Positions 1-64,000 of a stretch of DNA of 64,000 nucleotides are shown here, piece by piece. A program made the position numbers and the translations under genes. The notes below the pieces were generated by a model. The model was given only the letters and a program-made list of their open reading frames with translations, was not told where the DNA came from and made no database searches. This DNA comes from an uncultured Prevotellaceae bacterium (GTDB taxonomy: Bacteria; Bacteroidota; Bacteroidia; Bacteroidales; Bacteroidaceae): the NCBI GenBank assembly GCA_947176895.1, contig CAMWSK010000002.1, positions 108,617 through 172,616 on the forward strand, given 5' to 3'. Positions within the stretch are counted from its first letter, which is position 1. Every line of letters starts with the position of its first letter.

Positions 1-1
1 A

Positions 2-3000
2 CTTGCCGGTCGTTGCATCTATGTGGTGCGCAATGCCCACATCATGGCCAAGCAGCTGACGGCGCTGACAGAAGGACAAGACAAATGGCTGGAGGAGTAC
101 AACGTGAGTTTCCCCGCCCGCAAGGTAAACTTCAAGGACTGTTCCCTGCCCCTCGAAAATGAATTCGCCAACTATTGGATTTACAAGGATGGCGTGGAGG
201 CCGAGGAGAACCTTATTTCGCTAACCAGCTACTCCAATCTGGAGTTTGTGATCAATAACAACAAAGCTAAGATTTCCTTTGCGAATGGCCCTATCGTTCA
301 AGGAGCGACCGGCTATGCCGGCCCCAATGCCGACCTTTCCCAGCTTCGCTTCTTCCGTTTCACCTATCCCACCGTTGACGGCAAGGAAATGGCCGCAAAC
401 GGTTCCACCGCCGACATCGAGGTCTACGCCAAGGATGGCGACCGCCGCTATCGTCTGGCCGTCTACCACCTCACCTTTGTTGACGGCACGGAGCTTCGCC
501 CCTACACAGAAATCATCGGCATGAGAAAGGACAAGAACGGCAACGATGTTCCCAAGTCGGAACGCTCGCCCCGCCAATTACGCAAGGAATTGGGCGAGCC
601 CAAGGCGTCCATCACCTTCGACTTCAATGAGTACGAAACCTACCAGGCACCACCCAAAGGCAAGAACTATGGCACGAAAAACGAGCGTAGTGCCGGCAAG
701 ATCATGCCCAACACCTATCGCTATCCCATACGCTATGAGAACACCTCCTATGCTTTCGAGCCCACGTACATCAGCGAGTCCGGTGAAGTGGAGTATAATA
801 AAAACGTAGAGGAAAACAGCTTCGGCTCCTATACCATCGCCCGAACCACCAAGTTCGAATGGAACAACCAGGCCCGCTTCTATCCCGTGCGCAAGTACTA
901 TCACGATGCCTATCCCGAGGAGGCACAATACGACTATGACAACAGCGGCTTCCTCTACATCGACGCATCCGAATGTCCCGGACGCATCGCCTCACTCGAC
1001 TTCGACGGCAACATCTGTAAGGGCACACGTCTCACCGTGTCGGCTTGGGTGTCATCGCCCAACAGCCCTAACCGGGTGAGCACGAACAGTACATCTTATG
1101 CCAATGTGTTCTTCAACATCCTCGGTTATTACAAAGACGAGAACGGAGTGGAGCAGGAAGAGAAAATCTACACCTATTGCCCCGGCCCCATCAGCGGCGA
1201 CGCCCTTTCCGTAACCGGCGACACCCTCGTCAAGAGCATGGCCGGCAAAGAAGGCGTGTGGCAACAGGTTTACTTCACCTTCATCCCCCGCTCCAAGCAC
1301 ATCATCGAGCGTTTCGTGCTGAACGTGAACAACGCCTGCACCAGCTCCGCAGGCGGCGACATCCTCATCGACGACATCGAGGTGTACTCCACCACGCCCA
1401 CGGTGAAGGTGGTCAACACCCTGCCCGTCTGCAACTCCTCCATCACCCTCACAAAGATTGAGGCCGACTACGAGACCATGATGAATGCCCTGGGTCTGGA
1501 GGACGAGGACCTGAAAAAATACCACCCCTCCATCAACTACTGCGTGGTGGACTCCGCCATGTACCGAAGCAAACTGCAGGAACTTCAGGAGGCACACGAC
1601 CCCGCACCCGCCAACAACGCCATGCGCTATGCCGCCGTGGGCAACATATGCCGTGTGACCATCAACGCCACGTTCGACGACCTGCCCGAATACAACTATT
1701 CCGAGGCAGCAGAGAGCAACAATGCCAAGATATGGAAGTTGACCGACGACATGGGCATGAAGCAAATCGTCATCAGCGACAAGATTGCCAACGAACGGAT
1801 GAAGCCCAACACCACCTACTACCTGGCGGCCTATTTCACCTACAGCAGCGAACTCGTCGACTTCTCCACCTTCCAGGTGGGTACGGAGTGCAGCATCAGT
1901 TCGCTCTTCACCACACGCAACAGCTTCAACTTCATCATCGACGGCGACATAAACATTGCCGAGGGCGGCGATGCCACCGTCTGCGCCGGCTCCAACGTCA
2001 CCGTGGGCGCCAAGTTCCGCGGTGTGAACGCGCAGACCGGCGAGGAGGTGCTCCGCATCCTGCCCTGCGACTGGTGGCTCGGCTACTACGGCAACGACTA
2101 TGCCCACGCCTACATCAACGCCGACGGCAGCTATGTGCTCGGGGCCGCATCGAGGCCGGCAGACGCCGTCAGCGTGAGCGAAGCGCTGATGAGCTTCCGC
2201 ACCTTCTATCCCAACACCGCCACCACGGACAATTGCAGCCCGAGGTCCGGCATGGGCATGACACTCACCCAGGCCATGATCGACGGCCTGAGCAAACTCT
2301 CCCGCCCCCGGGCCGCCGACACCGAATCCGACACGCCTGCCCGTCCGGCCCTGCTCCTGCTCTACCGCAAGAACATCAACGTGCAGATTCCCGCCGAGCT
2401 GGGCAAGGACGACGAATATATCATAACCCTGCAACCCATCGAGAACCTCACCGACTTCGATGACGACGAGGCTTTGAAGAACAGTATCGTCTGCTTCGAT
2501 GCCGACACGCTGTCCATCCACATCAACGGCCACGCGCCCGGCCTGCTCAACGGCTTCAGCGGGGTGCCCTATCCCCCTTACATGAACAACGTGCCCCTGC
2601 GCCTCACCCTGGGTGAGCTGGACGGCCTGCGCGACGACTCCGACGGCATGCGCCTTCCCCTGCGCGACATCCGGCCCGTGACCCCGGAAGTGGACGAGCT
2701 GGTACCCGTCACACTGGCCGACGGCACAACGGCCTACAGCCCGCTCTACATTGCCGGCACCGACGATCCCGCCTGCAACGTGTTCACCGACGACGGCAGC
2801 CTGAGAGAGGTGGGGCGCGTCAAGGCCATGCACGCCGTGAAGGATGCCGCCGACGGCTATGCCGACGTAACCTTCCTGTCCGGATTCACCCCACGCGAGG
2901 GTTACACCTATACCCTGCGTGCCGACTACCGGGAGAAAGAGGCCGACGGCATAACGCCCAACACCTGCAACGGCTCGTTCGTCTTCGACCTGAAGGTCGT

Positions 3001-4969
3001 TCCGCGCTATGCCGTGTGGACAGCCGCCGCCGGCAACTCCGAGTGGACCAACGACCTCAACTGGCGCCGCGCCGACCGCAGCGACCTGCATTTCCCCGAT
3101 GACAAGACAGAACCCGCCTATCCCACGAACGAAGCCAACGACACGGCCAACGCTTTCGTGCCCTTGGCCGGCACCAACGTCATCGTGGCCGCAAGCGCCC
3201 CCTGCCGCCCCGCACTCCACGACAGCATCGTCAACGCAGACAACAAGCTGCTGGACTTCGGCGAGCACGACGCAGACGTGACGCAAGACATCCGATACGA
3301 CCTCATCCTGGGAGGCTTAATCAAGGGAACGGGAACCCGCTATTGCGAACGCTACCGCACCAACCGCTGCGACGGGCTGGTGCTGCAGGCCGGCGCCGAG
3401 CTGTTGCAGGCCCAGCATCTGGACTACCAAAAGGCCTGGGCGGAGTATGAGCTGGACCGCGGACGCTGGTACACACTCGGCTCTCCGATTCGCCAGACCT
3501 ATGCCGGCGACTGGTATACCCCCGCCATCAGCGGGCGCGAGACGGCCCCCTACTTCCACGACATCACCTTCTCCGCCACGCAGCACGACCGCTTCCACCC
3601 CGCCGTATACCAGCGCGGATGGGACAAGGGCGAGGCAACGCTCTATTACCTGGAGAACCCCACCGACATCAACCCCGCAGACCACAAGGTTCTGCAGACC
3701 AACGTAGCCGTGCGTGCCATGTGGAGCAGCGTCTACAACGATGTCAACGTGTGCTACGGCCACGCAGGCTTCTCGCTCAAGGGCGAGCAGGGCGGCCGGG
3801 GCAAGCTGCTCTTCCGCCTGCCCAAGGAGGACACCACCTATGACTATTATGTGAGGGACGAGCCCGAGAGCGGCAGCAACACGGCCACCATCGAGCGCAA
3901 CGACCAACACCGCCTGTGGACCGACCGGCTGAAGACGGACGCAGACTTTACCTTCACCCTGGAAAACGCCAACGAGAAGAACCTCTATTACCTGGCGGCC
4001 AATCCCTTCCCCTGCGGGCTGGACATGAGCCTCTTCTTCAAGAAGAACGCAAGTGTGGTGGAACCCAAATACTGGGTGCTCACGGCCGAAGGCCAGTCGG
4101 CCGCGATAAAAGACCCGAACTCGCCCAACTGGACCGTCGTCAACACCACCGCCGGTGCCGAAGCTCCCGTGCTGGCCCCCGGACAGGGCTTCTTCGTGAA
4201 GCTGCGCGACGGGCAGAGCACCTGCACCCTGACCTTCGATGCCGGCATGATGACCCCAAGCATGACGAGCGCACCCGTCCTGGAGGGGGGCGTCACCCGC
4301 GCCACCGGCGCAACGGACGAAAGGCCGAGGTTGCATATCCGTGCCGAGCGCGACGGGCACGTCAGCGAGGCCGTCATCCTGGAGGATGAGACGTCCGCCG
4401 ACGGCTACTCGCCCGCCGAGGACATGGAGGCGCTGATCGACGAGTGCCTCACCCACACGCCCGTCGTCTACACCCTGGCCGGCAACCGTGCCGCCACGGT
4501 CAACAGCCGCCGCACCATCCGCCGTGTGGGACTGGGCGTTGCCGGCTCCAACCCCAAGGAGGTGACACTGACCTTCTCCGGCATGAACAGCCTCAGGGAA
4601 GAGCTATCGCTGCTGGACGTGCTCACAGGGGAAACGACCCCCCTCTGCACAGGCCCCGACAGCATCAGCGTCACCGTGCCCGGCCTTACCGACAACCGCT
4701 TCTTCCTCGTCTCCCCCGCCAACGGCGAGGATATCGGCGAGGATGACGACGCCCTTGTCAGCATCAAGGCCCACCACGGCCGGGTGACCGTCACCGCCGC
4801 CGGCACGCTCCTGCTCGACGAGGTACGCGCCGTAGCCACCGATGGGCGTGTGTTCCACAGCGCCACACCCAATGCCACGGAGCACAAGTTCCGCCTCGCA
4901 CCCGGCATCTACCTCATCAGCACACGCACCGTAGCGGGCACCACCACGCGCAAGCTGATCATCGACTGA
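2..4969 (+). CDS. Large secreted/surface protein with probable T9SS type A C-terminal sorting domain (5' end lies outside window)
   Basis: Open frame continues to the window edge upstream of the listed GTG at 23 (LAGRCIYVVRN...), so the listed start is probably not real. C-terminus ...VRAVATDGRVFHSATPNATEHKFRLAPGIYLISTRTVAGTTTRKLIID resembles Por_Secre_tail/T9SS type A domains. Confidence 0.7.
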   Translation, partial: LAGRCIYVVRNAHIMAKQLTALTEGQDKWLEEYNVSFPARKVNFKDCSLPLENEFANYWIYKDGVEAEENLISLTSYSNLEFVINNNKAKISFANGPIVQGATGYAGPNADLSQLRFFRFTYPTVDGKEMAANGSTADIEVYAKDGDRRYRLAVYHLTFVDGTELRPYTEIIGMRKDKNGNDVPKSERSPRQLRKELGEPKASITFDFNEYETYQAPPKGKNYGTKNERSAGKIMPNTYRYPIRYENTSYAFEPTYISESGEVEYNKNVEENSFGSYTIARTTKFEWNNQARFYPVRKYYHDAYPEEAQYDYDNSGFLYIDASECPGRIASLDFDGNICKGTRLTVSAWVSSPNSPNRVSTNSTSYANVFFNILGYYKDENGVEQEEKIYTYCPGPISGDALSVTGDTLVKSMAGKEGVWQQVYFTFIPRSKHIIERFVLNVNNACTSSAGGDILIDDIEVYSTTPTVKVVNTLPVCNSSITLTKIEADYETMMNALGLEDEDLKKYHPSINYCVVDSAMYRSKLQELQEAHDPAPANNAMRYAAVGNICRVTINATFDDLPEYNYSEAAESNNAKIWKLTDDMGMKQIVISDKIANERMKPNTTYYLAAYFTYSSELVDFSTFQVGTECSISSLFTTRNSFNFIIDGDINIAEGGDATVCAGSNVTVGAKFRGVNAQTGEEVLRILPCDWWLGYYGNDYAHAYINADGSYVLGAASRPADAVSVSEALMSFRTFYPNTATTDNCSPRSGMGMTLTQAMIDGLSKLSRPRAADTESDTPARPALLLLYRKNINVQIPAELGKDDEYIITLQPIENLTDFDDDEALKNSIVCFDADTLSIHINGHAPGLLNGFSGVPYPPYMNNVPLRLTLGELDGLRDDSDGMRLPLRDIRPVTPEVDELVPVTLADGTTAYSPLYIAGTDDPACNVFTDDGSLREVGRVKAMHAVKDAADGYADVTFLSGFTPREGYTYTLRADYREKEADGITPNTCNGSFVFDLKVVPRYAVWTAAAGNSEWTNDLNWRRADRSDLHFPDDKTEPAYPTNEANDTANAFVPLAGTNVIVAASAPCRPALHDSIVNADNKLLDFGEHDADVTQDIRYDLILGGLIKGTGTRYCERYRTNRCDGLVLQAGAELLQAQHLDYQKAWAEYELDRGRWYTLGSPIRQTYAGDWYTPAISGRETAPYFHDITFSATQHDRFHPAVYQRGWDKGEATLYYLENPTDINPADHKVLQTNVAVRAMWSSVYNDVNVCYGHAGFSLKGEQGGRGKLLFRLPKEDTTYDYYVRDEPESGSNTATIERNDQHRLWTDRLKTDADFTFTLENANEKNLYYLAANPFPCGLDMSLFFKKNASVVEPKYWVLTAEGQSAAIKDPNSPNWTVVNTTAGAEAPVLAPGQGFFVKLRDGQSTCTLTFDAGMMTPSMTSAPVLEGGVTRATGATDERPRLHIRAERDGHVSEAVILEDETSADGYSPAEDMEALIDECLTHTPVVYTLAGNRAATVNSRRTIRRVGLGVAGSNPKEVTLTFSGMNSLREELSLLDVLTGETTPLCTGPDSISVTVPGLTDNRFFLVSPANGEDIGEDDDALVSIKAHHGRVTVTAAGTLLLDEVRAVATDGRVFHSATPNATEHKFRLAPGIYLISTRTVAGTTTRKLIID

Positions 4970-4991
4970 CCTGATACCCCGCCAAGACACT

Positions 4992-5044
4992 TGCCCTCCG
5001 TTTGAGCTTATACCAAAATGCCAAGCCCAAACGGAGGGCATTTT
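4992..5044 (+). terminator. Rho-independent-like terminator
   Basis: Perfect 13-bp inverted repeat TGCCCTCCGTTTG (4992-5004) / CAAACGGAGGGCA (5028-5040), with an inner GCTT/AAGC stem, followed by TTTT. Confidence 0.8.
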
Positions 5045-5114
5045 CGTAGCCATGCCACCGAGGTTTTCGCGAACCGGGCAAGCAATCAAAAAAAACGCCC
5101 TTCATTTTCCGGCC

Positions 5115-5175
5115 AAAACATCAAGATGTTTTTCAAAAACATGAACACGTTTTTTGAAAACATGAGCATGTTTTT
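5115..5175. repeat. Cluster of 3 near-palindromic AAAACAT..ATGTTTT repeats (locus A)
   Basis: AAAACATCAAGATGTTTTT (5115-5133), AAAAACATGAACACGTTTTTT (5135-5155), AAAACATGAGCATGTTTTT (5157-5175). Confidence 0.9.
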
Positions 5176-5256
5176 CCCAAAGTATTGCGAATGATTTCCT
5201 CCTTGCCCTGTTTTTTCTTATTTTTGCTCTGCGAAACAGGAACAAACATAGAAAAC

Positions 5257-5982
5257 ATGAAAAACCTTGTCATCCTCAGCGGCGCGGGCATGAGCGCCGA
5301 AAGCGGCATCAGCACGTTCCGCGACGCGGGCGGCCTGTGGGAACAATATCCCGTGATGCAGGTGGCCGGCATCGAGGGATACAAGCGCAACCCCGAGCTG
5401 GTGATCAACTTCTACAACGAACGGCGCAAGCAGCTGCCCGACGTGAAGCCCAACGCGGGACACATCGGGCTGGCACAACTGGAGCGGGACTTCAACGTGA
5501 CCGTGGTGACGCAAAACGTGGACAACCTGCACGAACGCGCCGGCAGTTCCCACGTCATCCACCTGCACGGCGAGCTGACCAAGGTGTGCTCCAGCCGCGA
5601 CCCCAACGACCCGCGCTATATCAGGGAACTGACACCCGGGAACTATGACGTGAGGATGGGCGACCTGGCCGGCGACGGCAGCCAGCTGAGGCCCTTCATC
5701 GTGTGGTTCGGCGAGGCCGTGCCCCAGATAGAGACGGCCATCGCCCGGGTGGAAAAGGCCGACATCTTCGTCATCATCGGCACCTCGCTCAACGTCTATC
5801 CCGCCGCCGGGCTGCTGGCCTACGTGCCCCCCACGGCCGAGGTCTACCTGATAGACCCCAAGCCCGTGGACATCCACTCCGGACGCCCGGTCCATGTGAT
5901 ACGCAAAGGAGCCTCGGAGGGCGTGAAAGAGCTGACGGAATTATTAAAATCATCCATAAAAAAAGCGGAGAACCGCTTTTGA
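5257..5982 (+). CDS. NAD-dependent protein deacylase, Sir2 family
   Basis: MKNLVILSGAGMSAESGISTFRDAGGLWE, TQNVDNLHERAG, HLHGEL and GTSLNVYPAA motifs. ATG at 5257 preferred over the listed upstream start at 5185. Confidence 0.92.
   Translation: MKNLVILSGAGMSAESGISTFRDAGGLWEQYPVMQVAGIEGYKRNPELVINFYNERRKQLPDVKPNAGHIGLAQLERDFNVTVVTQNVDNLHERAGSSHVIHLHGELTKVCSSRDPNDPRYIRELTPGNYDVRMGDLAGDGSQLRPFIVWFGEAVPQIETAIARVEKADIFVIIGTSLNVYPAAGLLAYVPPTAEVYLIDPKPVDIHSGRPVHVIRKGASEGVKELTELLKSSIKKAENRF
5961..5980 (+). terminator. Hairpin overlapping the Sir2 stop codon
   Basis: AAAAGCGG (5961-5968) agaa CCGCTTTT (5973-5980); a T-rich run follows shortly after. Confidence 0.5.
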
Positions 5983-5996
5983 ATAAGTTTTTTTCT

Positions 5997-6004
5997 TATC
6001 TTTG
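5997..6004 (+). promoter_or_regulatory. Bacteroidales -7 promoter element TATCTTTG
   Basis: Matches TAnnTTTG, 39 nt upstream of the galE ATG at 6043. Confidence 0.6.
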
Positions 6005-6042
6005 CGCTACGGACCATCAAACCTTAAAACCATATAAATAAG

Positions 6043-7059
6043 ATGAAGATTTTACTGACCGGTGGCGCCGGTTTCATCGGCAGCCACACGTTGATCGAAC
6101 TGACCGAGGCCGGACACGAGGCCGTGGTGGTGGACAACCTGGACAACAGCTCGCCCATCGCGCTGAAGCGCGTGGCCAAGATTATCGGCAAGGATGTGCC
6201 TTTCTACCGGGTGGACATCCGCGACCGCGAGGGCTTGCAGAAGGTGTTTGACGAGCACAAGTTCGACGCCTGCATCCACTTCGCCGGACTGAAAGCCGTG
6301 GGCGAGAGCGTGGCCAAGCCTCTGGAGTATTACGAAAACAACATGAACGGCACCTTCGTGCTGCTGGACGTGATGCGCAAGAACGGCTGCAAGAACATCA
6401 TCTTCAGCTCCAGCGCCACCGTCTACGGCGACCCCGCCATCATCCCCATCACCGAGCAGTGCCCCAAGGGCCGCTGCACCAACCCCTACGGCCAGACCAA
6501 GAGCATGCTGGAGGAGGTGTTGATGGACGTGCAGAAGGCCGACCCCGAATGGAACGTGGTGCTGCTGCGCTACTTCAACCCCATCGGCGCCCACAAGAGC
6601 GGCACCATCGGCGAGAACCCCAACGGCATCCCCAACAACCTGATGCCCTACATCACACAGACGGCCATCGGCAAGCGTAAGGAGCTGGGCGTCTTCGGCA
6701 ACGACTATGACACACCCGACGGCACCGGCGTGCGCGACTACATCCACGTGGTGGACCTGGCCAAGGCCCACGTGGCCGCCCTGCAGGCCATCGAGCAGAA
6801 GAAGGGTGTGGCCATCTATAACATCGGCACCGGCCACGGCTACAGCGTGCTGGACGTGGTGAACGCCTTCATGAAGGCCAACGGCGTGAACGTGCCCTAC
6901 GCCATCAAGCCCCGCCGCCCGGGCGACATCGCCACCTGCTACTGCGACCCCTCCAAGGCCAAGGCCGAGCTGGGCTGGCAGGCTCAGTACGGCATCGAGG
7001 ACATGTGCCGCGACAGCTGGAACTGGCAGAAGAACAACCCCAACGGATTCGAGGAATAA
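6043..7059 (+). CDS. galE: UDP-glucose 4-epimerase
   Basis: MKILLTGGAGFIGSHTLIELTEAGHEAVVVDNLDNSS, SSSATVYGDP, NPYGQTK, LRYFNPIGAHKSG. Confidence 0.96.
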   Translation: MKILLTGGAGFIGSHTLIELTEAGHEAVVVDNLDNSSPIALKRVAKIIGKDVPFYRVDIRDREGLQKVFDEHKFDACIHFAGLKAVGESVAKPLEYYENNMNGTFVLLDVMRKNGCKNIIFSSSATVYGDPAIIPITEQCPKGRCTNPYGQTKSMLEEVLMDVQKADPEWNVVLLRYFNPIGAHKSGTIGENPNGIPNNLMPYITQTAIGKRKELGVFGNDYDTPDGTGVRDYIHVVDLAKAHVAALQAIEQKKGVAIYNIGTGHGYSVLDVVNAFMKANGVNVPYAIKPRRPGDIATCYCDPSKAKAELGWQAQYGIEDMCRDSWNWQKNNPNGFEE

Positions 7060-7097
7060 GCCTGCGGGGAAGACAGAAACAAACGAACAAGAAAAAG

Positions 7098-7144
7098 AAG
7101 CAACCGCCCCCCGGCCTGCCACAGGACCGGGGCCGGTTGCTTTT
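7098..7144 (+). terminator. Terminator-like hairpin after galE
   Basis: AAGCAACCG (7098-7106) / CGGTTGCTT (7134-7142), followed by TT. Confidence 0.65.
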
Positions 7145-7171
7145 GTGGCACAACAAACACAAACGACACGT

Positions 7172-7441
7172 ATGCTGATTATCGCAGCCATCATGTTGAC
7201 GGGGGTGCTCGCGGGAGTGCTGCTGCGCAACCGGGACCTGAGTGCCGTGCCCCACATGATAACCATTGCCATCCGGCTGCTGCTCTTCCTGTTGGGAGTG
7301 GCCGTGGGTTGCCGCCGCGACATTCTGGACAACCTGCACACCATCGGCATACAGGCCCTGGTGATTACCGCAGGCGGACTGGCCGGCACCCTGGTGTGCG
7401 CCCGACTGGTGTATCGCCGTTTCTTCACCCGTAAAGACTGA
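7172..7441 (+). CDS. LysO-type transporter, small N-terminal half
   Basis: Hydrophobic protein MLIIAAIMLTGVLAGVLLRNR...LLLFLLGVAVGCRRDILDNL, consistent with the LysO/DUF340 N-terminal region. ATG at 7172 preferred over GTG at 7145. Confidence 0.7.
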   Translation: MLIIAAIMLTGVLAGVLLRNRDLSAVPHMITIAIRLLLFLLGVAVGCRRDILDNLHTIGIQALVITAGGLAGTLVCARLVYRRFFTRKD

Positions 7442-7447
7442 CAGTCC

Positions 7448-8056
7448 ATGCGCGGAAGCATCATCATCTTCTTCTTTTTCATCACCGGAGTGCTCACGGC
7501 CCGCATGGGATGGCTGCCCGCCACGCTGGTGGAGAACGACTTCAGCATCTATGTACTCTACGGGCTGATGTTCCTTGTGGGAATGAGCATCGGCAGCGAC
7601 ACAAAAGTGTTAAGGGGAATGAAGCGGCAAAAGGCAACCGTCGTGCTGGTCCCCCTGGCCACCCTGCTGGGTACGCTGGCCGGCTGTGCCGCGGCCTCGT
7701 TCCTGCTGCCCGGCATACGCGTTTGGGACTCGCTGGCCGTGGGGTCGGGATTCGCCTACTATTCGCTCTCGTCGGTGTTCATCACCGAGCTGCGCGGCGC
7801 CGAACTGGGCACGGTGGCCTTGATTGCCAACGTCACCCGCGAGCTGTTCACCCTGATGTGCGCCCCGCTGCTGGTGAGGTGGTTCGGCAAGCTGGCCCCC
7901 ATCTGTTCCGGAGGAGCCACCACGATGGACACCACCCTGCCCGTCATCGTCCGTTTCTCGGGCAAGGAATTTGTGGTCGTGAGCATCTTCCACGGCTTTG
8001 TGACAGACTTCTCCGTGCCCTTTCTGGTCACCTTCTTCTGTCGCATGGCTGCTTAA
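7448..8056 (+). CDS. LysO family (DUF340) lysine exporter-like membrane protein
   Basis: 202 aa, FLVGMSIGSD, GSGFAYYSLSSVFITELRGAELGTVALIANVTRE, GATTMDTTLPVI. Confidence 0.8.
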   Translation: MRGSIIIFFFFITGVLTARMGWLPATLVENDFSIYVLYGLMFLVGMSIGSDTKVLRGMKRQKATVVLVPLATLLGTLAGCAAASFLLPGIRVWDSLAVGSGFAYYSLSSVFITELRGAELGTVALIANVTRELFTLMCAPLLVRWFGKLAPICSGGATTMDTTLPVIVRFSGKEFVVVSIFHGFVTDFSVPFLVTFFCRMAA

Positions 8057-8069
8057 AATGCCACAAAAA

Positions 8070-8101
8070 TTTGTCACTGCACGAAAAAAAACGTAACTTT
8101 G
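8070..8101 (+). promoter_or_regulatory. Bacteroidales-type promoter for the xylose operon
   Basis: TTTG (8070-8073), 20-nt spacer, TAACTTTG (8094-8101). Confidence 0.7.
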
Positions 8102-8199
8102 ACCATATCATACGGCCAAAGGCCCCCGCCGGACACCCGACGGCGGTTTGCGGTTTGTACAGTTCCCTATTAACAAGACCCTATATTTAAACACGTTGA

Positions 8200-9678
8200 A
8201 TGTACCTACTGGGTTATGACATTGGCAGCTCGTCGGTAAAGGCGAGTCTGGTGGATGCCGAGAACGGCAAGTGTGTGGCTTCTACTTTTTTCCCTAAGAC
8301 AGAAGCAGAGATTATAGCAGTGAAAGCCGGTTGGGCCGAGCAACGGCCCGAAAACTGGTGGGAGAACCTGACGCTGGCCACACGGGCCGTGATGGCGGAG
8401 TCGGGCGTAGACGCCGGCGACATCAAGGCCATCGGCATCTCTTATCAGATGCACGGACTGGTGTGTGTGGACCGGGACATGAACGTTCTGCGCCCCGCCA
8501 TCATCTGGTGTGACTCCAGAGCCGTGCCCTATGGCCGGAAAGCCTTTGAAGAGCTGGGAGAGGGCACCTGCCTGTCGCACCTGCTCAACTCGCCGGGCAA
8601 CTTCACTGCGTCGAAACTGGCGTGGATTAAAGAGAACGAGCCGGACATCTACGCAAGGATATACAAAATCATGCTGCCGGGCGACTATATCGCCATGAAA
8701 CTGAGCGGAACCGTCTGCACCACCGTCTCGGGGTTGTCCGAGGGCATGCTGTGGGACTTCAAGAACAACCGTGTGGCCGATTTCCTGCTGGACCACTACG
8801 GCTTCAGCCCCTCGCTGATTGCCGACATCGTGCCCACCTTTGCCGAACAGGGACGCGTGGGCGCCTCGGCCGCAGCCGAGCTGGGGCTGAAAGCGGGAAC
8901 GCCCGTCACCTACCGCGCGGGCGACCAGCCCAACAACGCCCTCTCGCTTAACGTGTTCAACCCGGGAGAGATTGCCTCCACCGCAGGCACCTCGGGCGTG
9001 GTGTATGGGGTGAACGGCAACATGAGCTACGACCCGCTGTCACGCGTGAACACCTTTGCCCACGTCAACCACACCGCCGACCGCACACGCCTGGGCGTGT
9101 TGCTGTGCATCAACGGCACCGGCATCCTCAACTCCTGGGTGAAGCGCACCGTGGGCGACGGCCTCTCCTACGACGACATGAACCGGTTGGCCGCACAGGC
9201 TCCCGCAGGAAGTGCGGGCCTCAGCATCCTGCCCTTCGGCAACGGGGCCGAGCGCGTGCTGCAGGACCGGGAACCGGGATGCTCCGTCCACGGCATCAAC
9301 TTCAACCGCCACGACAAGCGGCATATCATCCGCGCCGCACAGGAGGGCATCGTCTTCTCCTTTAAATATGGTATGGAAATCATGGAACAGATGGGGCTGC
9401 CGGCGAAGAAGATTCACGCCGGCAAGGCCAACATGTTCCTCAGCCCCGTCTTCCGCCAGACACTGGCAGACGTGATGGGAGCCGACATCGAACTGTATGA
9501 CACCGACGGGGCCGTGGGCGCCGCCAAGGGCGCGGGCATCGGCGCAGGCATCTACAAAAACACACAGGAAGCGTTCGCCACACTCGGGAAACTTGAGGTG
9601 ACGCACCCTCAGGAGTCCGGACGCCAAGCCTGCCTTGAGGCTTACGGACGATGGAAAGACCTTATCAGACAGACCTAA
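8200..9678 (+). CDS. xylB: Xylulokinase (FGGY family)
   Basis: MYLLGYDIGSSSVKASLVD, IGISYQMHGLVCVD, AGTSGVVYG; directly upstream of xylA. Confidence 0.92.
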   Translation: MYLLGYDIGSSSVKASLVDAENGKCVASTFFPKTEAEIIAVKAGWAEQRPENWWENLTLATRAVMAESGVDAGDIKAIGISYQMHGLVCVDRDMNVLRPAIIWCDSRAVPYGRKAFEELGEGTCLSHLLNSPGNFTASKLAWIKENEPDIYARIYKIMLPGDYIAMKLSGTVCTTVSGLSEGMLWDFKNNRVADFLLDHYGFSPSLIADIVPTFAEQGRVGASAAAELGLKAGTPVTYRAGDQPNNALSLNVFNPGEIASTAGTSGVVYGVNGNMSYDPLSRVNTFAHVNHTADRTRLGVLLCINGTGILNSWVKRTVGDGLSYDDMNRLAAQAPAGSAGLSILPFGNGAERVLQDREPGCSVHGINFNRHDKRHIIRAAQEGIVFSFKYGMEIMEQMGLPAKKIHAGKANMFLSPVFRQTLADVMGADIELYDTDGAVGAAKGAGIGAGIYKNTQEAFATLGKLEVTHPQESGRQACLEAYGRWKDLIRQT

Positions 9679-9706
9679 AAACAACCCCTAAAAATAAACA
9701 CACATT

Positions 9707-11023
9707 ATGGCAACAAAAGAGTATTTCCCCGGCATAGGGAAAATCAAGTTTGAAGGAAAAGAAAGCAAGAACCCCATGGCCTTCCGCTACTATGACGCCG
9801 ACAAGGTGGTCATGGGCAAGAAGATGAGCGAATGGCTGAAGTTCTCCATGGCCTGGTGGCACACCCTGTGTGCCGAGGGAGGCGACCAGTTCGGCGGGGG
9901 CACCAAGAAATTCCCCTGGAACGGCGACCCCGACAAGGTGCAGGCGGCAAAGAACAAGATGGACGCCGGCTTCGAATTCATGCAGAAGATGGGCATCGAG
10001 TACTATTGCTTCCACGATGTGGACCTGTGCGAAGAGGCCGACACCATCGAGGAATATGAGGCCAACCTGAAGGCTGTGGTGGCCTATGCCAAGCAGAAGC
10101 AGGCCGAGACCGGCATCAGGCTGCTGTGGGGCACCGCCAACGTGTTCGGCCACGCACGATACATGAACGGCGCAGCCACGAACCCCAACTTCGACGTGGT
10201 GGCCCGCGCCGCCGTGCAGATCAAGAACGCCATCGACGCCACCATCGAGCTGGGAGGCTCCAACTACGTCTTCTGGGGCGGACGCGAGGGATACATGTCG
10301 CTGCTGAACACCGACCAGAAGCGCGAGAAGCAACACCTGGCACAGATGCTCACCCTGGCACGCGACTATGCCCGCGCCCGCGGCTTCATGGGCACCTTCC
10401 TCATCGAGCCAAAGCCCATGGAGCCTACCAAGCACCAGTATGACGTGGACACGGAGACCGTCATCGGCTTCCTCAAGGCACACAACCTGGACAAGGACTT
10501 CAAGGTGAACATCGAGGTGAACCACGCCACCCTGGCCGGACACACCTTCGAGCACGAGCTGGCCGTGGCCGTGGACAACGGCATGCTGGGTTCCATCGAC
10601 GCCAACCGCGGCGACTACCAGAACGGCTGGGACACCGACCAGTTCCCCATCGACAGCTTCGAGCTGGTGCAAGCCATGATACAGATCATCCGCAACGGAG
10701 GCTTCGGCAACGGAGGCACCAACTTCGATGCCAAGACGCGCCGCAACTCCACTGACCCGGAGGACATCTTCATCGCCCACATCGCCGGCATGGACGCCAT
10801 GGCACGCGCCCTGGAAAGTGCCGCCGAGATGCTTGAGAAATCGCCCTACAAAAAGATGCTGGCCGACCGTTACGCTTCCTTCGACAGCGGCAAGGGCAAG
10901 GAATTTGAAGAGGGCAAACTGACGCTGGAGGACATGGTGGACTATGCCAAGGCCAACGGCGAACCCAAGCAGACCAGCGGCAAGCAGGAACTGTATGAGG
11001 CCATCGTCAACATGTATTGCTAA
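9707..11023 (+). CDS. xylA: Xylose isomerase
   Basis: [81 protein letters not shown]. Confidence 0.97.
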
Positions 11024-11039
11024 CCCGCACTCCATTAAA

Positions 11040-11076
11040 CAGACGAGGTGTACGCTCCCGGGGCACACCTCGTCTG
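11040..11076 (+). terminator. Intercistronic hairpin after xylA
   Basis: Perfect 12-bp stem CAGACGAGGTGT (11040-11051) / ACACCTCGTCTG (11065-11076); no T tract follows. Confidence 0.6.
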
Positions 11077-11120
11077 ATATCCATCCCCCCCCCATTGCAT
11101 AAACCTTAAACCCTTAACAC

Positions 11121-12608
11121 ATGAACTATTCCGAAAAAGGCAGCAAAGCCTACCTCTTCTCCATCGTGATGGTGGCCGTCATCGGCGGCCTGCTCTTCGG
11201 CTACGACACCGCAGTAATCTCCGGAGCGGAGAAAGGCCTGCAGGCCTTCTTCATGGGAGCCACCGACTTTGTCTATACCGACACCATCCACGGCATCACC
11301 TCGGCCAGCGCCTTGATCGGCTGCATCATCGGCAGCGCCCTCTCGGGCCTGACGGCCACACGTCTGGGGCGCAAACGCTCGCTTTTCATCGCCGGTGTGC
11401 TCTTCTTCCTGTCGGCTTTGGGCTCCTACGACCCGGAGTTTCTGTTCTTCCGCCACGGAGAACCCTGTTACTCCCTGCTCATCGCCTTCAACATCTACCG
11501 CGTGATTGGCGGCATCGGCGTGGGACTGGCATCGGCCATCTGCCCCATGTACATCGCCGAGATAGCGCCCAGCAACATCCGTGGCACCCTTGTATCCTGC
11601 AACCAGTTCGCCATCATCTTCGGCCAGCTGGTGGTCTACTTCGTCAACTTCATGATATTGGGCGACCATGCCACCCCCCTGGTCAAGGCCGTGGAAGGAG
11701 TCAACCAAGTGCTCAACCCCGAGGCTGCCGCATGGACCGTCGAGACGGGCTGGCGACTGATGTTCGTCAGTGAGGCCCTGCCCGCAGGCCTCTTCGCCCT
11801 GCTTGTGCTCTTCGTGCCCGAAACTCCCCGCTATCTGGCCATGAACGGCAACGAGGGGAAGGCCCTGCATGTGCTGAGCCGCATCAACGGCACCGCAAAA
11901 GCCGGAGAGATTCTGAACGACATCAAGAGCACCGCAAGCCGGAAGACCGAGAAACTCTTCACCTACGGCTGGACCGTCATCTTCATCGGCATCATGCTCT
12001 CCGTATTCCAGCAGGCCGTGGGCATCAATGCCGTGCTCTTCTTCGCCCCACGTATTTTCGAGTCCATCGGCATGGGCACCCCCATGGTGCAGACCGTGAT
12101 CATGGGCATCCTCAATCTGCTGTTCACCGTCGTGGCCATCCTCACGGTGGAGCGCTGGGGTCGCAAGCCTCTGCTCATCACAGGCTCCATCGGCATGGCC
12201 GTGGGTGCCTTCGGCGTGGCCCTGTGCAATCTGGCCGGCGGACTGCCTCCCATGATGACCGCCGTGAGCCTCATGGTCTATAGTGCCGCGTTCATGTTCA
12301 GCTGGGGCCCCATCTGCTGGGTGCTGATTGCCGAAATCTTCCCCAACACCATCCGCGGAGCCGCCACCGCCATCGCCGTAGCCTTTCAGTGGATAGCCAA
12401 CTTCACCGTCTCCGCCACGTTCGTACCCATGTACAACATGAGCGCCGGCGACATGGGCGAGAAGTTCGGCCACCTGTTCGCCTACAGCCTCTATGGTTTC
12501 TTCTGCGTGCTGGCCGCCCTGTTCGTATGGCGCATGGTGCCCGAGACCAAAGGCAAGACACTGGAGGACATGACCAGGCTGTGGAAAAAGCAAAGCCAAG
12601 GAAAATAA
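11121..12608 (+). CDS. xylE: MFS sugar:proton symporter (D-xylose transporter-like)
   Basis: GGLLFGYDTAVISGAEKGLQ, YRVIGGIGVGLASAICPMYIAEIAPSNIRG, VPETKGKTLEDM; adjacent to xylB-xylA. Confidence 0.92.
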   Translation: MNYSEKGSKAYLFSIVMVAVIGGLLFGYDTAVISGAEKGLQAFFMGATDFVYTDTIHGITSASALIGCIIGSALSGLTATRLGRKRSLFIAGVLFFLSALGSYDPEFLFFRHGEPCYSLLIAFNIYRVIGGIGVGLASAICPMYIAEIAPSNIRGTLVSCNQFAIIFGQLVVYFVNFMILGDHATPLVKAVEGVNQVLNPEAAAWTVETGWRLMFVSEALPAGLFALLVLFVPETPRYLAMNGNEGKALHVLSRINGTAKAGEILNDIKSTASRKTEKLFTYGWTVIFIGIMLSVFQQAVGINAVLFFAPRIFESIGMGTPMVQTVIMGILNLLFTVVAILTVERWGRKPLLITGSIGMAVGAFGVALCNLAGGLPPMMTAVSLMVYSAAFMFSWGPICWVLIAEIFPNTIRGAATAIAVAFQWIANFTVSATFVPMYNMSAGDMGEKFGHLFAYSLYGFFCVLAALFVWRMVPETKGKTLEDMTRLWKKQSQGK

Positions 12609-12636
12609 GTCCTAAGGAACATTTTTTCCCGTTCAC

Positions 12637-12668
12637 CGCAGTCAACTGCGAAATTTGTTGTAACTTTA
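12637..12668 (+). promoter_or_regulatory. Palindrome CGCAGT-ca-ACTGCG followed by a -7-like TAACTTTA
   Basis: 12637-12650 palindrome; 12661-12668 -7-like element; fur-like ATG at 12706. Confidence 0.45.
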
Positions 12669-12705
12669 TACGCGGAATGTACCCTTTGTGCAAAAAGAAC
12701 AGGTT

Positions 12706-13125
12706 ATGAATAACACCGATGTTGAAGACATCCTGAACGGGAAAGGAATCAAACCTACGGCCAACCGCATTCTTGTCATGAAAGAACTGATGAAGGCCAC
12801 ACGCCCCGTAAGCCTTACCGATTTGGAAAGCTCGTTGGGATTTTCAATGGATAAAGCAAGCATTTTCAGGGTGCTTGAGCTGTTCTCTGAAAAAGATGCC
12901 GTTCATGTGATTGAAGGCGGCAGCCGTGCCCTTAAATACGAGCTGTGCCATTGCGGAACGTGCCATACCCTTTCCGACCAGCATGTCCATTTCTATTGTG
13001 AGGCATGCAAGGAAACGTATTGCCTGGAAAGCGTGAGTGTTCCCCAGGTGAACATTCCCGATGGTTTTTCCCCACATTCCATCAACTATATGATAAAAGG
13101 CATCTGTCCCGGATGCTCCAAATAA
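12706..13125 (+). CDS. Fur family transcriptional regulator
   Basis: Winged-helix N-terminus (GIKPTANRILVMKELMKATRPVSLTDLESSL) and CHCGTCHTLSDQHVHFYCEACKETYCLE metal-binding region. ATG 12706 preferred over GTG 12688. Confidence 0.85.
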   Translation: MNNTDVEDILNGKGIKPTANRILVMKELMKATRPVSLTDLESSLGFSMDKASIFRVLELFSEKDAVHVIEGGSRALKYELCHCGTCHTLSDQHVHFYCEACKETYCLESVSVPQVNIPDGFSPHSINYMIKGICPGCSK

Positions 13126-13157
13126 TCATCAGCAGCAGCATTTTCCAAGCGGCATTT

Positions 13158-13192
13158 GCGGAGGCTTTCCTTTCTTGAGGATCGGCCTCCGC
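13158..13192 (+). terminator. Terminator-like hairpin after the Fur-like gene
   Basis: GCGGAGGC (13158-13165) / GCCTCCGC (13185-13192), followed by TTTACTTT. Confidence 0.6.
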
Positions 13193-13226
13193 TTTACTTT
13201 GCAAACGGGTTGCATCGGAAATTCCG

Positions 13227-13234
13227 TATCTTTG
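13227..13234 (+). promoter_or_regulatory. -7 promoter element TATCTTTG upstream of metal RND operon
   Basis: TAnnTTTG match 28 nt before ATG 13262. Confidence 0.55.
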
Positions 13235-13261
13235 TTCACGGATATTAAACATTTGTACGAT

Positions 13262-14434
13262 ATGAACAAACGATTCCTTTTCGCCGGTGCGCTTGGTTTC
13301 ATGTTGCTGCAGGCATGCCGCCATGGTGAAGGCCACCGCCATCATCGCGACGATGACGCACAAACAGAAGAACATGCTCACGAAGAATCCCCGACAGAAC
13401 CCGGCCTCCACTCCGATGCCATCATTCTCGCACCCGAACAGGCAAGGGCGGCGGGGGTGCAGGTCTCCCTTGTCCGACCGGGCGACTTTTACGCCATAAA
13501 GGCCACCAGCGGCAAGGTCATGCCCGCCTCCGGCGATGAAACGGCCTTGGTGGCAACCGTTGCCGGAGTGGTTTCGCTGAACCGCCCTATAACGGAAGGG
13601 ATGGCGGTGAGCAAAGGGGAAAAGATTTTCACCATCGTGTCTTCCGGTCTGCCGGACGGTGATGTTTCCAGACGAGCCGACATAGCTTACCGGACGGCAA
13701 AGGCGGAATATGAAAGGGCCAAGATTCTGGTCGCCGACAAAATCATCTCAGAGAAGGAATTCCTATCCATTAAAGCCGAATATGAGAATGCGGAACTCGC
13801 CTACAAGGCTGTCGGACAAGACAGCGGGACGAAAGGGGTTGCCGTAAAGTCTTCTGACAGGGGGTATGTGAAAGAGTGCCTGGTGAAGGAGGGGGATTAC
13901 GTCTCCATCGGCCAGCCTCTGATGACAGTCACTCAGAACCGGCGCCTTTACCTGAAGGCTGAAATAGCCGAACGGGATTATTCCGTCTTAGGCCGGATTT
14001 CCTCTGCAAAATTCAGGATGGCATACAGTGACAGGGTCTATGACCTGAAGGAACTGAAAGGCCGTCTGTTGTCTTATGGCAAGACACCGGGCAGCACCTC
14101 GTCGTTCATTCCCGTGACATTTGAATTTGACAATTGCAGCGGCATCATCCCCGGATCGTTTGCGGAAGTCTTTCTTCTAACCGACGTACGCAGCCGGGTG
14201 ATCAGTGTCCCGACAACGGCTCTGACGGAAGAACAAGGCGTTTACTTTGTCTATATACAGGAGGATGAAGACTGCTACCGGAAACAGGAGGTCAAGCTTG
14301 GCCTGTCGGACGGGGTACGTACGGAAATCGTTTCCGGTTTGAAGGGGGGCGAGACTTTGGTGACAGAGGGTGCCGTTCATGTAAAGCTGGCAGCCGCAGG
14401 CAAGAGTATTCCGGGGCATACCCATAACCACTAA
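13262..14434 (+). CDS. Metal efflux RND periplasmic adaptor (CusB/CzcB-like)
   Basis: Lipoprotein-like N-terminus (LLQACRHGEGHRHHRDDD), His-rich segments at both ends (...GHTHNH), HlyD-type adaptor architecture; upstream of a CusA/CzcA-type pump. Confidence 0.88.
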   Translation: MNKRFLFAGALGFMLLQACRHGEGHRHHRDDDAQTEEHAHEESPTEPGLHSDAIILAPEQARAAGVQVSLVRPGDFYAIKATSGKVMPASGDETALVATVAGVVSLNRPITEGMAVSKGEKIFTIVSSGLPDGDVSRRADIAYRTAKAEYERAKILVADKIISEKEFLSIKAEYENAELAYKAVGQDSGTKGVAVKSSDRGYVKECLVKEGDYVSIGQPLMTVTQNRRLYLKAEIAERDYSVLGRISSAKFRMAYSDRVYDLKELKGRLLSYGKTPGSTSSFIPVTFEFDNCSGIIPGSFAEVFLLTDVRSRVISVPTTALTEEQGVYFVYIQEDEDCYRKQEVKLGLSDGVRTEIVSGLKGGETLVTEGAVHVKLAAAGKSIPGHTHNH

Positions 14435-14447
14435 AGACCGAGATGCC

Positions 14448-17400
14448 ATGTTGAACAGGATAATCAGATTTTCACTGCAAAACCGCCTGCTTGTATTGCT
14501 GGGTGCCGTGCTGCTCGTTGTAGGCGGCTTATATACGGCCCATAATACCGAGGTTGATGTTTTTCCGGACCTCAACGCTCCAACGGTTGTCGTCATGACG
14601 GAAGCCAACGGAATGGCGGCAGAGGAGGTGGAGCAGCTGGTCACCTTTCCCATCGAGACCTCCGTGAACGGAGCCACCGGAGTGCGCAGGGTACGGTCAT
14701 CGTCCACCAACGGCTTTTCCGTTGTCTGGGTGGAGTTTGAGTGGGACACGGATATTTATCGTGCCCGCCAGATTGTTTCTGAAAAATTGGCGACCGTCAA
14801 TGACGCGTTGCCGGACAATATCGGGCGGCCTGTGCTGGGTCCGCAATCTTCTATTCTGGGGGAGGTCCTGATTGTCGGCCTTACCTCCGACAGCACCTCC
14901 CTGCGGGATTTGCGGACCTTGGCCGACTGGACAATCCGCCCCCGTCTGTTATCAACGGGGGGAGTGGCACAGGTTTCCGTGATTGGCGGGGATTTGAAGG
15001 AATACCAGATTCTCGTCAACCCCGACAAGATGAAGCACTACGGTATCAGTCTTGCCGATGTGATGGCGGTGACAAGAGGAATGAACCGAAGCACCAACGG
15101 GGGTGTGATTTATGAATATGGAAATGAGTACATCCTGCGCGGAGTCGTTTCTTCCGATGCGATAAAACGTATTTCCACGTCGATTGTCAAAGCGGCTGAC
15201 GACAACCGCGTGACATTGGCAGACATCGCCGAAATCAGAATGGGGGCGGAAAGCCCCAAGCTGGGAGTAGCTTCGGAAAAAGGCAAGCCGGCCGTGTTGC
15301 TTACCGTGACCAAACAGCCGAATACGGGAACCATTGAATTAACCCGGAAATTGGAAGATGCCATTGCCGATCTGCAGAAAAACATCCCCGGCGACGTACA
15401 CATATCAACCGACATCTTCCGTCAATCCCGCTTCATCGAGGGGGCAATAGACAATGTGAAAGACTCTCTTTTTGAAGGAGCCTTATTTGTCGTCATCATT
15501 CTTTTCCTGTTTTTGGCAAACATCCGCACCACGGTCATTTCACTGGTAACCATTCCGCTGGCCCTGCTGGTGTCATTGCTTGTATTGCACCACCTCGGGC
15601 TGAGCATCAACACGATGAGTCTGGGAGGTATGGCCATAGCCATCGGCTCCTTGGTGGATGACGCCATCGTAGATGTGGAAAACGTATGGAAGAGACTGCG
15701 GGAAAACAAGCTGTTACCCGAAGACGAACGCAAACCCGTGTTGCATGTGGTGTATGAGGCTTCGAAAGAAGTGCGTATGCCGATTCTCAACTCTACATTG
15801 ATTGTCATTGTGAGTTTCATGCCCCTGTTCTTCCTGAGCGGTATGGAGGGGCGTATGCTGATTCCGCTCGGCATTGCGTTTATCGTAGCGCTGTTTGCAT
15901 CAACGGCTGTCGCATTGACCCTAACTCCCGTATTATGCAGCTATCTGTTGAGCGGAAAAGCGGCAGACAAAGGTTTGGCCAAAGAGGCTTTCCTTGCCGT
16001 ATGGCTCAAACGGTATTACCATAAAGCCTTGCTTGGGGCATTGGAGCATAAAAAAACGATTGTCCTCGGGACAGCCATGCTGTTTACGGCAACGCTCGGA
16101 ATCTTCTTCACATTGGGGCACAGCTTCCTGCCGCCGTTCAACGAGGGCTCGTTCACCATCAACGTCAGCTCCCTGCCGGGCATTTCCCTGGAAGAGTCCG
16201 ACAAAATCGGGCGTCAGGCAGAAGAACTTCTGCTTACCATTCCCGAAATCAAGACGGTGGCACGAAAAACCGGACGGGCCGAGCTTGACGAACATGCCTT
16301 GGGAGTCAATACGTCAGAGATAGAGGCTCCATTTCAATTGAACGGTCGGACTTATCGGGATATATTGAATGATGTGCGGCAGAAGCTATCGGTTATTGTT
16401 GGAGCCAACATCGAAATAGGACAACCCATCAGCCATCGTATCGACGCCATGCTGAGCGGTACGAAAGCAAGCATTGCCATCAAGCTGTTCGGCGACGACC
16501 TGAACAAGATGTATCTGCTGGGCAATCAGATTAAAGACGCCATTCAGTCCGTGGAGGGCATTGCCGACCTGAATGTGGAACAGCAAATCGAACGTCCGGA
16601 ATTGAAAATCACGCCAAAACCGGAAATGCTTTCGCGCTATGGCATATCGGAACCGGAATTTAACGAATTTGTGACCGTGATGATGGCCGGGGAGACCGTA
16701 TCACAGGTGTATGAGGGCAACAAGAAGTTCAACTTGACCGTCAGAGCGGACGACAACAGCCGCCGGACCATCGAGGATATTCGCAGAATGCTCATCGACA
16801 CCCCTGCGGGCCTGAAGATTCCATTGGCGAATGTGGCCGACATCGTTTCAGCCGCCGGCCCGAATACCATCAACAGAGAGAATGTAAAACGAAAAATCGT
16901 TATTTCAGCCAATACGAGCGGACGGGACCTTCGCAGTGTGGTGAACGACATTCAAGCCCGTGTCGACAAAAACATTCCATTGCCGGAGGGCTATCACATT
17001 GAGTACGGCGGGCAGTTCGAAAGCGAGCAAGCCGCCAGCCGTATATTGCTGCTCGCGTCGGCAATCAGCATTGTCCTTATCTATCTGTTGCTGTACATGC
17101 AGTTCAGAAACGCCCTTGAAAGCAGCGTGATTATGCTGAACCTGCCGTTTGCCCTCATTGGCGGCGTACTTGTGCTTTGGCTTACGACCGGCGAAACAAG
17201 CATCCCCGCAATCATCGGATTCATCTCACTGTTCGGCATCGCCACCCGAAACGGAATGCTGTTGATAACAAGATACAACCATCTGCGGGAGGAGGAAGGG
17301 CTGCCTGTGCACGAGTGCATCATAAAAGGTTCCTTAGACCGGTTAAGCCCCATTCTCATGACGGCTCTGACTTCAGCGTTGGCATTGTTCCCGCTTGCCC

Positions 17401-17561
17401 TCCGGGGTGATTTGCCGGGAAACGAGATACAAAGCCCGATGGCTACGGTTATTCTGGGCGGATTGCTGACATCAACACTTCTGAATGCGTTCATTCTGCC
17501 GCTTGTTTACGAGTGGATGCACCGGAATGAAAAGAAACAAACAAAAGACACCCGATTATGA
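14448..17561 (+). CDS. CusA/CzcA family heavy-metal efflux RND transporter
   Basis: 1037 aa; MLNRIIRFSLQNRLLVLLGAVLLVVGG...TEVDVFPDLNAPTVVVMTEANGMAAEEVEQLVTFPIE. Confidence 0.93.
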   Translation: MLNRIIRFSLQNRLLVLLGAVLLVVGGLYTAHNTEVDVFPDLNAPTVVVMTEANGMAAEEVEQLVTFPIETSVNGATGVRRVRSSSTNGFSVVWVEFEWDTDIYRARQIVSEKLATVNDALPDNIGRPVLGPQSSILGEVLIVGLTSDSTSLRDLRTLADWTIRPRLLSTGGVAQVSVIGGDLKEYQILVNPDKMKHYGISLADVMAVTRGMNRSTNGGVIYEYGNEYILRGVVSSDAIKRISTSIVKAADDNRVTLADIAEIRMGAESPKLGVASEKGKPAVLLTVTKQPNTGTIELTRKLEDAIADLQKNIPGDVHISTDIFRQSRFIEGAIDNVKDSLFEGALFVVIILFLFLANIRTTVISLVTIPLALLVSLLVLHHLGLSINTMSLGGMAIAIGSLVDDAIVDVENVWKRLRENKLLPEDERKPVLHVVYEASKEVRMPILNSTLIVIVSFMPLFFLSGMEGRMLIPLGIAFIVALFASTAVALTLTPVLCSYLLSGKAADKGLAKEAFLAVWLKRYYHKALLGALEHKKTIVLGTAMLFTATLGIFFTLGHSFLPPFNEGSFTINVSSLPGISLEESDKIGRQAEELLLTIPEIKTVARKTGRAELDEHALGVNTSEIEAPFQLNGRTYRDILNDVRQKLSVIVGANIEIGQPISHRIDAMLSGTKASIAIKLFGDDLNKMYLLGNQIKDAIQSVEGIADLNVEQQIERPELKITPKPEMLSRYGISEPEFNEFVTVMMAGETVSQVYEGNKKFNLTVRADDNSRRTIEDIRRMLIDTPAGLKIPLANVADIVSAAGPNTINRENVKRKIVISANTSGRDLRSVVNDIQARVDKNIPLPEGYHIEYGGQFESEQAASRILLLASAISIVLIYLLLYMQFRNALESSVIMLNLPFALIGGVLVLWLTTGETSIPAIIGFISLFGIATRNGMLLITRYNHLREEEGLPVHECIIKGSLDRLSPILMTALTSALALFPLALRGDLPGNEIQSPMATVILGGLLTSTLLNAFILPLVYEWMHRNEKKQTKDTRL

Positions 17562-18730
17562 AAACTCTATATTTGACAATACTTCTTTCCATCCCCTCTG
17601 TTGCGGCACATGCCCGGGATATAGACTCCGTCCTTCAGGAAATCGAACGCAACAATCTCGAACTGCAGGCACTGCGCAGCTACAACCGTGCATCCGCGTT
17701 TGAGATTAAGGATCAGAACAGCCTTGAGTCCCTTTCTTTGGAATACAGTCCGTTTTTCAGAAGCGGAGTTTCCGGTATGGCCAGCTCGGAACTTGTCGTA
17801 TCGCAAGAGTTTGATTTTCCCACGCTGTATATAGCCCGTCAAAAAGCGGGAAAGCTTCAGCAAAACGCACTTGACCTGGAGTACAAGTCTTTACGAAGAG
17901 ACCTTCTTTATGCCGGACAACAGAAGTGCCTGGACTTGATTCTGCTGAACCGGCTCCAAGAGGTTCTGGAGGAGCGCATGAAGAATGCCGACGAATTGCT
18001 GGCCTTGTTTGAAAAAAGATTCAAGGAAGGTGATGCCACCGCGCTTGACCTGAACAAGATAAGGATGGAACAAATGGACCTGCAGACAGAAATACTGCAA
18101 AACGAAACGTCCCGGCAGAAGATTGTGCAAGAACTGTCCGTCCTGAATGGCAATCAACCGCTGTCATTGGATTCCATCTCATATCCCGAGACAGGGGCGG
18201 AACTTGAGTTATCCGGCCTGAGAAACGAAATTGCGCAAAGCGATGCCGGGATTCAGGCCGCAGAAGCATCGGTTGCGGCATCCGCACAGGAGATGCAGAT
18301 TGCAAAGCAAAGCCGGCTGCCCGGATTGGCTGTGGGATATCGCCGCAACACAGAGATGGCCGAGCAGAGCAACGGATTTCTAATAGGTGTTTCCATCCCC
18401 ATATTCTCAAACGGCAACAAGGTCAAGGCGGCCAAGCACAAACAGATTGCGGCACAACAATACCTGGAGCATACCCGGTTGCAGGTCGCGAAAGAAGCGG
18501 ATTCGCAGATTCAGGAACTGCAACGACTGAGCCAAGCCCTTCGGATATACGACCCGGCTTTGATAAGCCGGTCACTTGAGCTGCTCAAAAAAGCCGTTGT
18601 GGCGGGAGAGATGTCTTTGATTGACTATTATATGGAAGCCGACAAGGTGTATTTAAAACGGCAGACCTACCTGTCCGTAGAGAATCAATACCAGAGCCTT
18701 TGGGCTACGCTTCACAAAAACAGGTTATAG
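17558..18730 (+). CDS. TolC family outer membrane efflux protein (CusC/CzcC-like)
   Basis: Coiled-coil TolC-like sequence; ATG overlaps the RND gene stop (17558 vs 17561). Confidence 0.85.
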   Translation: MKTLYLTILLSIPSVAAHARDIDSVLQEIERNNLELQALRSYNRASAFEIKDQNSLESLSLEYSPFFRSGVSGMASSELVVSQEFDFPTLYIARQKAGKLQQNALDLEYKSLRRDLLYAGQQKCLDLILLNRLQEVLEERMKNADELLALFEKRFKEGDATALDLNKIRMEQMDLQTEILQNETSRQKIVQELSVLNGNQPLSLDSISYPETGAELELSGLRNEIAQSDAGIQAAEASVAASAQEMQIAKQSRLPGLAVGYRRNTEMAEQSNGFLIGVSIPIFSNGNKVKAAKHKQIAAQQYLEHTRLQVAKEADSQIQELQRLSQALRIYDPALISRSLELLKKAVVAGEMSLIDYYMEADKVYLKRQTYLSVENQYQSLWATLHKNRL

Positions 18731-18770
18731 CAAGCCGGACCGGAAGAAGGTTAACAGCTTGCCGCCCCCC

Positions 18771-19478
18771 TTATTTCATGCATGCCCGCCACAGGCTTTG
18801 ACGGGCCTCGGGGTTAAGCTGCTCGAGATGGGACAAGAGGGCCTTCATCCGGGCGCGGGAGGAGGCTTGCTCCCAGGGGCAGCGCTTCAGCTGGGGCGGA
18901 AAGCCCTCCAAGAGAGCCAGACGCTCCAGATCACACTCGTCCACCAAAGCAAGGGGACGGATGAGCGTCATGGGAAACTTGTCCATGGGCATCTTCGGAC
19001 GCATGGTGCCGGTGCTGCCCTCGAACACCAGGTTCATGAGGAAGGTCTGCAGGATGTCGTCGCGGTGATGGCCCAGGGCAATCTTGTTGCACTGCTGCTC
19101 CCGAGCCACACGGAACAGGGTCTTCCGGCGTTCCCACGAACACAGAAAACAGGTGGACTTGCGCCCCTCGGGGTCGGGCTCCACACAGATGGACGTATGC
19201 AGGAGGGGCACGCCGCACTGCGCGGCATACCCCTCCAAGTAGTTGTTGTCGGTAAGATATTGGCCGGACTCGTTCTCCACATGCACGGCCACCACGCTGA
19301 AGCAGGGACGGAAGATGCGGCTCTGCTCGGCCAGCAGGCGCAGGAGCACCAGCGAGTCCTTGCCTCCGCTCAGTCCCACAAGGATGCGGTCGCCGTCCTC
19401 GATAAGTCCGAACTGCGTCACACCGCGGCGGAAGCGTTGGCGGATGCGGTGCCGGAGTTGTTCCTGCTCGGTTCTCAA
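18771..19478 (-). CDS. ttcA: tRNA 2-thiocytidine biosynthesis protein TtcA-like
   Basis: PP-loop VGLSGGKDSLVLL, CFLC motif, GHHRDDILQTFLMNL. In-frame TTG at 19478 overlaps the rnfA stop (TTGA). Confidence 0.85.
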   Translation of the reverse strand: MRTEQEQLRHRIRQRFRRGVTQFGLIEDGDRILVGLSGGKDSLVLLRLLAEQSRIFRPCFSVVAVHVENESGQYLTDNNYLEGYAAQCGVPLLHTSICVEPDPEGRKSTCFLCSWERRKTLFRVAREQQCNKIALGHHRDDILQTFLMNLVFEGSTGTMRPKMPMDKFPMTLIRPLALVDECDLERLALLEGFPPQLKRCPWEQASSRARMKALLSHLEQLNPEARQSLWRACMK

Positions 19479-20101
19479 TTCAGTCCGAACAGATGGGCCA
19501 GACCGTTGTTCACACCACTGAAGCCCATGAAGGCCATAGCCAGCAGGCCGGCGGTCACCAGCGCGATGCTCATGCCCTGCATGCCCTTGGGGATGTTCAT
19601 CATGGCCAGCTGTTCGCGGATGGCGGCGAACACCACCAGCGCCAGGCCGAAGCCCAGGGCCGTGCTGAGGGCGAACCATACGCCGGTAAGCAGTCCGGCG
19701 GTCTCGATGCCCGTGTGGTCATAAGTGCCGTCGGCCACCAGGATGGCCACACCCAGGATGCAGCAGTTGGTGGTGATGAGGGGAAGGAACACGCCCAGCG
19801 CCTGATAGAGCGCGGGGCTCACCTTCTTCAATATAATCTCCACCATCTGCACCAGGGCGGCGATGACCAGGATGAAGGCGATGGTCTGCAGATACTCCAG
19901 GCCGAAGGGCACAAGCACATGGGCCTGTATCAGATAGGTCACCAGCGTGGCCAGGGTAAGCACGAAGGCCACGGCGGCACTCATGCCCACGGCGGTCTCC
20001 ACCTTCTTGCTCACGCCCAGGAAGGGGCAGATGCCCAGGAACTGGCTCAGCACCACATTGTTTACAAAGATGGCGGTTATGAATATCAGGATGTATGCCA
20101 T
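19475..20101 (-). CDS. rnfA: Electron transport complex subunit RnfA/RsxA
   Basis: MAYILIFITAIFVNNVVLSQFLGICPFLGVSKKVETAVGMS; gene order. Confidence 0.95.
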   Translation of the reverse strand: MAYILIFITAIFVNNVVLSQFLGICPFLGVSKKVETAVGMSAAVAFVLTLATLVTYLIQAHVLVPFGLEYLQTIAFILVIAALVQMVEIILKKVSPALYQALGVFLPLITTNCCILGVAILVADGTYDHTGIETAGLLTGVWFALSTALGFGLALVVFAAIREQLAMMNIPKGMQGMSIALVTAGLLAMAFMGFSGVNNGLAHLFGLN

Positions 20102-20104
20102 GGC

Positions 20105-20689
20105 TTAATTCTTCTTTAGTTTGTTTACGATAGCGATGAGGTAGCCCAAAGCGATGAAGGCACCGGGAGCCAGCACGAACAGCAGGGCACCGTAGGTCTC
20201 GGGGAAGAGGGCCACATCGAACACACGTCCGGTGCCCAGCAGCTCACGCACGGCACCCAGCAGGGTGAGGGCCAGGGTGAAGCCGATGCCGATGCCCAGT
20301 CCGTCGAAGATACTATCCAGCGGATTGTTCTTGGCGGCGAAAGCCTCGGCACGTCCCAGAATGATGCAGTTCACCACAATCAGGGGGATGAACAGGCCCA
20401 GGCTCTTGTCCACCTCGGGCGCATACGCCTTGATGAGCATCTGCAGGATGGTGACCAGCGAGGCGATGACCACCACGAAGGCGGGGATGCGCACCATGTT
20501 GGGCACGATGTCTTTAATCAACGAGATGATGAAATTGCTGAACACCAGCACCACCATGGTGGCCAGACCCATCGACATGCCGTTGATGGCGCTGGAGGTG
20601 GTGCCCAGTGTGGGACACATGCCCAGCAAAAGGACGAACGTGGGATTCTCCTTCACCACGCCGTTGAGGAATATTCTTAATGCTTTCAT
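20105..20689 (-). CDS. rnfE: Electron transport complex subunit RnfE/RsxE
   Basis: NPTFVLLLGMCPTLGTTSSAINGMSMGLATMVVL; gene order. Confidence 0.95.
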   Translation of the reverse strand: MKALRIFLNGVVKENPTFVLLLGMCPTLGTTSSAINGMSMGLATMVVLVFSNFIISLIKDIVPNMVRIPAFVVVIASLVTILQMLIKAYAPEVDKSLGLFIPLIVVNCIILGRAEAFAAKNNPLDSIFDGLGIGIGFTLALTLLGAVRELLGTGRVFDVALFPETYGALLFVLAPGAFIALGYLIAIVNKLKKN

Positions 20690-20707
20690 AGATTGTCTGC
20701 TGCTGAT

Positions 20708-21298
20708 TTAGTTCTTGTGAAGGCCGGTGGCCGAGGTGTTGGCGTCGGGCTTGCCCATAGCCGTGGCTGCGGCGTTGTTCACGATGCGCAGGAAGGCGCG
20801 GCTGGTGATGGTGGAGGCGGTGATGGCATCCACGTCGCCCCCGTCCTTGCTGACGGCCAGGTCTCCGGCCCGCTTGCCGATGATGTTGCCTTTCGCGCCG
20901 GCCTGGAACCACGTCTGGGCCTTGGCGCCCAGACCGGGTGTCTCCTTGGTCTCGAGCACCTCATAGCCCAAGATGTTGCCCTCGTAGTCCAGTCCCACGA
21001 GTGCCACGAGCCTGCCGCCGAAGCCCTTGGGGTCGGAGGCCTTCACGGCCATGCCCTTGTCGGTGTAGTACACCTGCAGGCTCTCGCCGTTGGCATCGGT
21101 CAGGGTCTTCTCTTCGTTCACCTTCACGTCGCCTCCGCCCAGCACTTTCTGTATGCCGGTCTCCAGAGCCTTCTGTTGCTCCTGTTCGATGGTGGGCTTC
21201 GTCACCTGATTCACGTAGGCCAGTGCCGCGCCCATCGCCACGCTGATGAGGGTGAGCACGACGGCCATATTATACCATGTGGATTGTAGTTTCTTCAT
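20708..21298 (-). CDS. rnfG: Electron transport complex subunit RnfG/RsxG
   Basis: FMN-binding-type protein with DAITASTITSRAF flavinylation-like motif. Confidence 0.93.
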   Translation of the reverse strand: MKKLQSTWYNMAVVLTLISVAMGAALAYVNQVTKPTIEQEQQKALETGIQKVLGGGDVKVNEEKTLTDANGESLQVYYTDKGMAVKASDPKGFGGRLVALVGLDYEGNILGYEVLETKETPGLGAKAQTWFQAGAKGNIIGKRAGDLAVSKDGGDVDAITASTITSRAFLRIVNNAAATAMGKPDANTSATGLHKN

Positions 21299-21304
21299 GA
21301 CTGC

Positions 21305-22267
21305 TTATTTCTTTGTGCCGAAGCGACGGGGTTTGCAATAGGTGTTGATCAGGGGCGTAAAGGCGTTCATGATAAGGATGGCGAAGCTCATGCCCTCGGG
21401 ATAGGCACCCCAGTTGCGGATGACCAGGGTGATGATGCCAATCATCACGCCATAGATTACCTGGCCCCTGGGGGTCATGGGGCTGGTGACATAGTCGGTG
21501 GCCATGAAGCAGGCACCCAGCATCAGTCCGCCCGTGGTGAGCACCGTCAGGGGATTCATATAAGTGGAGGGGTCGGCCACATAAAGCAACCCGGAGAGCA
21601 CGGCCACGGTGCCCAGGATGCTCACGGGGATGTGCCAGGTGATGATGCGTTTCCACAACAGCCAGGCGCAGCCCAGAAGCAGGGCCAGGGCACTCACCTC
21701 ACCCAGCGATCCGCCCATGTTGCCCAGGAGCAGGTCGGTGGCGTCGGGCAGATTGTCCAACCGGCCCTGGGAGGCCAGTCCCAAAGGCGTGGCTGCCGTC
21801 TGCGCGTCAAGATAAGAGGTAAGCTGACCGGCCACGGGCCACGAGGTCATCTGTACGGGGAAGCTGATAAGCAGGAACACACGTCCCACCAAGGCAGGGT
21901 TGAAGGGGTTCTGTCCCAGTCCGCCGAACGTCATCTTGCCAACGCCGATGGCCACCAGCGCACCCAGCACGATGAGCCAGAGGGGCAGGTTGGAGGGCAG
22001 GTTGAAACCCAGCAGCAGGCCGGTGAGGATGGCCGAACCGTCCGTCACGCTGCGCCCGTCGCGCCCAAGGATATACTTGGAGATGAGGAACTCGAAGGCC
22101 ACGCAGCTCACCACCGAAGTGGTCAGCACGATGGCGGCTCCCAGTCCGAAGAAGTAGAGGCCGGCCAAAAGGGCGGGGACAAGTGCCACGCACACCCCGT
22201 ACATATTCTTTTCCACGCTGTCGCCGCCATGCACGTGTGGCGACAGGCTGATGATAAATTTACTCAT
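21305..22267 (-). CDS. rnfD: Electron transport complex subunit RnfD/RsxD
   Basis: SPHVHGGDSVEKNMYGVCVALVPALLAG; LLLGFNLPSNLPLWL; multi-TM; gene order. Confidence 0.94.
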   Translation of the reverse strand: MSKFIISLSPHVHGGDSVEKNMYGVCVALVPALLAGLYFFGLGAAIVLTTSVVSCVAFEFLISKYILGRDGRSVTDGSAILTGLLLGFNLPSNLPLWLIVLGALVAIGVGKMTFGGLGQNPFNPALVGRVFLLISFPVQMTSWPVAGQLTSYLDAQTAATPLGLASQGRLDNLPDATDLLLGNMGGSLGEVSALALLLGCAWLLWKRIITWHIPVSILGTVAVLSGLLYVADPSTYMNPLTVLTTGGLMLGACFMATDYVTSPMTPRGQVIYGVMIGIITLVIRNWGAYPEGMSFAILIMNAFTPLINTYCKPRRFGTKK

Positions 22268-22288
22268 TGCTTTTGATTCTTTGGTTGG

Positions 22289-23635
22289 TTAGCGTGCGTT
22301 GCGGGCACGAATTATTCCCATCACCGTGCTCTTGCCCACGCGCATATGGTCCAGCAAGGGGCGGTGGCTGGGGCAGGTGAACTGGCAGCAGCCGCACTCA
22401 AGACAACTGGTGATGTCGTTCTTCTCGGCGCCCTCCCAGTCGGCCTTGCCGCTCAGCTTGGCCAACAGATAAGGCTCCAGGCCCATGGGGCAGACGCTCA
22501 CGCACTTGGCGCAGCGGATGCAGGCCTGCGGTTCGGCACGGCGTGCCTCTTCCTTCGTCATCAGCAGCAGGCCGCTGGACCCCTTGGTCATAGGCACATC
22601 CAGGGAAAGCAGCGCCTTGCCCATCATGGGACCTCCGCCAATCACCTTGCCCGTGTTCTCGGGCAGGCCGCCACACTCGTCGATGAGCTGGCTGAAGGGT
22701 GTGCCCAGGCGGGCCAACAGGTTCGAGGGACGGGCCAGCTGCTTGCCCGTGACCGTGATGACGCGGTCGATGAGGGGCTTGTTCTTCATCACGGCCTGAT
22801 AGATGGCAAAGGCCGTGCCCACGTTCTGCACCACGGCCCCCACGTTGATGGGGATGGCGGGAGGCGCAGGCACCTCGCGGCCTATGACGGCCTCTATCAG
22901 CTGTTTCTCGCCGCCCTGGGGATACTTCATCTGCAGGGGCATCACCTTTATCCGGCTGTCGATGGCCTGCGCACGCTCGGTCATCAGCCGGATGGCGTCG
23001 GGCTTGTTGCGCTCGATGCCGATGAACGCCTTGCTCACGCCCACGGCCTTCATGATAAGCTGCACACCCACCAGGATTTCATCGGGGTGCTCCAGCATCA
23101 GGCGGTGGTCGGCCGTGAGGTAAGGCTCACACTCCACAGCGTTGATAATCACATATTCGGCCTTGCAGCCCGGCGGGGGCGTCAGCTTCACGTGGCAGGG
23201 GAACGTGGCGCCGCCCATGCCCACGATGCCGGCCTCCTTCACCTTCTGCACGATGGCGGGGGCATCCAGCTCGGGACGGTCCTCCATCCGCACCAGTGCG
23301 GGCGAACGGTCGATGCTCTCTTCCCACTCGTCGCCCTCCACGTCCACGATGACGGCCTGGCGGCAGGTGCCCGAAGCGTCCAACACATGGTCTATCTTGC
23401 TCACCTTGCCGCTCACGCTGCTATACACGGGGGCACTGACAAAGCCGCCGGCCTCGGCCAGCAGCGTGCCCACCTTCACCTCGTCGCCCTTGGCCACCAC
23501 GGGCTTGGCGGGCGCACCGATGTGCTGAAACATGCTGAACACGGCCTGCTTGGGCAGCCCCGCCTCGCGGATGGCACTCGAGGCCGAGAGCTTGTTCTCG
23601 TCAGGATGCACGCCGCCCTTGGAAAATGTCTTCAT
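22289..23635 (-). CDS. rnfC: Electron transport complex subunit RnfC/RsxC
   Basis: KTFSKGGVHPDENK, CIRCAKCVSVCPMGLEP, CLECGCCQFTCPSHRPL; start at MKTFSKGG (23635). Confidence 0.95.
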   Translation of the reverse strand: MKTFSKGGVHPDENKLSASSAIREAGLPKQAVFSMFQHIGAPAKPVVAKGDEVKVGTLLAEAGGFVSAPVYSSVSGKVSKIDHVLDASGTCRQAVIVDVEGDEWEESIDRSPALVRMEDRPELDAPAIVQKVKEAGIVGMGGATFPCHVKLTPPPGCKAEYVIINAVECEPYLTADHRLMLEHPDEILVGVQLIMKAVGVSKAFIGIERNKPDAIRLMTERAQAIDSRIKVMPLQMKYPQGGEKQLIEAVIGREVPAPPAIPINVGAVVQNVGTAFAIYQAVMKNKPLIDRVITVTGKQLARPSNLLARLGTPFSQLIDECGGLPENTGKVIGGGPMMGKALLSLDVPMTKGSSGLLLMTKEEARRAEPQACIRCAKCVSVCPMGLEPYLLAKLSGKADWEGAEKNDITSCLECGCCQFTCPSHRPLLDHMRVGKSTVMGIIRARNAR

Positions 23636-23639
23636 GTTC

Positions 23640-24491
23640 TTATTCCTCTTTCTTAATGGGTTTAACGGGGAAGTTGAAGGAGTGGATGGCACCCGTGGGG
23701 CAAGCCTCCTCACACTTCCGGCACAGTTTACACTTCTCGGGGTCGATGTAGGCCAGACTGTTCTCCAGCGTGATGGCCACGAACTTGTCGCACACCTTCA
23801 CACACTTGCCGCAACCGATGCAGGCGTTGGCACAGGCCTTGCGGGCCACGGCACCCTTGTCCTTGCTGTTGCACAGCACCACCATGCGGCGGCCCTTGGG
23901 TCCCTTGGGGCGAAGCTCGATGATGCCCCGCGGACAAGCCTTGACACATGCGCCGCAGGCCGTGCACTTGTCCTCGTCCACCTCGGGCAGACCCGTCGCG
24001 GGGTTCATCCGGATGGCACCGAACCGGCAGGCGGCCACGCAGTCGCCGCAACCCAGACAGCCATAGACGCAGCCCGTCTCGCCGCGGCCCGTCATCTGCT
24101 GCACGCGGCAACTCTGCACGCCGTCGAACTCGGCCACACGGGGACGTGCCTCGCACGTGCCGTTGCAGCGCACCACGGCCACACGGGCCACCGCGGCACC
24201 GGCCTGCATACCCAGGATGCCGGCCACCTTGTCCATCACGGGCTGACCGCCCACGGGACAGAGACGGCCCTCCAGGCTGCCTCCGTCGGCGGCCTTCACG
24301 CAAGCCTCGGCAAAGGCCGAACAACCGGGGAAGCCGCAGCCGCCGCAGTTGGCCTGGGGCAACACCTCGGCCACACGGTCGATGCGCTCGTCCACCTTCA
24401 CGGCAAATCGTCGGGAGGCCACATACAGCACCAAGGCACTCGCCAGCGCGATGGCTCCCAAGATTACAATCGCTAATAAAATAGGATTCAT
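23640..24491 (-). CDS. rnfB: Electron transport complex Fe-S subunit RnfB/RsxB
   Basis: LPQANCGGCGFPGCSAFAEA plus several CxxCxxCxxxCP ferredoxin clusters. Confidence 0.95.
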   Translation of the reverse strand: MNPILLAIVILGAIALASALVLYVASRRFAVKVDERIDRVAEVLPQANCGGCGFPGCSAFAEACVKAADGGSLEGRLCPVGGQPVMDKVAGILGMQAGAAVARVAVVRCNGTCEARPRVAEFDGVQSCRVQQMTGRGETGCVYGCLGCGDCVAACRFGAIRMNPATGLPEVDEDKCTACGACVKACPRGIIELRPKGPKGRRMVVLCNSKDKGAVARKACANACIGCGKCVKVCDKFVAITLENSLAYIDPEKCKLCRKCEEACPTGAIHSFNFPVKPIKKEE

Positions 24492-24507
24492 GAATATGTT
24501 TGTTTAG

Positions 24508-24939
24508 TTATTTGTTGTCACACTCCACGGTGAAAGTCAACCTTCTGGCCATACGTTTGCGCCCCAGCCACAGGCCGGTATACCAACCCGCCAGGCAGAG
24601 CAGAGCCACCACGGCCGCCATCGACTCGCCCAGCGGACCGCTCAAACCGAACAGCACCGCCACCATAATGACCAAAGGCAGGACATAGGCCAGCAAGACG
24701 GCCTGCAATCCCTGGCCCACGCGGCCCACCACCCTCACGGTCTGTCCCACCCGGGGGGCGGGGCCTTTCAGCACCAGCGCCGTCACCACCTTTTCCTTCG
24801 TCTCGCTGCTGCGGCACAAAGAGGCGGCCTCGCACGACGAGCAGGCCGAAGCCTGCAGGATGCGCACACGAACCACGGGCAGGGCAACCTGCTCCACCAC
24901 GCCCTCGTGACTGATGAAATTGGCTTTTTCATGGCTCAT
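24508..24939 (-). CDS. SoxR-reducing system/RseC family protein
   Basis: VVRVRILQASACSSCEAASLCRSSETKEK N-terminus, two C-terminal TM segments, linked to rnf operon. Confidence 0.82.
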   Translation of the reverse strand: MSHEKANFISHEGVVEQVALPVVRVRILQASACSSCEAASLCRSSETKEKVVTALVLKGPAPRVGQTVRVVGRVGQGLQAVLLAYVLPLVIMVAVLFGLSGPLGESMAAVVALLCLAGWYTGLWLGRKRMARRLTFTVECDNK

Positions 24940-25065
24940 AACCAAACAAAGTTAGTAAAAAAAGCTTTTGACACGTATGCCGACACAGACATTTAACGAC
25001 TTTTGTTTACGTTCTTTAACGCTTGTGCGGCGACAGGCAAATAAAAACGCCGCAGTGAACGAAAC

Positions 25066-25150
25066 AAAACATCTTGATGTTTTTTAAAAACGTGTTGATG
25101 TTTCAAAAAAAGATGTTGATGTTTTTAGGGAAACATCAACATCTTTTTTT
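25066..25150. repeat. Cluster of 4 AAACATCnnGATGTTT-type repeats (locus B), including a 20-bp perfect hairpin
   Basis: Units 25066-25085, 25086-25103, 25105-25126, 25131-25150. AAAAAAAGATGTTGATGTTT (25105-25124) is the exact reverse complement of AAACATCAACATCTTTTTTT (25131-25150). Confidence 0.92.
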
Positions 25151-25925
25151 ATTTGCCGATACAGAGGATGTATTCAGACCAAAAGCCAAGGCGGCTTTTG
25201 TGGGCGAAGCCATGGCACCCCATGGGCAGACGACCGCCGTTCAAGCAGTGGCAGAGCCTCGGTTTGACATCATAGGCAAACGCCATGGCCTCCTCCATCG
25301 TCGGGTTACGGAAGTCCTGCGGCACCAAAGCCCAGAAGACATCCTCGTTATGGCCCTTGGAGATGTAATCGCATATGGCATCCCGGTATTGCCCGCATGC
25401 CCGGCGGAAGGCAGACACCCGGCGCAGGCATAATCCCCCGTTGCCCACCTTTCCGTACAAAACAAAGCGGTTGATTTTACCCCCCCCAATTGCGAAACGC
25501 CTTTCCATCTTCACATACAGACTCAAGGGGAATCGGGTATAGCGTGGCCGCATGGGCCAGGGAGCCGCCACCTGGTCGTATCCCTTTTCCGTCCAGGCGA
25601 GCACCTCGTCACGGAAAATCCAGGCATCGGTATGGCAGATGAGGATATACTCGCAGTCGGCAAACCGGTCATAGAAGGCCGCGGACATCATCATTTCATT
25701 GTAACCTTGGATTCCCCGCTTCCTGCCCAGCCATTCATCGGACACCCGCATCACCTCGGCAAACGGGTATCGGGCGGTGTGGGCGGTCATATCCAGCCCC
25801 TCGGGACACAGGAAACAGACGGGATGCCCCTGCAGCACCTTCATGTTATGCGCCAAGGTCTCGTCCTCTACGCGGGAAAGATGCTCCGTGTAGAGGGGGA
25901 CAACGATTTTTACGGGATGCTTCAT
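25149..25925 (-). CDS. DUF5672-like (putative glycosyltransferase-related) protein
   Basis: KIVVPLYTEHLSRVEDETLAHNMKVL, EYILICHTDAWIFRDEVLAWTEKGYDQVAAPW, GNGGLCLRRV. Confidence 0.75.
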   Translation of the reverse strand: MKHPVKIVVPLYTEHLSRVEDETLAHNMKVLQGHPVCFLCPEGLDMTAHTARYPFAEVMRVSDEWLGRKRGIQGYNEMMMSAAFYDRFADCEYILICHTDAWIFRDEVLAWTEKGYDQVAAPWPMRPRYTRFPLSLYVKMERRFAIGGGKINRFVLYGKVGNGGLCLRRVSAFRRACGQYRDAICDYISKGHNEDVFWALVPQDFRNPTMEEAMAFAYDVKPRLCHCLNGGRLPMGCHGFAHKSRLGFWSEYILCIGK

Positions 25926-25940
25926 CAGCCCTCCGGCGGC

Positions 25941-26369
25941 CTATTCCGTCATCATGCCCGCCACGCTGAGACGCACGATCTCCGTTTTGGCGTTGGAACG
26001 CACGGTCACGGTCTTCTTGAACTTGCCGGGGAATTTGTTGGTGCCGTTGTAGGTAATCTCTATCACGCCGCTCTGGCCGGGCTTGATAGGTGTCTTGGGA
26101 TAGGTGGGCACGGTGCAGCCGCACGAGGCGAACACCTGCTGGATTACGAGGGGAGCGCCCCCGGTGTTGGTGAACTTGAAGCTGCACTTCTGTTCGGGAG
26201 CGGAAGCGGGGAAGGTGCCCAGGTCGGCGGCCAGCGTGTCAAACTTAATCTCGGCATACACCTCGTCGGCAGCCTGCACGGGAACGTTGCGGACGGGACG
26301 GTATTCCATGGCGGATGTGGCCAGAAAACCGGCGGCGAACAACAGGACCGGGAATAAAATCTTTTTCAT
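25941..26369 (-). CDS. DUF1573 domain-containing protein
   Basis: DLGTFPASAPEQKCSFKFTNTGGAPLVIQQVFASCGCTVPTYPKTPIKPGQSGVIEITYNG. Confidence 0.9.
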   Translation of the reverse strand: MKKILFPVLLFAAGFLATSAMEYRPVRNVPVQAADEVYAEIKFDTLAADLGTFPASAPEQKCSFKFTNTGGAPLVIQQVFASCGCTVPTYPKTPIKPGQSGVIEITYNGTNKFPGKFKKTVTVRSNAKTEIVRLSVAGMMTE

Positions 26370-26488
26370 TTTCTATTGATTTTATATGGGTTTCACCTGC
26401 AAAAATAGAGGTTTTCGGGCGGAAATGCAACTTTTCGGACCGGGAATAAATCCACGACACCGGGAGAGAAGGTAGAAAGGGGACCGGT

Positions 26489-27808
26489 CTAAGGCCGGGT
26501 ATAGCTCATGATTCCTCCGGAAATCTGGTTCAACGAGATTTCACACAGCTTGGTGTTGTACTCGGCCACCAGGATGCGCTCCTCGGCATCCAGCAGGGAT
26601 TGCTGGGCCTCGCGCATCTCTATGCCCGAAAGGTCGCCCAGCATATAGCGCTCGTGGGCGATATAATGGTTCTCGCGGGCCGTAGCCAGATTCTCACGCT
26701 CCAGCGAAAGCAGCCGCAGGTTGTTCCTGTAAGCCTGCCACAAATCGGCCAGGTCCGAGCGCAGGGCCTGTTCCAGTTGCAGGCGGGCCAGCTCGGCATT
26801 GTCGATGTCCAACAGGGCGTTGCGCCGCTCGCGCGAGCGGTTTCCGTCGAAAAGCCTGTAGCCCACCTTCACGCCGAAGTCGGCTCCCCACGCACTCCGG
26901 CGGTCGTTGGCCCCCTCGCCGTACCGGTTGTGCTGCCAGGAGTATCCGGCATAGAGCTTGACATAGGGATAGTCGCGGCTCATCACCGCCCTGTAGTCGT
27001 GCCGGGCCAGGCGGATGTCGTGCTTGCTGTCCAGCAACTTGGCGTTCTGAAGCAGGGTGGCGGCCAACAGCGTGTCGTAGGAAAGCGAGGCGTCCACCTC
27101 GATAACGGAATCGCGGACAAGAGGAGTCTGCCCCAGACTGTCCACGGCCATCAGCTCGTAGAGGCGGATGCGCGAGGTGGCCAGCATCTCGTTCTGCTTC
27201 AGGCTCTGTGCGCTGTCGGCATTGAAATCCACCCGGGCCTGCTGCAGGTCCAGGCGCGATGCGCTGCCGATGGTGTATCTTTCCAGCACAATGCGCAGGC
27301 GCTCCTTGGACAACCTGACGGCATTGCGCAGGTTGCGTGCACGGATTTGCTGCTGAACCAGATTGAAATACTCGCCGGTCAGCGTGGCCACGTAGTCCTC
27401 TATGTCCATGCGGGTGCGCGTCTCTCCCTGCCTTTTCAGCTCCTGCAACCGCGCATAGTCGGCCTGAATCCGGAAGCCGTCGAACAGGGTCCAGTCGGCA
27501 TTGACGCCCACCTGCAGGCCGTGGTCCGGGCTTGCCCCCCGGCGGGTGACAAGGCCGTCCTCCCGCCGGCGTGTCCTGTTGTCGCCATAGGCGCCGTCGT
27601 ATCCGGCGGTGGCCGTGACCACGGGCAGGTAACCGGCGTTGGCCGCCGTGGCGTTGTTCGAGCGTTTGGCTTCCTCGTTACGCACAATCTTCAACTTATA
27701 GTTGTTCTGCAGTCCGGTGGCAATCAGCTCCGGCAGGGTTTGCGCCCGGGCGCAAACGCCGACACCCGGGAGAACGAGAAACAGGAGAAGAAGTCTCAGG
27801 GGATTCAT
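26489..27808 (-). CDS. TolC family outer membrane efflux protein
   Basis: MNPLRLLLLFLVLPGVGVCARAQTLPELIATGLQNNYKLKIVRNEE...; overlaps RND stop. Confidence 0.88.
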   Translation of the reverse strand: MNPLRLLLLFLVLPGVGVCARAQTLPELIATGLQNNYKLKIVRNEEAKRSNNATAANAGYLPVVTATAGYDGAYGDNRTRRREDGLVTRRGASPDHGLQVGVNADWTLFDGFRIQADYARLQELKRQGETRTRMDIEDYVATLTGEYFNLVQQQIRARNLRNAVRLSKERLRIVLERYTIGSASRLDLQQARVDFNADSAQSLKQNEMLATSRIRLYELMAVDSLGQTPLVRDSVIEVDASLSYDTLLAATLLQNAKLLDSKHDIRLARHDYRAVMSRDYPYVKLYAGYSWQHNRYGEGANDRRSAWGADFGVKVGYRLFDGNRSRERRNALLDIDNAELARLQLEQALRSDLADLWQAYRNNLRLLSLERENLATARENHYIAHERYMLGDLSGIEMREAQQSLLDAEERILVAEYNTKLCEISLNQISGGIMSYTRP

Positions 27809-30800
27809 GGTTTTTTCTTGTTGTTCAGTGAGGTGGCCACGAAGGAATAGATGGCCGGAATGACAAAAAGGGTGAGCAAAGTGGAAATAATCATGCCGCC
27901 CACCACGGCCGTGCCCATGGCCACCCGGCCGGCAGAGCCTTCGCCACGGGCGAACATCAGGGGCAGCAGGCCCAGCACGGTGGACACGGAAGTCATGAGG
28001 ATGGGGCGCAGACGCTGCACGGCGGCCTCGCGAATGGCCGTCATCTTGTCCTCGCCCATACGCTGCCGTTGGTTGGCGAACTCCACGATAAGGATACCGT
28101 TCTTGGCCACAAGACCTATGAGCATGATGATTCCGATCTGGCTGAATATGTTCATCGTCTGCCCTCCGCAAAGCATGAACAGCAAGGCACCGGCAATGGC
28201 CAAAGGCACCGTGAGCATGATGACGAAGGGGTCCTTCAGGCTTTCAAACTGGGCGGCCAGAATCAGATAGATGAGCACCAGCGCCAAAGCGAAGGCAAAG
28301 AACAGGCTGGACGCGCTCTCGCGGAACTCCTTGGAATCGCCGGCCAGGGCCGTGCGGAAGGTGTCGTCCAGCACGTCCCCGGCTATCTTGTCCATTTCAT
28401 CCAGTCCGTCGCCGATGGTGTGGCCGGGAGTCAGCCCGGCAGATACGGTGGCCGACACGAAACGGTTGTACCTGTACAACTTTGGGGGCGCGATACTCTC
28501 CACCAAATCCACCAGATTTTCCATTTGCACCATCTCCCCGTCCTGTGAACGGATGTAGATGGCCTTCAGGTTGCCCGGGTCGTTGCGCTGCTGCCGGTTT
28601 ATCTCTCCCACGATTTCATACTGCTTTCCGTTGAGATAGAGGTATCCCATACGTTGTCCGCTGAGCCCGTATTGCAGGGTTTGCGCTATGTCTCTGGTGG
28701 CAACGCCCATCAGGTTGGCCTTCTCGCGGTTCACGCTCAGACGCACCTCGGGCTTGGAGAATTTCAAATCCACATCGGCCATCTGGAAGACCGGACTCTC
28801 GTACACACGGGCCATGAAGGCGGGCAACACGGTTTCCAGCTTCTTGATGTCCGTGGCCTGCAGCACATATTGTACGGGCATGGAGCCGCGGCGGCCTCCG
28901 AATGTGCTCTGCTGTTGAACGAAGGCGCGTGCGTCGGTCTTCTGCCTCACGGCCTTGGAGAGCCTTTCGGCCACCTCCATTTGCGAATAGTCGCGCTCGG
29001 CCAGGTCCTTCAACGTTATCTGCACGTTGCCCGAGCCGCCGGACACGCGGGCCGTGATGAAGGCGGCATCCGGTATCAAAGAGTCGGCCAGGCGGTTGAT
29101 TTCCTCGGTGTAGTCGCGCATAGACTCGTATGTGACGCCCTCCGGCCCCGTGGTGCGGATGGTGATGCCGGAGCGGTCTTCCAGGGGAGCCATCTCCGAG
29201 GGGATGGCGTTCCACATAGCCACACAGGCAGCCACGGCAGCCAGCATGATGGCAACGGCCAGGGCACGATGATGCAGGAATGCGGCCAGCCACCGGGCGT
29301 AATGCCTGTTCAATCCGGCGAAAAAGGGTTCGGTCTTGCGATAGAACCAGCCCTTTTGCTCGCGGTTCACCAGCAGCTTGGTTGCCAGCATGGGGGTGAT
29401 GGTGAGGGCGGCAAAAGAAGAGATAATCACGGAGCCGGCCACAACAAAGCTGAACTCGCGGAAAAGGCGGCCCGTCTGTCCCTCCATAAACACGATGGGA
29501 AGGAATACGGCCAAGAGGGTGACCGTGGTGGAAATGACGGCAAAGAAGATTTCCTTCGCGCCCTCGATGCCGGCATCGAAAGGCTTCATCCCGCGCTCTA
29601 TCCTTATATATATGTTCTCGGTCATCACGATGGCATCGTCCACGACCAAGCCCACGGACAGCACCACAGCCAGCATGGAGAGCACGTTGATGGAGAAACC
29701 CAGCAGATACATCACGAAGAACGCCCCGATTAACGACACCGGTATCACCAGGCAGGGAATAAGCGTCACGCGCCAGTCGCGCAAGAAAAGGAAGATGATG
29801 ATGATGACCAACACAAAGGCCTCGTACACGGTGTTCTCCACCTCGGCGATGGAGGCACGGATGAATTTCGTGTTGTCGAAGCCATAGTCGTAGTGCACAT
29901 CCTCGGGCAAATCCTTCTCCATCATCTTCATCCGCTCGTGCACGGCATCGGCGATTTCAATGTGGTTGGCACCGGGCTGGGGCACAACCACCACACCCAC
30001 CATCGGCACACCGTTCATCTTCATATAGCTTTTCAGGTCACGCGCCGAGAGTTCCGCCCGGCCGATATCGCTGAAGCGGATGATTCGTCCACCGTTTTCC
30101 TTGACGATCAAGTTGTTGAACTCCTCGGTGGTGGACATCTGACCCATCGTGCGTATGCTGAGTTCGCGCGTGTTTCCCTCGATGGAGCCTGAGGGCAGCT
30201 CCACGTTCTCGCGGTCGAGGGCGTTTTTCACGTCCATGGGCGTGACGGAATAGCCCGACATCTTCACGGGGTCCAGCCACAAGCGCATACAATACTTCTT
30301 CTCTCCCCAAATCATCACGCCGGACACATCCCGAATGGTCTGCAGCTGTTCCTTCACCGTCAGATCGGCAATCTCGCTCAGTTCCAACAGGCTTCGCCTG
30401 TCGCTCTGCAGGGCCACCATCAGAATGGGCATGGCATCGGCATCGGCCTTGGACACGGTGGGCGGGTCGCAGTCGCGGGGAAGGAAACGCTGGGCACGCG
30501 ACACTTTGTCGCGAACGTCATTGGCTGCGGTCTCCAAATCCACGGACAGTTCAAACTCCACTGTGATACGGCTCTGCCCCTGCTGGCTCACGCTGGTAAG
30601 CGAGCGTATGCCCGGGATGCCGTTAATGTTTTGTTCCAAAGGCTCGGTTATCTGGTTTTCTATCACATCGGCATTGGCTCCCGGATAAGAGCACGACACG
30701 GAAATGATGGGATTGTCCACCGAGGGATACTCTCTCACGCCCAAATACATATAGCCCACGGCACCGAAGATGAGAATCAACAGGGTCATCACGGTTGCCA

Positions 30801-30837
30801 ACACCGGGCGTCGGATGGAAAGTTCTGATATGTTCAC
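27805..30837 (-). CDS. Efflux RND transporter permease (AcrB/MexB-like, HAE1 type)
   Basis: MNISELSIRRPVLATVMTLLILIFGAVGYMYLGVREYPSVDNPIISVSCSYPGANADVIENQITEPLE. Confidence 0.94.
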   Translation of the reverse strand: MNISELSIRRPVLATVMTLLILIFGAVGYMYLGVREYPSVDNPIISVSCSYPGANADVIENQITEPLEQNINGIPGIRSLTSVSQQGQSRITVEFELSVDLETAANDVRDKVSRAQRFLPRDCDPPTVSKADADAMPILMVALQSDRRSLLELSEIADLTVKEQLQTIRDVSGVMIWGEKKYCMRLWLDPVKMSGYSVTPMDVKNALDRENVELPSGSIEGNTRELSIRTMGQMSTTEEFNNLIVKENGGRIIRFSDIGRAELSARDLKSYMKMNGVPMVGVVVVPQPGANHIEIADAVHERMKMMEKDLPEDVHYDYGFDNTKFIRASIAEVENTVYEAFVLVIIIIFLFLRDWRVTLIPCLVIPVSLIGAFFVMYLLGFSINVLSMLAVVLSVGLVVDDAIVMTENIYIRIERGMKPFDAGIEGAKEIFFAVISTTVTLLAVFLPIVFMEGQTGRLFREFSFVVAGSVIISSFAALTITPMLATKLLVNREQKGWFYRKTEPFFAGLNRHYARWLAAFLHHRALAVAIMLAAVAACVAMWNAIPSEMAPLEDRSGITIRTTGPEGVTYESMRDYTEEINRLADSLIPDAAFITARVSGGSGNVQITLKDLAERDYSQMEVAERLSKAVRQKTDARAFVQQQSTFGGRRGSMPVQYVLQATDIKKLETVLPAFMARVYESPVFQMADVDLKFSKPEVRLSVNREKANLMGVATRDIAQTLQYGLSGQRMGYLYLNGKQYEIVGEINRQQRNDPGNLKAIYIRSQDGEMVQMENLVDLVESIAPPKLYRYNRFVSATVSAGLTPGHTIGDGLDEMDKIAGDVLDDTFRTALAGDSKEFRESASSLFFAFALALVLIYLILAAQFESLKDPFVIMLTVPLAIAGALLFMLCGGQTMNIFSQIGIIMLIGLVAKNGILIVEFANQRQRMGEDKMTAIREAAVQRLRPILMTSVSTVLGLLPLMFARGEGSAGRVAMGTAVVGGMIISTLLTLFVIPAIYSFVATSLNNKKKP

Positions 30838-30898
30838 GTAGTAGGGGTTGCTTGTTGTTTTTTAGCTGTTTTTAATGGAACACGAAGAGGGGGGGCGG

Positions 30899-31990
30899 TC
30901 ACTCCCGGGGCGAGTCAGGTGTCAGCTGCACCCTGACCGCCTGACCTGCACGCAACTGCATGGTGCCGCTGGTGATTACGGTGTCGCCTTCGCTCAGTCC
31001 GCGCAACACCTGCACCAGGGCATCGGTGCGCAAGCCCTTGCTTATCTCCACCGCCTCGGCCTTTCCGTTGCGGCAGAGGAACACCTTGTCCACGCCCATC
31101 TCGGACACGACAGCCTCGCTGGGCACGGCCAAAGCCCGCTCGAACTCACGGGTGGTGAGACGCACATTCACGTATCTTCCGGGCACCAGCGTGCCGTCGC
31201 TGTTGTCATAGAGGGCACGCACGGTGAAGGTGCGTGTGGCATCGTCCACACGCGAATCGGAGGCATACACCCGGGCCTTGCGCGGAGACAGGTCGCCCTC
31301 CACGGTGAACTCCAGGGCGGCCCCGTCGGGCAATGTGCCGGCATAACGCTCGGGCACGCTGAACTCCACCTTCAGGGGACTGCGCTTCGTGAGCATGGCC
31401 ACAACCGTCTGCGTGGTGGCGAAGGCACCCACACTCACCTGGCGCAAACCGATGAAACCGGAAAAGGGTGCCCTCAGTTCCGTTCGGGCAATCTCTGCCT
31501 TCACCCCGTCTATCTCGGCGCACAAGGTGGAAAGGTTGGCCTCGGCCTCCTGAAAGGCCTCCTTGCTCACGGCCTCCTTCTCCAGCAGAGCCTTGGTCCT
31601 GTACAGACGGTCCTGCACCAAGCGCAGCTGCGCCTCCTTGCGCCGCAGGTCGGCCTGTAACGAGGCGTCGTTTATCTTGGCCAACAGCTGGCCCTTCTCC
31701 ACCCGGCTTCCTTCCTTAAAAAAGATGTCGGTGATTTTGCCCGAGGTCTCGAACGAGAGACTCACTTCCTCGTCAGGAATCAGCGACCCGCTCATGGCCA
31801 GCCCGTCTGTAAGCCGTCGGGGCCGCAACACCACGGCCCTCACGTTCAGCGTTTTGTCCTGCTTCTCCTGCGGTTTTCCAGATGCTTCTTTCAGTTCCTT
31901 GTTCTCCCGGGGGACGAACGCGTTGTACGCCAGAGCGGCACACACCAGCACCACCACACCCACGATTGTGTATTTTATTCCTTTGTTCAT
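30899..31990 (-). CDS. Efflux RND periplasmic adaptor subunit
   Basis: HlyD-type adaptor; RVEKGQLLAKINDASLQADL, APFSGFIGLRQVSVGAF; upstream of the RND gene. Confidence 0.9.
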   Translation of the reverse strand: MNKGIKYTIVGVVVLVCAALAYNAFVPRENKELKEASGKPQEKQDKTLNVRAVVLRPRRLTDGLAMSGSLIPDEEVSLSFETSGKITDIFFKEGSRVEKGQLLAKINDASLQADLRRKEAQLRLVQDRLYRTKALLEKEAVSKEAFQEAEANLSTLCAEIDGVKAEIARTELRAPFSGFIGLRQVSVGAFATTQTVVAMLTKRSPLKVEFSVPERYAGTLPDGAALEFTVEGDLSPRKARVYASDSRVDDATRTFTVRALYDNSDGTLVPGRYVNVRLTTREFERALAVPSEAVVSEMGVDKVFLCRNGKAEAVEISKGLRTDALVQVLRGLSEGDTVITSGTMQLRAGQAVRVQLTPDSPRE

Positions 31991-32147
31991 TTCTCCTATA
32001 AAACCATAACGTTTTAACTGCGAATTTAGCCTTTTCCACGCTCATTTGCAACTTTCGGCAGCAAAAGAGGCCGGAATACCATCCCTTTGCCGCCGAAGGT
32101 TCGTCTTTTTACACGACCATGAGGGGGCATAAAACAAATTATTTTCC

Positions 32148-32155
32148 TATCTTTG
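32148..32155 (+). promoter_or_regulatory. -7 promoter element TATCTTTG
   Basis: TAnnTTTG match upstream of 32182. Confidence 0.6.
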
Positions 32156-32181
32156 CACGACAATATATATTATATAAGGAG

Positions 32182-32487
32182 ATGATTGTTTACAACACCA
32201 CCTACACAATGCAGAACGAGGATGCCCGCAACTTCGTAATCTGGGCCACCGAGATTTGCATGCCCCGGGCACAGCGAAGCGGACAGCTGAAGAACGGACG
32301 CATGCTGCGCATCCTCAACCACCACGACCAGCAGACGGAATGTTTCAGCATCCAGTTTGAGGTGCAGGACAACCGCGTGCTGCACGAGTGGTATGTGAAG
32401 GAGGGGGCTGCGCTGGCCAAGGAACTGGAGCGGAATTTCCAAGGCAAGGTGGTGGGGTTCAGCACACTGATGAGCGATGAGTTCTGA
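32182..32487 (+). CDS. DUF4286 family protein
   Basis: MIVYNTTYTMQNEDARNFVIWATEICMPRAQRSGQLKNGRMLRIL; located just upstream of ruvC. Confidence 0.75.
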   Translation: MIVYNTTYTMQNEDARNFVIWATEICMPRAQRSGQLKNGRMLRILNHHDQQTECFSIQFEVQDNRVLHEWYVKEGAALAKELERNFQGKVVGFSTLMSDEF

Positions 32488-33025
32488 AACCATCCTGGGC
32501 ATCGACCCCGGCACCAACCTCATGGGCTTCGGTGTGCTGCGCGTGGAAGGCAACCGCGCCGTGTGCGTGGACTTGGGCGTCATCGACCTGCGCAACCTGG
32601 CCGACCCCTATGCCAAGCTGGGGCGCATCCACGAGCGGGTGAGCCAGACCATCGAGTTCTACCGGCCCACATGCGTGGCCGTGGAGGCTCCTTTCTTCGG
32701 AAAGAACGTGCAGAGCATGCTGAAGCTGGGGCGTGCACAAGGAGTGGCCATCGCCGCTGCCACACGCCACGGGCTGCCCATCCACGAATACGCGCCCATG
32801 AAAATCAAGATGGCGCTCACGGGGCAAGGCTCGGCCAGCAAGGAGCAGGTGGCCGACATGCTGCAGCGCATCCTCTGTCTGAGCGAGGGAGAGATGAGCA
32901 TGAAGATGGACGCCACGGACGCGCTGGCCGCCGCCTATTGCCATTTCCTGCAGATGGGGCGGCCCGTGAGCGACAGCCACGTGAAAAGCTGGAAACAGCT
33001 GGCACGGATGCAGGGCAAGATATAA
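32477..33025 (+). CDS. ruvC: Crossover junction endodeoxyribonuclease RuvC
   Basis: ILGIDPGTNLMGFGVLRVEG, AVEAPFFGKNVQSMLKLGRAQGVAIAAA, MDATDALAAAYCH. Confidence 0.96.
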   Translation: MSSETILGIDPGTNLMGFGVLRVEGNRAVCVDLGVIDLRNLADPYAKLGRIHERVSQTIEFYRPTCVAVEAPFFGKNVQSMLKLGRAQGVAIAAATRHGLPIHEYAPMKIKMALTGQGSASKEQVADMLQRILCLSEGEMSMKMDATDALAAAYCHFLQMGRPVSDSHVKSWKQLARMQGKI

Positions 33026-33039
33026 GACGAGACTGAGAC

Positions 33040-34527
33040 ATGGCACACAAGGTTATCGAGATAACGAACGGCGTAACCCGCCACCCCGACCACCGCATGG
33101 CCCGCCCCGTGACGCTGGCCCTGGAGGACGGATGGCAGGTGGCCGTCGTGGGCGAGAACGCCGCGGGCAAAAGCCGGCTGGTGGACATGCTCACGGGGCG
33201 CTATCCCTTGTCGCAGAACGAGGTGAGGTATGACTTCACGCCCTCGCCCCACACATTAGTGTGCGACAACATCAAGCACATCACCTTCCGCGACTCCTAC
33301 GGCGACACCGATGGCATGTACTACTACCAGTTGCGGTGGAACCAACACGACATTGCCGACAACACGCCCACCGTGGGTCAACTGCTGGACGACGTGTACA
33401 CACGTCTCGCCCACAAGGACGAGAAGCTGCGCGACACGCTGCGCACGATGTTCCATTTAGACGAGATGAGAGGGCGCCACATCATCTCGCTCTCCAGCGG
33501 CGAGCTGCGCAAGTTCCAGCTCACCCGCGTGTTACTGGCCGGTCCGCGCGTGCTCATCATCGACAACCCCTTCATCGGACTCGACGCCCAAACGCGTGAC
33601 CAGCTGAAAGGCCTGCTGGCCACGCTGGCCCGCGAGACCCGCATCATGATTATCCTGGTGCTGAGCAAGACCGACGACATACCCGACTTCATCACCCATA
33701 TCCTGCCCGTGGAGGGGTTGGAAGCGAAGCCCGTCGTGCCGCGCGAAGGCTACAGGCCCGAGCCCGTAAGCCTGCCCGCATTGCCCGCAGAGTTGAGAGA
33801 CTGCATACTCGGCCTGCCCCAAAAAGACCTGAGCCAAGTGAGTTTCTATCCCCGGCAGGGCGGCGACATCCTGAAGTTCAACGGCATCAGCCTGCGCTAC
33901 GGCACCCGCACCATCCTCAAAGACCTCAGCTGGACGGTGGAGGAGGGCGAGCGATGGGCACTGAGCGGCGAGAACGGAGCCGGCAAAAGCGCCCTGCTGA
34001 GCTTGGTGTGCGCCGACAACCCGCAGAGCTACGCCTGCGACTTCGAGCTGTTCGGCCACAAACGCGGTTCGGGCGAAAGCATCTGGGAAATCAAGCGGCA
34101 CATAGGCTATGTCAGCCCCGAGATGCACCGCGCCTACCAAAAAGACCTGCCCGCCATTGGCATCGTGGGCAGCGGACTGAGCGACAGCGTGGGTCTCTAT
34201 ACCCGGCTGCGCGAAGAGCAGAAGGACATCTGCCGCCTGTGGATGCGCGTGTTCGGCATCGAGCATCTGGCCGAACGCACCTTTCTCAAGCTCAGCTCGG
34301 GAGAACAGCGCCTCTGTCTGCTGGCACGCGCTTTCGTGAAAGACCCCGAGCTGCTCATCCTGGACGAGCCGCTGCACGGGCTGGACGACCGCAACCGGGC
34401 ACGCACACAAGAGATTATCGACACCTTCTGCCAACGGCGGAACAAGACCCTGGTGATGGTCACGCACTACAAGGAAGAACTGCCCCGCTGCATCACCCGG
34501 GAACTGCACCTGATAAAGAACAAATAA
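33040..34527 (+). CDS. Tandem ABC ATPase (ModF-like)
   Basis: Two Walker A motifs (GENAAGKSRL, GENGAGKSALL) and two signature motifs (LSSGELRK, LSSGEQRL); no TM domain. Confidence 0.8.
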   Translation: MAHKVIEITNGVTRHPDHRMARPVTLALEDGWQVAVVGENAAGKSRLVDMLTGRYPLSQNEVRYDFTPSPHTLVCDNIKHITFRDSYGDTDGMYYYQLRWNQHDIADNTPTVGQLLDDVYTRLAHKDEKLRDTLRTMFHLDEMRGRHIISLSSGELRKFQLTRVLLAGPRVLIIDNPFIGLDAQTRDQLKGLLATLARETRIMIILVLSKTDDIPDFITHILPVEGLEAKPVVPREGYRPEPVSLPALPAELRDCILGLPQKDLSQVSFYPRQGGDILKFNGISLRYGTRTILKDLSWTVEEGERWALSGENGAGKSALLSLVCADNPQSYACDFELFGHKRGSGESIWEIKRHIGYVSPEMHRAYQKDLPAIGIVGSGLSDSVGLYTRLREEQKDICRLWMRVFGIEHLAERTFLKLSSGEQRLCLLARAFVKDPELLILDEPLHGLDDRNRARTQEIIDTFCQRRNKTLVMVTHYKEELPRCITRELHLIKNK

Positions 34528-34543
34528 AAAAAACAAGAAAGCG

Positions 34544-35023
34544 ATGAAAACAAGACTCATAACCCTGGCCATGGCCGCCTGCATGGGCATAGGCCGGGCC
34601 GCAGGACAAGAAGTGTTCCAGCAAGTGGTGGACACCAACAAGCTGATTATCGAAGACCCCTCGGCCTCGGGCGCGGCACTGAGCATCGCCCAGTTCAAGT
34701 ACACCGCCATGCAATACCTCTGCACCATGGCCATCAAGGCCGGGAACGGACAGGCCGACGGCAGTTTCCTTGACCGCCAGGCACAGGCCATGAACAACTT
34801 CATCACCGGATACCTGACCGAACTGACCGCCGAAAAGGAAAGCAAGAAACAGAAAGAGGTGATGATACGTTACTGGAAGGCCAGCGCCGACAACCCGCTG
34901 TTCGGCGACAAGGACACCGAGACCACCCGCGCCTTCACCACCGACCCCACCAGCATCACCCCCTTCTCGCTGGACACCAACTGGGAGTTGGCCGACAGCG
35001 CCCGCAAAGAGAAAAACAAATAA
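34544..35023 (+). CDS. Conserved hypothetical secreted protein
   Basis: Signal peptide-like N-terminus MKTRLITLAMAACMGIGRAAGQE; good frame between flanking genes. Confidence 0.6.
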   Translation: MKTRLITLAMAACMGIGRAAGQEVFQQVVDTNKLIIEDPSASGAALSIAQFKYTAMQYLCTMAIKAGNGQADGSFLDRQAQAMNNFITGYLTELTAEKESKKQKEVMIRYWKASADNPLFGDKDTETTRAFTTDPTSITPFSLDTNWELADSARKEKNK

Positions 35024-35030
35024 TGCCGCC

Positions 35031-35621
35031 ATGAGCATCGCCATCGTCAAATACAACGCCGGAAACATCCGCTCCGTGACCAACGCCCTGGGCCGCCTGG
35101 GCGTGGAAGCCACACTCACCGATGACCCCGAGCTTCTGCAGCGGGCCGACAAGGTGCTGTTCCCGGGGCAGGGCGAGGCAGGCCATGCCATGGCCTATCT
35201 GCGAGAGCATGGGCTGGACAGCGTGATACGCTCGCTCCGCCAACCCCTGCTGGGCATCTGCATCGGACAGCAACTGCTCTGCCGGCACTCGGAAGAGGGC
35301 GACACCGACTGCCTGGGCATCTTCTCCGAGGACGTGGTGAGGTTCCGCCCCGAAAGGCAGGAGGACAAGGTGCCCCACATGGGATGGAACAGCTTGACCC
35401 ACGTGAAAAGCCCCCTGATGGCGGGCATCTCCGAGGGCGAGTTTGTCTATTTCGTCCACAGCTTCTACGTGCCCGTGGGCGAAAACACCATCGCCACCAC
35501 CGATTACATACAGCCCTTCAGCGCCGCGCTCCACCGCGACAACTTCTACGCCACGCAGTTCCACCCCGAAAAGAGTGGAGACGCCGGCCACCGCATCCTC
35601 AAAAACTTCCTGGAACTATGA
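35031..35621 (+). CDS. hisH: Imidazole glycerol phosphate synthase subunit HisH
   Basis: VKYNAGNIRSVTNALGRLG, LLGICIGQQLLC, FHPEKS. Confidence 0.95.
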   Translation: MSIAIVKYNAGNIRSVTNALGRLGVEATLTDDPELLQRADKVLFPGQGEAGHAMAYLREHGLDSVIRSLRQPLLGICIGQQLLCRHSEEGDTDCLGIFSEDVVRFRPERQEDKVPHMGWNSLTHVKSPLMAGISEGEFVYFVHSFYVPVGENTIATTDYIQPFSAALHRDNFYATQFHPEKSGDAGHRILKNFLEL

Positions 35622-36334
35622 TAGAGCTTATCCCCGCCATCGACATCATCGGGGGGCGCTGCGTGCGCCTCACCAAGGGCGACTACGCCACCCGCAAGGA
35701 ATACGGCTCGCCCGTGGACATGGCACTCATGTTCCGCGACCACGGTTTCCGCCGCCTGCACGTGGTGGACCTGGACGGTGCGAAGGCCAAGCATGTGGTG
35801 AACCTGCGCACGCTGGAGGAGATTGCCTCCAAAAGCGGCCTCACGGTGGACTTCGGCGGCGGAGTGAAGACCGACGAAGACCTGCGGCTGGCCTTCGACG
35901 CGGGCGCATCGCTGGTCACGGCCGGAAGCATTGCCGTCACCAACCCTGAGACCTATCTCAAGTGGCTCGGCACCTACGGTCCCGACCGCCTCATCCTGGG
36001 AGCCGATGCCCGCGAAGGCCGCATCAGCATCAACGGGTGGCTGGAGGACAGCCCCGTGCAGCTCACCGACTTCCTGACCCGATACATGCAGGCCGGCACA
36101 CGCAACGTGCTGTGCACGGACATCAGCCGCGACGGTATGCTGGGTGGCACGGCCCTACCTTTATATAAGGAAATCATGCGGGCCTACCCCCATTGCCACC
36201 TCATCGCATCGGGCGGAGTGGGCAGCATCGACGACATCGACGAGCTGGAGAGCGCGGGCATTCCCGCCGTGGTCTTCGGCAAGGCCGTCTACGAGGGGCG
36301 GATAGACCTGAAAGAACTGAGCAAAAGAAACTGA
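35618..36334 (+). CDS. hisA: 1-(5-phosphoribosyl)-5-[(5-phosphoribosylamino)methylideneamino]imidazole-4-carboxamide isomerase
   Basis: MIELIPAIDIIGGRCVRLTKGDY; ATGA overlap with hisH stop. Confidence 0.95.
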   Translation: MIELIPAIDIIGGRCVRLTKGDYATRKEYGSPVDMALMFRDHGFRRLHVVDLDGAKAKHVVNLRTLEEIASKSGLTVDFGGGVKTDEDLRLAFDAGASLVTAGSIAVTNPETYLKWLGTYGPDRLILGADAREGRISINGWLEDSPVQLTDFLTRYMQAGTRNVLCTDISRDGMLGGTALPLYKEIMRAYPHCHLIASGGVGSIDDIDELESAGIPAVVFGKAVYEGRIDLKELSKRN

Positions 36335-36346
36335 CAACCTTCCCCT

Positions 36347-37105
36347 ATGTTAGCAAAGAGAATCATCCCCTGCCTCGACATCAAGGACGGCACCACCGTG
36401 AAAGGCACGAACTTCATCAACCTGCGCCAGGCCGGCGACCCGGTGGAACTGGCACGCGCCTACAGCGAGCAGGGAGCCGACGAGCTGGTCTTCCTGGACA
36501 TCACCGCCAGCCACGAGGGGCGAAAAACCTTCACCCACGTGGTGGAGCAGGTGGCACAGGCCATCAACATCCCCTTCACCGTGGGCGGAGGCATCAATGA
36601 AGCGGCAGACGTGGACCGCCTGCTGGCCGCCGGTGCCGACAAGGTGAGCCTGAACAGCGCCGCACTGCGCCGTCCTGAGCTTATCGACCAAATCACGCGG
36701 GCCTACGGCTCGCAAGTGTGCGTGGTGGCCATCGACGCACGTCAGGAGGAAGACGGGTACTGGCAGTGCTACGTCAACGGCGGTCGCGTACCCTTCGGCA
36801 AGGGGCTTTTCGAGTGGGCCCGCGAGGCACAAGACCGCGGAGCCGGAGAGATTCTCTTCACCAGCATGAACCACGACGGCGTGAAGGCAGGCTTCGCCAA
36901 CGAGGCCCTGCGACAACTCTCCGACAGCCTCTCCATCCCCGTCATCGCATCGGGGGGAGCCGGCACCATGCAACACTTCCGCGACACCTTTGCCCTGGGA
37001 CACAGTTCGGCAGCTTTGGCAGCCTCCGTGTTCCACTTCGGGGAAATCGGCATTCCCCAACTGAAACAATACCTCAGACAAGAGAATATAAACGTAAGAC
37101 TATGA
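36347..37105 (+). CDS. hisF: Imidazole glycerol phosphate synthase subunit HisF
   Basis: [51 protein letters not shown]. Confidence 0.96.
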
Positions 37106-37716
37106 CCATAGATTTCAACAAGATGGGCGGACTGGTGCCCGCCATCATCCAAGACGCGCAAACCGGAAAGGTGCTCATGCTGGGCTTCATGAACGAAGAA
37201 GCCTATCGGAAGACCCGCGAGACGGGCAAGGTGACCTTCTGGAGCCGCACACGGGACTGCCTGTGGACGAAAGGCGAGACCAGCGGTAACTTCCTGAGCG
37301 TGGCGGACATTCTCTGCGATTGCGATAACGACACCCTGCTCATCAAGGCCCATCCCGCCGGACCTGTGTGCCACACCGGCGCCGACACCTGCTGGGGCGA
37401 GGAGAACAAGCCCAATCCCCTGACCTTCCTGAGCGAGCTGGGCGACTTCATCGAGCAGCGCCACCGCGAGATGCCCGAAGGCTCCTACACCACCAGCCTG
37501 TTCAACGACGGTCTCAACCGCATGGCACAGAAGGTGGGCGAAGAGGCGCTGGAACTGGTCATCGAAGCCACCAACGGCACCAACGAACGCCTCATCTATG
37601 AGGGCAGCGACATGCTCTACCACCTGATTGTGCTGCTCACCTCGAAAGGACTGCGCATCGAGCAGATGGCCGCCGAGCTGATGGAGCGCCACAACCCCGG
37701 ATGGAAGAAACACTGA
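37102..37716 (+). CDS. hisIE: Bifunctional phosphoribosyl-AMP cyclohydrolase/phosphoribosyl-ATP diphosphatase
   Basis: [40 protein letters not shown] plus HisE-like C-terminus; ATGA overlap with hisF. Confidence 0.95.
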
Positions 37717-37771
37717 TTCCGCGACAGACAAGAAACGTCGCGACACACAACAACACACATCAAACGACCAA

Positions 37772-38431
37772 ATGCTGATTGACTACACCGGCGTGGAACT
37801 GCGCCAAGATGAACGCCCCATACTCTCCCAGGTGGAACTGCACGTGGACGAGGGCGAATTTGTCTATATCATGGGAGAAGTAGGCAGCGGAAAAAGCACG
37901 TTGCTCAAAAGCCTCTACGGCGAACTGGCCGTGAGCCGGGGAGAGGCCCGCGTGATGGACATCGACCTGGCAGAGCTGAAACGCCGCCACGTGCCCACGC
38001 TGCGCAAACAGCTGGGCATCGTGTTCCAGGATTTCCAGCTGCTGCGCGACCGCTCGGTGCGCAGCAACCTTGACTTCGTACTGCGCGCCACCGGATGGAA
38101 AAGCAAGAAAGAACGCCGCGAGCGCATCGGCGAAGTGCTGACCCTGGTGGGGCTGGCCGACCGCATCGATGCCATGCCTCATGAACTCTCGGGCGGAGAA
38201 CAGCAGCGTATCTGCATAGCACGCGCCATGCTCAACAGGCCCCGCCTGGTGCTGGCCGACGAGCCTACGGGCAACCTGGACATGGAGTGCAGCAAGCGCG
38301 TGATGAGCCTGCTCACCGACATACAGAAAGAGGGGACAACCATCCTCATGTCCACCCACAACCAACAGATAACCGAACTGTTCCCCGCACGCACCCTCCG
38401 GTGCCAACAGGGCCGGCTGGTAGAACAATGA
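37772..38431 (+). CDS. ABC transporter ATP-binding protein (FtsE-like)
   Basis: MGEVGSGKSTLLKSLYGEL, LSGGEQQRICIARAMLNRPRLVLADEPTGNLD. Confidence 0.8.
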   Translation: MLIDYTGVELRQDERPILSQVELHVDEGEFVYIMGEVGSGKSTLLKSLYGELAVSRGEARVMDIDLAELKRRHVPTLRKQLGIVFQDFQLLRDRSVRSNLDFVLRATGWKSKKERRERIGEVLTLVGLADRIDAMPHELSGGEQQRICIARAMLNRPRLVLADEPTGNLDMECSKRVMSLLTDIQKEGTTILMSTHNQQITELFPARTLRCQQGRLVEQ

Positions 38432-38501
38432 ACCGGCAACCCCGCACCACACCATATATTATATAAGGAGTAGAAACAACGAAAACACAATAGGAACGAC
38501 A

Positions 38502-39827
38502 ATGAACGTAATGAAATTCGGAGGCACCTCCGTAGGCAGCCCCCAACGCATGAAAGAAGTGGCCAAGCTCATCACCCCGAAAGCGGGAGAGCAGAACTTC
38601 GTGGTGCTCTCGGCCATGAGCGGAACCACCAACTCGCTGGTGGAGATTTCCGATTACCTCTACAAGAAAAACCCCGAAGGTGCCAACACCATCATCAACC
38701 AGCTCGAACACAAATACATGGAGCACGTTGACCAGCTGTACACCACCGAGGAGTGGCGCGAGACGACACGTAAGTTCCTCTGCGACGAATTCAATTATCT
38801 GCGTTCGTTCACCAAGACCATGTTCACCAGCTTTGAAGAGAAAGTGATTCTGGCGCAGGGCGAAATCATGAGCACCAACATGATGGCCAACCTGCTGCTC
38901 GAGCAGGGAAAGAAGGCCGTGCTGCTCAGTGCGCTCGACATGGTGAGAACCGACAAGAACGCCGACCCCGACTTCACCTACATCCGCGAGAAAACACTTC
39001 AGAAGCTCAGCGAGAACCAAGGCTTCGACATCTACATCACCCAGGGCTTCATCTGCCGCAACGCCTACGGAGAAATCGACAACCTGTTGCGCGGTGGCAG
39101 CGACTACACAGCCTGCCTCATCGGAGCCGCCCTGCAGACCGACGAAATACAGATATGGACTGACATCGACGGCATGCACAACAACGACCCGCGCATCGTG
39201 GATCACACCGAGCCCGTGCGCCAGCTCTACTTCGAGGAAGCCGCCGAGCTGGCCTACTTCGGAGCCAAGATTCTCCACCCCACGTGCATCCAGCCCGCCA
39301 AATTCGCCGGTGTGCCCGTAAGGTTGCTCAACACCATGGACCCCACCGCCCCCGGCACCATCATCAACAACAAGATGCAACACGGCACCATCAAGGCCGT
39401 GGCTGCCAAAGACAACATCACCTGCATACAGATACAAAGCTCGCGCATGTTGCAGGCCCACGGCTTCCTGCGCAAAGTGTTCGAGATCTTCGAGCAATAC
39501 AAGACCAGCATCGACATGGTGTGCACCAGCGAGGTGGGCGTGAGCGTGACCATCGACAACACCGGCCATCTGGTGGACATCGTGAACGAGCTGAAGAAAT
39601 ACGGCACCGTAGGCGTGGAACAGAACATGTGCATCATCTGTGTGGTGGGCGACCTGGTGGCCTCCAACGTCGGCTTCCAGAGCCTGGCCACCGGCGCACT
39701 GAAGGACATACCCGTGCGCATGATTTCCTACGGAGGCAGCAACTACAACATCTCGTTCCTGGTGGCCGAAAGTGAGAAAAGACGCACCCTGCAGGCCCTT
39801 TCCGACAATCTATTTACAAGAAAATGA
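38502..39827 (+). CDS. lysC: Aspartate kinase
   Basis: MNVMKFGGTSVGSPQRMKEVAKLI; ACT-type C-terminal region; next to lysA. Confidence 0.93.
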   Translation: MNVMKFGGTSVGSPQRMKEVAKLITPKAGEQNFVVLSAMSGTTNSLVEISDYLYKKNPEGANTIINQLEHKYMEHVDQLYTTEEWRETTRKFLCDEFNYLRSFTKTMFTSFEEKVILAQGEIMSTNMMANLLLEQGKKAVLLSALDMVRTDKNADPDFTYIREKTLQKLSENQGFDIYITQGFICRNAYGEIDNLLRGGSDYTACLIGAALQTDEIQIWTDIDGMHNNDPRIVDHTEPVRQLYFEEAAELAYFGAKILHPTCIQPAKFAGVPVRLLNTMDPTAPGTIINNKMQHGTIKAVAAKDNITCIQIQSSRMLQAHGFLRKVFEIFEQYKTSIDMVCTSEVGVSVTIDNTGHLVDIVNELKKYGTVGVEQNMCIICVVGDLVASNVGFQSLATGALKDIPVRMISYGGSNYNISFLVAESEKRRTLQALSDNLFTRK

Positions 39828-40969
39828 ACTACCCCACCAACCGATTCCAACAGCTGCAGACACCTTTCTACTACTACGACCTGCAGTTGCTACGCCGCAC
39901 TTTAAGCGAAGTGAAGGCCCATCTGCAGCCCAACTTCCACGTGCACTATGCCGTGAAAGCCTGTGCCACACCCGCCGTGCTGGCAGAGATATGCCGCGCC
40001 GGGCTGGGATGTGACTGCGTGAGCGGCGGCGAGATACAGGCCTGCCTCGACGCCGGTTTCCCCGCCGACCGCATCGTCTACGCCGGAGTGGGCAAGAGCG
40101 ACCGTGAAATCAACCTGGCCCTGGAGGCCGGCATCCAGTGTTTCAACGTGGAGAGCCTGCCCGAGCTGGACATCATCGACGAACTGGCACAGGCCAAAGG
40201 CACAGTGGCACGCATCGCCTTCCGCATCAACCCCAACGTGGGGGCACACACCCATGCCAACATCACCACGGGACTGGCCGAAAACAAGTTCGGCATCGAC
40301 ATGCAGGACATGTTGCCCGCCATCCGCCACGCCCAATCGCTTCGGGGCGTGGAACTGGTGGGACTGCATTTCCACATCGGTTCACAGATTCTGGAGATGA
40401 ACGACTTTCAGGCACTCTGCGGGCGCATCAACGACCTGCAGGACACGCTCGAGGCCGAAGACATCCGGCTGCAGAGCATCAACGTGGGTGGCGGACTGGG
40501 CGTAGACTATGAACAGCCCGACGAACACCCCGTGCCCAACTTCCGCGACTACTTCGCCACTTATGCCCGCGGCCTGGAACTTCGGCCCGGACAAGAGGTG
40601 CACTTCGAGCTGGGACGTGCCATCGTGGCCCAATGCGGCAGCCTCATCACGCGCGTTCTCTATGTGAAAAGCAACGCCATCAAGCGGTTCGCCATCGTGG
40701 ATGCCGGCATGACCGACCTCATCCGTCCCGCACTCTACGGCGCCCTCCACCGCATTGTCAACCTCTCCCACCCTCTCGCTCCCGAGGAGGTGTACGATGT
40801 GGTTGGCCCCATCTGCGAGTCAAGCGACGTGTTTGCCAAGGACTACACGCTGCCCGCCCTGCAGCGCGGCGACCTGGTAGCCCTGCAGACGGCAGGCGCA
40901 TACGGACAGATTATGGCCAGCAGCTATAATTGCCGTCCTCTTCCCCCCGCTGTCACCTCCGAAGAGTAA
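39824..40969 (+). CDS. lysA: Diaminopimelate decarboxylase
   Basis: HYAVKACATPAVLAEICRAGLGCDCVSGGEI, LHFHIGSQI, NVGGGLGVDYE; ATGA overlap with lysC. Confidence 0.95.
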   Translation: MNYPTNRFQQLQTPFYYYDLQLLRRTLSEVKAHLQPNFHVHYAVKACATPAVLAEICRAGLGCDCVSGGEIQACLDAGFPADRIVYAGVGKSDREINLALEAGIQCFNVESLPELDIIDELAQAKGTVARIAFRINPNVGAHTHANITTGLAENKFGIDMQDMLPAIRHAQSLRGVELVGLHFHIGSQILEMNDFQALCGRINDLQDTLEAEDIRLQSINVGGGLGVDYEQPDEHPVPNFRDYFATYARGLELRPGQEVHFELGRAIVAQCGSLITRVLYVKSNAIKRFAIVDAGMTDLIRPALYGALHRIVNLSHPLAPEEVYDVVGPICESSDVFAKDYTLPALQRGDLVALQTAGAYGQIMASSYNCRPLPPAVTSEE

Positions 40970-40976
40970 ACGTTCC

Positions 40977-42137
40977 ATGACCGGCCAGCCCGTCAGTCCC
41001 CTTCTGCTTGCCCTTGCCGCGGCCTACCTCGCGGTATGGGCGTTCAATATGTATGCGGCGCGTGCCTTCTCGCTTTTGGGCAGGATGATTCGCCTGGCCG
41101 AGAAAGACGAACCCCATGTTCCGGCCTGCAACGCCACTCCCGTGACCTTAGTGATTACGCACGACGGACAGGGAGCCGCGCTGCGCCGTCTGCTGCCCGC
41201 CTTTCTGGAACAATCCCATCCCGATTTTGAAATCCTTTTGATAAGTTCCCGGCCTCTTGACCGCGAGGCCGAGGCCTATCTGAGCCTGCTCACCCCCTGC
41301 CGGCCCGCGCTCCACTCCCATGTGTTGCCGGCCCACGCCCAAGGGGTGAGCGCCGAGGCACTCACCCTTTCCATGGCCCTGCGCACAGCCGAACACCCGT
41401 GGGTGGTGATTTGCAGATTGGAAAGCCGCCCCGCCGGTATGCAATGGCTGGGCCGCATGGCCTCGCAGGTGCGCCCCGGCACCTGCTTCGTGGCGGGTCT
41501 CACCCTCCGGCGTCCCACGTCGTTCCTGTATCTGTGGCGCCAGATGATGAACCTGCCCTACGCCCTGCGCCACGGACTCCACACCCTGCAGCAAGACAAT
41601 CTGATGGTGCACGCCCCCGGCTTTCTGGCCGCAGGCGGCATGAGCCGTGCGGCCGAGCTGAACCGGGGCATCCTGGCCGAGGCCGTCAACCGCCTGAGCC
41701 GCCCCGCCAACACACGGCTCTGCCTCCATCCCGAGGCTTTCGTGTGGCAACCCTCGCCGGCCACGCCACAGGAGTGGCTCGCCCGCGAGCTCTTCCGCCA
41801 CCATGTGACGCTCCGCTTCACCCGCCGACACCGTCACGTCTCCCTCCAAGGCACCATCGTGGCCGCCACATGGCTCCACAGCCTGCTGCTCGTGGCGCTC
41901 ATCGCCACAGCCGTATGGCAGGGCGCGTGGTGGATGGTGCTCCCGGCCCCGGTGCTGATCGGCGCCTTGGTTTTCCGGCGTGCCGCACAAATAAACCTCA
42001 CCACCGAGGCCCTGAGCCTTCCGCCCTGCCGTCTCACGCTCGGCTACAGGCTCCACCGGCTGGCCATCACCCGCCTGCGCATCCTGCTGGCCTATGACAT
42101 AAGCGACAAAAACGAATACAGAAAACAAAACCTTTAA
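40977..42137 (+). CDS. Glycosyltransferase-like membrane protein
   Basis: N-terminal TM then VTLVITHDGQGAALRRLLPAFLEQSHPDFEILLISSRPLDREAEAY (GT2-like) and C-terminal TM segments. Confidence 0.55.
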   Translation: MTGQPVSPLLLALAAAYLAVWAFNMYAARAFSLLGRMIRLAEKDEPHVPACNATPVTLVITHDGQGAALRRLLPAFLEQSHPDFEILLISSRPLDREAEAYLSLLTPCRPALHSHVLPAHAQGVSAEALTLSMALRTAEHPWVVICRLESRPAGMQWLGRMASQVRPGTCFVAGLTLRRPTSFLYLWRQMMNLPYALRHGLHTLQQDNLMVHAPGFLAAGGMSRAAELNRGILAEAVNRLSRPANTRLCLHPEAFVWQPSPATPQEWLARELFRHHVTLRFTRRHRHVSLQGTIVAATWLHSLLLVALIATAVWQGAWWMVLPAPVLIGALVFRRAAQINLTTEALSLPPCRLTLGYRLHRLAITRLRILLAYDISDKNEYRKQNL

Positions 42138-42148
42138 ACGCAACACAC

Positions 42149-42796
42149 ATGGAGTCGATACCCTTCATTGCCTGGTGCTTAGAAAACCTCAGTTATCCTG
42201 TCATCATCCTGCTGATGGCCATCGAGAGCAGTTTCATTCCCTTCCCCAGCGAGCTGGTGGTGCCGCCCGCAGCCTATAAGGCGGCCACCGACGGCAACCA
42301 AAGCCTTGCCCTCATCGTGGTGGCGGCCGGCATCGGCTCCCTCATCGGTGCGCTGGTCAACTACGGCCTGTCCGTATGGCTCGGCCGCCCCCTGGTCTAT
42401 CGCTTTGCCGAAAGCCGCCTGGGCCACCTGTGCCTCATCGACCGCAAGAAAGTGGAGAAGGCCGAAGCCTATTTCAACGAGCACGGGGCCGTCGGCACCT
42501 TCGTCGGGCGCCTCATCCCCGCCATCCGCCAGCTCATCAGCATCCCTGCGGGGCTCAGCCGCATGCACCTGGGCAAGTTCGTCCTCTACACCACCCTCGG
42601 AGCCACCCTGTGGAACATCGTGCTGGCCGCACTGGGCTATTATCTGGCACAAGTGGTGCCCGCCGACCGGCTCAACGCCACCGTGGCCGAGTACGAACGT
42701 CCCATCAAGATTGCCCTCATCCTCACAGGCTGCCTGGTGGTGCTCTTCCTCGCCTGGCAAGCCTACCGCAAACCCGACACCGATGAAAAAGCTTAA
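42149..42796 (+). CDS. DedA family membrane protein
   Basis: LSYPVIILLMAIESSFIPFPSELVVPPAAYKA, FVGRLIPAIRQLISIPAGLSRM. Confidence 0.92.
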   Translation: MESIPFIAWCLENLSYPVIILLMAIESSFIPFPSELVVPPAAYKAATDGNQSLALIVVAAGIGSLIGALVNYGLSVWLGRPLVYRFAESRLGHLCLIDRKKVEKAEAYFNEHGAVGTFVGRLIPAIRQLISIPAGLSRMHLGKFVLYTTLGATLWNIVLAALGYYLAQVVPADRLNATVAEYERPIKIALILTGCLVVLFLAWQAYRKPDTDEKA

Positions 42797-43970
42797 ATTC
42801 CTGCTTCCGCTCCTGTTCGCCCTGCCCGTCCGTGCCCAGCGGATGTGGGAGGACGTGGCCGTGGAGCCCGTCAGCCTCGACACCGCACGCAACCAGGCGC
42901 TGGCCTTCGACCTCCACGCCCTGGCATTCTTCCGCGACAACGAGTACGACAGCCCCATACAGAAAGGCTACTCGCTGCCGGGGTTCCGGCTGCGGCCCAG
43001 GCTCTCCTTCCAGACGCTCCACTGCCTGCGCATGGAGCTGGGCCTGCACGCCACCGTGTTCGACGGTGCCAACAAATACCCCAACTACGCCTACCACGAC
43101 ATCGGGCGATGGAAAGGCAACCAATACCAGCGCGGAGCACACGTGTTGCCCTGGTTCAGGGTGCAGGCCAACCTCAAGCACACCACCTTGGTGCTTGGCG
43201 ACATCTACGGAGCACAGAACCACCGCCTCATCCTGCCCCTCTACAATCCCGAGCAGAACCTCTCCGCCGACCCCGAGATGGGCTTCCAGGTGATGGTCAA
43301 CCGCCGCCACGTGGCCCTGGACACGTGGATTGACTGGCAGAGCTACCAGTTTGACCTCGACTCGCACCAGGAGGCCTTCACCGTGGGCACCAACGCCACC
43401 CTGCTGTGGGGCAGGCAAGACAAGCCCCTGCGCTGGAGCACCCCCCTGCAGCTGCTCATCCAGCACCGCGGGGGCGAGCAGGACACCACCGCGCTGGGCG
43501 TGCAGACCCTGGCCAACGCATCCGCCGGCGTGCGCCTGGACTACCGGCCCCGCCGCACCTGTGCCCTGCAAGCCCTCGACGCGCAAATCAACGTGCTGGG
43601 CAGTTACCAGCAGAGCGGCCGGTTGTGGCCCTTCGACACCGGCATGGCCCTGCACGCCGCCCTCGGCGCACAACTATGGAAACGGATCACCCTGGAAGCG
43701 GGCCATGTGGAGGTGCCCAAGCAATACGCCAACCTCTACGGCACGCCCTTCATGGGCACACTCAGCACCAAGGTCCCCGGCATGAGCTGGCACGGCACCC
43801 GCAACACCTATCTCAACGCCGCCTACACCTACCGTTTCTCGCCCGCCTACGTGCTCAGCGCACAGGCCGAGTTCATGAACGTCCTTTTCGGCGGCCAAAG
43901 CCGTCAGGTGTTCTCCTTCGGTGTCTATTTCCGCGTCAGTCCCTCCTTCCTTATCAAGCGGTGGAACTGA
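42783..43970 (+). CDS. Hypothetical outer-membrane-like protein
   Basis: MKKLKFLLPLLFALPVRAQRMW signal peptide; aromatic/beta-rich C-terminus; ATG overlaps DedA gene end. Confidence 0.6.
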   Translation: MKKLKFLLPLLFALPVRAQRMWEDVAVEPVSLDTARNQALAFDLHALAFFRDNEYDSPIQKGYSLPGFRLRPRLSFQTLHCLRMELGLHATVFDGANKYPNYAYHDIGRWKGNQYQRGAHVLPWFRVQANLKHTTLVLGDIYGAQNHRLILPLYNPEQNLSADPEMGFQVMVNRRHVALDTWIDWQSYQFDLDSHQEAFTVGTNATLLWGRQDKPLRWSTPLQLLIQHRGGEQDTTALGVQTLANASAGVRLDYRPRRTCALQALDAQINVLGSYQQSGRLWPFDTGMALHAALGAQLWKRITLEAGHVEVPKQYANLYGTPFMGTLSTKVPGMSWHGTRNTYLNAAYTYRFSPAYVLSAQAEFMNVLFGGQSRQVFSFGVYFRVSPSFLIKRWN

Positions 43971-44007
43971 CTCCCGGCAAGCGGCATGAGGCCTGACGCT
44001 TCATCCG

Positions 44008-44907
44008 CTATTTTATGAATTCATAGATTTCCACACGGCCATCCTCGGAAGGGAAAATCATAACGGCCCGGCGGCTGCCAATTTTGTAAACCGTTCCGGC
44101 AACGGAATTTTCACTTCCGTATGTGGTCTGCGGGTCGTTGTTTACACTCCAGCCGCCAAGGAAGACAAGAGATTCAGGACGGTTCTGATACAAATACCCC
44201 GATTTGCGCTGACTGCCTGTGGTTTTTTCGAAGAAGACCTTTCCGTCAATTGTCCGGAACCGACAATTGAAATAGGGGTATGAGAAAATCCCGTCACGGC
44301 CACCGATCTGTATGGAACGTACACGCTTGAAGCCAATCATGTCCTCCGGCGACAGGGGGTAAGTTTGGGCGTTGAGCAGTTTTTCGACAGCTCCTTTTTC
44401 AGCATACCCGTATGAACCGGAAGAAACGGCTGAGAGCGCTTCCCTTGCTTTTTCCCGGTCAAGAGAGAGAGCTCCGTAATCTGACGGAAGTATGATGCCG
44501 TCGAGTTCAGGATTAAGGTTTTCAGGCATTACAGGTTTTTGCCTGACGAGTTCGGCAGTGCCGTTGTAATACCAGATTTCATCGGGAGCTCCCATGGTTA
44601 ATGTTCCCACAAGCCTGTCGCCCGACTCGATTTTGAAGCGGCCCTCAAACGGGCTGCCTATGTCCGTTGACATCATTATCAACGAGTCGCGGGAAACAAT
44701 CGTTGAAAAATTCGCCCAACCGTATGTACGGAAAATACCGCAGTGGCAGACGTACAGCTGTTCTTGGTTGTCAGTGCACAAGTTGACCATAAGGTCCTTC
44801 GGGCCTTTCCAAGCTCCCGTAAGCCGGTCTGTGGTCCCGGCATGGACAAAAACTCCGGATAATGCGCAACACATCATGAGCGCAGGAGCACGAAACCTAT
44901 TCTTCAT
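44008..44907 (-). CDS. Secreted hypothetical protein with DUF4893-like C-terminus
   Basis: MKNRFRAPALMMCCALSGVFVHAG signal peptide; SGYLYQNRPESLVFLGGWSVNNDPQTTYGSE...VYKIGSRRAVMIFPSEDGRVEIYEFIK resembles DUF4893 from memory. Confidence 0.5.
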   Translation of the reverse strand: MKNRFRAPALMMCCALSGVFVHAGTTDRLTGAWKGPKDLMVNLCTDNQEQLYVCHCGIFRTYGWANFSTIVSRDSLIMMSTDIGSPFEGRFKIESGDRLVGTLTMGAPDEIWYYNGTAELVRQKPVMPENLNPELDGIILPSDYGALSLDREKAREALSAVSSGSYGYAEKGAVEKLLNAQTYPLSPEDMIGFKRVRSIQIGGRDGIFSYPYFNCRFRTIDGKVFFEKTTGSQRKSGYLYQNRPESLVFLGGWSVNNDPQTTYGSENSVAGTVYKIGSRRAVMIFPSEDGRVEIYEFIK

Positions 44908-44992
44908 TGTTATGAAAGTGTTTGAAATGAGAATTGTCGTGGACCGAACACAATCAATCCAATTACAAAGTTATAACTTTTTACAATGCTCG

Positions 44993-45136
44993 GATAAAAA
45001 CATGAACATGTTTTTATCGTTCCGGCCATCAGCAAGGGGTATATACAATTCATGGGACTGTGACAACGCAAAAAAACATGTTCATCTTTTTCAAAAACAT
45101 GAACATGTTTTCATCGAAACATCCTCATGTTTTTTT
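44993..45136. repeat. Cluster of 4 AAAACATG..CATGTTTT-type repeats (locus C)
   Basis: GATAAAAACATG-AA-CATGTTTTTATC (44993-45018), AAAAAACATGTTCATCTTTTT (45071-45091), AAAAACATGAACATGTTTT (45093-45111), AAACATCCTCATGTTTTTTT (45117-45136). Confidence 0.92.
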
Positions 45137-46851
45137 CAGGTTTCGGGATTGTCAAACAAGTCTTCCAATTGCTTTGTGAGCTCTTTGGTCAGGCGGAAAG
45201 CCGTTGTCCTGGGTATGCCCATGGCATTCCGGACCTCAATCCACGTGAAACCAAGTTTCAGGAGATGGCAAATGTCTATCTTCTTCTTGTTGATACGCGT
45301 GATTCCCTTCTGTATGTGTGCAGAAAAGTCCGGGTCTTCCTTCGCTATCACGTTATATAATGTTGTCCAGTCACGTTCCGTCGGCTTGTATTGTCCCGCT
45401 GCCGCCTTGCGGAATTTTATATAGATATTATTGGTGGCGTCGCTCTCAAGAAGCTCTTGTCGCCGGACTCTGGCCAAGCGGGTGTTCCGGTCATGGGCTT
45501 CCTTGATTTCCTCTTTCTGCGACTCGATGAGGGAACGGTTCTGTGTGATGATCTCATCACATTTCTGCAACCGGGCCTCCTTGTCTTCAATGGCTTTGTC
45601 TTTCCGCATCAGCTCTTTCTTCCCCCTTTCGATGGCCCGTGACGATTTCCTTCTGTAAATCACGTAGATGTATGCGATGAGAAGAACGGAAATAACGGCG
45701 ACGGACAGAACAGTCAGGCTCCTGCGCCACAGTGCGGTGGACTTCCTGTACGCGGCATCCTCCTTTGCCGCATTTCTGTAATACCTGTATTCATTGTAGG
45801 CATCGGCCGTCTGTTGCAGATGCAGTTTTTTCCATATGGAATCCTGCAGTTCGGCATAGATATGGCCATATTTCAGGCTCTCCGCGTCGTTGCCGGCCAG
45901 GCTGTAGAGCCTCAGCAGCTCGCGGGCGGCTTCGCTCTTCTTGTCCTGTTCGGGACTTCGCTCAAAAAGCTCCTTGTAATAATGTATGGCAGAATCCGGC
46001 ATGTTCTTGGACTTGAAGTACACGGCTTTTGCAATATGGTAATTGGAGGGAAGACGGTCCTTATGGACCAGGCTGTCAAACAGGGCATAATATTTGTCCG
46101 CCTTTGATAAATCACCGAACCGGGCATAATTGGAAAACATCTCGGCCAGGATGTCCATGTTGCCCTTAAAGTCATTATGCCTCTGCATGTATTCGATGGC
46201 CTTCTCATAGTAAAGGAACGTGGAATCTTCTTTTTTTACATGAAAATAGCAGGTGGCGACATCCATTATGCCCCGCGCATCGTATTTTCCGACGGCCAAC
46301 AGGAAATCCTTCTCCTTCTTGGCGTATTCCAAAGACTTTTCGAAATGGTTTTGTTTGAAAAAGATGAAAGACAGTTGCGAGCAGACGTTGGCCACAAGCA
46401 GCGTGTCGATGCTTTCGCGTGCGTCTTCCGCTATTTCCAGGGCTTTCGTATAGCATCTCACCGTTTGCGGGAAATCGTGAAGGTCGCGGCAGACGCTTCC
46501 CCGGTAGTAATAGGCTTCGACTCTTTCGTTGCTGTTGCCGTGCGCGTCGTAGAACTCCACAACCTGCCTGATGGAGTCCAGCGTTTGCGGGGTATGCGGG
46601 ACGAAGGCTTTGTCCCGTGCCTTGATGGCCAGCAGGGCATGTCTGATGCGTGCGTATGTATTTGCCTTTTCCATCTCCGGGGCGATGGAATCCAACATGC
46701 GTATGGCCCGGCGCGGGTCGATGTCACACAGGGAGTCCGCCTGAGACAGGACGGCAGGCAAAGGGTGGCGCCCGGCTTTTCCCGTGAGCAATACGATTGT
46801 GCCGGCCAGGCACAAGACGAGAACAGGAATGAGGATTTTGCGTTTTTTCAT
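45136..46851 (-). CDS. TPR-repeat membrane protein with C-terminal HTH-like region (probable transcriptional regulator)
   Basis: Lipoprotein/TM-like N-terminus (MKKRKILIPVLVLCLAGTIVLL), TPR-like helices, internal TM (LTVLSVAVISVLLIAYIYVIY), coiled coil, and C-terminal INKKKIDICHLLKLGFTWIEVRNAMGIPRTTAFRLTKEL (HTH-like). Confidence 0.75.
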   Translation of the reverse strand: MKKRKILIPVLVLCLAGTIVLLTGKAGRHPLPAVLSQADSLCDIDPRRAIRMLDSIAPEMEKANTYARIRHALLAIKARDKAFVPHTPQTLDSIRQVVEFYDAHGNSNERVEAYYYRGSVCRDLHDFPQTVRCYTKALEIAEDARESIDTLLVANVCSQLSFIFFKQNHFEKSLEYAKKEKDFLLAVGKYDARGIMDVATCYFHVKKEDSTFLYYEKAIEYMQRHNDFKGNMDILAEMFSNYARFGDLSKADKYYALFDSLVHKDRLPSNYHIAKAVYFKSKNMPDSAIHYYKELFERSPEQDKKSEAARELLRLYSLAGNDAESLKYGHIYAELQDSIWKKLHLQQTADAYNEYRYYRNAAKEDAAYRKSTALWRRSLTVLSVAVISVLLIAYIYVIYRRKSSRAIERGKKELMRKDKAIEDKEARLQKCDEIITQNRSLIESQKEEIKEAHDRNTRLARVRRQELLESDATNNIYIKFRKAAAGQYKPTERDWTTLYNVIAKEDPDFSAHIQKGITRINKKKIDICHLLKLGFTWIEVRNAMGIPRTTAFRLTKELTKQLEDLFDNPET

Positions 46852-46874
46852 GTTGTAGATGAAGGGTCCGGCCA

Positions 46875-46882
46875 CAAATTTA
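46875..46882 (-). promoter_or_regulatory. -7 promoter element TAAATTTG for TPR regulator
   Basis: Minus-strand TAnnTTTG match, 23 nt upstream of start 46851. Confidence 0.55.
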
Positions 46883-46914
46883 AGGAAAATTTTAGATATA
46901 TAATCTATGGTTTT

Positions 46915-46930
46915 GTTCCAAAAAGTTCCA
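46915..46930 (-). promoter_or_regulatory. Direct-repeat operator site 1: TGGAAC-TTTT-TGGAAC
   Basis: Minus strand; gap to the minus-strand -7 element is 32 nt. Confidence 0.6.
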
Positions 46931-47023
46931 TTATTTTAGGAACAAGCAGAATTGGTTACAAAATTTAACTTACCGGTCATGATGAGTGTATCACTTCGAT
47001 TCCCAGCCTGTTGCATGTTCTTT

Positions 47024-47039
47024 TGGAACCCGATGGAAT
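47024..47039 (+). promoter_or_regulatory. Direct-repeat operator site 2: TGGAAC-CCGA-TGGAAT
   Basis: 31 bp upstream of site 3; one mismatch. Confidence 0.55.
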
Positions 47040-47054
47040 GCTTGTTTGAAAAAG

Positions 47055-47070
47055 TGGAACCAATTGGAAC
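47055..47070 (+). promoter_or_regulatory. Direct-repeat operator site 3: TGGAAC-CAAT-TGGAAC
   Basis: Plus strand; gap to -7-like TAATTTCG (47103-47110) is 32 nt. Confidence 0.6.
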
Positions 47071-47156
47071 TCATTTTTCTTTTTTAAAAAGCACGAAGAA
47101 TGTAATTTCGCAAATGAAAGGTTCATTCAGACGAATTAACAAAAACCTAACATACC

Positions 47157-47379
47157 ATGAAGAAGTTCTTATTTAACAGGATTATTGCCTGTATCGTGAT
47201 GTTTTTCTGTAGCGGTGTTCCCGGCTATTGTCAGGATGTCGTATTGCCTATTCATTTGTCTTATGACACCAACAATAGTCATGGCCGGAATCGGATGCTT
47301 TCTTCCTTCAGGGTGCTATGCCATTACGATATGGCTCCAAGGCTCTGCATATACAGGAACGTTTGAGGTTGAGGAATAA
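47157..47379 (+). pseudogene. Degraded small secreted protein gene (possibly DUF3244-like)
   Basis: N-terminus MKKFLFNRIIACIVMFFCSGVPGYCQDVVLPIHLSYDTNNSHGRNRM in one frame; LPSGCYAITIWLQGSAYTGTFEVEE* in the +1 frame ending at 47379. Confidence 0.5.
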
Positions 47380-47396
47380 ACAAAAAGCATTGCGTA

Positions 47397-49829
47397 ATGA
47401 TGAAAACGAAGCCTTCTGTTTCTGTATGTATGCCGATGTACAACGCATCCCCTTACTTGAGGGAATGTGTAGACAGCATACTTTCACAATCGTTCGAGGA
47501 TTTCGAGTTGTTGATTGTGGATGATGGCTCTACGGATGACAGTGTGGAAATTGTCCGCTCTTATGGTGATGAAAGGATACGGCTTATTGAGAACAAGCAT
47601 GACTATATCGGAAGCCTGAACATCTTGCTTGACGAAGCACGTGGCAAGTATATCGCCCGAATGGATGCCGATGATGTGATGATGCCTGAGCGGCTACAGG
47701 CTCAATATGATTATATGGAGTGCCACCCATCTATCGACCTTGTCGCTTCAGGAATGAACTACATAGGGAATGGTGGGCGAACATTTGTGCCGCCTGTAAC
47801 AGACAGGTGTATAAACCCCAAAGACATGCTTGAAAGTTGCTGTATAGCCCATCCCACCGTTTTCGTAAGAACGGATGTCTTTAAGAAACATGATTTACGA
47901 TATCGGGAAGAGTATAAGTATGCGGAAGATTACAGGTTGTGGGCGGAGATGCTCATGTCGGGATTACGTTTGACAAATATCGAACGTCCGCTGATAAACT
48001 ATCGTGTCTCATGTAGCCAAATCAGCCATGTCAAAGGGGATGTCCAGGCTCGGGTCTCAGGCAAAATACAAAATGAGTTAGGGCAATGGATCTGGACAAC
48101 AGAAGAGTCTGTCATCAAGGAGTCATACGACTTTCCGATAAGTGGCAATAAACTGACATTGGTCATTCCTTTCTTGAATGAGGGGGAAGAAGTCGCCAAT
48201 ACCGTGAGAAGCGCAAGGGAACATGTGGGCGATGGTGTTGATATCATCGTTATAAATGATTGCTCAACGGATGGCTATAATTATCCGGAAGATTTAGAGG
48301 GCTTGAATGTGCTCTATGTCGAGAATCGAATCAGTATTGGCGCAGCTGCCTCAAAGGACAAGGGTGCCCGATTGTCCACCACTCCATACTTTATTCTTTT
48401 GGATGCCCATATGCGTTTCTATGACAGGCATTGGCTTGACCGGTATATCGAGGAGTTGGATAAGGATGATAACAGGATTTTGTGTTGTCAGACAAGATGG
48501 CTTGGTAAAAGGAATGGTGTGGTGGAAGAGGGCAATAAGGCAGATACGAGAGGTGCGTTCCTCCGGTTTGACGATGTCATATTAATGCCCGGAATCCATT
48601 GGGACAATTATGAACACAACGGATATCTCAGCGCTGACAAGATTCCCGCGGTCTTGGGAGCGACTTATGGAGCAAGTAAAAGATTCTGGAACAGAATAAA
48701 GGGCTTGCAAGGACTGATACATTATGGCTGCGAAGAAGCATATATGAGTATCAAGGCATACCTGTCCGGAGGCTGCTGCTCTTTTGTCCCGGATGTTTCT
48801 ATCGGACATATTTACCGTGAGGCTGCGCCGTATCAAATGTATTATGAAGACACGGTCTACAATAATTTCTGGATTATGCAGACCTTGTTCCCGACATCAC
48901 TGCGCTGCTACGCTACAAGTAAATGCCTCTGGCATTATCCTGATTTGACAAAAAAGCTGATGGAAAGAATGGCTGAAAAGGAGAAGCAAATACGAGAATT
49001 AAAATCGTATTATCAAAAGCAGCAAGAAAGGGATTTCTCATACATTCTGGATATTAACGACCAATTTGTCCCGGAAGAGGAAAAGGACGTGTTGGAGAAA
49101 GCTAAATTGCTTCCGGATATTTTACACTTTGTAGAATCGGATGGAAGTGGCGCAATTGGCATTTGGCAAGGGAATATGGGGAAAGTCATATTCTTGTGCA
49201 ATGCATTTAATGTTAGCAAAGAAAAAGCAATAGATGACCATGCCACAATTTTATTTGCCGGCATTGAAGACGCGATAAGGAATTGTTATTGCTGGAATTT
49301 CAAGGATGGTTTGTCCGGAATCGGATGGGGGTTGATTTATCTTTATACACACAACTACATAGACGATATAGAGGATTTGCTTGATTTTATTGACGAACGG
49401 ATAATGTGTGTCAATGTCAAGCGTATCCGTGATGATTCTTTTGACAATGGAATAGGAGGAATCCTTGCCTACGCGGTCGCACGCCTGGGATATTGCAAGC
49501 GCAATAAAGCCGACATTCCTTTTGATGACCTTTTTGTAACCGAATTAAAGGAACGGGCTCTGTTGGTGATAACGAAAAAGAATGTGCAGGATTATCGTTC
49601 ATATAGTTATGCCCGTCAATTGCAGGAGTATGCTCCTGATGATTCAAGTTGGGAAATTCTTCGCCCTGAGTTGTGGGAGATTTTTGAATTTCCTGACAGT
49701 ATCAACGAGAACAAGGCAAATTGGAGCATATCCATGCAGAACTGCTTAGGATATGGCTTATTTGTTCTTGAAAAAATGCGCAAGTTATTAAATATAAAAA
49801 ATATCAAACATGAAATTAAGTTATTATAA
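47397..49829 (+). CDS. Three-module enzyme: GT2 glycosyltransferase + polypeptide GalNAc-transferase-like GT + LanC-like C-terminal region
   Basis: Module 1: SVSVCMPMYNASPYLRECVDSILSQSFEDFELLIVDDGSTDDS...RMDADD. Module 2 from about residue 252: LTLVIPFLNEGEEV...VINDCSTDG...FILLDAHMRFYDRHWLD (DxH). Module 3 from about residue 636: DGLSGIGWGLIYL...DNGIGGILAYAVARLGYC. Confidence 0.8.
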   Translation: MMKTKPSVSVCMPMYNASPYLRECVDSILSQSFEDFELLIVDDGSTDDSVEIVRSYGDERIRLIENKHDYIGSLNILLDEARGKYIARMDADDVMMPERLQAQYDYMECHPSIDLVASGMNYIGNGGRTFVPPVTDRCINPKDMLESCCIAHPTVFVRTDVFKKHDLRYREEYKYAEDYRLWAEMLMSGLRLTNIERPLINYRVSCSQISHVKGDVQARVSGKIQNELGQWIWTTEESVIKESYDFPISGNKLTLVIPFLNEGEEVANTVRSAREHVGDGVDIIVINDCSTDGYNYPEDLEGLNVLYVENRISIGAAASKDKGARLSTTPYFILLDAHMRFYDRHWLDRYIEELDKDDNRILCCQTRWLGKRNGVVEEGNKADTRGAFLRFDDVILMPGIHWDNYEHNGYLSADKIPAVLGATYGASKRFWNRIKGLQGLIHYGCEEAYMSIKAYLSGGCCSFVPDVSIGHIYREAAPYQMYYEDTVYNNFWIMQTLFPTSLRCYATSKCLWHYPDLTKKLMERMAEKEKQIRELKSYYQKQQERDFSYILDINDQFVPEEEKDVLEKAKLLPDILHFVESDGSGAIGIWQGNMGKVIFLCNAFNVSKEKAIDDHATILFAGIEDAIRNCYCWNFKDGLSGIGWGLIYLYTHNYIDDIEDLLDFIDERIMCVNVKRIRDDSFDNGIGGILAYAVARLGYCKRNKADIPFDDLFVTELKERALLVITKKNVQDYRSYSYARQLQEYAPDDSSWEILRPELWEIFEFPDSINENKANWSISMQNCLGYGLFVLEKMRKLLNIKNIKHEIKLL

Positions 49830-51111
49830 CTACGAGGAGAATAACGGCGATAGTTACATTCTATATAATTGCAGGACTGACGAATTGCTGTTTCTTAATG
49901 AGGATTTGAAAAGGATTTGGCTGGATAATTCCACAAAACAATTAGAAAGAATAGAGGAAATATATCCGGACTTTTTTAAATATCTTCTTGACAAAGGATT
50001 TATCGTGAACGATTCTGTAGATGAACGAGCAGATTTTTTGTCTACACTTCAAGAAGAGGATATCAACGAGGATAGCTTCTCCATCATCGTCAACCCTACG
50101 CTGGATTGCAACATGAGATGCTGGTACTGCTATGAAAAACATTTGTCCGACTCTTACATGAATAAAGACATGATGGAGAGAATCCTAAAACTGGCAAAAA
50201 CCAAGATTTCTAATCCGAAGTTAAAGACTTTTTCCATATCCTTTTTTGGAGGAGAACCTTTATTGTCATTTGACGATTGTGTCTTTCCTCTTCTTCAGGA
50301 GGTGGATAGACTTTGTGCATGCGAGAAAAAGATGCTGGTCGTTTCATTTACTTCCAATGCGTTTTTGCTGAATGATGACATGGTATCTAAGTTGAATTCT
50401 CTCCGATTGGCTCGACCTGTTGATTGGCAAATAACCATAGACGGTGGACGTGCTTTACATAACAAAACCAGACATACAGTTGACAAACAGGATACATATG
50501 ACACAATCGTAAATAACATTCTTCGCATTCTTGCAGCAGACATGAGTGTGACGGTCCGATTCAATTACCGGAACAAATCTGTTATGTCGTTTCTGGACGT
50601 GGTTGATTCATTCAGGGAGTATGCCAAAGTCTATGAAGGGAAACTGGCCTTTTGTTTCCAACAGATTTGGCAAGATGCCACGCAATGTGGCAATGCCCGG
50701 ATGTACGAAGAAACATTGGACGAAGTGAAAAAATCTTTTGAAGGTGCAGGGCTTCGCGTGGTAGGAAATACCGAAAGTCCCACACGCTGCTATGCTGACA
50801 AGACAAATAGTATTGTCATTAATTTTGACGGGAATGTCTTTAAGTGTACAGCGAGGGATTTCAAAGAGGAAAATGCAGAAGGCGTATTAGATACGGATGG
50901 GGTTGTACATTATAATGCAAAATTTCATGATAGAATGAAGGCTAAATATGCCAATAGAATTTGCCTTTCTTGTATCATTTATCCGTTGTGTTTTGGAGGA
51001 TGCACTCAAAAGCTGTTGTACAACAGGGATAAGTGTTCCCGAGAACTTGATAAAGAGGGGGTCACTGAATTTATTAGACAAAGAATCTTGCTTCTGGCAA
51101 GACATATATAA
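49810..51111 (+). CDS. Radical SAM/SPASM peptide maturase
   Basis: IVNPTLDCNMRCWYCYEKHL (CxxxCxxC), FFGGEPLLSF, C-terminal Cys cluster CLSCIIYPLCFGGCTQ; overlaps preceding gene by 20 bp. Confidence 0.9.
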   Translation: MKLSYYNYEENNGDSYILYNCRTDELLFLNEDLKRIWLDNSTKQLERIEEIYPDFFKYLLDKGFIVNDSVDERADFLSTLQEEDINEDSFSIIVNPTLDCNMRCWYCYEKHLSDSYMNKDMMERILKLAKTKISNPKLKTFSISFFGGEPLLSFDDCVFPLLQEVDRLCACEKKMLVVSFTSNAFLLNDDMVSKLNSLRLARPVDWQITIDGGRALHNKTRHTVDKQDTYDTIVNNILRILAADMSVTVRFNYRNKSVMSFLDVVDSFREYAKVYEGKLAFCFQQIWQDATQCGNARMYEETLDEVKKSFEGAGLRVVGNTESPTRCYADKTNSIVINFDGNVFKCTARDFKEENAEGVLDTDGVVHYNAKFHDRMKAKYANRICLSCIIYPLCFGGCTQKLLYNRDKCSRELDKEGVTEFIRQRILLLARHI

Positions 51112-51135
51112 TTATTAATTCAAAAATTTTCAACA

Positions 51136-51396
51136 ATGAAAAGAACCTTAAAACATGGAACTCATTTGGTTGAGTTGAAGCGAGAAATTCCGGAAATGCG
51201 CATTTCGCAAGCCGAAAAACTTACAGGAGGTTTTTTAGGTATTTCCGTACATGCTCAAGGAGCAGGTGTATCCAATATTAATATCTTTTTCTGTAAGTGC
51301 ACAAATGATATTAATTGTGGAGATTGTGACAGTACGCCGACTGCCACCCCTACTTCTACAAAAAGGCGTAGTGTGGGTGTTGCGTTAGGATTCTAA
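51136..51396 (+). CDS. RiPP precursor peptide with double-glycine leader
   Basis: MKRTLKHGTHLVELKREIPEMRISQAEKLTGG / FLGISVHAQGAGVSNINIFFCKCTNDINCGDCDSTPTATPTSTKRRSVGVALGF; immediately 3' of a rSAM maturase. Confidence 0.8.
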   Translation: MKRTLKHGTHLVELKREIPEMRISQAEKLTGGFLGISVHAQGAGVSNINIFFCKCTNDINCGDCDSTPTATPTSTKRRSVGVALGF

Positions 51397-51407
51397 TATA
51401 ATCCTGT

Positions 51408-51457
51408 AATATAGTTGTTACCGATATACTTATGCGGTATGTGGTAACAACTATATT
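51408..51457. terminator. 15-bp perfect hairpin downstream of the precursor gene
   Basis: AATATAGTTGTTACC (51408-51422) / GGTAACAACTATATT (51443-51457), inner ATAC/GTAT stem; no T tract. Confidence 0.7.
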
Positions 51458-51458
51458 C

Positions 51459-51480
51459 AGAGAGAGAGAGAGAGAGAGAG
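51459..51480. repeat. (AG)11 dinucleotide microsatellite
   Basis: Uninterrupted AG x 11 between the hairpin and the outer-membrane protein gene. Confidence 0.95.
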
Positions 51481-51575
51481 AACATGTGCCTCTCAGCAAA
51501 GCAAAAGTGGCAGTTCGGTAAACTCAGATACAGAAATTATTGTCGGGCACGAAGAAATCTAAACTTGTTTCCAAA

Positions 51576-54509
51576 ATGAAAAAACATATTATCTTTTACG
51601 TACTTCTATTCTTGGCCGTGTATGCTCATGCTCAGGAAAAGCCGTTACTTACCACAGATGACTTGATGAAGAAGGAGTATCACATTCTCTATGGTCAGGT
51701 ATTGGATAATGTGACGCGCAAGCCGCTGATTGACGTAAAAACGCAGTTGCTCACAAAGGATAGTGTCTTGGTATTCGAGTGGACAATCAATAATGAAAAC
51801 GGGGTGGCCGATTTGCGCCCCGTATATTTAGTACCCATACCGGAGGCCGGAGAATATATCTTACGGTTAAGCAGGGATAAGTATGAAACCGCCACCATCC
51901 CCTACAAAATCGACAGGCTGAGAAAAAGTGAGAAGGCCATATTGCACAATCCTGTCACAATGAAGCGTGCACCCCGCGAAGTAATCATGAACGAGGTTGT
52001 CATAAAAGCCACAAAGGTCAAGTTTTATGTTCGTGGAGATACATTAGTATATAATGCAGATGCTTTCCAACTGGAGGAGGGCTCCATGCTTGATGCTTTG
52101 ATACGACAATTGCCGGGAACAGAGTTAAAAGACGACGGACGCATCTTCGTGAACGGGAAACAGGTGGAAAGTCTTCTGCTGAACGGCGAGGACTTTTTCA
52201 AGAAAGACAGAACCATCATGTTGGAGAACCTGCCTACTTATATGGTTAACAAGGTGCAGGTGTATGAAAAGGAAGGGCAGACCAGCCAATTGTTGGGGAA
52301 GAAGATTGGCGACCAACAACTGGTGATGGACGTGCGACTAAAGAAGCAATACGAGATTGGCTGGATGGGCAATGTGGAGGCTGCGGGTGGAACCCACGAA
52401 CGTTACTTGGCACGCCTTTTCGCCTTGCGTTTCACTGCCCACTCCCGTCTGTCAGCCTTTGCCAACGTCAACAATTTAAACGACAGACAGCGCCCCGGAC
52501 AAAACAGCGAATGGATGCCCGCCATAGAAAACGGGATGAGAACCATACAAAATGGTGGAATAGACTATCTTATCAATGACCGTATGCACAGGTTCAAAAT
52601 AGAGGGAGAAGCCACCGTAAACCATACAGATACAAGGACAAGGGAATTGACCGCCAGTCAAACTTTCCTGCAAGGCGGTGACTTGTATGGGCGTATACGC
52701 AATACAAGCAATGCACACGACCTTAATTTCAATACCAATCACCACTGGACTTTCAACAGTAAATGGATAAATGTCACGTTGAACCCCGACCTTCACTATT
52801 CTTCCAACAGTGGCAGCAGCCTTATCCGTTCTGTTCAGGCAGGCAGGGATAATCTGTCGGATGGATCCTTGGATACACTCTTTGCTTCGGATGTGTCCCC
52901 CGCCAAACTGGCCAATATCATCAACCGTGTGTCCGATGAATCCAAAAACGACGGCTACTACCTGTCTACCGGTATGAAAGTACAAGCTGCCATAAAGGTG
53001 CCGCACACGAATGACAACATCTTGCTGGAGGCACACGGCAATTACATTGACACCAAGCACGACAACTTTGCCCACAAACTGTATGACTATCCCCAAGGTG
53101 GTGCTCCGGCAGATTTGAGAAATGAGTACGGGAGGAATGACTATCGCAGTTATTCTGCTACGGCCAAGGCCACATACTATTATTGGGGCGTGGGGCGTAA
53201 CTGGCTCATCAAGCCCTCATATGAATACACGACGGACCATACCCGTCAGAACAATGGACTGTACCGTCTTGATTATCTGATGCAGGACATCAGCGATTGG
53301 CCCGAACTGGGTGTGTTGCCGTCTGTGACAGATTGGATGAAACAGACCTACGACCCGGAACACAGCAAGTATGCCACCCAACAGAACGATTATCATGTGG
53401 TGACATTGAACATACATAAGAACGAGTATAAGAACAATAAGTGGACTCTTGATTTCAACCTTCCCCTCAGCATAGACCGCAGCCAATTGGATTACAACCG
53501 GCCGGCCCTGGTCGATACGACGATTACTAAACATTACGTATTTTTTCGTCCCTCACTATGGGCACGTAAAAGATGGGTCAACAAGTCGGAGGATGGCCGG
53601 GTGCAATCTTACCACGAATTGGGAACAAGTTATCATCTCTCCATGACACCTGCATCCATAGGTTATTTTGTGGACGTGCGCACAAATGACAATCCGCTGA
53701 AAGTGTATATTGGCAACAATGATTTGCATGTGACACACAATCACCGTTGGGAGGTAAATTATATGTGGAACAGTCCGGAAACGCAACGCATGGTGTCTTC
53801 CGTCGTTTCTTACCAACTGTCGCGCAATGACATAGCCATGGGATACACCTACGACAGGCAGACCGGCATCTATACCTATCGTCCCGAAAACGTGAATGGC
53901 AATAATGTCATCTTGGGCCATGTCACTTTCTCCACGCCGTTGGACAAGCGTAAACGCCTGAAGCTGGAACTGAATACCGATGCATCTTACCGACATAGTA
54001 TTGACCTCAGCAGCGACTCTCCTGACCAGCCCCTGCAGAAAAGCGTTGTCAACACCACCAACTTGACACAGGGCTTGCGTATAAATTATTCCATAGGTTC
54101 CGTTCACTTGGGGGGAAAGAGCTCGGTGACATATACGCACCAGACTTCGCCCAGAACCGGTTTCATTCCCACGACTGCAGCATCGTACCACTATGGTGTC
54201 AATTGCTCGGCGGATATTCCCATGGGATGGCAAATCTCCACGGACGCAACCATGTACAGTCGCAGGGGATATGCTGATGAATCCTTTAATACAGACAACT
54301 TCGTGTGGAATATACGTGTGGCAAAGAAGTTAATGAAGGGCAGGCTAATCCTTATGCTTGACGGATTTGACATTCTGAACAACATCTCCAACGTACGCCA
54401 AACCGTGAACGCCCAAGGACGCACAGAAACCTGGTATATGTCTATTCCGCGTTATGCCATGCTGCATGTCGTATACAGAATCAGCAAATCGCCCAAAAAG
54501 AAATCATGA
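51576..54509 (+). CDS. Outer membrane beta-barrel protein (TonB-receptor-like, carboxypeptidase-regulatory-like N-terminus)
   Basis: MKKHIIFYVLLFLAVYAHAQ signal; YGQVLDNVTRKPLIDVKTQLL; NEVVIKATKVKFYVRGDTLVYNADAFQLEEGSMLDALIRQLPG; barrel-like C-terminus. ATG 51576 preferred over 51540. Confidence 0.85.
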   Translation: MKKHIIFYVLLFLAVYAHAQEKPLLTTDDLMKKEYHILYGQVLDNVTRKPLIDVKTQLLTKDSVLVFEWTINNENGVADLRPVYLVPIPEAGEYILRLSRDKYETATIPYKIDRLRKSEKAILHNPVTMKRAPREVIMNEVVIKATKVKFYVRGDTLVYNADAFQLEEGSMLDALIRQLPGTELKDDGRIFVNGKQVESLLLNGEDFFKKDRTIMLENLPTYMVNKVQVYEKEGQTSQLLGKKIGDQQLVMDVRLKKQYEIGWMGNVEAAGGTHERYLARLFALRFTAHSRLSAFANVNNLNDRQRPGQNSEWMPAIENGMRTIQNGGIDYLINDRMHRFKIEGEATVNHTDTRTRELTASQTFLQGGDLYGRIRNTSNAHDLNFNTNHHWTFNSKWINVTLNPDLHYSSNSGSSLIRSVQAGRDNLSDGSLDTLFASDVSPAKLANIINRVSDESKNDGYYLSTGMKVQAAIKVPHTNDNILLEAHGNYIDTKHDNFAHKLYDYPQGGAPADLRNEYGRNDYRSYSATAKATYYYWGVGRNWLIKPSYEYTTDHTRQNNGLYRLDYLMQDISDWPELGVLPSVTDWMKQTYDPEHSKYATQQNDYHVVTLNIHKNEYKNNKWTLDFNLPLSIDRSQLDYNRPALVDTTITKHYVFFRPSLWARKRWVNKSEDGRVQSYHELGTSYHLSMTPASIGYFVDVRTNDNPLKVYIGNNDLHVTHNHRWEVNYMWNSPETQRMVSSVVSYQLSRNDIAMGYTYDRQTGIYTYRPENVNGNNVILGHVTFSTPLDKRKRLKLELNTDASYRHSIDLSSDSPDQPLQKSVVNTTNLTQGLRINYSIGSVHLGGKSSVTYTHQTSPRTGFIPTTAASYHYGVNCSADIPMGWQISTDATMYSRRGYADESFNTDNFVWNIRVAKKLMKGRLILMLDGFDILNNISNVRQTVNAQGRTETWYMSIPRYAMLHVVYRISKSPKKKS

Positions 54510-56686
54510 AATTCACCCGGCAATTCGACCAGATGGACTGCGGGCCGGCCTGTATCCGCATGGTGGCCTCGGCCTACGGAAAGGATTATCCGCTGTCTTA
54601 CCTGCGCTCCCTTTCGTATCTTACCCGTGAGGGGGTGAGCGTGGCGGGCATCCGCCATGCGCTCGGGGAAATCGGCATGGAGAGCGCCACGTTTGAGATG
54701 ACCCCGGAACAGCTGCGCGAGAAGTGCCCCCTGCCCGCCATCCTGCATTGGGAACAGAACCATTTTGTGGTCCTCTATAAGGTAAGGCAAAACCGGTGGA
54801 CCGGAAAGTGGAGCTACCACATTGCCAATCCCGCCTATGGCAAGCATGGTTTCACGGAAGAGTCCTTCTGCGGTTACTGGCTGAATGGCGACAAGGGGGT
54901 CGTGGTGGCCATAGAGCCCAAGGAGGAGTTTTTCGAGAAGAGGCCCGTCAAGGAAAAACACAGCCTTTTGCGCTTCGCCCGCAAATATGTGTGGCCCTAC
55001 CGGTGGGAACTCTCGCAATCGGCCCTGGGCATGCTGTTTGGCATGCTGCTGTCGCTCGTCACCCCCTTCCTTACCCAGGCCATGGTGGACGACGGCATCG
55101 GCATGCGGGACATGGGCCTTATCCTGGACATCCTGTTCGCCCAGGTGTTTCTCTTTGTCGGCACCTTCCTCATGGGGCTTGTCAGCAGCCATGTGAGCCT
55201 GTACATGAGCACGCGCATCAACATCCACGTGCTCAGCGACTACCTGACCAAACTGCTGAAACTGCCGATGACCTTCTTTGACACGAAAAGCGTGGGAGAC
55301 TACCAGCAGCGTCTGGGTGACCACGGACGTCTGCAGGGCTTTGTCACCTACAGCACCCTGCAGACCTTCTTCTCCATCATTTCCGCTCCGTTCTATCTGG
55401 CCATTATCGGGTGGTACAGCCCGGTCATCTTGGGGGCGTATCTGTTGCTGACAGGCTTGAGCACGGCATGGATGACCTATTTCTTCCGCCGGCGCAAGGC
55501 CATGGATTATGAGCAGTTCAAGATCAATGCGGAGAACCAGAACAAACAATATGAGCTGATGTCCGGCATCACGGACATAAAGCTCAATGCCTATGACGAC
55601 TATAAGATGGAGGAATGGCGTGCCTTGCAGGAACGCAGCTACAGGATGAACGTGAAGATGCTGAAGCTGGGACAGATACAGGACACCGGCTTCACCGTGA
55701 TAGGGCAATTGCGTAACATCTTCATCACCTGCTGGATCGCCGCCGAGGTGGTGAACGGGAATCTGACCCTGGGTATGATGATGAGCATCTCTGCCATCAT
55801 CGGACTGGTGAACGGCCCTCTCTCGCAGCTCATCGGCTTCCTGCAACAGTTCCAGGACGCCAAGATCAGCCTGGAACGTTCCGAGGAGGTGCACCTTTGC
55901 GCCAACGAGGATTCCCCTTTGCAAAGTGAGGTGCCCACGGATGCGCCGCTGGACATAGAGGTGCGCGACCTGACCTTCTCCTATGCCGGCAGCATCGGGA
56001 AGCCGGCCTTGGAGAGGGTGTCGTTCACCATACCGGCGGGAAGGATGACGGCCATCGTGGGCGAAAGCGGAAGCGGCAAGACGACGCTGATGAAGCTGCT
56101 TCTGAAATTTTACGAGCCTACCGCCGGAGGCATCTTCCTTGGCGGAAGGCCCTTGGCAGGCTATTCCGCCAAATCAATGCGCCAGGCCTCCGGAATCGTC
56201 ATGCAGGACAACTTCATCTTTTCCGACACCATCCGGCGCAACGTGGTCTTGGGGGAGGATGATGATGACAACCGCCTGGGAAAGGCCTTGTCGATAGCCT
56301 GCCTGGACGGTTTCATCGGGCGGCAGCCCTTGGGGGTGAACACGAAGATAGGTGCCGAAGGCATGGGGGTGAGCGGGGGAGAAAAACAGCGTATAATGAT
56401 TGCGCGTGCCGCCTATAAGCGTCCGGTGTACCTTATGCTGGACGAGGCCACCTCGTCACTCGATGCCGAGAACGAGAGGAGAATCACGGACAACATCGCC
56501 CGCACCTTCGAGAACCGCACCCGCATCATCATTGCCCACCGGCTTTCGACCGTGCGCAACGCCGACCGGATAATCGTGTTGCGACACGGACGGGTGGTGG
56601 AGCAAGGCACACATGCCGAATTGACGGACGCCCGGGGATATTATTATCAACTTATCCACAACCAGCTGGAGCTTGCAGCCGACTAA
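54506..56686 (+). CDS. Peptidase-containing ABC transporter (C39 peptidase; bacteriocin-type exporter)
   Basis: FDQMDCGPACIRMVASAYGKDY...LPAILHWEQNHFVVLYKV C39 domain, TM domain, ABC (VGESGSGKTTLMKLLLKFYEPTAGGI, VSGGEKQRIMIARA). ATGA overlap with upstream gene. Confidence 0.95.
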   Translation: MKFTRQFDQMDCGPACIRMVASAYGKDYPLSYLRSLSYLTREGVSVAGIRHALGEIGMESATFEMTPEQLREKCPLPAILHWEQNHFVVLYKVRQNRWTGKWSYHIANPAYGKHGFTEESFCGYWLNGDKGVVVAIEPKEEFFEKRPVKEKHSLLRFARKYVWPYRWELSQSALGMLFGMLLSLVTPFLTQAMVDDGIGMRDMGLILDILFAQVFLFVGTFLMGLVSSHVSLYMSTRINIHVLSDYLTKLLKLPMTFFDTKSVGDYQQRLGDHGRLQGFVTYSTLQTFFSIISAPFYLAIIGWYSPVILGAYLLLTGLSTAWMTYFFRRRKAMDYEQFKINAENQNKQYELMSGITDIKLNAYDDYKMEEWRALQERSYRMNVKMLKLGQIQDTGFTVIGQLRNIFITCWIAAEVVNGNLTLGMMMSISAIIGLVNGPLSQLIGFLQQFQDAKISLERSEEVHLCANEDSPLQSEVPTDAPLDIEVRDLTFSYAGSIGKPALERVSFTIPAGRMTAIVGESGSGKTTLMKLLLKFYEPTAGGIFLGGRPLAGYSAKSMRQASGIVMQDNFIFSDTIRRNVVLGEDDDDNRLGKALSIACLDGFIGRQPLGVNTKIGAEGMGVSGGEKQRIMIARAAYKRPVYLMLDEATSSLDAENERRITDNIARTFENRTRIIIAHRLSTVRNADRIIVLRHGRVVEQGTHAELTDARGYYYQLIHNQLELAAD

Positions 56687-56700
56687 ACCTGTATCTTAAT

Positions 56701-57138
56701 ATGAATGTACGGATTCGCCACTTGGTTCTTCGCTACGGAGTGTTCGTGTTGCTTGTGCTGATGAGTGCCGGGACGCTTTCTTTCGTGTGCGGTTTTGAAC
56801 TTCGGGTCAAGACGCCCATCCACCTTTTCTATGACAGCCACGGCCATCGTTGGCATGGCTATCCGGCCGACCCAAGGTGTGCCGGCTTTCAACCGGGAGA
56901 CACGCTTACGGTTGTGCAAACCTCTGTGGGGGACATCCCCTACATCGTGGAGCGTATCGTGCCGGAACCCGGCACGCTGCATATGACGCTTCTTCCGCTT
57001 CGGGAGGAGCCGCTTCCCGGCACCTATGCCGAAGGGTTTGTCTTTGTGGGTAAGGAAAGGCTCGTGGATAAGATATCGGGCAGAAGAAGCAGAGGGACGC
57101 TCAGACCTGCATGCGCAGATAATCCTCGCCGAAGATGA
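56701..57138 (+). CDS. Small single-TM membrane protein, possible export accessory
   Basis: One TM (LVLRYGVFVLLVLMSAGTLSFVCGF) plus a beta-rich region; 14 nt after the PCAT stop; 3' end overlaps the convergent GNAT gene. Confidence 0.5.
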   Translation: MNVRIRHLVLRYGVFVLLVLMSAGTLSFVCGFELRVKTPIHLFYDSHGHRWHGYPADPRCAGFQPGDTLTVVQTSVGDIPYIVERIVPEPGTLHMTLLPLREEPLPGTYAEGFVFVGKERLVDKISGRRSRGTLRPACADNPRRR

Positions 57139-57667
57139 AAAAACGGCCTGCGGGACGGAAGCCCTGACGGGCATAGAGGGCCTGCGCCTTCAGGTTCTCG
57201 GGATGGACGGCCAGCGTGGGGATGAGCGAGAGGCGTTGCCCGTCCTCGATGGCACGGCGCAGCAGAAGACCTCCGATGCCGTGGCCGCGCCAGGCGGGCA
57301 GCACGCAAAGGCTGTCGAGATAATACTCGCCGGGACCGGCCTCCGGCTCCATCTGTGCGGGGTCGAAGTCGAGCAGGTCGGGGATGAGGGCGAAGGTAGT
57401 GCGCTGCAACTCTTCGTAGCACCCGCCGGGATAGGCGATGATGCCGCCCGCGGGCGTTCCGTCGGGAGCGATGGCCAGGGTGGCGTGGCGATAGCTGTAG
57501 AGCGTGTCGGTGCGCTGGACGATGGGCATCAGGCGGCGATGGGTGTCGATGCTCCCGGGTTTCAACTGCCCGTCGTCCGTGAGAGCATTGCGCGTAAGGG
57601 CCTCCATGAGCACGATGGTAACGAAAGAGGCATCGGCCGGGGTGGCGGGTCGGAGGGTGAAGGTCAT
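57101..57667 (-). CDS. GNAT family N-acetyltransferase
   Basis: MTFTLRPATPADASFVTIVLMEAL, YLDSLCVLPAWRGHGIGGLLLRRAIEDGQ, LAVHPENLKAQALYARQGF. Confidence 0.9.
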   Translation of the reverse strand: MTFTLRPATPADASFVTIVLMEALTRNALTDDGQLKPGSIDTHRRLMPIVQRTDTLYSYRHATLAIAPDGTPAGGIIAYPGGCYEELQRTTFALIPDLLDFDPAQMEPEAGPGEYYLDSLCVLPAWRGHGIGGLLLRRAIEDGQRLSLIPTLAVHPENLKAQALYARQGFRPAGRFFIFGEDYLRMQV

Positions 57668-57695
57668 GCGTGTAAGGGATTTATTGTTGATCTGA

Positions 57696-58565
57696 TTATC
57701 TGAACTCCAGGGGGGAGACACCCACCTGGCGGCGGAAGAACTTGACGAAATAGGTGGTGGACTGGAAGCCGAGGCGCTCGGCCACCTCCTTGACCAGCAG
57801 GGTGCTGTGGCGCATCAGGCGACGCGCCTCGAGGGTGAGGCGGTTGTTGATGATCACCAGGGGCGAAAGGCCCGTACACTCGGCCACGCTGTTGGAGAGC
57901 GTCTTCACGCCCACGTGCAGGGCCTCGGCATAGTGCGCCACGCCATGATGCCGGCAATAGTCGCGCTCCACCAGCCGGCGGAAGTCCATATAGAGCCGGT
58001 GGCCGGGACGCAGGGTGTCGAGCCGGCAGGCGCCGGGACGATGGCCGTGGCGGTAGACGAGGATGAGGAACTGGCGCACGAGGGAACGCAGCATGTCGAT
58101 ATGGCCGAAAGCCTGGCGCCGCCCCACCTCCTGCTGCATGGCACTGACAAGCGCATCCAGGGCACTGACCACGCCGGGATCGGTAAGATGACAGAGGGGC
58201 GTGGAGAGGCTGTCGAACACATCGTACTTGAGGAAGATATCCTCGTGGGCCTGCTCGTCGTGCATGAAGTCGGTGCAGAACTGGATGAGCACGCCGCGGT
58301 GGCGCGTGACGCCGTCGAAGTGATGCACCTGTCCGGGGGCGAGGAAGATGAGGGTGTTCTCCTCGATGGGATAGTCCTGGAAGTCCACCGTGTGGGTGCC
58401 CCCCGCACTCCGGAACCAAAGAATCTCATAGAAACTGTGGACGTGGCCGGAGAAGTTGTCGTTGGGGTCCTCGTCCAGAAAGCGGGGCATGAGGTGGATG
58501 TTGAGGCTGGAGCCTGAGGGTGCATCGCACACGTTGGCATAGGTGAGATGGAGGTCGGCGGCCAT
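57696..58565 (-). CDS. AraC family transcriptional regulator
   Basis: C-terminal KEVAERLGFQSTTYFVKFFRRQVGVSPLEFR; cupin-like N-terminus. Confidence 0.92.
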   Translation of the reverse strand: MAADLHLTYANVCDAPSGSSLNIHLMPRFLDEDPNDNFSGHVHSFYEILWFRSAGGTHTVDFQDYPIEENTLIFLAPGQVHHFDGVTRHRGVLIQFCTDFMHDEQAHEDIFLKYDVFDSLSTPLCHLTDPGVVSALDALVSAMQQEVGRRQAFGHIDMLRSLVRQFLILVYRHGHRPGACRLDTLRPGHRLYMDFRRLVERDYCRHHGVAHYAEALHVGVKTLSNSVAECTGLSPLVIINNRLTLEARRLMRHSTLLVKEVAERLGFQSTTYFVKFFRRQVGVSPLEFR

Positions 58566-58574
58566 GGCTGCAAA

Positions 58575-59492
58575 TCAGTCTTTCGCTTGATGAACGGTAA
58601 GTTGGGGGAAGGGGAAGTCGATGCCCTTCGCGTTGAAGGTGGTGTAGATGGTCTCCTGCAGGCGGAAGAAGGCGGGCCAGTAGTCGGCGCCCTTGACCCA
58701 GGCACGCACCGTGTAGTTGACAGAGCTGTCGGCCAGGGCCGAGAGGGCCACGAAGGGGGCATGGCCGGGATCGTCCTTCACCACGGCCTCATCGGCGTTC
58801 AGGATGGCCAGCACCTCGCTCTTGACACGCTCGGCAGCAATGCCATACTCCACGCCCACGGTGATGTCCACGCGCCGCAGCTCGTTGGCATAGTTGATGA
58901 TGTTGCCTCCAGAGAGTGCCCCGTTGGGCAGGTAGATGCGCTTGTTGTCGCCCGTAAGGATGATGGTGTGGAAGATTTGTATCTCGGTCACCACGCCGCT
59001 CTGTCCCTGCGCCTCGATGAAGTCACCCACGCGGAAGGGCTTGAGGAAAAGCACGATAATTCCTCCGGCGAAGTTCTGCATGTTGCCGCTCAGGGCCATG
59101 CCCACGGCCAAGCCCAAGGAGGCGAGCAGGGCGGCGAACGAGGCGGTGTTCACGCCCAGGGTACCCACCACCGTGACGATGAGCAGCACGGTGAGCACGA
59201 TGTTGACCAGGCTCTTGACAAAGCCGGCCACACTGGTCTCGACATGGCGGCGTTCAAGGAAATTGGCCAACAGCTTGTTGAGCATGCGCACGATGAAACG
59301 GCCCACCACATAAACGATGATGGCCAGCACGATGCTCTTGCCGGCCTGGATGCCGAACTGGAGGAGCTGGCGAAGGATGTCGTCGATGCTGCCGCTCTCG
59401 GCGGCCTGCTGCAGCGAAGCCTTGGCGGCATGCAGGGCGGCGGTGTCTACGGGAAGAGGAGGGGTGGTCTGAAGCAAGGGTATCATAAGCAT
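58575..59492 (-). CDS. Small-conductance mechanosensitive ion channel (MscS family)
   Basis: LASLGLAVGMALSGNMQNFAGGIIVLFLKPFRVGDFIEAQGQSGVVTEIQIFHTII. Confidence 0.93.
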   Translation of the reverse strand: MLMIPLLQTTPPLPVDTAALHAAKASLQQAAESGSIDDILRQLLQFGIQAGKSIVLAIIVYVVGRFIVRMLNKLLANFLERRHVETSVAGFVKSLVNIVLTVLLIVTVVGTLGVNTASFAALLASLGLAVGMALSGNMQNFAGGIIVLFLKPFRVGDFIEAQGQSGVVTEIQIFHTIILTGDNKRIYLPNGALSGGNIINYANELRRVDITVGVEYGIAAERVKSEVLAILNADEAVVKDDPGHAPFVALSALADSSVNYTVRAWVKGADYWPAFFRLQETIYTTFNAKGIDFPFPQLTVHQAKD

Positions 59493-59550
59493 GATGTTTT
59501 TAAAAGAATTTATAATATTTATGGTACAAGCCGGCGGCAAACGTACATAG

Positions 59551-59558
59551 CAAAGGTA
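59551..59558 (-). promoter_or_regulatory. -7 promoter element TACCTTTG for the MscS-family gene
   Basis: Minus-strand TAnnTTTG match; divergent from the purA promoter. Confidence 0.55.
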
Positions 59559-59622
59559 GGAAATTTTCGGCAATTTTATATGAACAAATGGCAATTAACG
59601 GCCATCATTAGGCTTTTTTTGC

Positions 59623-59630
59623 TATCTTTG
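59623..59630 (+). promoter_or_regulatory. -7 promoter element TATCTTTG for purA
   Basis: TAnnTTTG match 33 nt upstream of purA ATG. Confidence 0.6.
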
Positions 59631-59663
59631 CGGACGAATAAAACCATTCCATACAGCTAAGAC

Positions 59664-60929
59664 ATGAAGAAAGGAAAAGTGGATGCCCTGCTGGGTATCG
59701 TGTTCGGAGACGAAGGCAAGGGCAAGGTGGTGGACTATTTCACCCCGAAATATGACGTGGTAGCCCGCTTTGCGGGCGGTCCCAATGCGGGTCACACCAT
59801 CATCTTCGAGGGCAAGAAGTTCGTGCTCAGAAGCATTCCCTCGGGCATCTTCGACGAAGGCAAGCTGAACATCATCGGCAACGGCTGCGTCATCGCCCCC
59901 GACCTGTTCATGCTGGAGGCCAAGGAACTGGAGGCTGCGGGCTATGACCTGAAGAGCCGCCTGCACATCAGCAAACGCGCCCACCTGATCCTGCCCACCC
60001 ACCGTGCCCTGGACCGTGCCTACGAGGCCGCCAAGGGAAAGAACAAGGTGGGCACCACGGGCAAGGGCATCGGCCCCACCTATAGCGAGAAAGCCGCACG
60101 CACGGGTCTGCGCGTGGGCGACATCCTGGAAAACTTCCCCCAAAAATACGCGGCGCTGAAGGCGCGGCACGAGCAGATTCTCCACGACCTGGACTATGCC
60201 TACGACATCGCCGAGGAGGAGAAGCTGTGGCTGGAGGGCGTGGACTACATGCGCTCCTTCCCCCTCACCGACACCGACCTGGAACTGAACCAAGCCCTGT
60301 GCGAGGGTAAGAACGTGCTGGCCGAGGGTGCCCAGGGCACGCTGCTGGACATCGACCACGGCACCTATCCCTTTGTCAGCTCAAGCAACACCACGGCGGG
60401 CGGCGTGTGCACGGGACTGGGCGTGGCCCCCTCCACCATCGGCGAGGTGTTCGGCATCTTCAAGGCCTACAGCACCCGCGTAGGCTCCGGCCCCTTCCCC
60501 GTGGAGCTGTTTGACGAGACGGGCGACAAGATACGCGAAATCGGTCATGAGTTCGGTGCCGTCACGGGACGCAACCGCCGTTGCGGCTGGGTGGACCTGG
60601 TGGCACTGCGCCACACCATCATGATCAACGGCGTGACCCAGCTCATCATGATGAAAAGCGACGTGCTGGACACCTTCCCCACCATCAAGGCCTGCATAGC
60701 CTATGAAAAGGACGGAGAGCGCATCACCTCCATGCCCTATGACACCGAAGGCTGGCAGGCCGTGTACACCGAGCTGCCGGGATGGCAGACCGACCTGACG
60801 GGCATGAAGAGCGAAAGCGAGTTTCCGCAGGCCTTCAAGGACTACATCGCCTTCATCGAGAAGGAAGCCGGCTGCCCCATCACCATCCTGAGCGTGGGTC
60901 CCGACCGCGAACAGACCATCGTAAGATAA
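59664..60929 (+). CDS. purA: Adenylosuccinate synthetase
   Basis: GIVFGDEGKGKVVDYFTPKYDVVARFAGGPNAGHTI, VGTTGKGIGPTYSEKAAR, TGRNRRCGWVDLV. Confidence 0.97.
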   Translation: MKKGKVDALLGIVFGDEGKGKVVDYFTPKYDVVARFAGGPNAGHTIIFEGKKFVLRSIPSGIFDEGKLNIIGNGCVIAPDLFMLEAKELEAAGYDLKSRLHISKRAHLILPTHRALDRAYEAAKGKNKVGTTGKGIGPTYSEKAARTGLRVGDILENFPQKYAALKARHEQILHDLDYAYDIAEEEKLWLEGVDYMRSFPLTDTDLELNQALCEGKNVLAEGAQGTLLDIDHGTYPFVSSSNTTAGGVCTGLGVAPSTIGEVFGIFKAYSTRVGSGPFPVELFDETGDKIREIGHEFGAVTGRNRRCGWVDLVALRHTIMINGVTQLIMMKSDVLDTFPTIKACIAYEKDGERITSMPYDTEGWQAVYTELPGWQTDLTGMKSESEFPQAFKDYIAFIEKEAGCPITILSVGPDREQTIVR

Positions 60930-60994
60930 GCGGAACGACACATTATATATAATAGGTATAGCAAGGTAAAAAGAAAGAGGAGAAGAAAAAGAAA

Positions 60995-62461
60995 ATGTTT
61001 ACGATTGGTTTTGACAACGACAAATATATCCGCGTACAGAGCGAACACATCCGCGAACGCATAGCCCAGTTCAAAGGCAAGCTCTATCTGGAGCTGGGCG
61101 GCAAACTCTTCGACGACAACCATGCGGCACGCGTGCTGCCCGGTTTCCAGCCCGACAGCAAACTGCGCATGCTGGAGCAACTGAAGGACCAGCTGGAGAT
61201 TGTCATCGTCATCTCGGCCGAAGATATCGAGAAGAACAAGGTAAGGGCCGACCTGGGCATCACCTACGACGAGGATTCGCTGCGCCTGCGCGAGGCGTTC
61301 GAGTCCCGCGGCTTCATGGTGGGCGGCGTGGTGATCACACACTATGACGGGCAACGCACCGCCGACGCCTATCGCCAGCGGCTCACCCGCCTGGGCATCC
61401 CCTCCTACGTGCACTACCTCATCGAAGGCTATCCCCACAACGTGGAGCTGATTGCCGGGCCCGACGGCTTCGGACGCAACGATTATGTGCAGACCACCCG
61501 CCCCCTGGTGGTGGTCACCGCACCCGGCCCCGGCAGCGGCAAGATGGCCGTGTGCCTGAGCCAGCTGTATCAGGAGCATCACCATGGTGTGGAGGCCGGA
61601 TACGCCAAATTCGAGACCTTCCCCGTATGGAACCTGCCCCTGAAACATCCCATCAACATCGCCTACGAGGCCGCCACGGCCGACCTGAACGATGTGAACA
61701 TGATCGACCCCTTCCACCTGGAGGCCTATCAGAAGATTGCCATCAACTACAACCGCGACGTGGAGATCTTCCCCGTGCTCGACGCCCTGTTCCGCGGCAT
61801 CTACGGCACCAACCCCTATAAGTCGCCCACCGACATGGGCGTGAACATGGTGGGCTTCTGCATCCAGGACGACCAGGCATGCCAGCAGGCTTCGCACGAC
61901 GAGATCATACGCCGCTACTATGCCGCCACCAACCGCCTGGCAACGCTGGGCGACAACGAACAGGAGGTGCGCAAGATCAAGATGCTGATGGGACAGGCCG
62001 GCATCAACACCGACATGCGGCGCGTGACCGTGGCCGCCAAGAACAAACGCGACGAGATGGGCCTGCCCGCAGCCGCCATCGAACTGCAAAACGGCGAGAT
62101 GATAACATCGGCCTCGTCGGGACTGATGGGTCCCTCGGCCGCCCTGCTGCTCAACGCCACCAAGCATCTGGCCGGCATCGACCACGAGGTGAAGCTCATT
62201 CCCCAAAACATGATCGAACCCATCCAGCACACCAAGACCACCTATCTGGGAGGCAAGAACCCGCGACTGCACACCGACGAGGTGCTCATCGCCCTGAGCG
62301 TGCTCTCGCAGCAGGACGAGAACTGCCGGCTGGCGCTGGAGCAACTGCCCCGGCTCAAGGGCTGTCAGGTGCACAGCACAGTGATGTTGAGCGAGGTGGA
62401 CCGCAAGATCTTCAAGCGGCTGGGACTGGGGCTCACCTGCGAACCCGTGAGAAAGAAATAA
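60995..62461 (+). CDS. DUF1846 domain-containing protein
   Basis: MFTIGFDNDKYIRVQSEHIRERIAQFKGKLYLELGGKLFDDNHAARVLPGF; VTAPGPGSGKMAVCLSQLYQEHHHG. Confidence 0.9.
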   Translation: MFTIGFDNDKYIRVQSEHIRERIAQFKGKLYLELGGKLFDDNHAARVLPGFQPDSKLRMLEQLKDQLEIVIVISAEDIEKNKVRADLGITYDEDSLRLREAFESRGFMVGGVVITHYDGQRTADAYRQRLTRLGIPSYVHYLIEGYPHNVELIAGPDGFGRNDYVQTTRPLVVVTAPGPGSGKMAVCLSQLYQEHHHGVEAGYAKFETFPVWNLPLKHPINIAYEAATADLNDVNMIDPFHLEAYQKIAINYNRDVEIFPVLDALFRGIYGTNPYKSPTDMGVNMVGFCIQDDQACQQASHDEIIRRYYAATNRLATLGDNEQEVRKIKMLMGQAGINTDMRRVTVAAKNKRDEMGLPAAAIELQNGEMITSASSGLMGPSAALLLNATKHLAGIDHEVKLIPQNMIEPIQHTKTTYLGGKNPRLHTDEVLIALSVLSQQDENCRLALEQLPRLKGCQVHSTVMLSEVDRKIFKRLGLGLTCEPVRKK

Positions 62462-62558
62462 AACAAGCGACATTTATTTTTTTTAACCCTCAAGGCTTGC
62501 ACCCTATATAGTTTTTGTTCTATCTTCGTCCACACTAAAAACAAAAACAAGCCGAGAA

Positions 62559-63266
62559 ATGAATGCACGAAAATCACTAAGCATACTGGTGGACGCGCTG
62601 GCCGAGCTGGGAGGCAAGGCCGAACGATCAACACTCGTCAACTTTGTGTTGGGCGTGGAGACCAAAGACATCAAGCAGAAGAAGCTGGAGGAAAACGAAC
62701 TCTTCGGCAGCGGCGACGAGCGTGACGACGAGCACTACAGCACCGTCATCGACGAAGCCCTGCGCCAGAAACTGATGGCCCTGAAAGGCGAGATGCTGCA
62801 GGCCACGGCCAAAGGCAAGAAGCTGGCCAAGGACGAGAACGCGGAGTTTACCATCACCTGCGACGATGACGAGGAAACAGACACGCCGGGCGAAGACCTT
62901 CCCGACGAGGGGCTCGACCTGGACATAGAAACGCTGCAGACCCACCAGGACACCATCGCCGCACACACGCGGCTGAAAATCCAACTGATTCAGGCCACCG
63001 ACCGCAAGATTGCCTTGGACGAATTTGCCGAACAGCAGAACCTGGACTTCAACGAAGTGCTTGACGAAGTGGCGGCACTGAAGAAGACAGGACGGAAAAT
63101 CGACCTCAGCTACTTCATCCGCGATGTGCTGGAACCGGAGGACATCGCCGAACTGAACGAAAGCTTCGAGAACAACAACGGCAACCTGCAGGCCGTGTAT
63201 GACGAGTTAGGCGACGTTTACCGCCCCGAAGAAATCCACCTGGCCTACGTGCAGTGGTTGAAATAA
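62559..63266 (+). CDS. Stand-alone protein resembling the C-terminal accessory region of Bacteroidales RecQ
   Basis: C-terminal TRLKIQLIQATDRKIALDEFAEQQNLDFNEVLDEVAALKKTGRKIDLSYFIRDVLEPEDIAELNESFE...; no helicase motifs. Confidence 0.55.
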   Translation: MNARKSLSILVDALAELGGKAERSTLVNFVLGVETKDIKQKKLEENELFGSGDERDDEHYSTVIDEALRQKLMALKGEMLQATAKGKKLAKDENAEFTITCDDDEETDTPGEDLPDEGLDLDIETLQTHQDTIAAHTRLKIQLIQATDRKIALDEFAEQQNLDFNEVLDEVAALKKTGRKIDLSYFIRDVLEPEDIAELNESFENNNGNLQAVYDELGDVYRPEEIHLAYVQWLK

Positions 63267-63329
63267 AACATGCCGGAACACGAGAAAGCCACGAAATTTT
63301 GAAACAATCCAATCATTCATAACACACAT

Positions 63330-63365
63330 CCCCGCCTCGGGAGGACTTTCCTCTCCGAAGCGGGG
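63330..63365. terminator. Terminator-like hairpin
   Basis: CCCCGCCTCGG ... CCGAAGCGGGG with one internal mismatch; ATTCTTATT follows. Confidence 0.6.
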
Positions 63366-63393
63366 ATTCTTATTCATTAAATTCCCACACATC

Positions 63394-64000
63394 ATGCTTA
63401 TCATCCCCCGCATCAACCGCCCCCAATCGGCCGCCGAAGTACCTGCCGCCCTGCACCGGGCCGGCATAAGTTGGACACCCATCGCCCAAGCCCCTTGGGT
63501 CCACGACTATCCCTACCAACCCCAAGCCGAGGTGCGCGTGGCACACTCGGGCGACGCCCTGCTGGTGCACTTCCGCGTGGAGGAAGAGACGGTGCGTGCC
63601 GTGGCAGACAACAACGGGAACGTGTGGGAGGACTCATGCTGCGAGGTGTTCCTGCGCCCCACACCCTCCAGCCCCGACTACTATAACATCGAATGCAACG
63701 CCGCGGCCCACATGCTCATCGGCCACCAGCATTTCAATCCCGAAAACGAAGGCAAACGCGAAACGGAGCGTGCCGGATCCGACATCCTGGGCACCGTGCA
63801 GCGCTGGAGCAGCCTGGGCGACGAACCTTTCGAGGCCAAAGCGGCCGGGGGGCCTTGGGAGCTGGCGCTCATCATCCCCGTCACGGCTCTGTGGTGCGAC
63901 AAGCTTTCCTGCCTTGACGGCCTGTCGGCCAAGGCAAACTTCTACAAGTGCGGCGACAAGTTGCCCCGCCCTCACTTTCTTTCCTGGGCGCCCCTTGACC
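63394..64000 (+). CDS. Carbohydrate-binding family 9-like protein (3' end outside window)
   Basis: My translation from ATG 63394: MLIIPRINRPQSAAEVPAALHRAGISWTPIAQAPWVHDYPYQPQAEVRVAHSGDALLVHFRVEEETVRAVADNNGNVWEDSCCEVFLRP.... Absent from the ORF track because no stop falls in the window. Confidence 0.75.
   Translation, partial: MLIIPRINRPQSAAEVPAALHRAGISWTPIAQAPWVHDYPYQPQAEVRVAHSGDALLVHFRVEEETVRAVADNNGNVWEDSCCEVFLRPTPSSPDYYNIECNAAAHMLIGHQHFNPENEGKRETERAGSDILGTVQRWSSLGDEPFEAKAAGGPWELALIIPVTALWCDKLSCLDGLSAKANFYKCGDKLPRPHFLSWAPLD

Follow-up and report, generated by a model that had tools for sequence, protein, structure and literature searches.

The window, a 64,000-nucleotide stretch of DNA from an uncultured Prevotellaceae bacterium, encodes an 810-residue protein that probably serves as peptide glycosyltransferase for a RiPP rich in Cys and modified by a radical SAM enzyme. 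Judged from sequence and predicted structure, it would glycosylate the Thr/Pro-rich tail of a precursor encoded nearby through a GT27-like domain, with a half-LanC module holding the precursor. The initial annotation had described the ORF as a fusion of a GT2 glycosyltransferase, a GalNAc-transferase-like GT-A domain and a LanC-like module. The ORF and all the motifs that it quoted are in place (Table 1), and the three-part layout is borne out by Pfam, PDB profiles and structure models, with the same domain order in approximately 20 homologues. The predicted structures contain the second GT-A fold and a LanC-family-like domain; the full LanC barrel that had also been anticipated is present as a half only.

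Table 1. Features of the 810-residue glycosyltransferase and its operon, in window coordinates
Feature	Position	Strand	Basis or remark
TPR protein, distant BT3442-family similarity, candidate regulator	45136..46875	-	upstream, divergent
GT2 + GT27-like GT-A + half-LanC-like protein, 810 aa	47397..49829	+	ORF with ATG start
GT2 domain, residues 1-235 (DDGSTDDS, MDADD, AED)	47397..48101	+	PF00535
GT27-like GT-A domain, residues 245-515	48129..48941	+	PDB profile and Foldseek
DAH (D336-A-H338), GT27-type DxH metal motif	48402..48410	+	27-homologue alignment
YGCEE (443-447), opposite WGGEN/WGGEQ of GalNAc-Ts	48723..48737	+	alignments
GHIYR (470-474), third metal-ligand His and Arg at catalytic loop start	48804..48818	+	alignments
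Truncated LanC-like all-helical module, residues 535-810	48999..49826	+	NisC profile match, AF2 model
Radical SAM/SPASM peptide maturase, CNMRCWYC motif	49810..51111	+	PF04055, E 8.5e-11
Precursor peptide, 86 aa	51136..51396	+	leader, core, tail, hydrophobic C-terminus
STPTATPTST, proposed O-glycosylation segment of precursor	51331..51360	+	sequence, group statistics
Outer-membrane beta-barrel protein (OMP_b-brl_3)	51540..54509	+	PF14905, E 1.6e-11
C39 peptidase ABC exporter	54506..56686	+	PF03412, PF00664, PF00005
Small conserved protein without family, 145 aa	56701..57138	+	L039 homologue beside exporter

The gene sits in a RiPP cluster that combines a GG-leader precursor, a modifying enzyme and a C39 exporter, and that recurs elsewhere. 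The start of the radical SAM maturase gene overlaps the end of the glycosyltransferase gene, and the two are neighbours across loci. The maturase falls outside the NCBIfam family TIGR04463, scoring 144.5 bits (E 4e-42) against a curated cut-off of 525. Downstream of the precursor the outer-membrane protein gene also holds a conserved position and may start with the ATG at 51577. Just upstream of it lie some 11 GA dinucleotides in a row (51459-51481), a possible phase-variable tract. Relatives of the divergently encoded TPR protein adjoin other RiPP loci, and the interval 47157-47381 holds what looks like the remains of a small secreted protein, one of a type seen beside other RiPP loci, its N-terminal signal part and a C-terminal YTGTFEVEE lying in different frames with the middle gone.

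Approximately 25 related GT27-like loci were found in Bacteroidales. Some 20 loci keep the same gene order; they come from Prevotellaceae/Bacteroidaceae genomes, among them Prevotella sp. MGM2, Paraprevotella and rumen MAGs, and several of the compared contigs stop short of the exporter. This conserved association of radical SAM enzyme, precursor, outer-membrane protein and C39 ABC exporter supports the earlier proposal that the protein could glycosylate a peptide, here as part of a RiPP cluster; nothing was found in favour of the processive action that had been proposed along with it. That it is instead a surface-polysaccharide or general protein glycosyltransferase, and a mere neighbour of the cluster, is highly improbable. 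The GT2 domain is indeed matched by many further GT2 genes in the same genome, but the gene order is preserved in many loci, the gene end overlaps the radical SAM gene, and the LanC-like module of the protein is associated with RiPPs in its other copies. A bystander surface-glycan gene was ruled out on operon conservation.

The N-terminal domain is an ordinary GT2 glycosyltransferase with DxD and ED motifs. PF00535 matches the protein with an E-value of 7.7e-50 in two GT2-type stretches, the stronger one spanning residues 9-129. The closest PDB structures to this domain are SpsA and the chondroitin synthase K4CP, which likewise carries two GT-A domains per chain, although the product of K4CP is a polysaccharide and its second domain is not GT27-like.

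The second GT-A domain resembles the polypeptide GalNAc-transferases of family GT27, with which it can be aligned along its length. Searched as a single sequence, residues 255-480 match GalNAc-T2 and GalNAc-T10 (E ~1e-6), and residues 243-810 retrieve human and fly polypeptide GalNAc-transferases from the solved structures, again at E ~1e-6. Compared with the PDB, a profile of 27 such second domains returns GalNAc-T10, T9, T2 and T1 at E 2e-19 to 3e-18. The AlphaFold2 model (pTM 0.72, built from a seven-sequence alignment) resembles GalNAc-T2 and T. gondii GalNAc-T3 with a Foldseek E-value of ~1e-12. The best profile value and the Foldseek value together rule out a chance likeness of motifs. 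A more distant sequence hit, PDB 8UHV, is another T. gondii GalNAc-T3 (PMC11074326). The DAH motif, earlier read as the DxH metal motif of GalNAc-transferases, does align with it, and D336, H338 and H471 are invariant in 27/27 homologues at the positions of the GalNAc-T DxH and third-His metal ligands. The domain has in common with GalNAc-T2, GalNAc-T10 and T. gondii GalNAc-T3 the GT-A fold, the DxH and third His, the GHxxR..PY loop and, presumably, a Thr/Pro-rich acceptor.

Fold, DxH and third His therefore uphold the description as GalNAc-transferase-like, but the protein is not a plain polypeptide GalNAc-transferase. E447, invariant in the 27 sequences, occupies the position of Asn335 in GalNAc-T2 and of a Gln in T10, and the bacterial group has YGxEE or YGxDE where GT27 enzymes have WGGE followed by Asn or Gln without an xED acid. 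Unlike GT27 enzymes, the protein is bacterial and fused to a GT2 domain, and a half-LanC module stands in place of the C-terminal ricin-type lectin domain. The GT60-type Pfam model PF11397 is weakly matched by 8 of the 27 members. An xED acid is the catalytic base in inverting GT-A families, and clade 5 unites the inverting GT7/GT2-CHS enzymes with GT27 and the retaining GT60 (PMC7185993). Given an invariant E447 and a clade of mixed stereochemistry, we name the domain GT27-like rather than GT27. Inversion is possible with a Glu at the catalytic-base position, and the GalNAc-transferase label may be wrong in both sugar and stereochemistry, E447 being a departure from GT27. One variant of the main explanation would have the domain invert, with E447 as base in the manner of the xED acid of GT7/GT2 enzymes, a beta-linked sugar on Thr, and an origin in a bacterial branch of the GT7/GT27/GT60 clade outside true GT27. 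We regard this variant as possible but somewhat doubtful. The invariance of E447, the use of an xED acid by inverting relatives and the PF11397 matches speak for it; the DxH and the GHxxR His, on the other hand, are of GT27 type, and some retaining families keep an xED acid that they do not use (PMC7185993).

The likely acceptor, overlooked in the initial annotation, is the tail of the nearby precursor peptide, which is rich in Thr and Pro. In the window this peptide has a leader ending in EKLTGGF, a Cys-containing core, a Thr/Pro tail and a hydrophobic C-terminus. Among main-group precursors the leader ends in LxGGF in 31/31 and is followed by a Cys/Asn-rich core and then mostly by a Thr/Pro-rich stretch, as in PTPTPTPTPTGT (L052), TTTTTTTTTT (L055), TTPTTPTTPT (L054) and the segment STPTATPTST of the window. 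Dense T/S/P stretches, defined as at least 7 of 12 residues being T, S or P, occur in 71% of precursors from GT27-like loci, compared with 20% in a control set of precursors (Bacteroidales RiPP loci without a GT27-like domain) and 5% of random 70-residue stretches; at least three TP, PT or TT steps occur in 68% of GT27-like-locus precursors versus 0%. Counted by locus, a tail is found in 21/25 GT27-like loci versus 0/3 related radical SAM loci lacking the domain (Fisher p 0.011), a value uncorrected for relatedness, and throughout these tail statistics the sequences are related and phylogeny is not corrected for. The three sister loci (L123, L124, L125) encode Cys/Asn-type cores and no Thr/Pro tail, with Gly/Ser in the tail of L125. 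The glycosyltransferase gene of L122 is missing merely because the contig ends, and this locus was hence left out of the GT27-less controls.

A tail is present in all of the loci that came to light once the hypothesis had been framed (L099, L122 and L126/L127; L128 and L129 duplicate L040 and L039 and do not enter the new-locus count). L099 belongs to a different family and has its GT2 and GT27-like domains in separate genes, and its tail reads TTPTPTPSSTTPTP; that of L126/L127 reads TTTTTTTTPSPTGTSS. Tails are weak in 4 of the 25 loci (L039, L043, L061, L062), the divergent GT27-like loci L073, L097 and L098 have no clear mucin-like tail, and a search for a precursor at L072 returned none. 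These weak or missing tails suggest that acceptor choice may vary.

The distribution of the tail also bears on which of the two catalytic domains it belongs to. L063 and L070, in which a GT2 was not found, retain it; L074 and L080 lack it and have a GT2 40-49% identical to that of the window but no GT27-like domain. The presence of the tail goes with that of the GT27-like domain, not with that of GT2. For this reason we consider it unlikely that the sugar is put on Cys, Ser or Asn residues within the Cys/Asn-rich core in the manner of the S-glycosyltransferase SunS, with the tail as a flexible spacer, even though the GT2 part of the family profile weakly matches SunS (PDB 7msn, E 2e-9) and some RiPP loci with Cys-rich precursors have a GT2 relative but no GT27. 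A neutral spacer, moreover, would not be expected to favour Thr, and in L125, a sister locus without the GT27-like domain, the tail is Gly/Ser instead.

Neighbouring genes at two loci give hints as to the sugar. In L064 the gene directly upstream (L064:7214-8281), overlapping the glycosyltransferase gene by 4 bp, encodes a UDP-xylose synthase homologue that matches residues 35-350 of 355 of human UDP-glucuronate decarboxylase (UDP-xylose synthase) in the PDB at E ~1e-112. An earlier reading of this gene as an epimerase possibly supplying UDP-GalNAc was dropped on that comparison. In L066 a GT11-family, fucosyltransferase-type gene (L066:7879-8685) ends 20 bp upstream of the glycosyltransferase gene. 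The two genes suggest that strains may use different sugars, which would not have to be GalNAc.

The similarity of the C-terminal module to the LanC family, noted in the initial annotation, holds for half a barrel. In Pfam the 810-residue protein itself has no LanC match. The family profile matches residues 29-171 of NisC at profile positions 585-721 (E 1e-6), and free-standing half-LanC homologues of ~230 residues match PF05147. Modelled alone with AF2 (pTM 0.83), the domain has MadC, LanCL2, NisC and LicM2 as its top PDB matches (Foldseek prob 1.0), with weak E-values of 0.004-0.01 and TM ~0.4, as expected for a half barrel. The NisC coverage and the partial model match both fall short of a complete alpha/alpha toroid. 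The module is homologous to the first half of the toroid of LanC and LanM cyclase domains (NisC, LicM2, MadC) and, unlike them, is coupled to a glycosyltransferase and lacks the second, zinc-bearing half. In the homologue alignment the region of the Cys...Cys-His ligands is absent and no conserved Cys/His set takes its place; the remark that a zinc-ligand motif was wanting was thus correct.

Could this part still have cyclase activity, or be a toroid of glycosidase-like type that acts on peptide or glycan? Its distant fold likeness to LanC enzymes, with GH76 as a lower-ranked Foldseek match, would be compatible with such activity, but the NisC alignment ends at residue 171, ahead of the zinc ligands, with no substitute Cys/His set, and Pfam and NCBIfam annotation of the operon contains no dehydratase gene. 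We consider such an activity very improbable. A lanthipeptide product was ruled out on the half barrel, the missing ligands and the absent dehydratase gene.

A role as peptide-holding partner of RiPP glycosyltransferases is suggested for the half-LanC module by its genetic coupling. Free-standing half-LanC genes overlap or abut a TIGR04157-type GT4 gene in 12 of 16 loci, with a maximum gap of 12 bp and a 4-bp overlap as the commonest arrangement, and GT4-LanC fusions are encoded at two loci (L056:477-2471 and L079:9098-10972). Coupling to glycosyltransferases of two different folds argues for substrate holding, and both adjacency and fusions support the earlier suggestion of a LanC-like scaffold that serves a glycosyltransferase rather than lanthionine formation. 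The L056 fusion lies ~7 kb upstream of a GT2-GT27-like-LanC gene. The window's own genome has a second half-LanC/TIGR04157-glycosyltransferase RiPP locus (L088:7827-10144, in the series L074-L090).

Our results are consistent with a model in which the GT27-like domain would place the first sugar on Thr or Ser of the precursor's Thr/Pro-rich tail, much as polypeptide GalNAc-transferases act on mucin-like sequences. The GT2 domain would add a second sugar or act at another site, and the half-LanC module may hold the precursor, by its leader or core, for both catalytic domains. The radical SAM enzyme would modify, and probably crosslink, the Cys/Asn-rich part, and the C39 exporter would cut the predicted leader after GG and export the glycopeptide.

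The components of the fusion are rearranged in several relatives. GT2 is missing beside GT27-like and LanC parts in L063, L070 and L097, is a separate neighbouring gene in L072, L098 and L099, and in L073 the GT27-like domain stands alone. In L071 (L071:3052-5442) GT2-GT27-like is in frame with the C-terminal part of the radical SAM maturase, and the LanC module and radical SAM core are absent, apparently through a deletion or an assembly join. Six clusters (L058, L060, L063, L064, L066, L069) encode 2-3 precursors each, with near-identical leaders and differing cores. The GT27-like domain is rare and mainly found in Bacteroidales: a scan of the order detected it in 3 of 392 other genomes, and a scan of the phylum gave one marginal partial match besides the window's own genome.

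Known peptide glycosylation systems share parts of this arrangement. Glycocins such as sublancin (SunS) and enterocin F4-9 also pair a dedicated peptide glycosyltransferase with a GG leader and an exported peptide. Glycocin glycosyltransferases are GT2-only enzymes, and to our knowledge glycocins involve no radical SAM maturase, LanC half or mucin-like tail. Closer at hand are the radical SAM RiPP clusters of Bacteroidales, including TIGR04157 systems, which according to the available passages of the survey by Fernandez-Cantos et al. (2023) have GG-leader precursors, a C39 exporter and a radical SAM enzyme, together with zinc-motif-less LanC-like proteins, suspected there to be endoglucanase-like, and glycosyltransferases nearby (PMC10352776). 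Those passages do not describe the GT2-GT27-like-LanC fusion, Thr/Pro-tailed precursors or a tight coupling of LanC and glycosyltransferase (PMC10352776).

In the open literature covered by the PMC open subset, with subscription papers and preprints outside the search, no description of the fusion or of a bacterial GT27 was found. Peptide glycosylation and Bacteroidales radical SAM RiPPs are known kinds, but we could not find an account of their combination, or of a GT27-like enzyme from bacteria that acts on a mucin-like substrate. The first step of mucin-type O-glycosylation is usually regarded as a eukaryotic reaction. We tentatively propose that Bacteroidales may make a class of mucin-like glycosylated RiPPs by means of a cytosolic, possibly inverting relative of the GalNAc-transferases, with sugar chains tailored by strain and a split LanC barrel as a general peptide gripper for both GT-A and GT-B RiPP glycosyltransferases. 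If so, a bacterial enzyme with a genetically linked small substrate would offer a tractable system for acceptor choice in the GT27 clade, and the same system would be informative on the switch between retaining and inverting chemistry within it. The zinc-less 'LanC' genes of gut Bacteroidales, otherwise puzzling, would be explained as glycosyltransferase partners, and the finding would point to a family of exported, crosslinked and sugar-coated peptides in the gut and rumen.
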